Positions 1 through 39,129 of a stretch of DNA of 39,129 nt are shown in pieces; position 1 is the first letter of the stretch; every line of letters starts with the position of its first letter. Both the position numbers and the translations under genes were made by a program. The notes below the pieces were generated by a model. It saw nothing but the letters and a program-made list of their open reading frames with translations, ran no database searches and had not been told where the DNA came from. This stretch comes from a virus, in IMG/VR virus record IMGVR_UViG_3300020473_000004, positions 1 through 39,129 of that record; one strand, 5' to 3'.

Positions 1-76
1 TTATATCTGTTTGACCCAATATTCCTGATGCCATTTTTTATTCCTTACATTGATCCAAAAAAATACGCTTTGCCGT
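1..76. repeat. Terminal direct repeat, left copy (circle closure)
   Basis: Bases 1-76 are identical to 39054-39129. The repeat falls between two tail genes, with a Shine-Dalgarno and a gene start inside it, so the late operon runs straight through when the ends are joined. This looks like an assembly overlap of a circular or circularly permuted genome rather than a natural T7-type terminal repeat, which would be expected near the terminase/early-gene boundary. Confidence 0.9.
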
Positions 77-563
77 TACTTGTACCACCAGCAGCAGCAT
101 CAGCCCATGACATTACTCCATTGCCATCTGTTTGTAATAATTGACCACTTGACCCGGTACTGGCGGGAAGCGTTAATACAATATTGCCAGAATATGCAGA
201 ATGAGGACTTGCTTGCAACGCTGTGTAATGGGCGTTTGAAACCTCGCAAAATAACTGCATCTGCGATTGCGTTCCAGTATTTTTGATCCGCAACACCCCA
301 TTGCTTATCGCATGAGACTGCATATCTAAGTCAGCACCTAATTGTGGTGAAGTATCATTTACTAAATCTGTTGGAGCGGGGGCCGCGCTAGTCCATTGAT
401 CACCATCTGATGTAAGAACATTGCCATTTGTGCCGTGTGCTGGCAGTTCAACCGGGCTATTTTGCGCTGACCAATTATTACCATCAGACGTTAATATTTG
501 ACCGCTATTACCCGCAGATATAACTGCTAAGTTTTTATCAGCTACATCTCTTGCTCTAGTCAT
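45..563 (-). CDS. Repeat-containing tail fibre/spike-type virion protein (172 aa)
   Basis: The protein has three copies of a short motif of the form SGQ(I/L)L-x-(S/T)DG-x-x-W (about residues 19-32, 45-58 and 138-152), the kind of beta-turn repeat found in trimeric phage fibre shafts. The middle contains a DLVNDTSPQLGADLDM segment also common in fibre proteins. No enzyme motif or transmembrane segment is visible. The start ATG overlaps the upstream gene's stop (TAATG). When the circle is closed, the next upstream-starting gene (39087) lies only about 10 bp away, so this is part of one continuous leftward tail operon. Role inferred: distal fibre or fibre accessory protein. Confidence 0.65.
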   Translation of the reverse strand: MTRARDVADKNLAVISAGNSGQILTSDGNNWSAQNSPVELPAHGTNGNVLTSDGDQWTSAAPAPTDLVNDTSPQLGADLDMQSHAISNGVLRIKNTGTQSQMQLFCEVSNAHYTALQASPHSAYSGNIVLTLPASTGSSGQLLQTDGNGVMSWADAAAGGTSNGKAYFFGSM

Positions 564-823
564 TACTCACTTTCCTCTGTTGGGTCTTCAAAATAAGGTG
601 ACCAAAATCTTTCTGCTACATCATCACAAAATTCTTTAATCTCATCTGCATTTGCAAAAGGCTTTAATGTTTCTGGATTATATGGCGGTAAATTTAATCG
701 GTACTTGTTTTCTGGTGTTTCACCCTCTTCGACAACACTTTGCAAAACATTTGTTGAAGACAAGTCGTCATTAATAGTTTGTGACAAATTGTAAGGCACA
801 TTATTTACGAAAATATTAAGCAT
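563..823 (-). CDS. Hypothetical small acidic protein in tail operon (86 aa)
   Basis: No family recognised. The protein is acidic, especially in its C-terminal third, has no membrane segment, and contains one Cys. It is coupled on both sides: its first 8 bases overlap the stop of the upstream gene and its stop overlaps the downstream start. Small acidic proteins between fibre genes are often chaperones or tail-assembly partners, but nothing in the sequence proves this here. Confidence 0.6.
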   Translation of the reverse strand: MLNIFVNNVPYNLSQTINDDLSSTNVLQSVVEEGETPENKYRLNLPPYNPETLKPFANADEIKEFCDDVAERFWSPYFEDPTEESE

Positions 824-1184
824 CGGATTCTGTCCCTGTAATTCTATATCGTTGATTATTTGTTGGCCCTACGTAAATAGAGTCACCAGCTTGTAATTTT
901 AACACTGGCGTATAGTCGTAATATTGTCCGGCAAATGGTCCCCACTCTCCCATACTGGTGCGAATACTGTTTGTTCCTGTATCTATAAATTGCCCATCAG
1001 CGGGAACGATAAAAAGTGGATAATTATTTTCATTCCACGCATGGCCTTCAAACTTTCTGCCAGCGGGAACCGTATACATAAGTGTGCCGCCAGTCCCATA
1101 AAATTGTTGTGTAATTGTCTTTGGTGGCGAACTAACCGCACCAGCACTTTGCGCGGCTGTTCTTTTATTTTGAATTAAAGCCAT
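816..1184 (-). CDS. Beta-rich virion/tail accessory protein (122 aa)
   Basis: After a short polar N-terminus the protein is rich in alternating hydrophobic/Gly/Thr residues, with phrases such as MYTVPAGRKFEG and LQAGDSIYV. These are typical of small beta-sandwich virion proteins that phages encode beside tail fibres. The 104-aa protein starting at 39087 has a similar TVPSAKTASL phrase, which may indicate related folds. It sits 2 bp after the 539-aa tail gene and overlaps the next gene. Function is inferred from composition and position only. Confidence 0.55.
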   Translation of the reverse strand: MALIQNKRTAAQSAGAVSSPPKTITQQFYGTGGTLMYTVPAGRKFEGHAWNENNYPLFIVPADGQFIDTGTNSIRTSMGEWGPFAGQYYDYTPVLKLQAGDSIYVGPTNNQRYRITGTESDA

Positions 1185-1186
1185 AG

Positions 1187-2806
1187 CTAACTCCTGTCCT
1201 CTTTAATACCTGTTACACGCACAGTTAATGCGGGTGCTGATGTATATGTTCGACTTGCGATTGTTGCCGCATCAGGTTCAGCAGCTATCATAAAAAATGC
1301 TCCGCTACTTCCATAATATTGATCGTCGTTGAAAAGAGCGGGAAAGGTTGTTTCTTCAAAATTTATTTTAAAGATGTTGTAATTACTTGAGACGTTGCTG
1401 TAGTACATCGTCAACCCATCGAACCACATTCCACCGTATGAGCCAGCTTGCCAGCTAGAATTACCTGACCCTAAATAGCTACCGCCTAATCTGAAATTCA
1501 TATTTCCTGATGAAGAATGGTAATAGGTGTTATTCCAATTTAACTTACCAGTATCCGCCGCACTTGTGTGTGAGACTAGAATTATACCGTCATTATTGTT
1601 GTTGTTATCATTGCTTTTTAAAACGGTTCCACTCGCTGTAGCCGCCATATTTGACTCAGGCCACATATACACCCAAATGTAAGTACCGTTGTGACGCTCG
1701 AATAAAGCCCACATTTTTGTACCTTCTTTATCAGTAAATGTGGTTAAGCGTGACCGCATATACTGGTTAGGGGTACTCTGATTTCTCGTATAATACTGAT
1801 TCCATGCACCACTAGCATTATTTCCGTAAACATCGCGTCCGTTATAGACATACCCGCCATAATTAGTAAAAACTGTTTTAGGACAGGTGGCCCCATCAGC
1901 TATTGTGTCTGGCAGTTGCGTAATGGTTCCATACTGATTACTATACCAGTACTGGTATATATATTTCTTACCGTCATGGTTGCTTTGATGATAGTCTGTT
2001 GTTCTATGATCGTATGTGGAATTGCTATAATTATTGTAGGGGCTAGTCATTCTGCCGTGACACTTATAACCAGAGCTATGCCCTGCCGCTGTTAAATCTG
2101 AAGCGTCAGTATCATAAAAATAAACATAACCACCAGCCACCCAATAAATGTATCTAACGCCATCCCAAACATGACCAGTATAGGTGTTGAGTTGATCTAA
2201 CTCCACGTAATCCGTTCCGTTGTCAGCACCAACAATATGAACATAGGATACGCTATTATTACCTTTAGTGAAACGCATGTATAATTTAATGCCATTAGCA
2301 TTAGTATGAATGATTGCAAACTCATCGCTAGTGCTGTAACTGCCTCGGGTCGATCCCGGATTACTTGCAGTTAGTGAAGTTTCTGTTTTTAAAGCTGTAT
2401 CTTGAACTCCGTTAACAGAGGGCAAGACATAATCTATGACAGGGCCAGCGGCACTATACGAACCTCGCGAATTATCAACTTGCAAAATTATATCTCTAAA
2501 ATTGATACTTTGTGCAGTTGGCCTAATAGATAACGTTGAACTAGCGTCTAAAATTGCCGATCCGCTTAACGAATCAACTAATGATCCGAATTGACCTATT
2601 CTTGAAAAGTTACCCGCAGAAAAATCAGTTGTCTTACCCGCAGTTACACTACCAACGATAGGAAATGTATCGCTCCCCTGCGTTGTCTCAATATCCTTGA
2701 TGACATAAGCTGTATTCGCATCTGTCGTAAAATCGTGCCTTGTGCCAGCCTCTATTTCTGTGATTGTAAATTTTTTTAGAAATAATTCTTCAATGCGATC
2801 TGCCAT
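1187..2806 (-). CDS. Large tail/fibre structural protein (539 aa)
   Basis: Not recognised by family. The sequence is very rich in Tyr, Asn, Gly, Ser and Thr, with an Asn homopolymer at about residue 400, and beta-strand-like throughout. It reads like a beta-propeller or beta-helix receptor-binding protein. The N-terminal 50 residues are less repetitive and could be the tail-attachment part. It has a GAGAGG ribosome site and lies 10 bp downstream of the 544-aa fibre gene. Receptor binding is an inference from composition and from its place in the fibre cluster. Confidence 0.6.
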   Translation of the reverse strand: MADRIEELFLKKFTITEIEAGTRHDFTTDANTAYVIKDIETTQGSDTFPIVGSVTAGKTTDFSAGNFSRIGQFGSLVDSLSGSAILDASSTLSIRPTAQSINFRDIILQVDNSRGSYSAAGPVIDYVLPSVNGVQDTALKTETSLTASNPGSTRGSYSTSDEFAIIHTNANGIKLYMRFTKGNNSVSYVHIVGADNGTDYVELDQLNTYTGHVWDGVRYIYWVAGGYVYFYDTDASDLTAAGHSSGYKCHGRMTSPYNNYSNSTYDHRTTDYHQSNHDGKKYIYQYWYSNQYGTITQLPDTIADGATCPKTVFTNYGGYVYNGRDVYGNNASGAWNQYYTRNQSTPNQYMRSRLTTFTDKEGTKMWALFERHNGTYIWVYMWPESNMAATASGTVLKSNDNNNNNDGIILVSHTSAADTGKLNWNNTYYHSSSGNMNFRLGGSYLGSGNSSWQAGSYGGMWFDGLTMYYSNVSSNYNIFKINFEETTFPALFNDDQYYGSSGAFFMIAAEPDAATIASRTYTSAPALTVRVTGIKEDRS

Positions 2807-2816
2807 GTTTACCTCT

Positions 2817-4451
2817 CTATATAGACAGCTTCATTACTGTAGCTGCGCCAGTAGGTGACGCAACAGATGATTTTGGAACCCATGTAGGCGCAGATCCCGT
2901 TCCGTTAGTTTGTAATATGTAACCAGATTGACCAGCCGCTAAATGTGCGGTTGTATCTGTTGCACTTTGATACAAAATGCCATTTGCAGCACCACCAGCA
3001 ACATTGCTAGCAGTAGTAGATATTGTAGGCTTGTTTGTAAGGTCGTTGTAATCACCGCTAGATGCAACTGCGTGTAAGCCTAAATTTGTTCTCGCCGTAC
3101 CAGCATTAGCTAAATCACTAAGATTTAATGCGGAATCAAGAAAATTGCTATCAGCAGTAGCTTTCAAATAATAACGTCCATCCGATTGTGATTGGGTGTA
3201 GACATCTGCAATATTGAATGCCCCATAACCAACAATATCTACTGTATCATTAGCGGCTGCACCCGATGCTAAAACAATATTAGCACCATCAGTTGCCGTA
3301 AAGTCGGCAGGCATAAGCTTCAAACCATTAAGATATACGTCTACATAGCCAACATCATATACTGATGCAAACGTTGTCTGATTTGCTGTGGCTGTATAAC
3401 TGCTTCTGTTTGTTGTACCATTAATAGCGCTTCCTGCAGCCGTCCAGCTACCACCAGAAGTACGAACAAACATCTTGTCAGATGTGCTATTAAAATACAA
3501 CGCTCCTGTTACAAGTGCATCACCATCATTATCTACTGTAGGTGCGCTTGTTTTTGGACCTAAATAACGATCATCAAAAGAATCGAATGAAGCTGTTGCG
3601 CTATTTGCGGCATTTTGCGCATCGGATACGGCAGTTCCAATACTATTAACAGCATTTGTTGCTGTAGTAGCTGCGCTTGATGCTGTTTGCGCTGATGTAC
3701 TAGCATTACTAGCGGATGTTGAGGCATTAGACTCGCTTGTAGCCGCGTTAGATTCACTGGTTGCCGCATTTCCTGCGCTTGTACTTGCATTTGATGCTTG
3801 AGTCGTAGCAATTCCAGCCTGTGTAGTCGCTGTAGTAGCCGCAGTTTGTGCATCAGATAAACTTGTTCCAATCGTTGCAACGTCAGCCGCAGCTTTTGCC
3901 GAATAATGCAAGGCAGAAAACCCGGTAGTTGTACCGTCCGATAAAGTAAATTGTGAATCTTCTGCATTAATAGCAAGTTTTTGTGCATCTGCAGCCGAAT
4001 TTGTTGCGCTTGATGCTTGTTGTGTAGCGGTGCTAGCAGCATTTTGTGTATTTGTTAATAAGCTAGGATCTTGTATTCTTGTTATTCGACCTTTTACATC
4101 TACGGTTATACCTGAGTTTGGATAAAACACTGGGCTAGAGTTAACAGGCAAAACACCACTGTCTTGTATGTCAATTGTTGGATCACCGCCTGCACCGTTA
4201 CCATTTGTAATAGTGACACCGCTACCTGTATTTGCGCGGAGTGTACGGCTTGTATAAGAGTTAGCACCCTCACTTACAATGAAACCAGCGTTAAGATTTT
4301 TAAGACCAACGTAACCGCCATCTAAAGAAGAGCCATCTCCAAAGTGCGTAAATATTTCGTTGAAGTTTGCGTTGATTTTTTCAGCCGCAATGTAAAGGCT
4401 GTCACCGTCCAGCGTACCCGGTTGTAAATTGTCAATAATTTGTTTTGTCAA
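2817..4451 (-). CDS. Tail fibre protein with Ala/Ser/Thr coiled-coil shaft (544 aa)
   Basis: The start codon is TTG, with GGAGG five bases ahead. An in-frame TAA lies just upstream, so no ATG start is possible. The N-terminal ~130 residues include an SGITVDVKGRITRI module like the modules in the tailspike at 17977-21039. Residues ~130-290 form a long Ala/Ser/Thr-rich repeat (many ASTS/SNAS units) typical of trimeric fibre shafts. The C-terminal half has a DVYLNGLKL...GAAANDTVDIVGYGAF block and an LSDLANAGTARTNLGL block, both common in phage fibres. The motif TTGTGCGTA and the Cys-rich mini-gene lie immediately upstream. Confidence 0.85.
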   Translation of the reverse strand: MTKQIIDNLQPGTLDGDSLYIAAEKINANFNEIFTHFGDGSSLDGGYVGLKNLNAGFIVSEGANSYTSRTLRANTGSGVTITNGNGAGGDPTIDIQDSGVLPVNSSPVFYPNSGITVDVKGRITRIQDPSLLTNTQNAASTATQQASSATNSAADAQKLAINAEDSQFTLSDGTTTGFSALHYSAKAAADVATIGTSLSDAQTAATTATTQAGIATTQASNASTSAGNAATSESNAATSESNASTSASNASTSAQTASSAATTATNAVNSIGTAVSDAQNAANSATASFDSFDDRYLGPKTSAPTVDNDGDALVTGALYFNSTSDKMFVRTSGGSWTAAGSAINGTTNRSSYTATANQTTFASVYDVGYVDVYLNGLKLMPADFTATDGANIVLASGAAANDTVDIVGYGAFNIADVYTQSQSDGRYYLKATADSNFLDSALNLSDLANAGTARTNLGLHAVASSGDYNDLTNKPTISTTASNVAGGAANGILYQSATDTTAHLAAGQSGYILQTNGTGSAPTWVPKSSVASPTGAATVMKLSI

Positions 4452-4499
4452 ATCGGCCTCCGATAATTAGAGACAATTGAACAGGCAATCCTTAATTAA

Positions 4500-4508
4500 T
4501 ACGCACAA
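4500..4508 (-). promoter_or_regulatory. TTGTGCGTA boundary motif, copy A
   Basis: Read leftward, the motif starts two bases after the stop codon at 4511 and about 50 bases before the fibre start at 4451. The extended sequence matches copy B at 15 of 18 positions (TGTGCGTAT-nn-AT-n-AAGG). It is a candidate phage-specific promoter element or RNA processing site for the fibre operon. No good -35 hexamer is visible. Confidence 0.5.
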
Positions 4509-4510
4509 AA

Positions 4511-4666
4511 CTAATCTAATAACTCATTAGCTGTTTCGCCTTGGCAACACTCGTCTATGTTCTTGCCACAAGCACACTGCAAATGCCCATTCACATAATG
4601 ATTTCCGCGAGGATCAAGTTCGCATCCGCACTTCTCACACACTTTAACATTGTCCTGTATGCCCAT
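4511..4666 (-). CDS. Cys-rich mini-protein, possible zinc knuckle (51 aa)
   Basis: The protein has seven Cys, arranged as C-x2-C-x-C near residues 10-15, C-x-C at 31-33, and two adjacent Cys at 40-41, with two His between. This suggests a metal-binding zinc-ribbon-like fold. It starts at an ATG preceded by GGGGG, overlaps the end of the MscS-like gene by 23 bp, and stops two bases before the TTGTGCGTA motif. No specific family is recognised. Such small zinc proteins in phages are often regulators or host-factor binders, which is not shown here. Confidence 0.6.
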   Translation of the reverse strand: MGIQDNVKVCEKCGCELDPRGNHYVNGHLQCACGKNIDECCQGETANELLD

Positions 4667-4997
4667 TATTATCCCCCTCTCTAATAACACGGCTTATATC
4701 AAGATTAACTAGGTTCGTGTTTGCAATGTATCTCCACAACACACGACCATTCGGACACTCTACTTGAAATACGGTTTCGTAGAAACCCACTTTTATTATT
4801 CTTGCTTTTTTTCCTTCAAGGATTACTTCTTGCCCCGCGTCCCAATGCTTTGCACAGATAAACTTTATGCCATATATCGTATTGTTTATAAAATCTTTGA
4901 GAGCAAAACCAAACAACATAGCAATGCTTATACCAATCAAAGGCGTAGCCAATGTTGCTATATCAAAAGAAATCTGGTTCAAGGCAGACAGTTCCAT
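4644..4997 (-). CDS. MscS-like mini membrane protein (117 aa)
   Basis: A single strong transmembrane helix (about residues 12-33) is followed by ALKDFINNTIYGIKF and a short beta-rich domain with W-D-A-G-Q-E-V-I-L and an ANTNLVN segment. This order resembles the pore helix plus beta domain of MscS mechanosensitive channels (pore helix, basic linker, GD-x-V strand, PN-x-x-L turn), but the usual sensor helices and C-terminal cage are missing. It lies between small terminase and the fibre genes in the late unit. Possible roles are a membrane pore helping lysis or osmotic control. The family match is by eye and moderate. Confidence 0.6.
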   Translation of the reverse strand: MELSALNQISFDIATLATPLIGISIAMLFGFALKDFINNTIYGIKFICAKHWDAGQEVILEGKKARIIKVGFYETVFQVECPNGRVLWRYIANTNLVNLDISRVIREGDNNGHTGQC

Positions 4998-5006
4998 AAA
5001 GAAGCC

Positions 5007-5043
5007 CTAAAGGTTTTAAAAAAATTTTTTTTTGGCCCTTTAG
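5007..5043. repeat. Inverted repeat with A7T9 core
   Basis: CTAAAGG at 5007-5013 is the inverted match of CCTTTAG at 5037-5043, and the interior holds seven A (5018-5024) followed by nine T (5025-5033), which can pair with each other. It sits just upstream of the MscS-like gene. It could be a curved-DNA tract, a weak bidirectional terminator, or a protein site. Confidence 0.6.
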
Positions 5044-5146
5044 AAAAACTTAAATTGTGTGTGTATTAGTGAGGTCAGGATTGATTCGGCCTGTTTTTTA
5101 AACCCCCCCTTTAAATATACCGTCCGTCAATCCGACTGACTAAAAG

Positions 5147-5572
5147 TTACCCTAGGTCTATATGGACACTGACTTGGCCTGAGTGGTGAACTTGTTTCCT
5201 CTCTGGCGCTCTCATGCCCATACGATCTAGGGTGTCTTTGGCTGCTGCAAACCTTACCTTGTCTTCGTCCGCTTCGTGGATGAGTTGAGACATGGTATGT
5301 ACTGCTGAAGCAACCATGTCAGTTCCTAAACGACTGGTTACTGCGTGCCTGATGTACTCTAAAATGACAGGGTTTTGCATAAGCTTGTGAGCTACGCTTG
5401 AAGGTCTTTTAGCCTTACTTCCTGCTTGTCTCACAGCTTCTGCTCGACTACGTACGTTACCGATAGCCATGACATCTGCGAATCTTCTTTGAAAAGGTGT
5501 TAGTTTACTAGCTAGCTTGTCTAGTTCCTTTTCGGCTTGGACTGTAGGTGCTTGGAAGGTTTCGTTGTTCAT
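5147..5572 (-). CDS. terS: Terminase small subunit
   Basis: The sequence fits phage small terminase: the entry phrase LTPFQRRFADVMAIGN, then an Ala/Lys-rich helix-turn-helix region with alternating AVRQAG and VAHKLMQNPVILEYI, a middle oligomerisation region, and a C-terminal RFAAAKDTLDRMGM...HSGQVSVHIDL block common to this family. It recognises the packaging site and hands DNA to the large subunit. It is the first gene of the leftward late unit, about 36 bp after a good promoter. Unusually, the large subunit lies some 6.7 kb further along, beyond the tail-fibre cluster. The adjacent 5573-6229 region is the natural place for the packaging site. Confidence 0.85.
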   Translation of the reverse strand: MNNETFQAPTVQAEKELDKLASKLTPFQRRFADVMAIGNVRSRAEAVRQAGSKAKRPSSVAHKLMQNPVILEYIRHAVTSRLGTDMVASAVHTMSQLIHEADEDKVRFAAAKDTLDRMGMRAPERKQVHHSGQVSVHIDLG

Positions 5573-5607
5573 GATAGCTCTTACACTGTCTGATTGTGTT
5601 TAACTAA

Positions 5608-5635
5608 TAGATACATAGGCTGAAAAGCTTGTCAA
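5608..5635 (-). promoter_or_regulatory. Sigma70-type late promoter (leftward)
   Basis: On the minus strand TTGACA (5635-5630) is followed by a 16-bp spacer and TATCTA (5613-5608). The -10 is about 36 bp upstream of the small terminase start. This is the best match to a host housekeeping promoter in the divergent region and would drive the whole late unit. Confidence 0.6.
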
Positions 5636-5645
5636 ATCACTTTTT

Positions 5646-5658
5646 ATTACAGCGTAAT
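5646..5658. promoter_or_regulatory. ATTAC-N3-GTAAT inverted repeat, possible operator
   Basis: A perfect 5+5 inverted repeat located 10 bp upstream of the -35 box of the leftward late promoter. A similar repeat (AATTAC-CA-GTAATT) is found at 31535-31548 in the leader of the capsid gene. It may be a binding site for a phage regulator. Two sites with different spacing are weak evidence. Confidence 0.3.
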
Positions 5659-5684
5659 ATCAAGCACTTATGCGGTGGAATGGT

Positions 5685-6142
5685 TAAGGCCTCAAGTCGG
5701 GAGTGTTCTAAGTTACACGGACGCCTCTCGGCCTTGTTTCTCCCTTTGGCAATCACTAACGCTTCTCCACTGTCTAACTGTTGCTACACTACGCGCTGGC
5801 GCTCTCCGTTTCGGCTACAGTCAGCCATTGGGCGTTAGCAATCGCGTCGTACGAAAGCCTCACGCTGCACCGCTTGGGGAAACACACACACACACTTCTT
5901 GCTCCACGCAATAATCACTGACGGTAAGTTCGTCGGGCTGCAGTCATAATTTCCCGCAGGAAATCATAACTTCAGGCTCCTTACTAACCTTACAGACGGG
6001 CCAGCCCTAGATTATTGGCGATCAGTTCTACCCACACACACTTAAAGGGGTCGGCGATTTTTAATCACTAAGAGTCCCTAAGAGACTTGCGCTACTAAGG
6101 TACTCTAAGCGCTGAATAATGCCTAAACGCAGTTTACCCCTT
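5685..6142 (+). ncRNA. Candidate large structured RNA in divergent region
   Basis: There is no convincing gene in this stretch and it is visibly richer in G+C than flanking DNA. Perfect helices include AAGGCC 5686-5691 / GGCCTT 5730-5735 stacked on GGGAG 5699-5703 / CTCTC 5725-5729; CTAACGC 5756-5762 / GCGTTAG 5832-5838; GACG 5920 / CGTC 5934; ATTTCC-CGCA-GGAAAT 5949-5964; GCGCT 6089 / AGCGC 6112; and AAGGGGT 6045-6051 / ACCCCTT 6136-6142 closing the 3' part. One pair is G.U only if read rightward, favouring plus-strand transcription. The region could instead or also contain the packaging site or replication origin. No known RNA family was identified with confidence. Confidence 0.5.
6068..6109. 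repeat. Paired CTAAG repeats (iteron-like)
   Basis: CTAAG occurs at 6068, 6078, 6095 and 6105, that is, two pairs each with a 10-bp period, in the only large non-coding region of the genome. The two 17-mers beginning at 6068 and 6095 share the layout CTAAG-N5-CTAAG-N-G. This could be a protein-binding array at an origin, or a by-product of the RNA helices that overlap it. Confidence 0.35.
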
Positions 6143-6187
6143 GAAGTGAGGCGTGTGCAGACCCGATTGAATGGGCAAAAATAGAAG

Positions 6188-6206
6188 TGAGTATGTGTTG
6201 TACTCA
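6188..6206. promoter_or_regulatory. TGAGTA-N7-TACTCA palindrome, early operator candidate
   Basis: A perfect 6+6 inverted repeat spanning 19 bp, about 24 bp before the first early start codon and just upstream of its AGGAG ribosome site. Position and symmetry suit a dimeric repressor such as the Cro-like protein encoded at 11045. Nearby TTGAAT (6167) and CATAAT (6205) are imperfect promoter elements with poor spacing, so I do not call a promoter here. Confidence 0.4.
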
Positions 6207-6229
6207 TAATAAACGTAGGAGTTAATAAT

Positions 6230-6352
6230 ATGCTTACTGCATTTGTAATCGCAATCTTAACTGTACTTGCTGTACCAACGTTAATTGCTTTAGCTATGGT
6301 TGCGATCATAGCTTACAAACTTAGGAAGTATGACATAGGAGGTAACATATGA
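6230..6352 (+). CDS. Small single-pass membrane protein, first early gene (40 aa)
   Basis: The ATG is preceded by AGGAG with an 8-base spacer. Residues ~3-28 are almost entirely hydrophobic (A, V, I, L, T) and form one transmembrane helix followed by a short basic tail with YKLRKYD. The stop overlaps the next start (ATATGAG), showing translational coupling. It resembles the tiny membrane peptides that phages express first, which may modify the host envelope or exclude rivals. No family is recognised. Confidence 0.6.
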   Translation: MLTAFVIAILTVLAVPTLIALAMVAIIAYKLRKYDIGGNI

Positions 6353-6486
6353 GTGATGCTTTGATATATGGGCTAGCACATGGTTTAGCTGTGCTGGCCT
6401 TTGCGTTAATATGGGGTTGTACAATCACCTCTGTACGAAAAGTAAACTGGAAAATGATTGTAAAATACATAAAGGAGAAACTGTAA
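6349..6486 (+). CDS. Small membrane protein, early (45 aa)
   Basis: A hydrophobic helix (about residues 5-25, ending in WGC) is followed by a basic amphipathic tail rich in Lys, Val and Ile. It starts four bases inside the previous gene with GGAGG close upstream, and its stop overlaps the next start. It forms a coupled tricistronic set of tiny proteins with its neighbours. No family is recognised. Membrane location is inferred from composition. Confidence 0.55.
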   Translation: MSDALIYGLAHGLAVLAFALIWGCTITSVRKVNWKMIVKYIKEKL

Positions 6487-6650
6487 TGCCATTTACTGTA
6501 AAAGAAATACTGCAACTTCATAGGGAAGAGACAAGACCTCCCTATGATTTACTGACCAGCACAGAACGTGTACTGCATCAAATTGGTTATGACTTAACTA
6601 AAACTGAGGATGTTACAGAACGTGACATACTGAGTATCGATTATAAATAA
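6486..6650 (+). CDS. Hypothetical early protein (54 aa)
   Basis: The start at 6486 is chosen because AAGGAG sits 9 bases upstream and the ATG overlaps the preceding TAA. An upstream extension in the same frame would run through the previous gene without a ribosome site. It is a soluble, charged protein with two helix-forming segments and no Cys. No family is recognised. The genomic position suggests an early host-takeover peptide (inference). Confidence 0.6.
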   Translation: MPFTVKEILQLHREETRPPYDLLTSTERVLHQIGYDLTKTEDVTERDILSIDYK

Positions 6651-6677
6651 CTTTAACTTTAACTTAGGATTATTGAC

Positions 6678-7190
6678 ATGAATATTACAGATTACAAATC
6701 TAACTTCGCTCAGACTGATAACAGTGCCAAAACTGCTAACCGTGACGCAGTCAAACAGATTGCAGATGGCCTCGTTGCACTCGCCAAGACTAACTGCGAC
6801 CACGCTTACATGGTTGAGACACAGGATGGCCCACCTCGTCGCCCTCTCGACTACGTCGTTTCGGTCTTGATCTCAGGCTTGCTTGAGAAAGCCCACTGGC
6901 TTCTCGACACTAACTTGCCCAAAGACGAGACCATCGTCAGCAACAGATGGGAGGCTGTAAAGGCCGAGGGCCAGCCTGCTACGGAGATACAGTTCAATAA
7001 GTTCAATGCCGCGCTTGCAGGCAAGCAGGCTTACAGCCTCAAGGCTGACCTTATTGACACTGTATGGAAGTCAATGCAGGAGGCACACGAAGAGTTGACA
7101 GGCAACACATACACACCTTGGAAGAAACGCAAGGTGATGATGGAACGTCAGCGTGACTCAGCAGAGTCGTTCTTCGCACAGTTCGAATAA
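6678..7190 (+). CDS. Hypothetical early protein with C-ending codon bias (170 aa)
   Basis: The start ATG follows TTAGGA. The protein is soluble and alpha-helical in look (many Ala, Lys, Glu), with a TPWKKRKVMMERQRDSAESFF C-terminus and no recognisable catalytic motif. Its codons end in C far more often than those of neighbouring genes (runs of CTC, GCC, AAC, GAC, TAC), which suggests high expression or recent transfer. A strong Rho-independent terminator follows 10 bases after the stop, so it closes the first early transcription unit. Function is unknown. Confidence 0.75.
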   Translation: MNITDYKSNFAQTDNSAKTANRDAVKQIADGLVALAKTNCDHAYMVETQDGPPRRPLDYVVSVLISGLLEKAHWLLDTNLPKDETIVSNRWEAVKAEGQPATEIQFNKFNAALAGKQAYSLKADLIDTVWKSMQEAHEELTGNTYTPWKKRKVMMERQRDSAESFFAQFE

Positions 7191-7200
7191 CATCCCTATT

Positions 7201-7238
7201 GGAGAGACACAGGCTTTCAGCTTGGTCTCTCCTTTTTT
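7201..7238 (+). terminator. Rho-independent terminator
   Basis: GGAGAGAC at 7201-7208 pairs perfectly with GTCTCTCC at 7225-7232, the loop can extend the stem (AGGC/GCTT), and six T follow at 7233-7238. It lies between the 170-aa gene and the RTX-like gene. Downstream early genes must be reached by read-through, antitermination or another promoter. Confidence 0.85.
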
Positions 7239-7264
7239 ACCAGCAACAGGATTGGAACAATCAA

Positions 7265-8224
7265 ATGGTTGATCGTTTTCTTAACTTTGCAGCCGTAGAA
7301 ACAACGACTGTGCATCGGCTGTACAACACTGACACAACAACGCATTTGTACACTACAGACGTTAACGAAGCTGGTGTACTGCGTAACACAGGGGCATGGC
7401 AGTACGAAGACCCAAAGTTTATGACTGTAACAGGCGATACAGAAGTTCATCGCTTTTTTCACACAGAGAAAGGACATCATATACTCACGGCTGATGCCAA
7501 CGAGTTCGCCTATATTAACAATCAACTGCCCCATTACAGGTACGAGGGTGTTGCATTTACAACGTCTGACGATGCTGGCTTGCCTGATGTGTACCGTTTT
7601 AGACACGACACAGAAGGGTCGTACTTCTACACAAACAATGTAGACGAATTTGCGTTTATAAACAATAACTTACCACATCTTATATACGAGGGCATTGCAT
7701 TTAAAGCGGCTGCACCACACGAAAACTTTCAAGGCGACAAAACAAACGACATTGTAACAATCAACTCACAGGACATTTTTACGTGGGAAGGCAATGACAC
7801 AATCAATGTAACAACAGACCATATCGAAGTATATGCGGGAGATGGCAATGACATTATTAATACCACAAAGACAAATAGCGAAAGTGGAGAAACACTCTTA
7901 TCGGGAGGCAATGGTAAAGATATTTTTAATTTTTATGCAAACGGCTCATCTAGTTTTGCAGTGGACTTTCGCCCTAATTACGGTAACAGCACGATTATTG
8001 ATTTCGACCCTGAAAATGACCTTCTTAATGTGCATATACCGAATCATGACATTGCGCTCGACCTAGAAAGTTCTTTTGTATCAATAACTTCGGAAGGAGA
8101 AGACACTAAAATAGTAATTGACTATGACTATATTCACGGCGAGATAACACTGTTAGGCGTTGACGCAAACGTGTTTAGCTCATCAATCGACAAACCAAGT
8201 GAATTTGATTTATTTCCAATATAG
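7265..8224 (+). CDS. RTX/DUF5648-type repeat protein (319 aa)
   Basis: The ATG at 7265 is chosen: a longer reading frame with a TTG at 7199 would start inside the terminator. Residues ~15-148 hold three repeats of the pattern (V/Y)HR-(L/F)-x-x-(T/D)-x-x-(T/H)-x-(Y/L)T-x-(D/N)-x-x-E...(P)-x-(Y)-x-YEG-x-AF, as in DUF5648 surface proteins. Residues ~172-225 contain calcium-binding RTX-like nonapeptides (WEGNDTINV, GDGNDIIN, GGNGKDIFNF), and the rest looks like a beta-roll cap. There is no N-terminal signal peptide, consistent with type I-type substrates. It is unusual in an early phage operon and may be an adhesin-like moron or an infected-cell surface factor. Confidence 0.75.
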   Translation: MVDRFLNFAAVETTTVHRLYNTDTTTHLYTTDVNEAGVLRNTGAWQYEDPKFMTVTGDTEVHRFFHTEKGHHILTADANEFAYINNQLPHYRYEGVAFTTSDDAGLPDVYRFRHDTEGSYFYTNNVDEFAFINNNLPHLIYEGIAFKAAAPHENFQGDKTNDIVTINSQDIFTWEGNDTINVTTDHIEVYAGDGNDIINTTKTNSESGETLLSGGNGKDIFNFYANGSSSFAVDFRPNYGNSTIIDFDPENDLLNVHIPNHDIALDLESSFVSITSEGEDTKIVIDYDYIHGEITLLGVDANVFSSSIDKPSEFDLFPI

Positions 8225-8232
8225 GAGCTACT

Positions 8233-9171
8233 ATGAATTATTTACATGCAGACTTACCAACCAAACACAACAACTATGCTATTGCGAGTGACGCATCAGG
8301 CAACTGTGCTGACTTCCCGATCGATGTGCTTCCGCTATATAGTCGTACTATTGACACTGGCATAGAAAACGAACTCGATGCTCGTCATGCAAGAGTAGTT
8401 GTACGCACTGACACTAACGAACACTTAGGCATTGTCGGCCCTCGTACTATGCCAATACCATATGCTCGTACAATGGAGGCCACTGACTACGTGTTAGACG
8501 ATGCTGGCCTGCGTTACACTTCTAATACAAAGGTGTTTGACAATGGCTCTACAATGCGTAGACAGATCACCTTTCCCAACATAACAATCGAGCCTGTTGT
8601 TGGCGATGTTGTTTGTTTCCAGATCGACCACTTTGACAGCTATAACGGCAAGTGGGCTTTGCAACTCAACGCAAGCGGTCAACGTCTTGTATGCCTCAAC
8701 GGCATGACACAGCCTGACTATTATGTTCGTGCTTATACACGACACACAACCAACGCTGTACTCAACGTGCATGAGTATGCTGAACAACTACGCGAGGGTA
8801 TTGAGAAGTTCAAAGAGTCAAATGACAAATACCAACGTTACTACAAACAACCATGCAATTACAGCAAGTTTGCTGATCTTATGCGCAAAACTATTGCATA
8901 TAACAAAGAGCATGAGTCAGACGAGAAACGTCCTGCAATTAGCAAAATGCGTATGGAACAACTTAACGGCTGTTGGGATTACAATTCCTCAACACTAGGT
9001 GAAAACTGTTGGGCTGCTTACAATGCCATGACTGAATGGGCTACACACGCCCCAACACGCGGTCAATCACATATGATGGAACGTAAACGCAACGCAGAAG
9101 TTGCTAAAGTGTTACGTCATCCAATGTGGAAAGACATGGTTAACGAAACAACTAACCTAAGGGTGGTATGA
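8233..9171 (+). CDS. DUF932 phage/plasmid-like protein (312 aa)
   Basis: It belongs to the DUF932 family seen on plasmids and phages. The landmarks are RVVVRTDTNEHLGIVGPR-x-MPIP near residue 55, a central beta-rich domain with two nearby Cys, and the C-terminal signature W-x-AYNAMTEWATH at about 260-272. The family is often linked to replication or anti-restriction loci, but its biochemical role is not established. A GGAGC site lies 7 bases before the ATG. It follows the RTX-like gene by 8 bp, so they are co-transcribed. Confidence 0.8.
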   Translation: MNYLHADLPTKHNNYAIASDASGNCADFPIDVLPLYSRTIDTGIENELDARHARVVVRTDTNEHLGIVGPRTMPIPYARTMEATDYVLDDAGLRYTSNTKVFDNGSTMRRQITFPNITIEPVVGDVVCFQIDHFDSYNGKWALQLNASGQRLVCLNGMTQPDYYVRAYTRHTTNAVLNVHEYAEQLREGIEKFKESNDKYQRYYKQPCNYSKFADLMRKTIAYNKEHESDEKRPAISKMRMEQLNGCWDYNSSTLGENCWAAYNAMTEWATHAPTRGQSHMMERKRNAEVAKVLRHPMWKDMVNETTNLRVV

Positions 9172-9398
9172 TGAAAACAAAAAGAGAAATAAGCGCTTGG
9201 CAAGAACTGTCTGATCGTTGCGGCAGAATAAAAGCAGAAGATCAACACCACAGAACGATTATGGATAACCGATTCATGGCAATACATGATGCCGCAGATG
9301 AATTGGTTGCAATGGGTAATTATTGTCCAGAAGAAATCGCATACGACTGCGCATACACTGATCTGGAACAATACATAAAACAACGGAATATAAGATAA
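9168..9398 (+). CDS. Hypothetical early protein (76 aa)
   Basis: It starts at ATGATG overlapping the DUF932 stop, so either the ATG at 9168 or 9171 could be used; GGGTGG lies just upstream. It is a charged helical protein with three Cys and His-rich stretches, without a recognised metal pattern. No family is recognised. A 21-bp spacer with AAGGAGC follows before the next gene. Confidence 0.6.
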   Translation: MMKTKREISAWQELSDRCGRIKAEDQHHRTIMDNRFMAIHDAADELVAMGNYCPEEIAYDCAYTDLEQYIKQRNIR

Positions 9399-9419
9399 AA
9401 GTGCGGTAAGGAGCAAATC

Positions 9420-9623
9420 ATGCAACCATCATCATTTACAGTAACAGTTGACTTAACAACAACATTCACGTTTCAAATCTTTGCAAAAGATTATCTACAC
9501 GCACAATACGATGTAGATGAGTTACAGCTTTGCGACATCAAAGACATCATCAAAGACAAGTTATTGTATGGTGATGACATAGATCAAGAGTTTCAAGTAA
9601 CCAGACTAGAAGAGGACTTCTAA
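9420..9623 (+). CDS. Hypothetical early acidic protein (67 aa)
   Basis: AAGGAGC sits 6-7 bases before the ATG. The N-terminal third is a Thr/Val beta-like segment (VTVDLTTTFTFQIF) and the rest is acidic helix. The stop overlaps the next start (TAATG). No family is recognised. Acidic early proteins in phages can be DNA mimics, but nothing specific supports that here. Confidence 0.6.
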   Translation: MQPSSFTVTVDLTTTFTFQIFAKDYLHAQYDVDELQLCDIKDIIKDKLLYGDDIDQEFQVTRLEEDF

Positions 9624-9844
9624 TGACTATCGATATTTTTACCAATCACCAATATGACCGTGTGACTACGTTTGTAGAATACCAGCCAAAAGCTCATTCT
9701 GACGAACTAGCTCCTGCTTGTGTATTACTCAAGTTTGTAGGTGCTAACACCCATGTTTACATGACAATGGACGAAGTTGGACGCCTTGCTCGTCAGCTTG
9801 TGGACGCCTTGGAAACACACGGCGAGGAAGAGGAAGCAGCATAA
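9623..9844 (+). CDS. Hypothetical early protein (73 aa)
   Basis: Small soluble protein with a beta-strand-like middle (CVLLKFVGANTHVYMTMDEV), a helix, and a strongly acidic tail ending in EEEEAA. It is translationally coupled at both ends (TAATG overlaps). No family is recognised. Confidence 0.6.
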   Translation: MTIDIFTNHQYDRVTTFVEYQPKAHSDELAPACVLLKFVGANTHVYMTMDEVGRLARQLVDALETHGEEEEAA

Positions 9845-10137
9845 TGGCAGTCACAGTTTTCTCAGGCGTTATAGCCGCTATAGGCATCATCTTTTTGCTT
9901 GCCAAACTCAACATCAAACGCGTTTTGTGCTTTGACGTTGTTGTAGACATTGTTGTAACGCTTGGGCTAACTGTTCTGCTTGCAGGCACTTTTGCAGGCA
10001 TGATGGCTGCATTGCTTGGCGGTGCGATTATTTCAATATTTTTGTACATGACAAAACGTTTGTTTGGTTACGAAAAGCCAGTGTGGAATCGTTACTGGTT
10101 TACGTGGGTGAATGTACCACCGAAAGGAAGAGCGTAA
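9844..10137 (+). CDS. Polytopic membrane protein, early (97 aa)
   Basis: About three hydrophobic spans are visible (residues ~3-21, ~30-49, ~51-69), then a basic, aromatic C-terminus (NRYWFTWVNVPPKGR). Size and topology suit a class I-type holin, and the gene lies two genes upstream of the endolysin. Its start overlaps the preceding stop and its stop abuts the next start. Holin function is an inference from position and topology. A role in altering the host membrane early in infection is equally possible. Confidence 0.55.
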   Translation: MAVTVFSGVIAAIGIIFLLAKLNIKRVLCFDVVVDIVVTLGLTVLLAGTFAGMMAALLGGAIISIFLYMTKRLFGYEKPVWNRYWFTWVNVPPKGRA

Positions 10138-10374
10138 ATGTCATACATTGCTAAATTGTTTACTGCGCGCGTAGGTGTGTTTTGTGTGTTGCATATGCTT
10201 ACTACTTTCGTAATTTTCTGGCTTATGCTTGGCCTTAACATCAACCCTACGCTTGTTGCAGGCGTTGTTATTAGTTTTGTAATTACACCGTTCTGGTTGT
10301 TGCTTATTACAATGAACCTAGAACTATCAAAGCACATTGCTAAAATTGTGTATGGAAGGAATACAAATGACTGA
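10138..10374 (+). CDS. Membrane protein beside endolysin, holin candidate (78 aa)
   Basis: Two transmembrane spans (about residues 12-34 and 38-58) are separated by a short NPT turn, with a charged C-terminal tail (SKHIAKIVYGRN). This is the topology of a class II holin. It directly precedes and overlaps the endolysin gene by 8 bp. Together with the 97-aa membrane protein it could be a holin/antiholin pair. Not a recognised family; the call rests on context. Confidence 0.55.
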   Translation: MSYIAKLFTARVGVFCVLHMLTTFVIFWLMLGLNINPTLVAGVVISFVITPFWLLLITMNLELSKHIAKIVYGRNTND

Positions 10375-11005
10375 CATCAAAACGGAAGAGTTTTTTCTTA
10401 GCTCAATATTTCTAAACTTTAAGAATTTAATTGCTAAATGGGAAGGTGATGTCAGCGACCATCCCGACGATCCCGGTGGTTTTACCCGACGTGGTGTGTC
10501 TTTGCGGTATAATCCAGAGTACACAAAAGAAGATTTGATGAACTTCTCAAACGATGAGATTGATCTAATACTCTGGAATAAATACGGCAGACCTTTTAGA
10601 ATTTGGAATTGGTCGCCCGGACTTGCGTTAGCTTTTTACGACTGTTCAATAAATCAAGGGCCGGGAGCAGCCGTTTCCGTTTTGCAAAAAACAATCAACA
10701 AAATTTGTGGTGAGGAACTGAAAGTAGACGGTATCTTTGGATCAAAAACGGAAGGTGCATTACTTAAATACACAAACGATAACATACACACATATCCGTT
10801 TCGTAACTTACTAACGCAGTATTTAGCAAATAGAATGACAAGATATTGTTTTGGTGACGATACGTTTGCACAAGGTTGGTCTAATCGACTAATGGACATA
10901 GCTTTCTTTGCGTATCAGTTAGAACTAGAGTGGATGGCTTTACATCGTGAAGAAATTCGTAAAAGACACGAACAAATAGAGGAAGAAGAACCTACTACGC
11001 ACTAA
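10367..11005 (+). CDS. Endolysin, GH108-type muramidase (212 aa)
   Basis: The start at 10367 is chosen because GGAAGGA lies 6 bases ahead. The N-terminal domain carries the GH108 signature: KWEGD (catalytic Glu at 26) followed by DDPGGFTRRGVS (about 34-45). The second half contains a peptidoglycan-binding-3-type segment with KVDGIFGSKTEGAL. The enzyme would cleave the glycan strand of the cell wall. No signal peptide is present, so it needs a holin. It sits in the early-direction unit, apart from the spanin-like genes at 17.0-17.3 kb, which is unusual. A possible terminator begins at its stop. Confidence 0.85.
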   Translation: MTDIKTEEFFLSSIFLNFKNLIAKWEGDVSDHPDDPGGFTRRGVSLRYNPEYTKEDLMNFSNDEIDLILWNKYGRPFRIWNWSPGLALAFYDCSINQGPGAAVSVLQKTINKICGEELKVDGIFGSKTEGALLKYTNDNIHTYPFRNLLTQYLANRMTRYCFGDDTFAQGWSNRLMDIAFFAYQLELEWMALHREEIRKRHEQIEEEEPTTH

Positions 11006-11028
11006 AAAACTTGATTTGTGCGTATTTT
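10996..11028 (+). terminator. Possible terminator containing TTGTGCGTA motif, copy D
   Basis: TACGCAC (10996-11002, overlapping the endolysin stop region) pairs with GTGCGTA (11018-11024) around a 15-nt loop, and TTTT follows. The right arm is also the TTGTGCGTA motif (11016-11024) found at three other gene boundaries, here about 20 bases before the Cro-like gene. It may act as a weak terminator, a promoter element, or both. Confidence 0.5.
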
Positions 11029-11044
11029 AACGTATTAGTAGTGT

Positions 11045-11344
11045 ATGGGGGCGCGGTTAGATGCAGATACTAAGGCTCATCTGACATTAATAAGGCCATT
11101 TTTGGCATTTAAAAGAATGGCTTTAGGGTTAACGCAGGATGACCTTAACCATATGCTCGGTTTCGCAGACCGTTTAGTAAGTAAATGGGAGTGCGGAGAC
11201 CGTGACCCTTCGTGTTTTAGTTTTGAAGTCTGGTTTCAAACACTAGGGCTACCTTCCAAAGAGCAAGTAATCAAAGAAAGTTACGAATATGCAAAGTGTC
11301 ACAGGCATAGACTTGGGGCTAAAAGGAGCAATTGCGACTGTTAG
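11045..11344 (+). CDS. Cro/XRE-type helix-turn-helix regulator (99 aa)
   Basis: Residues ~20-65 read as an XRE domain: FKRMALGLTQDDLNHMLGF, then RLVSKWECGDRDPS, matching the scaffold and recognition helices of small phage repressors. The C-terminus is short and Cys/His-bearing. It overlaps the resolvase gene by 56 bp. It likely controls early transcription and may bind the palindrome at 6188-6206 (inference). The Shine-Dalgarno is weak, so expression may be low. Confidence 0.75.
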   Translation: MGARLDADTKAHLTLIRPFLAFKRMALGLTQDDLNHMLGFADRLVSKWECGDRDPSCFSFEVWFQTLGLPSKEQVIKESYEYAKCHRHRLGAKRSNCDC

Positions 11345-11783
11345 TTTATATCCTCTTACACTGGTTCAAGTAACAGATATGCCAGTAGTAGATAACTCCA
11401 TATGTGCGTATCAACTAAAATCAATAATCAAACAACACAAAAGCGACCATATTGTTATAGAAAATGTACACGCAATGCCAAATCAAGGCGTTGTATCTAT
11501 GTTTAAATTTGGGCGTAGCAAAGGGTTGGTTGAAGGTGTATTAGCAGCACAAAACAAACAAATAGAATGGGTGACTGCAAAAAAATGGAAATCTTATTAC
11601 CAGCTATCAAAACAAAAAAACGAAAGCAGAAATCTAGCTACTGCGTTGTTCAAAACAAGCACACAATGGCCTCTTAAAAAACACGATGGGAGGGCAGAAG
11701 CTACATTGATTGCTTTGTATGGACTCATAAGGAGACAATATGACCAATTCCCACAAGATACCGCATGGATGGAGGCCAAATGA
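11289..11783 (+). CDS. RuvC-like Holliday junction resolvase (164 aa)
   Basis: An RNase H-fold resolvase with the four acidic positions in place: D8 in TGIDLG, E58 in VIENVH, and D133/E137 in KHDGRAEA, plus the FGRSKGLVEGVL helix typical of this family. It cleaves branched DNA, needed to resolve recombination and replication intermediates before packaging. Length matches phage RuvC-like enzymes. The start lies inside the regulator gene and the end overlaps the DnaT-like gene by 44 bp. Confidence 0.85.
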   Translation: MQSVTGIDLGLKGAIATVSLYPLTLVQVTDMPVVDNSICAYQLKSIIKQHKSDHIVIENVHAMPNQGVVSMFKFGRSKGLVEGVLAAQNKQIEWVTAKKWKSYYQLSKQKNESRNLATALFKTSTQWPLKKHDGRAEATLIALYGLIRRQYDQFPQDTAWMEAK

Positions 11784-12042
11784 CAAACAATACGCAGAAA
11801 TTGTCCAAACTTACGACCGACTTAATATCGAAGTCGAACTTACCGAGTTCAGAGATTTCTGGACAACCTACGGTGCCTCTAAAAAAGACTGGCACAGGAC
11901 ATTCCTTAACCATTGCAAAAGACGGACGAAGTATATCGAGGCAAAAACCAAATTATCTCGACGATCAGAGTTTTCAGACACCACTGAAAGAAACAGATCA
12001 AGCATCATTGACGGTGCTTATGGATCAAGACGTTTCAGTTAA
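11740..12042 (+). CDS. DnaT-like replication protein, N-terminal DNA-binding module (100 aa)
   Basis: AAGGAG lies just before the ATG. Residues ~9-65 follow the DnaT/phage-replication pattern W-x-PND...A, then E-FRDFW-x-x-YG-x-x-KKDWHRTF-x-NHCKRR. The family couples primosome assembly to DNA. The C-terminal third is Ser/Arg-rich and unstructured in look. 263 bp of it are also read in the +1 frame by the next gene, which has its own GGAGG site. It is either one of two overlapping genes or the first half of a protein made by frameshift. Confidence 0.65.
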   Translation: MTNSHKIPHGWRPNDKQYAEIVQTYDRLNIEVELTEFRDFWTTYGASKKDWHRTFLNHCKRRTKYIEAKTKLSRRSEFSDTTERNRSSIIDGAYGSRRFS

Positions 12043-12463
12043 AAGCATAGAGCAATGGTCGCAAGAAAAACGCGACAAAGTGCTTTCCATAGCTGAAACA
12101 ATGAAAGAAAAAATCAAATATTGGGAACAACGGAACGAACCATACACATGCAAAGACACGCAATTACAACATCGCGCTAAAATAGGCAGATGTTTTGATC
12201 AATTGCGACAAAGCTTGATGATTAAAGAAATGCCAACCAAAGATGGCATGACAGCTTATTACGAAGCACTAGAAGGTTTCCCAATTGCGTTTATTATTGA
12301 AGCAACAAAACGATTAGAAAAACAACATAAGTACGCATCGTTTCCTCGCATTGCAGAATGGATTGACTGTTTAAATGCTATTGATCTTACTCACAGTCGA
12401 GGGCCGTTACGTGCAGTGCAAACACTTATCACAAGGATTACACACGTAAACACAATACTATAA
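11780..12463 (+). CDS. Putative helicase loader / replication protein (227 aa)
   Basis: The start at 11780 is chosen for GGAGG at 11771-11775. Residues 1-~87 overlap the DnaT-like gene in another frame and are Ser/Thr/Lys/Gln-rich and disorder-like, as expected for an overprinted stretch. The C-terminal ~130 residues are helical with YYEALEGFPIAFIIEATKRL...YASFPRIAEWI, resembling loader/replisome-organiser domains where a helix pair ends in FP-x-x-AE. It probably brings the host replicative helicase to the phage origin. Family assignment is tentative. Confidence 0.6.
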   Translation: MTNNTQKLSKLTTDLISKSNLPSSEISGQPTVPLKKTGTGHSLTIAKDGRSISRQKPNYLDDQSFQTPLKETDQASLTVLMDQDVSVKSIEQWSQEKRDKVLSIAETMKEKIKYWEQRNEPYTCKDTQLQHRAKIGRCFDQLRQSLMIKEMPTKDGMTAYYEALEGFPIAFIIEATKRLEKQHKYASFPRIAEWIDCLNAIDLTHSRGPLRAVQTLITRITHVNTIL

Positions 12464-12657
12464 TATTTTCCCCCTAATCCCGGAACGCTTTAAAGGGGCG
12501 CGGTGACCGTAAACAGAAATCGACTCTGCGAAATAAATCATATCGATGCTTGGCACTTTTCGTTAACAAGTGGGGGAGAGGGGCTGAGTTATCCCCGCAT
12601 TAAAATGCTTGAAGAGTCGAACCCTTTATTTTATAATCAACAATAGAGAGAGCTAAA
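12464..12657 (+). other. 194-bp intergenic element with cloverleaf-like pairing
   Basis: TCGACTCT (12520-12527) is matched by AGAGTCGA (12613-12620). Inside, ATGC 12546-12549 pairs with GCAT 12597-12600, enclosing two hairpins: CACTT 12554 / AAGTG 12572 and GGGG 12580 / CCCC 12596. The layout resembles a multi-branched RNA or a cruciform DNA element directly before the recombination genes. It contains no gene. It could be a small RNA, a leader, or a replication or regulatory site. Confidence 0.45.
12609..12637 (+). promoter_or_regulatory. Sigma70-type promoter for recombination operon
   Basis: TTGAAG (12609-12614), a 17-bp spacer and a perfect TATAAT (12632-12637). A start site would fall near 12644, some 14 bases before the 81-aa gene, leaving a short leader with AGAGAGAG. 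The -35 overlaps the right arm of the inverted repeat at 12613-12620. Confidence 0.65.
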
Positions 12658-12903
12658 ATGAATATACCTAATTTTTTCAAGAACACTTACGTTCCAAGTC
12701 CTGAACTTGTCAAAACACACATTGATCAAGCAGAACTTGTTGCATCAGCATTAGAATATACTTCCAAAGCATACGTAGCTGCAGGCGCGGACATTAAAGA
12801 TGATCTTGCGCAATGTATTACTTTGCTAAGTCACGCTGCAAAAACCAAATTTGAAAATGTAATTAACTCCAAAGAGGTTTTTATAGATGATTCTGTCCAA
12901 TAA
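12658..12903 (+). CDS. Hypothetical protein leading recombination operon (81 aa)
   Basis: AGAGAGAG precedes the ATG. Helical protein with Ala/Leu heptad-like spacing (VASALEYTSKAYVAAG) and an acidic C-terminus. No family is recognised. It is first after the 12609 promoter and overlaps the nuclease gene by 17 bp, so a role connected with recombination is likely but unproven. Confidence 0.6.
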   Translation: MNIPNFFKNTYVPSPELVKTHIDQAELVASALEYTSKAYVAAGADIKDDLAQCITLLSHAAKTKFENVINSKEVFIDDSVQ

Positions 12904-13825
12904 ACACAATCTTCATGCGTGTTGGGAAAATCTTGCGCTTTATTCACAACAAGATCGTGAACGTGAACTCAATGACTTTGCAGAAGTAGATGTTTTTTCT
13001 GCTACAGATTTGTTGCGCCCACCACGAGAGTTGCAATTAACACAACAACACCATGACAAGATAGATACAGATGTATCCAATCAAATTGATTTATTGATAG
13101 GAACAGCTATACACGCACATCTTGCAAAATGCGCCCCACAAGGAGCGTTAACAGAAAAACGGTACGCTATGTCCTTTGGAACATCAGAGGGCCGTTCTGT
13201 GAAGCTTACGGGCAAAATAGATGTGTTTTACCAAGGCATACTTACTGACTTCAAATCAGGTAAGGTAGCACGTTACAGTAGAGGTGTTCCTTTTGAGAAC
13301 GAAGCACAACTAAATATCTACCGTTATCTTATGCACCATCACGGTATAGAAGTTGACGAGTTAGAGGTGTCTGTTTGGTATAAAGATTGGAGCGTAGCAA
13401 TACACGAAGCTAAAACAGCCAAACGTCAAAATTACCCAGAAGCACCCATAGAGCGTTTACGTGTACCAGCTTGGTCAATACCTGACACGCATGATTACAT
13501 CGAACAACGGTTTGCCAAACACATAGCGGCTAAAACACAGCTTCCGTTATGTAGTGATGATGAACGTTGGTTGCGTGATCAAAAGTGGAAAGTAAAGAAA
13601 GAAGGTAGAGTTAACGCAGTCAGAGTTTTTGAAACAAAAGATGATGCAGAAAAGTTTATGGAGGCACCAATAAACCCTGCTGGCAGACCCTATGCAAAAT
13701 CTGAAAAAAATAAATTTTACATCGAGTATGAACAAGGTGCTTATGTCAAATGTATGCACTTCTGTTCTGCTGCTTCTGTTTGCGAACAAAACAATAACAA
13801 TCCAATCAAAGCATTTTTGGAGTAA
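12887..13825 (+). CDS. PD-(D/E)XK (RecB/Cas4-like) nuclease (312 aa)
   Basis: The motifs run in the expected order: IGTAIHAHL (His 76), LTGKIDVF (Asp 112), TDFKSGK (D121-x-K123), and EAQLNIYRYL with the motif-IV Gln. The C-terminus has CMHFC-x5-C (Cys 289, 293, 299), as in PDDEXK_1 proteins with a metal or Fe-S-like site, though the distant fourth Cys of classical Cas4/AddB is not evident. It would be the exonuclease partner of the annealing protein encoded 340 bp downstream, giving a Red-like recombination pair. Confidence 0.8.
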   Translation: MILSNKHNLHACWENLALYSQQDRERELNDFAEVDVFSATDLLRPPRELQLTQQHHDKIDTDVSNQIDLLIGTAIHAHLAKCAPQGALTEKRYAMSFGTSEGRSVKLTGKIDVFYQGILTDFKSGKVARYSRGVPFENEAQLNIYRYLMHHHGIEVDELEVSVWYKDWSVAIHEAKTAKRQNYPEAPIERLRVPAWSIPDTHDYIEQRFAKHIAAKTQLPLCSDDERWLRDQKWKVKKEGRVNAVRVFETKDDAEKFMEAPINPAGRPYAKSEKNKFYIEYEQGAYVKCMHFCSAASVCEQNNNNPIKAFLE

Positions 13826-13828
13826 AAA

Positions 13829-14167
13829 ATGGCACGACAAGAAAGATATGTATATCACGACCTATTAGAACTTTTAAATTCGATAGGAGTTGCTCCCGGC
13901 AAAACAATAACATCAGCAATGGCTGCAGAAACAGTTGTCAAAAACAACCCCACAACTGATCGAATGTTAGTTTTAAATATACTGAAAGAAAACAAAATAG
14001 GATTAACAAGCACAGAAATTTGCGAAATAGCAGAAAGGGAGAAAGGGTCATTAAGACCACGTATAACAGAACTTAAAGACGCTGGACTTGTTTACAACAC
14101 AAACACACGACGAAAGCCTTTTAGTAAAACAGATAAATGCACTGAAACAATATGGAGAGCCACATGA
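13829..14167 (+). CDS. Winged-helix DNA-binding protein (112 aa)
   Basis: Residues ~45-95 look like a winged helix: VLNILKENKIGLTSTEICEIA, a second helix with GSLRPRITELKDAGLV, then a basic wing (NTNTRRKPFSKT). Proteins of this type occur beside recombination genes in many phages. It lies 3 bp after the nuclease and overlaps the annealing-protein start by ATGA. It could be a regulator or a replication accessory. Confidence 0.65.
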   Translation: MARQERYVYHDLLELLNSIGVAPGKTITSAMAAETVVKNNPTTDRMLVLNILKENKIGLTSTEICEIAEREKGSLRPRITELKDAGLVYNTNTRRKPFSKTDKCTETIWRAT

Positions 14168-14760
14168 ATAAAAATATGGAGTTATGGAATAAGGTTTGTA
14201 TATCAAGCCCTAACGTTGTCAAAAAAGCTGGTCGTTTTAGCGCAATCGACGCAATGTCGCAAGTGCAAGCCGCAACAGAACAGTTCGGGCCAGCAGGCAA
14301 AGGTTGGGGTTGGGACATAGGAGAACCGTTATTTTTTCCTGACGGTAAAACAATCATGGTCAAAATCACATTATGGCATGGCGACAAAACACAAACAGTA
14401 TGTCAATACGGTGGTGCATCGCTAGTTGATTTCAATAACAAACCAGATGATGATTGCCTTAAGAAAGCAACGACAGATGGCTTAACAAAATGTCTAAGTT
14501 ATCTAGGCTTCAATGCAGATGTGTTTCTTAATCAGTTTGACGCTAATAAATATGTAGCTGTTCAAAACAAAAAAGAATATCCAGTTCTTGAAGAGTTCGA
14601 AGCTGCCATTAACAAAGCCACAACAGTCAAAGAGTTAGATGCATTGCGTGATCAACACAAGGATGAACTTATGAAAATAGGCATCAACAAAGGTGGGCCA
14701 GCGCACAATGTATTACTTATGTTTAACGATAAAAAAGACAAACTAGAAAGAGGTAACTAA
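14164..14760 (+). CDS. Rad52/ERF-like single-strand annealing protein (198 aa)
   Basis: The start at 14164 is preferred (GGAGAG five bases ahead and ATGA overlap). The pattern LWNKV at the start, AATEQFGPAGKGWGWDIGEP, then DDDCLKKATTDGLTKCLSYLGFNADVF and FDANKY, fits the phage annealing proteins related to Rad52/Sak and ERF. It would coat and anneal single-stranded DNA made by the PD-(D/E)XK nuclease. It is followed directly by SSB. The exact subfamily cannot be settled by eye. Confidence 0.75.
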   Translation: MNKNMELWNKVCISSPNVVKKAGRFSAIDAMSQVQAATEQFGPAGKGWGWDIGEPLFFPDGKTIMVKITLWHGDKTQTVCQYGGASLVDFNNKPDDDCLKKATTDGLTKCLSYLGFNADVFLNQFDANKYVAVQNKKEYPVLEEFEAAINKATTVKELDALRDQHKDELMKIGINKGGPAHNVLLMFNDKKDKLERGN

Positions 14761-14761
14761 G

Positions 14762-15148
14762 ATGTATCAGAAACTTACTATTATAGGTCGTTTAACACGC
14801 GATGCAGATGTTAAAGACATCAACGGTAGCACAGTAGCAAACTTTTCTATTGCGGCTAGCGAGTCATGGAAGAACAAACAAACAGGCGAAAGAGAACAAC
14901 GAACAGAATATTTTGATTGCCAATGCTGGATTCCCGGTGTTACAAAGTATTTAAGTACACCAGCCGGACGAAAGGGCAACACGTTAGTAGTCACTGGCGC
15001 GTTTAGATCAAGAGAAAGAACTGACGTTACCCTATCAAACGGCAAACCATATAAAGTATGGGAGTTGCACGTTGACGCAGTCCAAGTCGTACACTCAAAG
15101 GATAGAGACAGCGAACCAAGTTCCGATTCAACCGCAGGATTTGCATGA
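14762..15148 (+). CDS. ssb: Single-stranded DNA-binding protein
   Basis: Typical SSB OB fold: LTIIGRLTRDADVKDING-x-x-VANFSIA at the start, RTEYFDCQCW in the middle, and LVVTGAFRSRER followed by KVWELHVDAVQVV. At 128 aa it is short, and the tail ends in TAGFA rather than the acidic DDDIPF tip that recruits bacterial partners. It probably protects phage ssDNA without, or with altered, host-protein docking. It starts one base after the annealing gene stop. Confidence 0.9.
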   Translation: MYQKLTIIGRLTRDADVKDINGSTVANFSIAASESWKNKQTGEREQRTEYFDCQCWIPGVTKYLSTPAGRKGNTLVVTGAFRSRERTDVTLSNGKPYKVWELHVDAVQVVHSKDRDSEPSSDSTAGFA

Positions 15149-15428
15149 GACGGTAATCAGCTTCCCCTCCGAAGGGGTTGCACCGCCAGAGATTCGGATT
15201 CATTGTGGTGGAAAGCTCTCTAAATCTCCCATAAACACCATGACGAAAGCCGTTTCTTTGGCGGTGAACATTTTAAAACATCAATCGGAGTACCAAGCGT
15301 GGCTAAAGAATTATTTGGAAAAGGAGCAAATGTTAACAGAAGACCGTCAGAAACTATTAACATTGGGCCGTTTTCCATCACTTTTTCATGGCATCCAGAA
15401 ACTGGCAAACCGTATGAAACGTTTATAG
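15072..15428 (+). CDS. Possible overlapping hypothetical protein (118 aa)
   Basis: This frame is the only long one covering 15149-15298. Its start would be a TTG at 15072, with GGGAG 8 bases ahead, 77 bp inside ssb. It overlaps the next gene by 130 bp. The stretch IRIHCGGKLSKSPINTMTKAVSLAVNILKH looks protein-like, but no family is recognised. It may start later or not be translated at all. Confidence 0.4.
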   Translation: MTQSKSYTQRIETANQVPIQPQDLHETVISFPSEGVAPPEIRIHCGGKLSKSPINTMTKAVSLAVNILKHQSEYQAWLKNYLEKEQMLTEDRQKLLTLGRFPSLFHGIQKLANRMKRL

Positions 15429-15556
15429 TTAATCGCGGTAAGCCGGGAGAGCTTAATGATGCGTTGTCACTGCTTGGTGTAGCTGTAAGTAAATTCATGC
15501 AAGGCGAAGACATCGGAAATCTAACCGTAGATGGAGAAGAGTTTTTATACGAGTAG
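15299..15556 (+). CDS. Small TSCPD-like protein (85 aa)
   Basis: GTG start with CGGAG 8 bases upstream. The central stretch INIGPFSITFSWHPETGKPYETFIVNRGKPGELNDALSLLGVAVSKF resembles the beta-alpha layout of TSCPD-type domains, which occur alone in phages and as appendages of ribonucleotide reductases. No Cys is present. The function of the stand-alone phage forms is not known. It overlaps the preceding frame heavily, and this one is the more convincing of the two. Confidence 0.6.
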   Translation: MAKELFGKGANVNRRPSETINIGPFSITFSWHPETGKPYETFIVNRGKPGELNDALSLLGVAVSKFMQGEDIGNLTVDGEEFLYE

Positions 15557-15564
15557 GAAGAGTC

Positions 15565-15795
15565 ATGTGGTCAGCAAAAGTTACTGTTATTATTGCAAGT
15601 ATATGGATGTATGATTTTCACACCCCTCACATTTTTCCAACATCTGTTGATTGTATTAACCAAGTGCAATATCACTTAGCACAATTACCTGAACAAATAC
15701 TTGTTAAAGGCGTTGGTGTTCACGCTATGGAATGTACGTGGTTGCCATATCCCGGAAAGCCGAGACCCAAATGGAACAAGAAGCTAAACCATTGA
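15565..15795 (+). CDS. Hypothetical early-end protein (76 aa)
   Basis: The N-terminus (WSAKVTVIIASIWMY) is hydrophobic and could be a signal or anchor; two Cys and several Pro and His follow. GGAAGAG precedes the ATG. No family is recognised. It overlaps the last rightward gene. Confidence 0.5.
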   Translation: MWSAKVTVIIASIWMYDFHTPHIFPTSVDCINQVQYHLAQLPEQILVKGVGVHAMECTWLPYPGKPRPKWNKKLNH

Positions 15796-15932
15796 AAACA
15801 AGCGAAGCAGAAATATACATGAGTCCACATAATTTACGTGGGATACCGTATGATGTTAATTCTGCGGGAGAACGGCTATACGATGTAGAAACGTTAGATT
15901 ACTTCTTAAACTTTTTGCTTCAAGAATGTTAA
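15771..15932 (+). CDS. Hypothetical last early gene (53 aa)
   Basis: An internal ATG at 15771 is chosen over one at 15732 because it shortens the overlap with the previous gene to 25 bp, though neither has a strong ribosome site. The protein is soluble, with SPHNLRGIPYDVNSAGERLYD and a C-terminal aromatic helix. It ends 27 bp inside the tail of the convergent metallophosphoesterase gene, so the early and late units meet here without an obvious terminator. Confidence 0.5.
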   Translation: MEQEAKPLKTSEAEIYMSPHNLRGIPYDVNSAGERLYDVETLDYFLNFLLQEC

Positions 15933-17012
15933 GTAATCGGCTGCACATTCAACATCCCAAAAAACTTGCACAAGTCCTGTTTCTGTTGTCGCGTTAGGAT
16001 CAATAACGCAAACGCAACTGCTAGCAAAGTTATGATCTTCAAAGCCCCCTACTTTTGCGTAACTATCATATTTTTTGTATCCCCCAACACGAATACAATG
16101 AGATAACATTCCGTCCTGTTGCATAACAATATTGTAACCGCTTACGTGTTTGTGTCCCGCCAACAATATGTGATCTGAATAGTGCATCTGTGCCGCTTTA
16201 CTCACGCCATGCACTAAGTTCCATTGCGAATGACCGGGAAAATCGTGTCTACAATTAACACGTATTTCTCTACCGTTTGGCAACTGCAACGCAATGCGAA
16301 CAGACCACGCTTCTAATATTCCCTGCCCCGGTATTTTCATGTAATCAAGTGGATCTCCTGTCCCTGTCCACATATCATGATTACCTTTGATTAAAAACAA
16401 CCAAGGCACTTCTGTTGCTAACCACTCAGTAAGTTGCCACGCCTGTCTTTTGCTTGTTCCTTGTTCACCATACAATCTGCTTAATCGGCCAACCCAGTTA
16501 TTTTGCAAATCACCTACGTTCCCCGCCATCATGCCCGGAGTGTTTTTAGCTATTTCAACATCACGTAATAGACTAGGCCAATCACAACCATCGTCGTCCA
16601 CATGGGGGTCTCCAAAGACAATTAATCCAACAGGACCAGATTCTTTGACTTTAATTGATATTAATTTTCTGCTTTCGTATGCTTCTGATTTACGTTTGAA
16701 ATCATGCAGTCTACGTTCTATTAACTCCGAAATCGGAATATCTTCTTCAACCAGAGATGGCGGTTCAAATATTGGTTCTTGTTCTGTTTCGTAAGACATC
16801 TGCACAATTTCTCCCCATTGTAATTTTTCATCGGGAGACAACATGCCAAGCTCGATAGCTCTATTGACTCGTCGCATTATAGTATGTCGTGATACATTTA
16901 GTTTTTTAGCCGTTGCACTAGCGCTACAACCTGATTCTCTATAGACTTTAACTACCTCTGGCAGTTGTTCGTCAATGCTAGTCTGGCGCACAGGCTTTTT
17001 CCATTGCTTCAT
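15906..17012 (-). CDS. HTH plus calcineurin-like metallophosphoesterase (368 aa)
   Basis: Residues ~18-56 form a helix-turn-helix (SASATAKKLNVSRHTIMRRVN). After a linker, a calcineurin-like phosphoesterase follows with all metal motifs: GDPH (134-137), a VGDLQNNW GD motif, KGNHD, RHDF, and GHKH. It hydrolyses phosphoester bonds. The N-terminal DNA-binding part suggests that a nucleic acid, or a regulatory role, is involved. It is the last gene of the late unit and overlaps the spanin-like lipoprotein gene by 35 bp. Confidence 0.85.
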   Translation of the reverse strand: MKQWKKPVRQTSIDEQLPEVVKVYRESGCSASATAKKLNVSRHTIMRRVNRAIELGMLSPDEKLQWGEIVQMSYETEQEPIFEPPSLVEEDIPISELIERRLHDFKRKSEAYESRKLISIKVKESGPVGLIVFGDPHVDDDGCDWPSLLRDVEIAKNTPGMMAGNVGDLQNNWVGRLSRLYGEQGTSKRQAWQLTEWLATEVPWLFLIKGNHDMWTGTGDPLDYMKIPGQGILEAWSVRIALQLPNGREIRVNCRHDFPGHSQWNLVHGVSKAAQMHYSDHILLAGHKHVSGYNIVMQQDGMLSHCIRVGGYKKYDSYAKVGGFEDHNFASSCVCVIDPNATTETGLVQVFWDVECAADYLTFLKQKV

Positions 17013-17187
17013 TGAGCAATATTACACCGCGCACAGTTTTGTCACTGTCTAACGCTGATACTCTTGGTATATTTTCTCGCCAGATTTGACACCCAGCATC
17101 AATCCTTTCGACTCCACTTAGAGAGCAGCTTGTGATCAATACGCTTGCGCATAGCATCACGAACAGCTTCAGTATGCTTACGTGCAT
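16978..17187 (-). CDS. Lipoprotein, o-spanin (Rz1)-like (69 aa)
   Basis: A hydrophobic signal (residues ~5-20) ends in the lipobox LITSC with Cys 21 as the lipidation site. The mature part has two further Cys (AGCQIW and the C-terminal KACAPD) and a DSDKTVRGVILLNEAMEKAC stretch shared with small phage lipoproteins. It overlaps the preceding TM/coiled-coil gene by 89 bp in another frame, the hallmark arrangement of Rz/Rz1 spanin genes. It probably fuses inner and outer membranes at lysis. Confidence 0.65.
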   Translation of the reverse strand: MHVSILKLFVMLCASVLITSCSLSGVERIDAGCQIWRENIPRVSALDSDKTVRGVILLNEAMEKACAPD

Positions 17188-17329
17188 CTTGTATAACCTT
17201 TTTTGTTTTAGCTATTTCTTTTATCTGCTGTTTAGCCGCACCAGCATCCATAAGATTTTTTTCACGCAACATTCCTGCAACGCTATTAAACAGCTTGAGG
17301 ATGCCGGAAGCTAAACCCAGTATATTCAT
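17099..17329 (-). CDS. Putative i-spanin (Rz)-like protein (76 aa)
   Basis: An N-terminal hydrophobic stretch (about residues 3-20) is followed by a long charged helix, DAGAAKQQIKEIAKTKKVIQDARKHTEAVRDAMRKR, suitable for a periplasmic coiled coil. The lipoprotein gene begins inside it in another frame. Size, topology and nesting suggest the inner-membrane spanin partner. The hydrophobic stretch is amphipathic rather than strong, so the call is moderate. Confidence 0.55.
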   Translation of the reverse strand: MNILGLASGILKLFNSVAGMLREKNLMDAGAAKQQIKEIAKTKKVIQDARKHTEAVRDAMRKRIDHKLLSKWSRKD

Positions 17330-17332
17330 TGT

Positions 17333-17554
17333 TTAGGATTTTGGTTTTTCAGTTGGTATATCGTCAGCGTTTTTGTTTTTACCAAAGTTACCGCTTAACA
17401 TATTTAAAACACGTAATATTGTGTTAAACACCATATCATCTGATTTAGTTGGTGTTAGCATTGTAATAGCTGTGCAGGCTGTAACAATCTGACACAAACC
17501 ATCAATATACGCACCAAAATTAGGGTGGTTGTATATGCTCATTAATGCTTCCAT
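17333..17554 (-). CDS. Small lysis-region protein, possible holin (73 aa)
   Basis: The middle ([46 protein letters not shown]) matches a widespread small phage protein type with a hydrophobic helix, a TPT-x-x-DD turn and a second helix ending in GKNKN. It sits directly before the spanin-like pair. A holin or pore role is plausible from context, but the hydrophobic segment is short. The start overlaps the preceding stop (TAATGG). Confidence 0.5.
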
Positions 17555-17850
17555 TATTTTTTACCTTTCGCTACTTTCCTTTTAATACTTTTATAACGCC
17601 CTCTACCTTCTTTTGGGCCAAACTGACCAAGTGGATTTTTTTTCTTTTCTTTTGAAACAGCTTTATTCAATGATCTGCCAGCTTTTGTTTTATTAAGGAG
17701 CCTGTTTCCTGCTTTAGTAAAGGCTGCTCCACCTTTAGTTCCTGATGTTTTCATAGAAGAAGGAGACTTAACACCACTTCCTGTCATTCGTTTAGAACTT
17801 GCTTTGTTCCTAACGGTTGAAGACCGCGTACCCGTTTTTACTCTCCGCAT
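17554..17850 (-). CDS. Lys/Arg/Ser-rich basic protein (98 aa)
   Basis: Extremely basic and low-complexity, with clusters such as KEKKKN and [12 protein letters not shown], no Cys, and few hydrophobics. It resembles DNA-condensing or virion-associated basic peptides and is one of five such genes in the late unit. It overlaps the preceding zinc-knuckle gene by 41 bp. Not recognised as a named family. Confidence 0.55.
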
Positions 17851-18004
17851 TTCTCAATGCCTCCTTTTCTTCATAACAATCTAAATGTAAAAAGCTACCG
17901 TCTGCCATTGCAACAAAATATCTACCTTGTTTTGCATCATTCTTAGGATCTATTGTACCCCAACAATACGCACAGATTACAGACCCTCTACTACCTCGAT
18001 CCAA
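17810..18004 (-). CDS. Small treble-clef-like zinc protein (64 aa)
   Basis: CAYC near residue 11 and HLDC near residue 40 give a C-x2-C...H-x2-C metal site of the LIM/treble-clef kind. The only plausible start is a TTG at 18004, inside the tailspike tail, with GGAG seven bases upstream. It overlaps the tailspike gene by 28 bp. Function is unknown; such proteins bind DNA, RNA or protein. Confidence 0.55.
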   Translation of the reverse strand: MDRGSRGSVICAYCWGTIDPKNDAKQGRYFVAMADGSFLHLDCYEEKEALRNAESKNGYAVFNR

Positions 18005-21000
18005 AATTGCGCTCCTGCTTCAAGCCGTAGATCATTACCTGATGTAGTGCCAAATCGCACTTCAAAATAATCACCATCATACACTCTTACTAAATCACTT
18101 ATTGCGTTCAAACCTCCTGCGTGGTTCGGGCCTTGGTTAAACGCTCCTGTTGCCATCGCACAACCTCCAAACGCTTTACCGTCAGGACTCCAACCAGAAG
18201 CTCCCCAGCTAGACGCGTAATCGTCGGCTGCTTGTCTTGCGTTGCCGCCAGAATCAAAATGAATAATGCGGCAATTACCCGGCCCTACAACTGGATTGCT
18301 AGTAGCAGAACTCAATACACAACTCAAACCAACTCTCACCCATTTAACTGTGCCGTTTGATGGAATAGTAAACCTTCCCCATGTAGTTGTGGGATTGGCT
18401 GCAAACCCATCTGTATCATAAACAGTAGTAAATCTTGCTCCTATATGTATTGTTGGATTTACTATAAGAGAAGGATTAGTGCCAGTGTGATGATCGTATA
18501 ATTGCGCACCAGCAGGATAATACATCATTGCCCTTCGTGAAACTGCTTGTTTTGGATTTCTAGGACTATCGTTTTTGTATAAAAAAGGAGCGCCTTGAGA
18601 AGTATTGAAAGAATATGTGTTTCCAGTGATTGCATGATCTAAACAACTTTGACGTATCCAAAGAGCAGCTCCTGTGCCTTTCCATTGCCAATGGTTGTTT
18701 GATACTATAACACCTTCTATTGTTGGCGAACTTTGTCCTTCTCCGATCATAACGCCTACAGGGTTTGATGATCCTAAATCAGGAGCAGCAGTGTTAGAAT
18801 TATTAACAAAAATATTATTTGTAACAATAAACGATCTATGTAAGCCCGGCCCTGCACCTACGTGCGCTGGTGTGTCAGTTATGTTGCCTGCGTTTTCTGC
18901 CAGCCCTAATCCAACATTTTGCGAATCAAAATGTATACAAGAAGCCCCAGTATATGATTCCTCACGAATATACATTAAGTTGTTATTAACAAATGCTTGG
19001 TCGAACCATCCGTGAACACCACCTTTAGAACAAGCAAAATGACAGTTCATTACTTGAGCGCCTGTAATACTGTATTCTGCGTGACTGTTTATTCCAAATT
19101 CACAAGCAGTTAAACCACAGTTGACAACATATAAACCTTCTGGATCAGCAGAACTATCCGCTGTTTCACCGGGATTTGATCTACCAGCCAACTCTATACC
19201 ATTTTTGCAAAAGAAAAAGTTACAGTTTGTGACATGGTATTCAGTTGGTCGACTCCCATGAGGTAGATTTGTGCCTGTTTGCGCGCCGATATATATTCCT
19301 GATTGCGTACCAACTCTTTGTCGGTTTGTTGGTGAACCACTAGGCCAGTTATCGCCACTTATTAAACAGTTTTCAACTTTAGCTGCAGGGCAATCTATTA
19401 GTTTAATAGCACGATGCCAATACGCTTGCGGTGTTTGTCCTTGAAAATGCACTCTGTCAACATGAATTGATGGATCTACTATGCCTGCATGAAACTGCCC
19501 ACGAAAATCTAACGCATTATTTTCTGATGGGAACACATTATTTGTAATTGGCCCTGCTTCGCCACCTCCTGCTCTGGTGGTTTGTATTGTCATATCACTG
19601 ACAGTAGATTCAAAACCGTCAGCTATGCCATGAATGTGTGTACTAACACCACCTGACAAATCAATAATGAAACCACCATACTGACCAGTAAATCTAACTC
19701 TGGTTATATCCATACCAGCGCCTTTTATCCACACTGGTTTACCAGAAATTGTATGCTGTCCACTTGTAACAAAATCACCATCAGGGAAATACAACACTCC
19801 CCCTGCATTTGGAAGAGCCGCAATAGCAGCCGCTATTTCTGTAACATTATCGCGTGAACCATTTCCTACAGCGCCATGATCTAAGACGTTAACCCAACCT
19901 AAACCACTAGCGGAACCAGACGAAATGGCTTCGATGATACCGTGTTTGTTAACTGTAACAGAAGCATTAGTATACTGTGTTGGGGTTCCTGCTGTTACGG
20001 CTGCCGGCAGACCAGTTTGCTCTTTTATATTTATAACTGGATTTGAACCAAGTTGCTGATTAGTTACTTCTAATCCACCATTTGCGGCAGCAGTTACCGT
20101 GTTTGTTGTTAAAGCTGGAACGCCTGTTGTAGATGTTATATCTATAACTTGACCAAACTTGTTTAATTTAACTGCTTGCGGATACGCATACGCATTACCG
20201 TTGTTAGCAATTGTTTCGCTTATTTGGCTCAACTCTATTGTTAACGCACCGTTTGCTCCTTGGCTTCCTGACAAACCTTGTCCTACATTAACAGTGCCAC
20301 TACTACCGCCACTGCCAGCCGTTCCCGATGAAATTTTTGTAACAATACCTTTGCGATTGACTGTAACATTTGCATTAGTATATTCGAGGTCTGGCGTTAT
20401 GCCAGTTTGATCTTTTATTGATAAATTTAGTGACCCACCTTGCATATCTTGGCCGCCGTCTAAACCGCCTGACGTATCTATTCTAAAATCTTTCGATACT
20501 TTTGTGTTGTCTACAGTGGTTGCAACCCCTGTTGTTGTTCCTTCTTTTGTTGTGATTATCTTTCCTGTACTGTCAAACGCTAAATATTTATTGGCTCTTT
20601 GCGTTGCTGTATCAGTAATGTTTCTTACATTTGCATCAAATTCTGTCGGCCCAAAACCAATTTTATTGTCAACCTTGCGATCCAAATCTTGTGTGATAGC
20701 TGTCAGTTGATCTAATTGTCTGTTTAGTTCACGTATGTTAAACCCGCCAGAAGGTGGGAAATCTGTTAGGCGCGATTGCTCAATGTTTCTAGCAATAGTT
20801 ATTTTGCAGTTACTAACACCAGTGTTAAAAACAACAGTACCCGATATAAAACCACCATCATCGGCTGCGACTGTTGTTATTGTGTAATCGGTAGTAAGTC
20901 CTTTTAAAGTTGTGTCTACATAAACATCAAGGTCTTGTTCTTTGAAAAACGGAAAATTTACAGCAAAAGTTGTTTGCGGTGTATTACCGACCGTGTAACC

Positions 21001-21039
21001 GATTCTTGTATCAAGTTCTGTTATATTTAGATTTGCCAT
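17977..21039 (-). CDS. Tailspike with T7-fibre N-terminus and pectate-lyase-like beta-helix (1020 aa)
   Basis: Residues 1-~125 match the T7 tail-fibre attachment domain (TRIGYTVGNTPQTTF-x-VNFPFF, SRLTDFPPSGGFNIRELNRQLDQL). Two copies of YTNA-x-VTVN-x-x-GI-x-x-ISSG follow (~220-238 and ~356-375) as shaft modules. From ~382 a pectate_lyase_3-type right-handed beta-helix begins (VLDHGAVGNGSRDN...GGVLYFPDGDF) and runs past 800. The last ~150 residues are a separate beta domain. The protein binds the receptor and probably cuts a surface polysaccharide. GGAG precedes the ATG, and motif copy B lies 45 bases upstream. Confidence 0.9.
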   Translation of the reverse strand: MANLNITELDTRIGYTVGNTPQTTFAVNFPFFKEQDLDVYVDTTLKGLTTDYTITTVAADDGGFISGTVVFNTGVSNCKITIARNIEQSRLTDFPPSGGFNIRELNRQLDQLTAITQDLDRKVDNKIGFGPTEFDANVRNITDTATQRANKYLAFDSTGKIITTKEGTTTGVATTVDNTKVSKDFRIDTSGGLDGGQDMQGGSLNLSIKDQTGITPDLEYTNANVTVNRKGIVTKISSGTAGSGGSSGTVNVGQGLSGSQGANGALTIELSQISETIANNGNAYAYPQAVKLNKFGQVIDITSTTGVPALTTNTVTAAANGGLEVTNQQLGSNPVINIKEQTGLPAAVTAGTPTQYTNASVTVNKHGIIEAISSGSASGLGWVNVLDHGAVGNGSRDNVTEIAAAIAALPNAGGVLYFPDGDFVTSGQHTISGKPVWIKGAGMDITRVRFTGQYGGFIIDLSGGVSTHIHGIADGFESTVSDMTIQTTRAGGGEAGPITNNVFPSENNALDFRGQFHAGIVDPSIHVDRVHFQGQTPQAYWHRAIKLIDCPAAKVENCLISGDNWPSGSPTNRQRVGTQSGIYIGAQTGTNLPHGSRPTEYHVTNCNFFFCKNGIELAGRSNPGETADSSADPEGLYVVNCGLTACEFGINSHAEYSITGAQVMNCHFACSKGGVHGWFDQAFVNNNLMYIREESYTGASCIHFDSQNVGLGLAENAGNITDTPAHVGAGPGLHRSFIVTNNIFVNNSNTAAPDLGSSNPVGVMIGEGQSSPTIEGVIVSNNHWQWKGTGAALWIRQSCLDHAITGNTYSFNTSQGAPFLYKNDSPRNPKQAVSRRAMMYYPAGAQLYDHHTGTNPSLIVNPTIHIGARFTTVYDTDGFAANPTTTWGRFTIPSNGTVKWVRVGLSCVLSSATSNPVVGPGNCRIIHFDSGGNARQAADDYASSWGASGWSPDGKAFGGCAMATGAFNQGPNHAGGLNAISDLVRVYDGDYFEVRFGTTSGNDLRLEAGAQFWIEVVEGL

Positions 21040-21083
21040 TCTCTACTCCGTTTACGAAAATGCCCAAGAGAAACCTTTATATA

Positions 21084-21092
21084 TACGCACAA
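21084..21092 (-). promoter_or_regulatory. TTGTGCGTA boundary motif, copy B
   Basis: Read leftward, this motif abuts the stop codon of the 1116-aa core protein and runs on as TATATATAAAGG, 45 bases before the tailspike ATG. It shares 15 of 18 positions with copy A. The AT-rich TATATA could serve as a -10 element of a tailspike promoter. Confidence 0.5.
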
Positions 21093-24000
21093 TTACTCTA
21101 CACCTGACGCTATTGCGTCAAACATCATTTGAAAATGAGCTATCCTTGAGTAAGGTAAAAGCCCTGTTGCTTTGCTAGTATTTGGCATATCACCGTTAAG
21201 TATATCTCCTGCTACGTTTATAGCGTTCATGCCTTGTGAGATTGACGGCCCTAATATCATTTGGAGCTGACTCTTTTCATTTGTGTACCGTCCTTGCCCT
21301 AATGCGTTTGCCATAGAAAACGTACCGCCACTTAGTTCGTGCAAGTAGTTGTCAGCATCCATAATTAGTCCTGTCCATCCTGATCTTACAACGCCCTCAT
21401 ATATAAGTTCGTCAATGCTCATCTCAGGGCCACCAAGCTGTTCGTTACGCACCCAACCTACTGCCGATCCTATTGCTGTCATCAACGCAATTTGCGTAGC
21501 TGTCTGGCGTGTTGGGTTTTGTATCATTGGCACAAGCACTCTCGTATGAGATGACATTGCAAATGATTTAAACTGCGTTAATAAGCTTATATATTCGTTT
21601 GACATAAATAATGGTTTTTCACCCAAGCCCGGTGTAACAACAACCGTTCCAATTTCTTTTGCTAACGCATTATCAAACGCGTCTTTTGCTATCAAGTTCT
21701 CCCACTTTGCGCTGTTAGCAATTACATTAGCGTCCGTAGAGTCCCAATGTGTGCGCATTTTATATATAGATTCGATTTCTGGCTGACCAATACCTGATGC
21801 GGCTAATCTTTCACGCTGACTTTTTGTCGCTGTTCCAAGCATTACTGCTTCTACGTCCTGTAATATTTTTGTCCCTACAACGATGCCTGTTGCTGTTTTC
21901 GCAAAATCGTTCCACAAAGACATACCGTTAACAACGAAGTTTAATGACGCTAACCCTGACATAGCTGATTCAAACCTATTGTGCATACCAAAGCTATCAC
22001 CAAGATCCGCTATTTGCGCAGCTCTACTATTTAACCAAAACTCAAAACTTTCTCCCACTTCTCTGTTCTGCGCTAATCCTTTTTTCCAGACATCATTATT
22101 CATGAGCGCGTCAAACAAACTGCCCATAGACTTGCGTAGTCCATTAGCAGTTACCACTCTTGCAATATCAGGTGCAGCCGCCATTGCTCCTGTAAGCAAC
22201 GTCATTGCTGAAAAGTTTTTTGCTACTCGTATTGCTCTTGATACTCCGCTATTCGGATCAGCCGGAACCATATAAGTTCCACGCATAAGATCCCGCATAG
22301 CAAGAAGATCTTCGATGACGCTATCACGTTCTTTAACAAGTTGTGCTGTGCTTTCTCCTGCATCTTGAAGTGCCTTTAGTTTTGCTTCGTAATTTGCTTT
22401 TACTAATGCTAACGGTCCTTTTTCACCAGTAAACACATTATCCATCTCTAAATCGATAGATCCAAACTTTCTATACAGTTCTAAGTCTGGAGCCATTGTT
22501 CTAGAGTACTGCGTCATAATGCTGAGTATATCGTTTTCCAAAAACTCTGCGTAATCACTGTCTTTGATCCAATTAAGTTCTCTTGCATGAAAACTACTAG
22601 CGGCACCAGTTTGGCTTTTGTCTGTCGCTTCGATATAAGGTTTATAATCTTTCAGACGATGCGCAATCTTTTGCGCTTCACGCCTTGAGATTTGCCCATC
22701 TTGCATAAGTTTTTCTACAAACTCATCAAACTTTGCTTCTATTTTATCTTTACGCCACAAACGAGGTAGAAAAGTTGTTGCGTTTGCTCTTATGCCTTTT
22801 TTAATCTCTTCTATTTGTTTTTGTAAATTAGCTATTTCTTCTGCTGCATTTTTACCTCCACGTTCACTTAATCGTTTTATCTGCCTTGTTAAATTATCCC
22901 AAGGAATACCTAACTCAATCATCTCATCCATATATTTATTAAAAATCATATCAACTTCTTTGAGTGCATGATTTACTTCTGGTATGTCCGACTTAACTCC
23001 TGATCGTCTAGCCTCGCTCACCATTTGTCTGAACTCTAATGCAGTAGGCATACGGCTGGATGGACGGAACCCTAATGTTCCCATTAGTTTTCTTGCTCCA
23101 CCAGCGCCTTCTCTACCAATCATCTTCCAGTAATTATTATAAATTGATTGGTGCATACGGCCTATGTCGCCACGATACTTTGTGCGTATAAGTGTCTCTA
23201 CTGCTGTTTCTGTAGCTTGATACGCCATACGCTCAGTATTTTTTACGAGTCGTGGCACAACCTCAAACACATCTAACATTAACTGTTTTGCGTTTACATC
23301 ACCCGAACTAAGTATACGCCCTATCGGTGTAATAAAATCTAGCCCCGCATATGTTTTGTCAAACGCATTGCCTTGCAGTTCTTCACCTAACGTACGCTTT
23401 CTACCACTAAAATTACTAGCTGCACCTACGCTTTCTGGTGATGGTTCTGGTATATCTTTACCTTTTAACACTCCGTCTTCAGCCGCTAATCCCGGTTCTT
23501 TAGCAACTTTTTCTCCTGTTGCGTGTGCAGCCGAAGCATCTTCTGCGTTTAATGTTTTGTTGTAACGTGTTTTTATAGCAGATCCCCCGCGACCAATTAC
23601 TCTAAACAACCCACCTAACGCCATAGTCATTGCTATCTCTTGCGTTGTTGCTGTTACAGCCCTTGAGTAATCAGGGTTAGCTTGTTTCTGCACCTCTAAA
23701 CCATAATTCCGCAACCCACTATACATTCCAGCTTTTAATGATTGTTTGATAATTTGTTTAGCGCCACCCTTAACACCCAATGCTACCCACGCTTCCGGCA
23801 ATGCCGCTATGCCAACAATACCACCTAATGAATAATCCGCAGGGGCTTCTCGTATTATTTGTTTTCGTTCTTCTTCTAGTTCTAAATAATGCGTGACTGA
23901 TGCGTATTTTTCGAAGCTATCAACACCTTCATAGAAAGGGGCTAACAACTCTCTTTTGTCTTCTTTTAATTGTGCCATTAAATCGAAATTAGGATCAGGA

Positions 24001-24443
24001 GGAAATTCAGTGCGCAAACCCGGTATAGGATCGCCTAAATTTTCTGATATTTTATACAGCGCTTGATCGACCATATATTGCGGGAGGTTTGGAAACAGAT
24101 CACCAATACCCGCAGCAAAAGCGCGCAAATTCTGTTGCCCTTCTTTTGGTTGTTGCGCCTCAAACTGTGCTTCAAATGCTTGTTGACCCGGAGTTAATGG
24201 GTTTACATCTGCTCTCCAAGGAACAGCTTTTCTAATTAACCCTTTTCTTTCCGCATATTCGTCAAACGTTTCATTGGCATTTTTTGCATTTGGCACATCT
24301 CTTACGATGTATTTTTTTTCCGTTTGCAAACGTTGTTGCTCTGCAATTAATCCTGCTAACGGATCGGCACGTTCTGCCCCTGCAAATGCTACCTCGTCAT
24401 CTAACTCCGACGGCGGTGCAGTTTTGTCTGTAAGTTGCACCAT
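21093..24443 (-). CDS. Large internal virion protein, T7 gp16-like by position (1116 aa)
   Basis: Very long, helical protein at the place of T7 gp16, last of the internal core proteins. It has Glu/Lys/Arg-rich coiled-coil regions (for example around 500-600), a hydrophobic stretch near 720-770 (SAMTLLTGAMAAAPDIARVV), and a C-terminal FKSFAMSSHTRV...QIALMTAIGSAVGWV segment like membrane-active parts of core proteins. I see no lytic transglycosylase motif at the N-terminus, unlike T7 gp16. It would be ejected to form the channel across the envelope. The start overlaps the preceding stop. Confidence 0.75.
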   Translation of the reverse strand: MVQLTDKTAPPSELDDEVAFAGAERADPLAGLIAEQQRLQTEKKYIVRDVPNAKNANETFDEYAERKGLIRKAVPWRADVNPLTPGQQAFEAQFEAQQPKEGQQNLRAFAAGIGDLFPNLPQYMVDQALYKISENLGDPIPGLRTEFPPDPNFDLMAQLKEDKRELLAPFYEGVDSFEKYASVTHYLELEEERKQIIREAPADYSLGGIVGIAALPEAWVALGVKGGAKQIIKQSLKAGMYSGLRNYGLEVQKQANPDYSRAVTATTQEIAMTMALGGLFRVIGRGGSAIKTRYNKTLNAEDASAAHATGEKVAKEPGLAAEDGVLKGKDIPEPSPESVGAASNFSGRKRTLGEELQGNAFDKTYAGLDFITPIGRILSSGDVNAKQLMLDVFEVVPRLVKNTERMAYQATETAVETLIRTKYRGDIGRMHQSIYNNYWKMIGREGAGGARKLMGTLGFRPSSRMPTALEFRQMVSEARRSGVKSDIPEVNHALKEVDMIFNKYMDEMIELGIPWDNLTRQIKRLSERGGKNAAEEIANLQKQIEEIKKGIRANATTFLPRLWRKDKIEAKFDEFVEKLMQDGQISRREAQKIAHRLKDYKPYIEATDKSQTGAASSFHARELNWIKDSDYAEFLENDILSIMTQYSRTMAPDLELYRKFGSIDLEMDNVFTGEKGPLALVKANYEAKLKALQDAGESTAQLVKERDSVIEDLLAMRDLMRGTYMVPADPNSGVSRAIRVAKNFSAMTLLTGAMAAAPDIARVVTANGLRKSMGSLFDALMNNDVWKKGLAQNREVGESFEFWLNSRAAQIADLGDSFGMHNRFESAMSGLASLNFVVNGMSLWNDFAKTATGIVVGTKILQDVEAVMLGTATKSQRERLAASGIGQPEIESIYKMRTHWDSTDANVIANSAKWENLIAKDAFDNALAKEIGTVVVTPGLGEKPLFMSNEYISLLTQFKSFAMSSHTRVLVPMIQNPTRQTATQIALMTAIGSAVGWVRNEQLGGPEMSIDELIYEGVVRSGWTGLIMDADNYLHELSGGTFSMANALGQGRYTNEKSQLQMILGPSISQGMNAINVAGDILNGDMPNTSKATGLLPYSRIAHFQMMFDAIASGVE

Positions 24444-27049
24444 TAATCTAAATCACCAAAAATTTTAGTGTGTCTTGTTCTGTTTTCTAATAACTTTACA
24501 TTGTTTATATTGAAGTAATCGCTAGATGGAACATTTGCTGAACTATAATTAGGTATAGTTTTCCACCTTCCATCATCTCCCTTAACAATTATTTTATACA
24601 ACACATCGCCATTGCTAAGTTTAAGAGGGCTTGCCAACATCAAACGACCGTCATCAAACAACTCTCCAAAATTTAATTTGCCGTCAGCTTGTCTGTATTG
24701 ACTTGTTGGTGGGAAATTTAACATTTCTTCTACATTTGGATTTAAGTCGTAAGCCGCTCCTGCTAATTCAGTGTAAATTGCAGCCATGCGATCTGGCGTT
24801 ATATCGGGATATGTTTGTTCTGGCGAAAACACTTGTATCGTTCTGTAGTGATCATCTTCGCTAGCAAACATACTTTCTGGACGCAGAAAATTGCTGTAAC
24901 CAATATTATGAGCAACTTTTTCTATGCCACCTTCGACAAACTCTCGTTCGCTTCCAATGCCAGAATGTTGAACAAAATCGGCTGCAGCGCCATTTGATAT
25001 TTCTTTTACTGCGCTTGGACTTATGTAAAACGGTTGATCCCCGATCCCTTTACCAAACAAATAACCAAGTATAGAATTTTTATCGAAACTACGAGCCTCA
25101 TCTAAAAACGTTGTAATTTTATTACGGTGTTGCCATGTATCAAAATATCCTTCTACTGCTACCGCTTTAGTATTGAGTACCATTTTCGCCCAATCGAACA
25201 TTTTCGATGTTTGTACATAATCAACAACACCTTGCTCGATCATATGCGGTTCACCATCTTTTGCAGGCTTTGTTATTTTTTGCGCAAGAATAGCTTGTCG
25301 TGTTTTCTCAGGATTATTTTGTGCTAATGCTAACTCTTGTTGCCAATTTGCTAACCAACTTGCTTGTTCTTCTGGTTTAATTAATGCAAACCGTGACAAC
25401 ATAATTTTAGTTGTTGGATCTATGTTTGCCATAACCTTTGTAATGTTTTGTGTTGGCTCAAGATTGCTCCGAACAAATTCATAAAAACGACTTAATTGTT
25501 GTACTTGTGCTGTTGGTGCTTTCGATATATCCGCAAACTTGTAATGATCAGCAATTTGTTTTGGCATATATTTGTTAGTTGTCATCCAACCACCTATAGC
25601 TTCAACAACTCCCGGTGTGTTGTCACCACTTAAATATGCTTGCCAAGCGGCTCCTGCTTTCTTGCCAAAATCTTTTTCTAATCCCGCGACAATAGTAGCG
25701 TTTGGTGTTCCGGGTCTTCCTGCGCTTACCCAATCACGCAACGCTTTACCTTCTGTACTAGCTGTTCTAATTGCATTTCTAATAGCTTTTATATGTGATG
25801 GATTTGTTATTGGTCGCCCATCTGGGTAATGGCTAGTTATACTTCCTAATACTTTTGGATCTGTTGGCACACCATTTAATTTAATTACATCCAAAACATC
25901 GGCTAACCCACTTTCATCTAATCGTTTATTTGCATCTTTAGCCTCGTCTGCCTGTTCTTTGACTTTATCTCTAATTATATTTTGTTTTGCTTGCCCCACT
26001 AATCTTGCCAACGCTGCTCTATCGCCCGGTGTTTTTGCATATAAACTTAATTTTGATGCTGTGTCATTAATGTCTTTTTCTGTTATAGCGCCCTCTAGTT
26101 CAAGTCCTACAACAGCCGCATAATCTGCTGATGCAATTACTTTGTTTCCTGTTTCTACTGTTTCTCGCAATTGTTGCATCATGTCTTCTGGTATTTTTCC
26201 TTCCAGACTAGACAACATCATTTTACGCTCGTTGTGCGATGCCTCAGTGAATTTATTAAGTGCAGTGTTATAAAGTTTTTTAATTTTGTTTTGCACGTTT
26301 AATGAGCTTAATTGCATCCGCACATCTTGACGAAAGTTGTGTTCTCCTTTTGCTGTCTTCGACCAATCTGCAGCCGTCTTTGCTAACTGCTCATCAGCCG
26401 CAGTTTTTCCCAATGTTTGCAATGTTGTCATATATTCATTAAACGCTAACTTTGTTCGCAGTTGCGTTTTAACTTCTCTTGCATCAATTTTTGCTTGTGC
26501 CGGGCTATAACGGCCCAATGATTTACGAACTTTTTGATCAAACCATTGATCAATCTCTCCGTCCATTGTTCCGTTTTTTAATATTAATCGCTGTGCGTTT
26601 TCTCCCAATACATCAAACTCATCAACAAGTTGTTGTGTAGAGTCATCTATTTCGGATAACGTAACATCTGAATTATATATTGCTCTTTTTTCAGCTAAAT
26701 CATTCATTGTTGCGCTAATTATAGGATCGTATGCTAACTGCATTTGCACACGTTGTTCATCATTTTCTGCGTTACGCAATGTTGTCCTAACGTGCGTCCC
26801 TATTTCTTTTGCAAACGCTGTCGGGTCGGGTATTTCTTGGCTCAATTTTATTTGTGTAATGCGGTCGAATAATGCGCTTTTTTGTTTCGACACATACATT
26901 GCATCGTTATCACGCTTTTCTAATTCTTTTTCTTGGACAAAATCTTGTTGCGCTCTACGTGCAAAATTAGCTAACGCATCCTGCGAAGCAGGCTGTACGA
27001 TTGGCATATTCCCAATAGATACATTTCTAGTTTCGCGTTTCAATGCCAT
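24443..27049 (-). CDS. Internal virion protein, T7 gp15-like by position (868 aa)
   Basis: A large, mostly helical, charged protein without Cys-rich or enzymatic motifs, in the gp15 slot between the small core protein and the large one. The N-terminal 30 residues hold NMPIVQPASQDALANFARRAQQDF, then long Lys/Glu/Asp/Gln helices. It is expected to sit in the capsid core and be ejected into the periplasm. The call is by position and composition; sequence similarity to T7 gp15 is not evident by eye. Confidence 0.7.
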   Translation of the reverse strand: MALKRETRNVSIGNMPIVQPASQDALANFARRAQQDFVQEKELEKRDNDAMYVSKQKSALFDRITQIKLSQEIPDPTAFAKEIGTHVRTTLRNAENDEQRVQMQLAYDPIISATMNDLAEKRAIYNSDVTLSEIDDSTQQLVDEFDVLGENAQRLILKNGTMDGEIDQWFDQKVRKSLGRYSPAQAKIDAREVKTQLRTKLAFNEYMTTLQTLGKTAADEQLAKTAADWSKTAKGEHNFRQDVRMQLSSLNVQNKIKKLYNTALNKFTEASHNERKMMLSSLEGKIPEDMMQQLRETVETGNKVIASADYAAVVGLELEGAITEKDINDTASKLSLYAKTPGDRAALARLVGQAKQNIIRDKVKEQADEAKDANKRLDESGLADVLDVIKLNGVPTDPKVLGSITSHYPDGRPITNPSHIKAIRNAIRTASTEGKALRDWVSAGRPGTPNATIVAGLEKDFGKKAGAAWQAYLSGDNTPGVVEAIGGWMTTNKYMPKQIADHYKFADISKAPTAQVQQLSRFYEFVRSNLEPTQNITKVMANIDPTTKIMLSRFALIKPEEQASWLANWQQELALAQNNPEKTRQAILAQKITKPAKDGEPHMIEQGVVDYVQTSKMFDWAKMVLNTKAVAVEGYFDTWQHRNKITTFLDEARSFDKNSILGYLFGKGIGDQPFYISPSAVKEISNGAAADFVQHSGIGSEREFVEGGIEKVAHNIGYSNFLRPESMFASEDDHYRTIQVFSPEQTYPDITPDRMAAIYTELAGAAYDLNPNVEEMLNFPPTSQYRQADGKLNFGELFDDGRLMLASPLKLSNGDVLYKIIVKGDDGRWKTIPNYSSANVPSSDYFNINNVKLLENRTRHTKIFGDLD

Positions 27050-27051
27050 AA

Positions 27052-27507
27052 CTATGTCCTCGTTGTATACCCTCTATTAAAAGAGGAACTGCGACCACTC
27101 ATACCACCTTTGAGTAACGACCTACCACCACTAAAAGCTGTGTCAGCCGCGCCTGCATATGCGCTTATTTTTGCTTCTTTTCCTTGCAATAAAAACGCTC
27201 TACTTTGGCTTCTGCCAGTAACCGACACTGCTAACTGGTTATCTGCATCTCTACGCAAGTTTTCCGCGCTTAACGCTAATGCTGATCGTCCTGACGAACC
27301 GCCACCATAAGCTGCTTGCAACGCTCTATTACGCGCCCTGCGTTCTGCGCTTTCGCGTTTTAACTGCGCTTGCTGTCTTTGCATTTCAAGTTCTCGTTGT
27401 GCAGCCGCTTCTTTCGCTCTCGCTTCGGCTACGTTCCCTGCTTTTATTTGTGCAACAGTTCCAACAGCAGTGCTGGCTATTGCTAACATTGTTACTGGAT
27501 CACCCAT
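27052..27507 (-). CDS. Small internal virion protein, T7 gp14-like (151 aa)
   Basis: The N-terminus MLAIASTAVGTVAQIKAG is hydrophobic. It is followed by a long Ala/Arg/Glu/Gln helix (EARAKEAAAQRELEMQRQQAQLKRESAERRARNRALQAAYG) and then Ser/Gly/Arg-rich sequence. This is the layout of gp14-like ejected core proteins that insert in the outer membrane. It directly overlaps the tail tubular B stop. Confidence 0.75.
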   Translation of the reverse strand: MGDPVTMLAIASTAVGTVAQIKAGNVAEARAKEAAAQRELEMQRQQAQLKRESAERRARNRALQAAYGGGSSGRSALALSAENLRRDADNQLAVSVTGRSQSRAFLLQGKEAKISAYAGAADTAFSGGRSLLKGGMSGRSSSFNRGYTTRT

Positions 27508-29615
27508 TAGTACGACAACTCCGCTTGCATTGATAATATTGTTGCTTTCATTGGTTCTGTTAATGTTAATGTCACAGTAGGTTCTCTACTGTAACCTAAA
27601 AATTTAAATTCGTGTGGGCCACTTGTTCCTGTTGGTTGCCCTGCTAAATCTTCTGTTACTTCTCTAGTTAGCAATACCTCGTTTCGCGCTGACAATGCTA
27701 ATGTATCAAACGTTTCTATAATAAGTTTGTTTAATCTTCGTTTACGACCAGTAAGATCACCGCTTCTTGTTGGCGCGTCAAATGGCATTGGTTTTAAGTA
27801 AGCTAAAAATGGCAAACCAACATCTATCATTACTTGTGGTTCGATAGATTCTGGTAATATTAATTGTCCTGCGCCTGTAATTTTATAAGTGCCTATAAAT
27901 GCTTTACGACTTCTTACTGCTACTTCATGGTTAGCAAAATCATCAAAGCCAGTAAATGTTCGCGTTGGCGTCGTAGATGTTTGTGTAATTCCCATATCAA
28001 AATAACGATCAATATTAAAACGCTCTAAAAAATATCTAGTAGTTCCTGCTATTGATCTTTGACTTACAACAAACAAATCATCATTTACTACACAAACACT
28101 TATAAAACGATCTCCTGTACTTGCAGACTGAAACACATCTAACTGGCTCATAAATGTATTCTGACTAGCCATCGTTATATCCGAATTTGCATAACCAACA
28201 ATATCTGACTTTTCTCCCGCGTCACTTACACCGGGAAACCATAATGACCATCCACGCGTTTCTTCTTCGCGGATACTATGAAAACAAGCCATAGAACCAT
28301 TTTCCATAACATAAAACGCATATTGTTCTGCAAAATCTGCGCTTGTAAGGACGGCTGCATCTACAGGCTTGTTAACCAAATGTCCTGCTAATATCGATAT
28401 AGAACTACTGCTATATGATTGGTTTAAGTCTTTGTAAAAATATTCTCTTATATTGCGTCCATTGCCACGTTGAGCGAACAGTATTGCGCTGTCAAAAACA
28501 TACGGTTTTACTCTTTTGCATCCGTAAAAAGTTTGTGGTTTGACGTTCATGTTAGTTGGTGTAATTGCTTCACCATCATCTACTGACGTAAACATTTCTG
28601 CTCCGTCTGTAAATATAGTTAAATCTCTTCCCGGAATAAGATATTCTATTTTTCTGACTTCTGACGTTGCCGCGCTAAAATCAATTGCTTCATCGTCTAA
28701 CGCTGTGCCTACGTCAAAATTAAAAAATTGTTCCACTTTTGACGCAATAATACCACTCGGTCTTCCGGGGCTACCCGCAAACCACAACCTACCTTCTCTG
28801 AAACACGTTGTGTTAGGGTATCCACGTAGATCACTAAATAAAGGTTCTCCCCAATCCAACGTTAACTGCGCTGCTTGGCTAGTTAATGTGTCTTTTAATA
28901 TTACGGACGCATCATAAGTGTTTGCTGTAGACAATGATAATACTTCAAACTCTTTAAATGTGTTGTCGCCAACATCTAAAATTTGAAACCGTTTGCCAAC
29001 GTGATCAGCGTTCCAAAAATTATTAACTGTTTGCTGTCCATTGTTTTTGTACGTTCCCACAGCTACGGTTGTGCCAGCCGCAAATCCTGACGTACTTCCA
29101 AATACTAAATGTACTTCTGGTGCAGTAAATTTGAAATACGGTTGATGCAACCTTGTTTCTGTTTCGTTGTCATCAAAAGTTAAATCGGTAATTTCAAACG
29201 TGTTCATATCTGTACGTTTGAGAACTTGTGGCCTTACTTGCTCATGCACCAATATCATAGTGTCAGCAAATTGAGCAAAGTCCATTGTTTGCACTTGAGT
29301 TAAAGAAAATCGGTGTCCAAATTGAGTAACAATACGCCAATCTCTACCAGCCAATACCGCACAATTATATTCAGTAAATGCCAACACATAAGATGTTGAT
29401 TCAGAAAAAATAAACGGAATGATTCTTGCCTTACCGTCAAGTTCTGCAATCATATCTGTGCCGGGGCGTGTTGAAACACCGCCTTGCGCTAATTGACGAA
29501 AATTACGCATACGCAAAGCACCTTGCAAATAATGTTTAAGGTCTGTACGACCTCTCATTCGTGGATCAAGTTCTCCACTTGAAAATGTGCTTAGTGTACT
29601 TGTTGCTCTCGCCAT
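27507..29615 (-). CDS. Tail tubular protein B, T7 gp12-like (702 aa)
   Basis: The ATG at 29615 is chosen; a TTG three bases upstream is possible. The opening TLSTFSSGELDPRMRGRTDLKHYLQGALRMRNFRQLAQGGVSTRPGTDMIAEL is the characteristic N-terminus of phage tubular-B/nozzle proteins, followed by beta-propeller-like repeats. It forms the tail nozzle to which fibres attach. The length is close to the family's usual 700-800 residues. The start overlaps the tubular-A stop (TGATG). Confidence 0.88.
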   Translation of the reverse strand: MARATSTLSTFSSGELDPRMRGRTDLKHYLQGALRMRNFRQLAQGGVSTRPGTDMIAELDGKARIIPFIFSESTSYVLAFTEYNCAVLAGRDWRIVTQFGHRFSLTQVQTMDFAQFADTMILVHEQVRPQVLKRTDMNTFEITDLTFDDNETETRLHQPYFKFTAPEVHLVFGSTSGFAAGTTVAVGTYKNNGQQTVNNFWNADHVGKRFQILDVGDNTFKEFEVLSLSTANTYDASVILKDTLTSQAAQLTLDWGEPLFSDLRGYPNTTCFREGRLWFAGSPGRPSGIIASKVEQFFNFDVGTALDDEAIDFSAATSEVRKIEYLIPGRDLTIFTDGAEMFTSVDDGEAITPTNMNVKPQTFYGCKRVKPYVFDSAILFAQRGNGRNIREYFYKDLNQSYSSSSISILAGHLVNKPVDAAVLTSADFAEQYAFYVMENGSMACFHSIREEETRGWSLWFPGVSDAGEKSDIVGYANSDITMASQNTFMSQLDVFQSASTGDRFISVCVVNDDLFVVSQRSIAGTTRYFLERFNIDRYFDMGITQTSTTPTRTFTGFDDFANHEVAVRSRKAFIGTYKITGAGQLILPESIEPQVMIDVGLPFLAYLKPMPFDAPTRSGDLTGRKRRLNKLIIETFDTLALSARNEVLLTREVTEDLAGQPTGTSGPHEFKFLGYSREPTVTLTLTEPMKATILSMQAELSY

Positions 29616-30223
29616 CAAATAAGACCTTCATTACCTGACCTTACGCCTCTACGTGATGCAAGCATTTGCGATGTGTTAACTACTCTTGGCGTTGATTGAC
29701 CACTATCTTGCGCTCTGGCTTTGCGTCTGTATGTATCTCCTACGGCTGATAACAGCTTTGATTTATCGTCATTGTCAGTTAAGCCCATACAAAACACTGC
29801 AGCAAGAGCGTGTATAATTGCCATACGGAAATGTGGAGGCCAGTATGCAACGTGTGGTTCAACAGTTCGTTCTATAGCTATATCAGAGTTTGCATCTGCA
29901 TCTACAAGCAGTTTATCGCCCTCCATTTCCCATTCACCGAGAATAGACTTGCCACGTTCTAACACGTTCCATATGCGTATAGTTCCTGATGGTATTTGAA
30001 AAACACCTAATCCTGTTGGGTGTGTTTTGCTCGACACAAAAGTAGATACAGATGTATTTAGCGCAAACCTCCATCGCGTTTCAAATAATTCTGCCTCTAC
30101 AATATCGTCTAATAAAGTATTGGCTACTAATGCTTGTGTAGTTTGATCGTCCAAAGAAGTTATAGGATTATCGCCAACTAGAACCAAAGCCGAGTTTACA
30201 ATATCAATTTTGGTTTTGCTCAC
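29615..30223 (-). CDS. Tail tubular protein A, T7 gp11-like (202 aa)
   Basis: GTG start with GGAG six bases ahead. The phrase KIDIVNSALVLVGDNPITSLDD followed by a helix and FETRWRFALNTSVSTF is typical of tubular A/gatekeeper proteins, which form the ring between portal and nozzle. The length of about 200 aa is usual. A two-part hairpin lies between this gene and the capsid-side gene upstream. Confidence 0.85.
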   Translation of the reverse strand: MSKTKIDIVNSALVLVGDNPITSLDDQTTQALVANTLLDDIVEAELFETRWRFALNTSVSTFVSSKTHPTGLGVFQIPSGTIRIWNVLERGKSILGEWEMEGDKLLVDADANSDIAIERTVEPHVAYWPPHFRMAIIHALAAVFCMGLTDNDDKSKLLSAVGDTYRRKARAQDSGQSTPRVVNTSQMLASRRGVRSGNEGLI

Positions 30224-30244
30224 TATCTACTCCTTAAAAGTTGA

Positions 30245-30289
30245 GGGAGGGCAAGACTGAGAAAGAGCCAAATCAGTCCAACACCTCCC
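30245..30289 (-). terminator. Two-stage hairpin after capsid genes (attenuator candidate)
   Basis: GGGAGG 30245-30250 pairs with CCTCCC 30284-30289, and inside, GACTGA 30255-30260 pairs with TCAGTC 30273-30278. A smaller CCC-TTCG-GGG hairpin lies just upstream on the minus strand. There is no run of T after it, so it is not a full intrinsic terminator. Its position directly after the capsid pair mirrors T7's terminator after gene 10 and could lower transcription of the tail genes. Confidence 0.45.
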
Positions 30290-30307
30290 CCTATACCCCG
30301 AAGGGAT

Positions 30308-30565
30308 CTATCTGCTGTCAGTTTCAGTTATTGCGTCAACGTCCCCGGTGTCTACTGCACCTGCGGTTACATCGTTTACAATGACTTGACCAACACCATC
30401 TGATGCTTTGACTAATATAATGTCATTGACATTAAGAAAGTCGGCTGCACCATTAAAGTAGCCAGCAGTATCAACAGTATTTTTTGCATCAGAAGTTGCA
30501 TACATATACTGCGTAAATCCTGCACCTTGGGCTACTCGGGAAAGTGTATTAAAAGTAAAAGCCAT
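30308..30565 (-). CDS. Small capsid-linked protein, decoration candidate (85 aa)
   Basis: Beta-rich protein with FNVNDIILVKASDGVGQVIVNDVTAGAV-type strands, seen in small proteins encoded next to T7-like capsids in marine phages. It lies 12 bp after the major capsid gene. It may be a head decoration or cement protein. Assignment is from composition and neighbourhood. Confidence 0.6.
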   Translation of the reverse strand: MAFTFNTLSRVAQGAGFTQYMYATSDAKNTVDTAGYFNGAADFLNVNDIILVKASDGVGQVIVNDVTAGAVDTGDVDAITETDSR

Positions 30566-30577
30566 GATAACCTCCCC

Positions 30578-31429
30578 CTATTCTGTGTACTGGACTTCTT
30601 CAAGTCCATCTTGGTCAATAATAACACTACCAAGTGCTAACGAACCTACGAACAAGAAAGCCGCATATTCGTTCTCATATGATGGTGTGATTTGTGGTTC
30701 AGCGTTCATGCCAAGGCCGACTGCGCTTCTGTGGTAACAGAAACTTTTTCTTGTGCTACCAGAAATAGGTAGACCAGAGAAAGACCACCACAAGAAACCA
30801 AACCAACGTTTTGCCGTAATGCCAGTAGGCCAAGGAAGTTGATCTGGGCCAATATAATCAGCGTCAGAAAACTCTTGGATGTCGATAAGATCAACCCAAC
30901 CAGCAGGGCTAACAGGCCAGTATCGCTGTCCATCATCGGGAACATCTCTGTCTCCGAATCTTTGATGAACACCTTGGATTTTAGCTTTTGTTAAGCCAGT
31001 GCTGCCATGAACAACAACATTGTCAGCCCCTTGTGGGCTTTCTGATGTGCCAGTTGTAGCGCTATCCATAGTTGTTGTAAGAACCTCGTCAACTTTACGA
31101 CCTAATGCCCCTGCAATTGCTTGCACAGTAACTTGTCGTTCGTCGATGTTGGTCTTTAGCATGTCCAGCTTATCAATTAGTTCGCCAGTGTAGTAGTCAT
31201 CCATTGAGACCTTAACTTTAGAGTGATCAAGGTTCATCAATGGCACTTTACCGTGACGAGCTTTTTGCCCTGCAACGCCTTTACCAATTTTTGGAAAAGT
31301 GTCGTCTTGGGCAGATACCTTCTTCTCGCGTACTGTGTTTCGGAGTTTAGAACCCATGCGCTGGAAAGCAACGTGTACTTCACTCTCAAACTGCGAGATA
31401 AAGGTATTGTCTATGGTAGGTGCTGCCAT
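30578..31429 (-). CDS. Major capsid protein (283 aa)
   Basis: The position after scaffold and before tail tubular A matches the podovirus order. The sequence fits the shorter HK97-fold capsid class: TFISQFESEVHVAFQRMGSKLRNTVREKK at the N-terminus, RYWPVSPAGWVDLI in the middle, and a C-terminal AAFLFVGSLALGSVII. Length suits an unprocessed subunit. AAGGAA precedes the ATG. A 149-bp leader with motif copy C and an inverted repeat lies upstream. Confidence 0.85.
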   Translation of the reverse strand: MAAPTIDNTFISQFESEVHVAFQRMGSKLRNTVREKKVSAQDDTFPKIGKGVAGQKARHGKVPLMNLDHSKVKVSMDDYYTGELIDKLDMLKTNIDERQVTVQAIAGALGRKVDEVLTTTMDSATTGTSESPQGADNVVVHGSTGLTKAKIQGVHQRFGDRDVPDDGQRYWPVSPAGWVDLIDIQEFSDADYIGPDQLPWPTGITAKRWFGFLWWSFSGLPISGSTRKSFCYHRSAVGLGMNAEPQITPSYENEYAAFLFVGSLALGSVIIDQDGLEEVQYTE

Positions 31430-31534
31430 TTTACAATTCCTTTGCAGTTAAAATTACACTAAACGGTTGTTCCAACGTCTGTAACTGTATCTGGTTGTTC
31501 CTTACGGGCCAGAGTTACAACCGCATGGGCCGAT

Positions 31535-31548
31535 AATTACCAGTAATT
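31535..31548. promoter_or_regulatory. AATTAC-CA-GTAATT palindrome in capsid leader
   Basis: Perfect 6+6 inverted repeat with a 2-bp centre, about 106 bp upstream of the capsid start. Its half-site ATTAC/GTAAT recurs at 5646-5658 beside the late promoter. Possible operator for the late unit. Confidence 0.3.
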
Positions 31549-31566
31549 TAGCAAAGAATGTATTGT

Positions 31567-31575
31567 TACGCACAA
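31567..31575 (-). promoter_or_regulatory. TTGTGCGTA boundary motif, copy C
   Basis: It begins three bases after the stop codon at 31579 and stands at the head of the 149-bp capsid leader, read leftward as TTTTGTGCGTAACAATAC. This is the longest leader of the late unit and holds no gene. A promoter here would give the capsid its own strong transcription. Confidence 0.5.
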
Positions 31576-31578
31576 AAG

Positions 31579-31857
31579 CTAACAATTCCACTTTCTAAGT
31601 GATTTATTAATTCTGCTATTAGGATCTCTAGCAGTTTTTGCGCTAGTCAATTTACGCTTCATGCCCTTCATGCGTGAGCAAAAAGACTTTCTTCTTTTAG
31701 CCGCTTTACTACCTTTTTTAAGTTTAGACGGCTTTGTTGTTACAGGGGCTTTAAGATTGCCACCTGTTCTTCTATTGTAACTTGCACGACCTTTTGCGTT
31801 TAAGCCACCGCTTTTGCTCTTTCCTGCTTTTCGTTGCCATGCAGGAGTTTTAGCCAT
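31579..31857 (-). CDS. Basic DUF6321-type phage protein (92 aa)
   Basis: The signature opening AKTPAWQRKAGKSKSGGLNAKGRASYNRRTGG and ending RKSFCSRMKGMKRKL...RKWNC are those of a widespread marine-phage family (DUF6321-type). The protein is strongly basic with two Cys. It may condense DNA or help head assembly, but the function is not known. The start overlaps the preceding 54-aa gene (ATAATGG). Confidence 0.75.
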   Translation of the reverse strand: MAKTPAWQRKAGKSKSGGLNAKGRASYNRRTGGNLKAPVTTKPSKLKKGSKAAKRRKSFCSRMKGMKRKLTSAKTARDPNSRINKSLRKWNC

Positions 31858-32021
31858 TATGCCCTCTTCTTACGTTTTTTTGCTGTTTTAGCAGATTGTA
31901 CAAATGCTTTTTTAGTAGGAGCGCCTTTTGTTCCGGGCTTTCTCATTTTTTCACCACTGCCAGCTTTAATTCTTTTTCGTTTTGCATGAATGTTTGCATA
32001 AAGTCCGGGTCGTTTTGCCAT
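31857..32021 (-). CDS. Tiny basic protein (54 aa)
   Basis: It begins AKRPGLYANIHAKRKRIKAG and continues GEKMRKPGTKGAPT, a sequence I recognise as recurrent in marine T7-like phages. It is rich in Lys/Arg with no hydrophobic segment. Stop and next start overlap by one base. It is probably a small virion-associated or nucleic-acid-binding protein; its role is not established. Confidence 0.75.
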   Translation of the reverse strand: MAKRPGLYANIHAKRKRIKAGSGEKMRKPGTKGAPTKKAFVQSAKTAKKRKKRA

Positions 32022-32192
32022 TTATCTGTCCCTGTCTCTAAGATTGTTAACTAAGTTAAATAGAGTTTCTACTTTTTTATTTAAATGTTCAACATCAACT
32101 TTTGTTTTTATAATCGCGTATACCATACCACCCAGAATCGCAAAAGCTGCGATAGCTGTATTCAGCAAGTCAAGAGCGTCTATTCCTTCCAT
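32022..32192 (-). CDS. Membrane protein with coiled-coil tail, possible holin (56 aa)
   Basis: The start at 32192 follows GGGGG by four bases and overlaps the preceding stop; an upstream extension in frame lacks a ribosome site. Residues ~9-27 form a transmembrane helix (LLNTAIAAFAILGGMVYAII) and residues 28-56 a charged coiled coil (KVDVEHLNKKVETLFNLVNNLR). Such a one-TM plus coiled-coil layout occurs among small holins. It lies among head genes, so another role is possible. Confidence 0.55.
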   Translation of the reverse strand: MEGIDALDLLNTAIAAFAILGGMVYAIIKTKVDVEHLNKKVETLFNLVNNLRDRDR

Positions 32193-32527
32193 TATGCCCC
32201 CGGTTTTTGTAGAATTTCTCCATGATCCCCTCCATCTGGCAAACAACTATGTCCTGATGGCGTGTGTACTACGGCTGACCATTTAAGAGTTTTTTTATTA
32301 ACCCAAATTTCTGTTATATGGCCCCTTGCAGATAAACCACGCCAAATGCGTTCTTCCCCTAAATTTTTTAATTGATCAATAGTTTGTTGCGTTGGCAAAC
32401 ACGGCAAATAACTATTCATTTGTGTTTCCATAGCATCATCTAAATCACTAGTTGCCTGAGAATCACGGAACGTAAAGAACAATATAATTATTGCCAATAC
32501 AAGAACCGTGACTTCAGACCACCTCAT
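32192..32527 (-). CDS. Exported small protein (111 aa)
   Basis: An N-terminal signal/anchor (residues ~5-20, VTVLVLAIIILFF) is followed by a soluble domain with two Cys (CLPT and HSCLPDGG) and a WVNKKTLKWSAVVHTPSGHSCL segment similar to small periplasmic proteins of alphaproteobacteria and their phages. It starts right after the 37-aa gene (TAAATG). Role unknown; membrane or periplasmic location inferred. Confidence 0.6.
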   Translation of the reverse strand: MRWSEVTVLVLAIIILFFTFRDSQATSDLDDAMETQMNSYLPCLPTQQTIDQLKNLGEERIWRGLSARGHITEIWVNKKTLKWSAVVHTPSGHSCLPDGGDHGEILQKPGA

Positions 32528-32641
32528 TTACTTAACCATTCTTTTAGCAGGTTTTTTACGTTTCTTTTTGAGCGACATCTTTGATGTTGGACTAGGATAA
32601 CGAGATACCCGACCACCTTTTGTTTTACTCGGAGCTGGCAT
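32528..32641 (-). CDS. Tiny Lys/Arg-rich peptide (37 aa)
   Basis: It encodes APSKTKGGRVSRYPSPTS followed by a lysine-rich helix (KKKRKKPAKRM). It starts 16 bases after the scaffold stop, with AAGG in the gap (GGTAAACACAATG), and its TAA abuts the next ATG. It is one of a family-like set of basic mini-proteins in the head region. No family assigned. Confidence 0.6.
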   Translation of the reverse strand: MPAPSKTKGGRVSRYPSPTSKMSLKKKRKKPAKRMVK

Positions 32642-32656
32642 TGTGTTTACCTTTCA

Positions 32657-33367
32657 TCATTGGTTTAGTTTTGCAAAACCTTTTTCAATTTCTGCAACAA
32701 GACGAGGATCTCGCATTGCTGGATTCCAATATCGTTCATCGTTCATCATCTGTTGCAATTCCTCTTGTGTTTTTGCTGGCGTTGCAGTTTGTTGATCGCT
32801 AACAACACTCGAACTTTTTTGCGCAAGGGCCATAAGTGTTTCTACTGCATTTACACCATCTGCTGTTACGGCAATATCATAAATACGACTTTTTGTGTTA
32901 TCATCTAGCGTATCAGCCCATGCTGTTATTGCCTCCAATCGTGTGTCTGCATCATCGCCTAATTTAGCTTTTTCTGCGTCGAAATCTGGCATTGCAGCTA
33001 TGCTTTTTTCAGCAAACGCATTAACAACTTTGCCAAACTGTTCGTCATTTAAACCTAATTCATATGCCTGTTCTCGCCAAAAATTTACTTGCCAATCATC
33101 GTTTCCTAACCCTTCAATTTCTGGCAAGGTATATTTATCTAAACTCTCAGGTCTATCTGACAGCCTTTCGTTTGCAATTTCTTCACGTAACGTTTCCGTT
33201 TTTTGATGAAACGCTTTTTCCAACTGTGTGTATGCGTCAGCCATTTGGTCTGTGGCAACTGAGCCTGTACTGGCATCCCAGAACTTTTCGGGAATGTTAT
33301 CAGGTCTTACCGCTTCCGTTGATTCGGTTGTTTGCTCTGTTCCAGAGGTTTGTGACTGTTCTTCCAT
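32657..33367 (-). CDS. Capsid assembly scaffolding protein, T7 gp9-like (236 aa)
   Basis: Acidic, Gln/Glu/Thr-rich N-terminus (a disordered start) followed by helices with IPEKFWDASTGSVATDQMADAYTQLEKAF and a C-terminus of charged helices ending NPAMRDPRLVAEIEKGF. Position between portal and capsid and acidic, helical character fit scaffolding proteins. It guides shell assembly and then exits. It overlaps the Bbp19-like gene by 68 bp. Confidence 0.8.
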   Translation of the reverse strand: MEEQSQTSGTEQTTESTEAVRPDNIPEKFWDASTGSVATDQMADAYTQLEKAFHQKTETLREEIANERLSDRPESLDKYTLPEIEGLGNDDWQVNFWREQAYELGLNDEQFGKVVNAFAEKSIAAMPDFDAEKAKLGDDADTRLEAITAWADTLDDNTKSRIYDIAVTADGVNAVETLMALAQKSSSVVSDQQTATPAKTQEELQQMMNDERYWNPAMRDPRLVAEIEKGFAKLNQ

Positions 33368-33596
33368 CCTTATCTGCTCCTTGTTTTTCTAATAGTCTTT
33401 CGGCTGTTTCTATTAATTGCATTATGTCTGCGTATACTGATCTTCTCCCTTCCATGTATACCGCTTCGTTTGGATCTATTGGTGGTTGTAAAACCGTATT
33501 CATAGTGATACTGCGTAAATAATCAATGACAATTTCACCATCTCGACTCGTAAAAAACTTATGTGCGTTATGCGCAATCGTGGCTTTCGAGTGCAT
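33300..33596 (-). CDS. Bbp19-like protein (98 aa)
   Basis: The pattern F-FTSRDGEIVIDYLRSI...PPIDPNEAVYMEGRRSVYADIMQLIETAERL fits the small Bbp19 family of phage proteins, encoded between portal and scaffold in many podoviruses. Function is not known; likely head assembly. The start follows the portal stop directly. Confidence 0.75.
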   Translation of the reverse strand: MHSKATIAHNAHKFFTSRDGEIVIDYLRSITMNTVLQPPIDPNEAVYMEGRRSVYADIMQLIETAERLLEKQGADKDGRTVTNLWNRANNRINGSGKT

Positions 33597-35129
33597 CTAT
33601 TGTGGCTCTCCCCTTTGTTGATCTAATACAGGCGCTAAATCACCAATTGTATTTTGCAATAATGACGCTTGTTGTTCTGGATCACGCAACAACTTAAATG
33701 GCACTTGCTGTCTTTCTGCATACCATCTTGCTGTTTCATCTTGATCTACTAATACTTGTGTTATTTGTGGGCCAAAAATAGCAACCATGCGTTGCATAAA
33801 CTGATCCATATTTGTAACGTCTTGCATACGTTGTGCGGCTGCTAATGGCGATTGTGATACTATTTTTATTGCCTTGCCATTTATTGTTGGTATTTCAATG
33901 AGGCCTTTTTTCTTCATAATGTACACAACACGCTGAATAACAGGCTCTACTAATTCTTTCATTAATCGCCCAAAAGCCGGGCCAATTTCTTGAGCCAATT
34001 GAGCCATACGCTCCGCGACCTCAGTAGCCGACATTGGGGTAGCTTCATGCGGTCTCCCTAGTTGTTGATTATATAATGCTTTTTTTATGTTATGACGCAT
34101 ATCGTCCAACACAAGTTGCCCCACATCAAATCGTGCGGGGGTCTGTAAAGGATCTATTCGTGATCCGGGGGCGCGTGGAATGATGATTCCCGGTCTTAAG
34201 TTAATGCTATCTGGATTTATCACCCCGTCATCATCCGCTTGCCACATTCCAGTAACAGCCATATCTGCATTTTCAAGTATAAGCTGCACTACAAGATTAC
34301 ACGTTCTTATCGCTGGCAAAGCATTAATAACAGGGCCACGACCATAACTTTCCCCTGCCGCTTTGCTCCAACGGAACAACACCCACGGATTTGAACCACG
34401 ACCTGAGTATCGTTCTCTTGCTAATTCCGTTTCTATACTAGGTATATGCGCAACATAATCCCAATTTCTAACATTGGCAGTTGATCTGTCACGCATTGTT
34501 GACTGTATAACTTCTATTTGATCGTTGCTTGAATTACGATGCTGTATTGTTTCCAAAACCTCTTTCGGTGTGTCAGGAAACATAATAGGAATATGATCTA
34601 CGCGACAAAACTTTCTGTAATGCACATCATCTATTAAACCGTCAGGGCCATCTTCTATAGCGATTTCTGTCAACGGTATTGCTTGGAATCTCAAAGGATC
34701 GACAGCATCTCCCGGAAGAATGTTAAGAACACCAGTACCCACAGCAAGGTCATGCAACGCCTCATTTACTTCTTGATCAAAATTAGAGTTTGCTATGTGA
34801 TCGAAAACTTTTTCGGTAATTCTTTGTAGTTCAGCATTGATTTCTTCTGCTTCTTCTTTGTCTTCAATATCACTGCCAGCTACAAGATTTGCCCATCTAG
34901 CAAACGGTGGTATCAATGAACTTTGCAATTCGGCTGCAAATTCTGTAACACCGACTACAGCCGTCTCATCAAATATTCTATCTGTTCTTGATAGACCTAT
35001 TTGATCGCTATGATCAAACCCCTGTCTCGTTGGCATAGTGTAGTCATATGCGTCTTGAAACAAGGGCTTATATCTATCACGTTTAGTAAAGGCTTGTTCA
35101 GCCTTATCTTTCAGTGTTTTGGGGGTCAT
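33597..35129 (-). CDS. Portal protein (head-tail connector, T7 gp8-like) (510 aa)
   Basis: The length and order are typical of podovirus portals, and the sequence has hallmarks: YTMPTRQGFD near residue 30, FDETAVVGVTEFAAELQSSLIPPFARWANL, PWVLFRWSKAAGESYGRGP, and a C-terminal helix rich region. It forms the dodecameric ring through which DNA enters and leaves, and docks the terminase. It lies between the small linker gene and the Bbp19-like gene. Confidence 0.9.
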   Translation of the reverse strand: MTPKTLKDKAEQAFTKRDRYKPLFQDAYDYTMPTRQGFDHSDQIGLSRTDRIFDETAVVGVTEFAAELQSSLIPPFARWANLVAGSDIEDKEEAEEINAELQRITEKVFDHIANSNFDQEVNEALHDLAVGTGVLNILPGDAVDPLRFQAIPLTEIAIEDGPDGLIDDVHYRKFCRVDHIPIMFPDTPKEVLETIQHRNSSNDQIEVIQSTMRDRSTANVRNWDYVAHIPSIETELARERYSGRGSNPWVLFRWSKAAGESYGRGPVINALPAIRTCNLVVQLILENADMAVTGMWQADDDGVINPDSINLRPGIIIPRAPGSRIDPLQTPARFDVGQLVLDDMRHNIKKALYNQQLGRPHEATPMSATEVAERMAQLAQEIGPAFGRLMKELVEPVIQRVVYIMKKKGLIEIPTINGKAIKIVSQSPLAAAQRMQDVTNMDQFMQRMVAIFGPQITQVLVDQDETARWYAERQQVPFKLLRDPEQQASLLQNTIGDLAPVLDQQRGEPQ

Positions 35130-35132
35130 ATG

Positions 35133-35354
35133 TTATCCCAACAAACTTTTTTTGTTTTTAGACTCACCGCCTAATCCCGCCCCCAACAAGCTAGAAAAAC
35201 CTACTCTACCACTCAAACGTGCAGAACGTAGATTAGCCGCTTTTTGTTCAGCTCTACGCTTTTCTTCTTCTGCCATTCGTCGAGACGCATCTCTATCAGC
35301 TTTTAGTTGAGGATCTTCGTCAGGCCCACTAAATATCTTACCAATAGCGCCCAT
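35133..35354 (-). CDS. Small charged protein between terminase and portal (73 aa)
   Basis: The N-terminal GAIGKIFSGPDEDPQ is followed by a long Arg/Glu/Lys/Ala helix and a short Gly-rich, hydrophobic tail. Short genes of this kind recur at this spot in T7-like marine phages. No function is known. The start overlaps the 28-aa gene's stop (TAATGG). Confidence 0.6.
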   Translation of the reverse strand: MGAIGKIFSGPDEDPQLKADRDASRRMAEEEKRRAEQKAANLRSARLSGRVGFSSLLGAGLGGESKNKKSLLG

Positions 35355-35440
35355 TATTTTTTCTTCTTCATCATTTTTGATTTAGATTTAGTTTTTGGTT
35401 TCTTTTTTTTGCCGGGGGTAATTGTAATTTTTAATCCCAT
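35354..35440 (-). CDS. Very short Lys-rich peptide (28 aa)
   Basis: It starts at 35440, overlapping the preceding gene by 10 bp. After GLKITITPG almost every residue is Lys, with Ser and Thr. Too short for a fold; if expressed it would bind nucleic acid or acidic partners. Its stop overlaps the next start by one base, supporting coupling. The weakest of the basic mini-genes. Confidence 0.45.
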   Translation of the reverse strand: MGLKITITPGKKKKPKTKSKSKMMKKKK

Positions 35441-35877
35441 GACGCTACCTCATCTGTTGATAAATTTGTGTCCGAAGTTACAAAAGAACGCTTTGCACCC
35501 GCCTTTGTGTACGCACAAAACAATTGCGTAGGGGTAAAAGCTAATGATTTAAACTTAACTAAGTGTTTAGCACCCGCCACACAAGTCGCAAGCGGAAAAC
35601 ATAGTTTTTTATAAGATTCTTTTGTTTGCGGTTTGCGCAATATCGATCCACCGCGCCTTAAAACGTGTACGATAAAATTATCTAATTGATCATCGCTAAA
35701 TTTATAAAAATGCACTCCAATAAACGACCAATCATATAAATACCATTGGTCATCGGACGCATCATAGCCTAAAGCGCATACGTGTTTGTACTTACCTCGA
35801 CAAAAAATATAATCCCACCAATATTGTTTTTGTCTTGCTATAAATACTAAGTACCACGTCGAAATATTTGTTCCCAT
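35431..35877 (-). CDS. Hypothetical protein, possible cysteine-peptidase-like fold (148 aa)
   Basis: Aromatic-rich protein with FCRGKYKHVCALGYD early and FPLATCVAGAKHLVKFKSLAFTPTQLFCAYTKAG late. The TCV-x-x-AKHL...TP-x-QL-x-x-Y pattern resembles small NlpC/papain-like phage proteins that carry a Cys at the head of a helix, with His residues upstream. Such a role is uncertain. It follows large terminase with a 31-bp overlap, and a copy of TTGTGCGTA occurs inside (35510-35518). Confidence 0.5.
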   Translation of the reverse strand: MGTNISTWYLVFIARQKQYWWDYIFCRGKYKHVCALGYDASDDQWYLYDWSFIGVHFYKFSDDQLDNFIVHVLRRGGSILRKPQTKESYKKLCFPLATCVAGAKHLVKFKSLAFTPTQLFCAYTKAGAKRSFVTSDTNLSTDEVASWD

Positions 35878-37424
35878 TTATCGTTTGCTCTTTTCTTGTT
35901 TTGCATAACGTGCTTTTGCCTGTCAAACGGATCATAAAACGATTTACCGTTAGCTATCTTGCCTTGTTTTTGGCCCATCATTTTGCGACTTTCGCCACCA
36001 CCAGTAATAGCGTACTGCAAAGCGTCATGTATATGTGAAAACTTGTTTTTATCGGGAGCATCATGAAATCTTTCTGTTGCTCCTGTCGCTCTTACTCTAT
36101 TGTAGGCATATCCTCCTTCAAACCCGCGCTTCAAGACAGTACAGCTAGGATCTAATAGAAATCCTGCTTTGCCTTGAACAACGCGAGTCAAAACCCCATC
36201 CACACTATCTATCCGTAAACTAGGATCATTAGTAGGGGCAGGGTACGCTTTCAATCCTGCGGCTCTAAGAATTGAAAACGGTGTTCGCTCATCTGTTTGA
36301 GCGCGGTAATCACCGCTTGGGTCGCCATAAATTATAGCGTTATCGAAATGGTCTGGGAATTTGCGCGCTATAACGCTTTTTACCTCTTGGGCAAATTTTT
36401 CTGTACCCATGTTTGATGCTACCAATTCTGCTAATACCAACCATCGGCCTGTAGGAAGACGTTGGGTAAATACAGCCGCCGGAGTCAAACCGAAATCCAT
36501 TCCAATAATGAGATCTTGGCCTGATGTCGGTATGGGTTCTTTTGCTAAATGAATTTCGGCTGCAAAGTTGGGATATACAGGCTTGCCTTCTACTACGTTG
36601 CCTATCCTGTTCATTACATAAACGTCTATCCATGATTTTGTCTTCCCTGCTATTAGTTTCGGGTAATACGTATCGACAAGGTTTTCTTTATTTTCAGCGT
36701 CTTTATTTGGCTGATAATCAAGAACTTCCCCATCAGGCGCTTTGATCTCTTTCAATGCGCTAGGTTGCGTATAGAACGTCCAATCATCAGGACAGACCAA
36801 CATCATAGCTTCTTCTCTTGTTATATACTCAGGCAATGGCACTTCGCCTGACATAATAGCCCACCAATGGTCTTCATCGGGTGCGTTAGTATCCATAACA
36901 ACGCCATACCAAGTGGGGCCACCATCTTTTTTGCTTGGAAATCTGCCAACACGCATAGTACAGGCATCAATAATAGATTTAGGCACTTCTCGCGCCTCAT
37001 TTATCCATATCCCGGTAAATTCAATAGACAACAATTTTCTAACATCTTCGTCGCGGTCTAATGCTAAAAAAATAACTTCTATTTCAACATCGGCAAACTT
37101 AACTAAGTGTGTATATGGCACAGACCATTTAAATATCCCAAAAACATCTTCTGGATACCAATCTAGCCATGTTTTTATTGTTGTTGTGCGTAACTGCGGA
37201 TTTGTGTTGCGTATAATGCCCCAACGCGATCTTCTTATGCCTGTTTTATCAGGTTCTTGCTGACAAGCCCTGCGCATTACTTCGATGCAACAACTCACCG
37301 ATTTGCCAGATCCTACTGGCCCTCTAATGCCTCTAACAAAAGCATTGTCTTTTAAAAATTTTTTGAGAACATCACCACCCGGCTTGTATTCGAATTTATA
37401 GCCGTTAGTTAAGTTTTCCTGCAT
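35847..37424 (-). CDS. terL: Terminase large subunit (525 aa)
   Basis: The ATG at 37424 is preferred to a TTG one codon earlier. The ATPase half has Walker A GPVGSGKS (35-42) and a Walker B-type IWINEARE, and the nuclease half has the acidic sites MDFGL, YGDPSGDY, and DALQY. It translocates and cuts DNA during packaging. The order is unusual: small terminase lies far upstream (5.1-5.6 kb) behind the tail-fibre genes. Confidence 0.93.
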   Translation of the reverse strand: MQENLTNGYKFEYKPGGDVLKKFLKDNAFVRGIRGPVGSGKSVSCCIEVMRRACQQEPDKTGIRRSRWGIIRNTNPQLRTTTIKTWLDWYPEDVFGIFKWSVPYTHLVKFADVEIEVIFLALDRDEDVRKLLSIEFTGIWINEAREVPKSIIDACTMRVGRFPSKKDGGPTWYGVVMDTNAPDEDHWWAIMSGEVPLPEYITREEAMMLVCPDDWTFYTQPSALKEIKAPDGEVLDYQPNKDAENKENLVDTYYPKLIAGKTKSWIDVYVMNRIGNVVEGKPVYPNFAAEIHLAKEPIPTSGQDLIIGMDFGLTPAAVFTQRLPTGRWLVLAELVASNMGTEKFAQEVKSVIARKFPDHFDNAIIYGDPSGDYRAQTDERTPFSILRAAGLKAYPAPTNDPSLRIDSVDGVLTRVVQGKAGFLLDPSCTVLKRGFEGGYAYNRVRATGATERFHDAPDKNKFSHIHDALQYAITGGGESRKMMGQKQGKIANGKSFYDPFDRQKHVMQNKKRANDKWEQIFRRGT

Positions 37425-37641
37425 CAATTAGTGCTTTCAATTGTTGCTCTGCTACCCTTGGGCCAATAGCTTCAATAATGCGATCCATCTCCCTTTCTGT
37501 CATATGACTTGCAGGATAGTTTTTCATGTGTACTTTTCTAACAACTTGCCTAAGTTTTTGCAAATCATCAAATGATAAGCTACCTAACCAATTTGAATAA
37601 TGATACGGCTCTATTTTGCTGTAGTCTATGCTCTTTTCCAC
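37405..37641 (-). CDS. Small protein upstream of large terminase (78 aa)
   Basis: Helical, charged protein with YHYSNWLGSLSFDDLQKLRQVVRKVHMKNYP and EREMDRIIEAIGPRVAEQQLKALIDAGKL. It recurs before large terminase in marine podoviruses (impression). It overlaps terL by 20 bp, so expression is coupled. Packaging accessory role is possible. Confidence 0.6.
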   Translation of the reverse strand: MEKSIDYSKIEPYHYSNWLGSLSFDDLQKLRQVVRKVHMKNYPASHMTEREMDRIIEAIGPRVAEQQLKALIDAGKLN

Positions 37642-37645
37642 TGTT

Positions 37646-38122
37646 TTATTCCTCAGGTTTTTCTGGAAAATCTACATTAGGCCAACCTTCTTGCTCTGGA
37701 AGGTCGCGTAATGTTTGTCGATAGGTCTTCATAGCTTCCGACATTGTAACATCTGATAAAGCATAAAAATCTGTTTCCGCTAACAAATTATTGCGTCGTG
37801 ATCTAGTATTTACAGCTTTTGCAGCTAAATCTAGTGCTTCTTGTGCTGCATTTTCTTCTGTTATATCGTGTTCTGTATACGTGTATCGATATGCACCATC
37901 TACTAACTCAAACCCTGTAATTTCTACTCGTTTGTTAACATCAAACTCCCATGGACGAGTTACTTCATGTAATTTTCCATCTACAAGAATTTCTTCATTA
38001 ATATTGTTACTTTCTACAGCAACCCATCCATATGCTTCGGCTTCTTGTTTTGCAAAATTATAATTATTAGACGATACGGTTTGTATGCAAACACCGTCAT
38101 TAAATGTTTTAAGCATAGTCAT
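37646..38122 (-). CDS. Tail-assembly chaperone-like protein (158 aa)
   Basis: The C-terminal half, RSRRNNLLAETDFYALSDVTMSEAMKTYRQTLRDLPEQEGWPNVDFPEKP, matches the phage tail/fibre assembly chaperone domain (the RN-x-LLA-x-(T/S)D...YRQ-x-LRD signature). The N-terminal part (FNDGVCIQTVSSNNYNFAKQEA) is a separate beta region. It likely helps fibre folding and overlaps the preceding tail gene by 14 bp. Confidence 0.75.
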   Translation of the reverse strand: MTMLKTFNDGVCIQTVSSNNYNFAKQEAEAYGWVAVESNNINEEILVDGKLHEVTRPWEFDVNKRVEITGFELVDGAYRYTYTEHDITEENAAQEALDLAAKAVNTRSRRNNLLAETDFYALSDVTMSEAMKTYRQTLRDLPEQEGWPNVDFPEKPEE

Positions 38123-38768
38123 CCATCTCTTCTACTTTGAGAGTTATGTCAATTTGGTTATACGTTTGAGTCGGGCCAGTATTATGATCAACACGATACT
38201 GAAAATAAATTTGTGTTCCAGCAGGAACAATGTAATCCTTCTGAGCATCACATATTGACGATCTGTTATAAGATGGCCCGTAGGGGCTATTTTGATTTGT
38301 CATAGATGGATCATTCCCAATATTATCAGAAGGAGTAGAACTCAAATCATTGTTATTACCAGAAAACGCATGCTCTAAAAATCGCGAAGAACTAGTACCA
38401 AAAAATGAAGCAGTGCCAGTACCAGTATTTCTGTGCGTAGAATGATGACCTTCCATAAAATTATACCAAGGCCGAAATGATACCATTTGCCCAGTATTGC
38501 TTGACGAGTTTTCATAACCACCAATAGCAAAGTTACTTAGAAACTTTCCACTTCCGCTAGTTTTTTGAGCGACTAATTGAAAAACTGCACGTTCTATATA
38601 TGAGTCTTCACTTCTCAAACAGCTTACAGAATCCAAATTAATTTGTGCAATTTTATTTGATGGCACGGTGTATTGTAACGCATTGCCTTTATGGGAACTG
38701 TCTCCACTATTGTACTGATTACGAATTATTTTTAATCGTGGTAAATTTGTAATAAGTTGTCTACCCAT
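38109..38768 (-). CDS. Tail/virion structural protein (219 aa)
   Basis: The start at 38768 is chosen because GAGGAA lies 7 bases upstream; another ATG at 38795 has no ribosome site and overlaps the previous gene. It is beta-rich, Asn/Ser/Thr-rich and Gly-rich in the middle, ending in YRVDHNTGPTQTYNQIDITLKVEEMDDYA. No family is recognised; position indicates a tail-fibre accessory or tip protein. Confidence 0.6.
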   Translation of the reverse strand: MGRQLITNLPRLKIIRNQYNSGDSSHKGNALQYTVPSNKIAQINLDSVSCLRSEDSYIERAVFQLVAQKTSGSGKFLSNFAIGGYENSSSNTGQMVSFRPWYNFMEGHHSTHRNTGTGTASFFGTSSSRFLEHAFSGNNNDLSSTPSDNIGNDPSMTNQNSPYGPSYNRSSICDAQKDYIVPAGTQIYFQYRVDHNTGPTQTYNQIDITLKVEEMDDYA

Positions 38769-38772
38769 TATC

Positions 38773-39087
38773 TTATTCCTCAAATCCATAGGCACTGGCA
38801 GATATGTTTGCCGTGTCAGTTCGCACTACAAGTTGTTTAGTTGCTTGCATTACAATTCCTGTACGTTCTAATACACCTTTAGGTGGCAGTATCGTTTCGT
38901 ACTCAATATATTCTGCATCACCGATAGAACCTGATGCACACAACCCTACTCTAATTGCGGCAGATGATGTGCTTCTATTAACTAACGATAAAGTAAGCGA
39001 TGCAGTTTTTGCAGACGGAACCGTGTAAATACTTGTGTCAGTATTTGCGCTAGTTATATCTGTTTGACCCAATATTCCTGATGCCAT
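38773..39087 (-). CDS. Small beta-sandwich virion protein (104 aa)
   Basis: Beta-rich sequence opening GILGQTDITSANTDTSIYTVPSAKTASLTLSLVNRS, a start shared by many small phage tail-associated proteins. AAGGAA lies before the ATG, inside the terminal repeat. It joins the fibre cluster across the circle junction. It may decorate the fibre or tail; not a specific family. Confidence 0.65.
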   Translation of the reverse strand: MASGILGQTDITSANTDTSIYTVPSAKTASLTLSLVNRSTSSAAIRVGLCASGSIGDAEYIEYETILPPKGVLERTGIVMQATKQLVVRTDTANISASAYGFEE

Positions 39088-39129
39088 TTTTTATTCCTTA
39101 CATTGATCCAAAAAAATACGCTTTGCCGT
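39054..39129. repeat. Terminal direct repeat, right copy
   Basis: Exact copy of bases 1-76. It contains the beginning of the leftward gene that starts at 39087 and the ribosome site AAGGAA ahead of it. Joining the ends gives a 39,053-bp circle with uninterrupted gene spacing. Confidence 0.9.

Follow-up and report, generated by a model that had tools for sequence, protein, structure and literature searches.

The window considered here, that is, the whole stretch of 39,129 nt that was analysed, is a contig of a marine podophage whose virion module is T7-like. Its minus strand carries the genes for the terminase, portal, capsid assembly, capsid, tail tube A and B, internal virion proteins, tailspike and fibre, and its plus strand those for an endolysin, an HTH regulator, a resolvase, exonucleases and an SSB. 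No neighbour was found when positions 1-25000 of the window were compared by megablast with the phage collection, and the nearest isolate, judged by the terminase, is Pelagibacter phage Hodr (56.7%). Two near relatives (L492 and L493) sit in metagenome bins labelled Neomarinimicrobiota and Halobacteriovorax, which are unrelated phyla, and these placements are probably binning artefacts.

The word TTGTGCGTA occurs in seven exact copies in the window, both strands being counted. On the minus strand, the copy at 4500-4508 heads the tail-fibre gene (2817-4451; phrog_38058, 4.4e-30), whose start is 56 nt away from the T of TGTGCGT; that at 21084-21092 lies directly past the stop of an internal virion protein gene and 52 nt upstream of the gene for a tailspike-like tail protein (17977-21039; phrog_1640, residues 17-117); and that at 31567-31575 lies upstream of the major capsid gene (30578-31429; phrog_3437, 4.5e-54), at 145 nt from the T of TGTGCGT. 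A fourth minus-strand copy (35510-35518) falls in the 3' part of the ORF 35431-35877 and heads the portal block, whose portal, or head-tail adaptor, gene is found downstream at 33597-35129 (minus; phrog_332, 1.1e-80). On the plus strand, the copy at 11016-11024 is placed between the endolysin gene and that of the HTH regulator, 28 nt before the start of the latter, and has an inverted arm, TACGCAC (10996-11002), with which it forms the pair TACGCAC-N15-GTGCGTA (10996-11024). The regulator gene (11045-11344, plus) encodes an XRE/CII-like HTH protein of 99 aa (PHROG CII-like, 2.8e-4), which is a candidate reader of the motif, and is followed by a Holliday resolvase gene (11289-11783). The two remaining copies, also on the plus strand, are antisense to the genes in which they lie, an internal virion protein gene (23180-23188) and terL (37184-37192). 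An additional boundary copy with one mismatch, CTGTGCGTA, is present at 17967-17975 (minus), 1 nt past the tailspike stop, and the relative G001 has TTGTGCGTA at this place (16243, minus).

An earlier note on this DNA had listed six of these copies with correct coordinates and strands, the one in terL being missing from it. It had also claimed that the four boundary copies lie 0-10 nt past a stop and point with transcription, and this is indeed the case, the distances being 2 nt for 4500 (minus), 0 nt for 21084 (minus), 3 nt for 31567 (minus) and 10 nt for 11016 (plus); the stop that precedes the 4500 copy is that of a 59-aa ORF (4511-4690). The fibre, tailspike, capsid and regulator/resolvase blocks that it named agree with the gene assignments given above, and the 18-bp match with 15 identical positions that it reported is the one between the copies at 4500 and 21084. 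The expectation of less than one copy by chance was borne out by dinucleotide shuffles of the window (n=100), in which TTGTGCGTA was found 0.43 times on average (sd 0.69, maximum 3) against the seven observed. The two intragenic copies, which the note had treated alike, have to be told apart, since the copy at 35510 (minus) is under nucleotide-level selection, whereas that at 23180 (plus), antisense within a gene, is probably a bystander. The copy in terL is probably a bystander too, which coding conservation would have preserved in close relatives: L009, L010, L017 and L020 have its counterpart at a distance of 1,677 nt from the portal copy, and G002 does not.

When one mismatch is allowed, 19 matches are found in the window against 13.8 expected, an unremarkable number; since this count shows no excess, the signal resides in the exact core. 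Four of the ten occurrences of TGTGCGTA in the window begin 0-12 nt past a called same-strand stop (binomial p 1.4e-6), the 4500 copy being outside these four and its ORF having been dropped by the crude gene caller. An unbiased 7-mer scan of the 0-12 nt past stops placed TGTGCGT/GTGCGTA first in the window (p 1.3e-5), as well as in three clade-A (1.2e-12) and four clade-B genomes (1e-9). In five genomes without the motif at these sites, TGTGCGT/GTGCGTA was not among the eight words listed by the same scan.

In a large group of marine, uncultured phages, the core TGTGCGT(A/TG) is found where the blocks of capsid, portal and tail genes begin. Conservation at syntenic boundaries in relatives had been named by the earlier note as one of the points on which its proposal could be refuted, and the word was found at the same structural-gene boundaries. 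The sites common to the relatives are located past TerL and ahead of the portal gene, ~145 nt upstream of the capsid gene, and ahead of the tailspike or fibre gene. At the capsid site, TTGTGCGTA is present in 14 of the 15 loci with 81-100% MCP identity, and CTGTGCGTA in the remaining one; among 65 more distant loci, 46 have TGTGCGT within 300 nt upstream, at 134-157 nt and often right past a stop. At the fibre site, TGTGCGT stands 53-59 nt upstream of the start in all five loci whose match reaches residue 1, which were taken from 80 loci and include two that are nearly identical to the window. The tailspike comparison comprised seven loci, one of them not spanning the boundary; the six that cover it have an exact TGTGCGT in three cases and, in the other three, which belong to one lineage, AAGTGCGTA.

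Whole contigs give the same picture, with seven copies of TTGTGCGTA in G001 and three to six copies of TGTGCGTTG in each of the clade B contigs G009, G010, G011 and G014. In clade C, made up of seven contigs (G016-G019, G023, G026 and G031; terminase ~62%), four contigs have the word 2-3 nt past terL and three have it within an ORF, all seven have it 141-152 nt upstream of the capsid gene, and all seven also at the tailspike/fibre site, in four of them 2-3 nt past a stop and 41 nt before a start. Contigs with a G+C of 0.49-0.51 carry the word as well. At the portal site of G034, two motif copies were observed 24 nt apart.

Across 80 TerL loci, TGTGCGTTG was counted 80 times in sense and once in antisense. 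Five of six control permutations were found 0-4 times per strand in these loci, and the sixth, TGCGTGTTG, 42 times in sense and 3 in antisense, presumably as a coding repeat; since this control is biased too, strand bias alone is no proof of function. At the portal site, where the word lies within a gene, Cys is encoded by TGT and Ala by GCG in 27 of 27 distinct variants (three rows judged unrelated having been set aside), and in the 18 variants in which Leu comes next it is always TTG (Cys-Ala-Leu/Tyr frame), while the codons of the neighbouring Thr, Pro, Gln and Leu residues vary. In clade B, GCG represents 3.1% of the Ala codons and TTG 5.8% of the Leu codons. At the clade C capsid site, all 13 contexts found by pattern have the word in a different frame, where it gives Phe-Val-Arg-Cys, one row judged unrelated having been set aside. 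Since the codons are fixed and the reading frames differ, the protein sequence does not account for the word.

The word tends to be present at several sites of a genome or at none. In a tally of 87 sequences spanning the capsid and portal sites, which combines loci and whole contigs with some overlap, it is found at both sites in 59, at neither in 24, at the capsid site only in four and at the portal site only in none. G020, near G037 and G018 on the portal tree, is without it at all three sites. In a G015-like lineage without the motif, TTGTCT-17-TATAAT is located at the capsid boundary in 16 of 19 loci (five of six non-identical leaders); bacterial sigma70 promoters have their -35 and -10 hexamers at a spacing of 16-18 bp. 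Sigma70-like scores of at least 9/12 were reached by 25 of the 59 motif-bearing capsid leaders (42%, against 29% in mononucleotide shuffles) and by 8 of the 20 leaders without motif (against 27% in shuffles), five of these eight being TTGTCT-17-TATAAT, so that such scores fail to separate the leaders with and without the word. An ordinary sigma70 promoter may stand beside the word at capsid leaders, where the scores are if anything slightly above those of shuffles, and in the window no excess of sigma70-type promoters was seen around the word.

With regard to the factor that could read the word, nothing over the cut-off was obtained for sigma region 4 (PF04545 and PF08281) in 12 contigs. The only sub-cut-off matches to sigma region 4 came from the N-terminal HTH of a DNA-repair-exonuclease-like gene (15906-17012, minus), present among the compared genomes only in G001 and G002, and from its homologues in these two genomes. 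In a screen of 115 ORFs, crudely called from two seed genomes and scored in 10 genomes with and seven without the word, the XRE/CII-like HTH gene ranks first, being present in 10 of 10 against one of seven (p 5.7e-4 before correction for 115 tests; next-best ORF p 0.05). The family entered the screen via its G018 seed, the G010 seed not being among the rows listed, and the screen omitted G011 (motif-bearing, 31.7 kb, HTH not detected), whose inclusion gives 10 of 11.

When 20 contigs were picked for the HTH gene only (the longer ones among 80 HTH loci, three previously examined being excluded), TGTGCGTTG was found in 19 of them, with 54 copies against eight for the reversed word. Within a set of 41 contigs, those longer than 31 kb have the HTH gene in 16 of 17 cases with the word at the capsid site against one of eight without it, and in 9 of 10 against one of eight after excluding the seven that had been chosen for the HTH gene. 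No HTH match was obtained in the shorter word-bearing contigs G012, G014, G026, G031 and G065, which are too short to show absence, nor was any homologue found in 12 contigs near G020, in a search that lacked a positive control; among the six of these 12 whose sites were scored, the word is missing from five, the exception being G065 (24 kb). The isolate Hodr has an HTH homologue and lacks the motif. On the portal tree, there are only two independent word/HTH pairs on supported branches, which is not significant, and the link between word and HTH gene is correlative only.

HTH_3 was detected at E<=0.01 in eight of eight members of the HTH set A3, the two members with listed scores both being below the Pfam cut-off, and PHROG CII-like matches were obtained for the window protein and for the same eight members. 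In three clade C loci (L279, L281 and L286), the HTH gene is flanked by a small gene of 64-93 aa with an ST(F/Y)YR stretch common to them and another of 108-116 aa with CxxC pairs. Judging from the co-occurrence, the HTH protein encoded at 11045-11344 would most likely be the factor that reads the motif.

The distances between the word and the genes limit what it could be. According to crude gene calls, 41-67 nt often separate the word from the start codon at non-capsid sites, with exceptions from 28 to more than 400 nt, and at several clade C tail sites the start codon lies ~41 nt past the word, with a possible ribosome site at ~+27 to +33. Since start codons and ribosome sites are so near, the transcript would begin within ~30 nt of the word, and this short spacing makes a distant activator site less likely than an element that is part of the core promoter, adjoins it, or lies at the 5' end of the RNA. 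In the motif profile, the information is found chiefly from -1 to ~+9, with a conserved core of 8-10 bp that consists of a single word and shows no repeat of the TTGC-N6-TTGC type. No -10 or -35 element was found at a fixed distance across site classes. A role as a -35 element, with a -10 at 17 bp, was considered and rejected, since there is no consistent -10 and the clade C tail sites leave little room. At the portal and capsid sites of clade C, a weak second box, RTGTTTA, was seen by eye ~25-32 nt past the word.

It is proposed that the word is a lineage-specific late-promoter element used by the host RNA polymerase together with a phage factor, a reading to which we would give a probability of about 0.57. 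The supports computed here are the motif itself, its synteny, the nucleotide-level selection, the lack of a detectable T7-type polymerase and the co-occurrence with the HTH gene; from the sequence, we infer the role in transcription initiation, the lateness of the blocks, the start positions and the binding of the HTH protein. Thus, T-TGTGCGT-A or T-TGTGCGT-TG would be the lineage-wide core of TTGTGCGTA and the recognition element of the phage late promoters, heading each of the portal, capsid, tailspike and fibre blocks. The host RNA polymerase and a phage DNA-binding factor, for which the small XRE/CII-like HTH protein would be the likeliest candidate, would start transcription at the word or shortly past it; in promoters of the phiEco32/7-11 type, transcription starts 6-9 bp from the element. 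Each structural block would thereby get its own late start, and the remainder of the short intergenic region would be a 5' leader with its ribosome site. The earlier note had left the choice between a promoter, an activator site and an mRNA processing site; syntenic conservation best supports the first two, and mRNA processing, like antitermination, is less supported.

More tentatively, this could be the minimal late switch of a podophage lineage that is large, marine and uncultured, in which one XRE-type HTH protein of ~80-100 aa would guide the host RNA polymerase to a word of 9-10 bp without any phage polymerase or sigma factor. Word and protein would have been lost together several times, and in at least one lineage the place of the word at the capsid boundary would have been taken by a sigma70-type promoter; this view is possible rather than probable. 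Among the papers listed from an open-access collection, which largely leaves out subscription journals, no description of the word was found, nor any of late-gene timing in marine podophages devoid of an RNA polymerase. The word allows the heads of structural blocks to be predicted with nothing but the sequence, which helps to annotate many uncultured contigs, and, together with a single candidate protein, it makes the late-gene question testable in vitro without culturing either host or phage.

It is rather unlikely that the word acts instead as an RNA-level signal, that is, as a cleavage, 5'-end protection or antitermination site of the late mRNA, read in sense orientation where each block begins. 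Its near-strict sense orientation and tight placement past stops would agree with such a role, and so would a covarying hairpin located downstream of it in the capsid 5' leader (31430-31566, minus). This hairpin, which can be written stem-CCC-N4-GGAAYAA-stem, is conserved across clades A and C. Its stems, read by hand, covary, for example as CTGG/CCAG, TTGG/CCAA, GCGA/TCGC, TCGG/CCGA and ATGG/CCAT, and it is possibly a regulatory RNA of the capsid mRNA. RNAalifold returned 0 pairs for the capsid leader, and we think that in its input the MAFFT alignment failed to bring the motifs and stems of clade A into register with those of clade C; the gathering thresholds of Rfam were reached by no match in the window, and the capsid leader gave one Rfam hit, at chance level.

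A strong terminator-like hairpin right past the word, as antitermination might need, was found in two of 56 non-identical capsid leaders (L071, 7354-7377; L062, 448-466), in both beside an ACGCAC/GTGCGT inverted pair, and these two cases are awkward for a transcription start at the word. Its absence from the other 54 capsid leaders and from 56 of 56 portal leaders weighs against an RNA signal, and for the same reason the word was rejected as an intrinsic terminator. In the window, a chance-level terminator-like match (35500-35486, minus) lies just past the 35510 copy, and the intrinsic-terminator counts are not above chance (16 against 17.4 and 12 against 15.6 expected). Also weighing against an RNA signal are the sigma70-type promoter that occupies the place of the word in one lineage and the co-occurrence of the word with a protein of DNA-binding type, no other of the 115 ORFs being comparable.

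The same protein could be thought of as a repressor that binds the word as an operator over ordinary late promoters and delays the late genes, a possibility that we regard as improbable. XRE proteins are often repressors, and the AF2 model of a clade C homologue has an XRE fold (pLDDT 80.5), for which Foldseek gave HipB as the best PDB match, followed by other XRE proteins and restriction-controller C-proteins (E 5e-3, none at 1e-3). An operator would agree with the inverted motif pair that precedes the HTH gene in both the window and G010 (L098), and TATAAT abuts the word at many clade B capsid sites. This TATAAT, however, is a product of the sequence around the stop codon of the preceding gene and does not occur at the sites of clades A and C, and the inverted pair is not conserved. 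Autoregulation through a motif copy at the HTH gene was rejected, since it is seen only in the window and G010; 58 of 58 non-identical HTH loci (77 of 80 loci entered) have no motif copy in the 400-600 nt upstream. L062, L066 and L071 have inverted pairs too, in their capsid leaders.

A promoter for a single-subunit phage RNA polymerase such as that of T7 could be expected from the T7-like virion module and from an element placed at operon heads, and is nevertheless very improbable: PF00940 had no match in any of 10 contigs, the T7 control giving 9.9e-110, and the core of 8-10 bp contrasts with the ~17-23 bp conserved element of T7-type promoters. Finally, the antisense copies at 23180 and 37184, without evident role, and the strand bias of TGCGTGTTG, which shows that coding can yield such a bias, would be compatible with chance or coding coincidence, an explanation that the placement, the fixed codons, the two reading frames and the intergenic copies leave with hardly any credibility.

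Taking into account the promoter reading, the word can be compared with known systems. Lambda CII reads TTGC-N6-TTGC around -35, and CII-activated promoters are similar in that a small HTH phage protein, here CII-like by PHROG, would be involved; unlike them, the element described here is a single word, with no -10 at a fixed distance and little room for a -35 role. T4 late promoters, which are not known to have a -35 element, are likewise short single elements of late genes used by the host polymerase with phage proteins. The word itself differs from that of T4, given as TATAAAT in PMC9004378. The window lineage shares T7-like virion genes with the HTVC010P-type pelagiphages and differs from them in that neither HTVC010P nor HTVC035P has the word at its capsid or tail sites. 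For one phage of this type, Skadi-1, PMC10504331 reports no viral RNA polymerase, and four sigma70 promoters plus two Pribnow boxes near replication genes.

According to PMC8948821, phiEco32 and phage 7-11 are podoviruses whose late promoter words are specific to the lineage, stand at similar places in the genome and are used via phage sigma factors, the middle and late promoters of phiEco32 carrying tAATGTAtA and depending on the phage sigma gp36. The likeness lies in a short conserved element at syntenic structural-gene heads and in the use of the host RNA polymerase, lateness being inferred in the present case, and the differences in the word, in the XRE HTH candidate and in the lack of any sigma factor over the cut-off in 12 contigs. 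Since no sigma factor was found, the word is not placed in the class of phage-sigma promoters; if the promoter reading is right, it would work like one of them.
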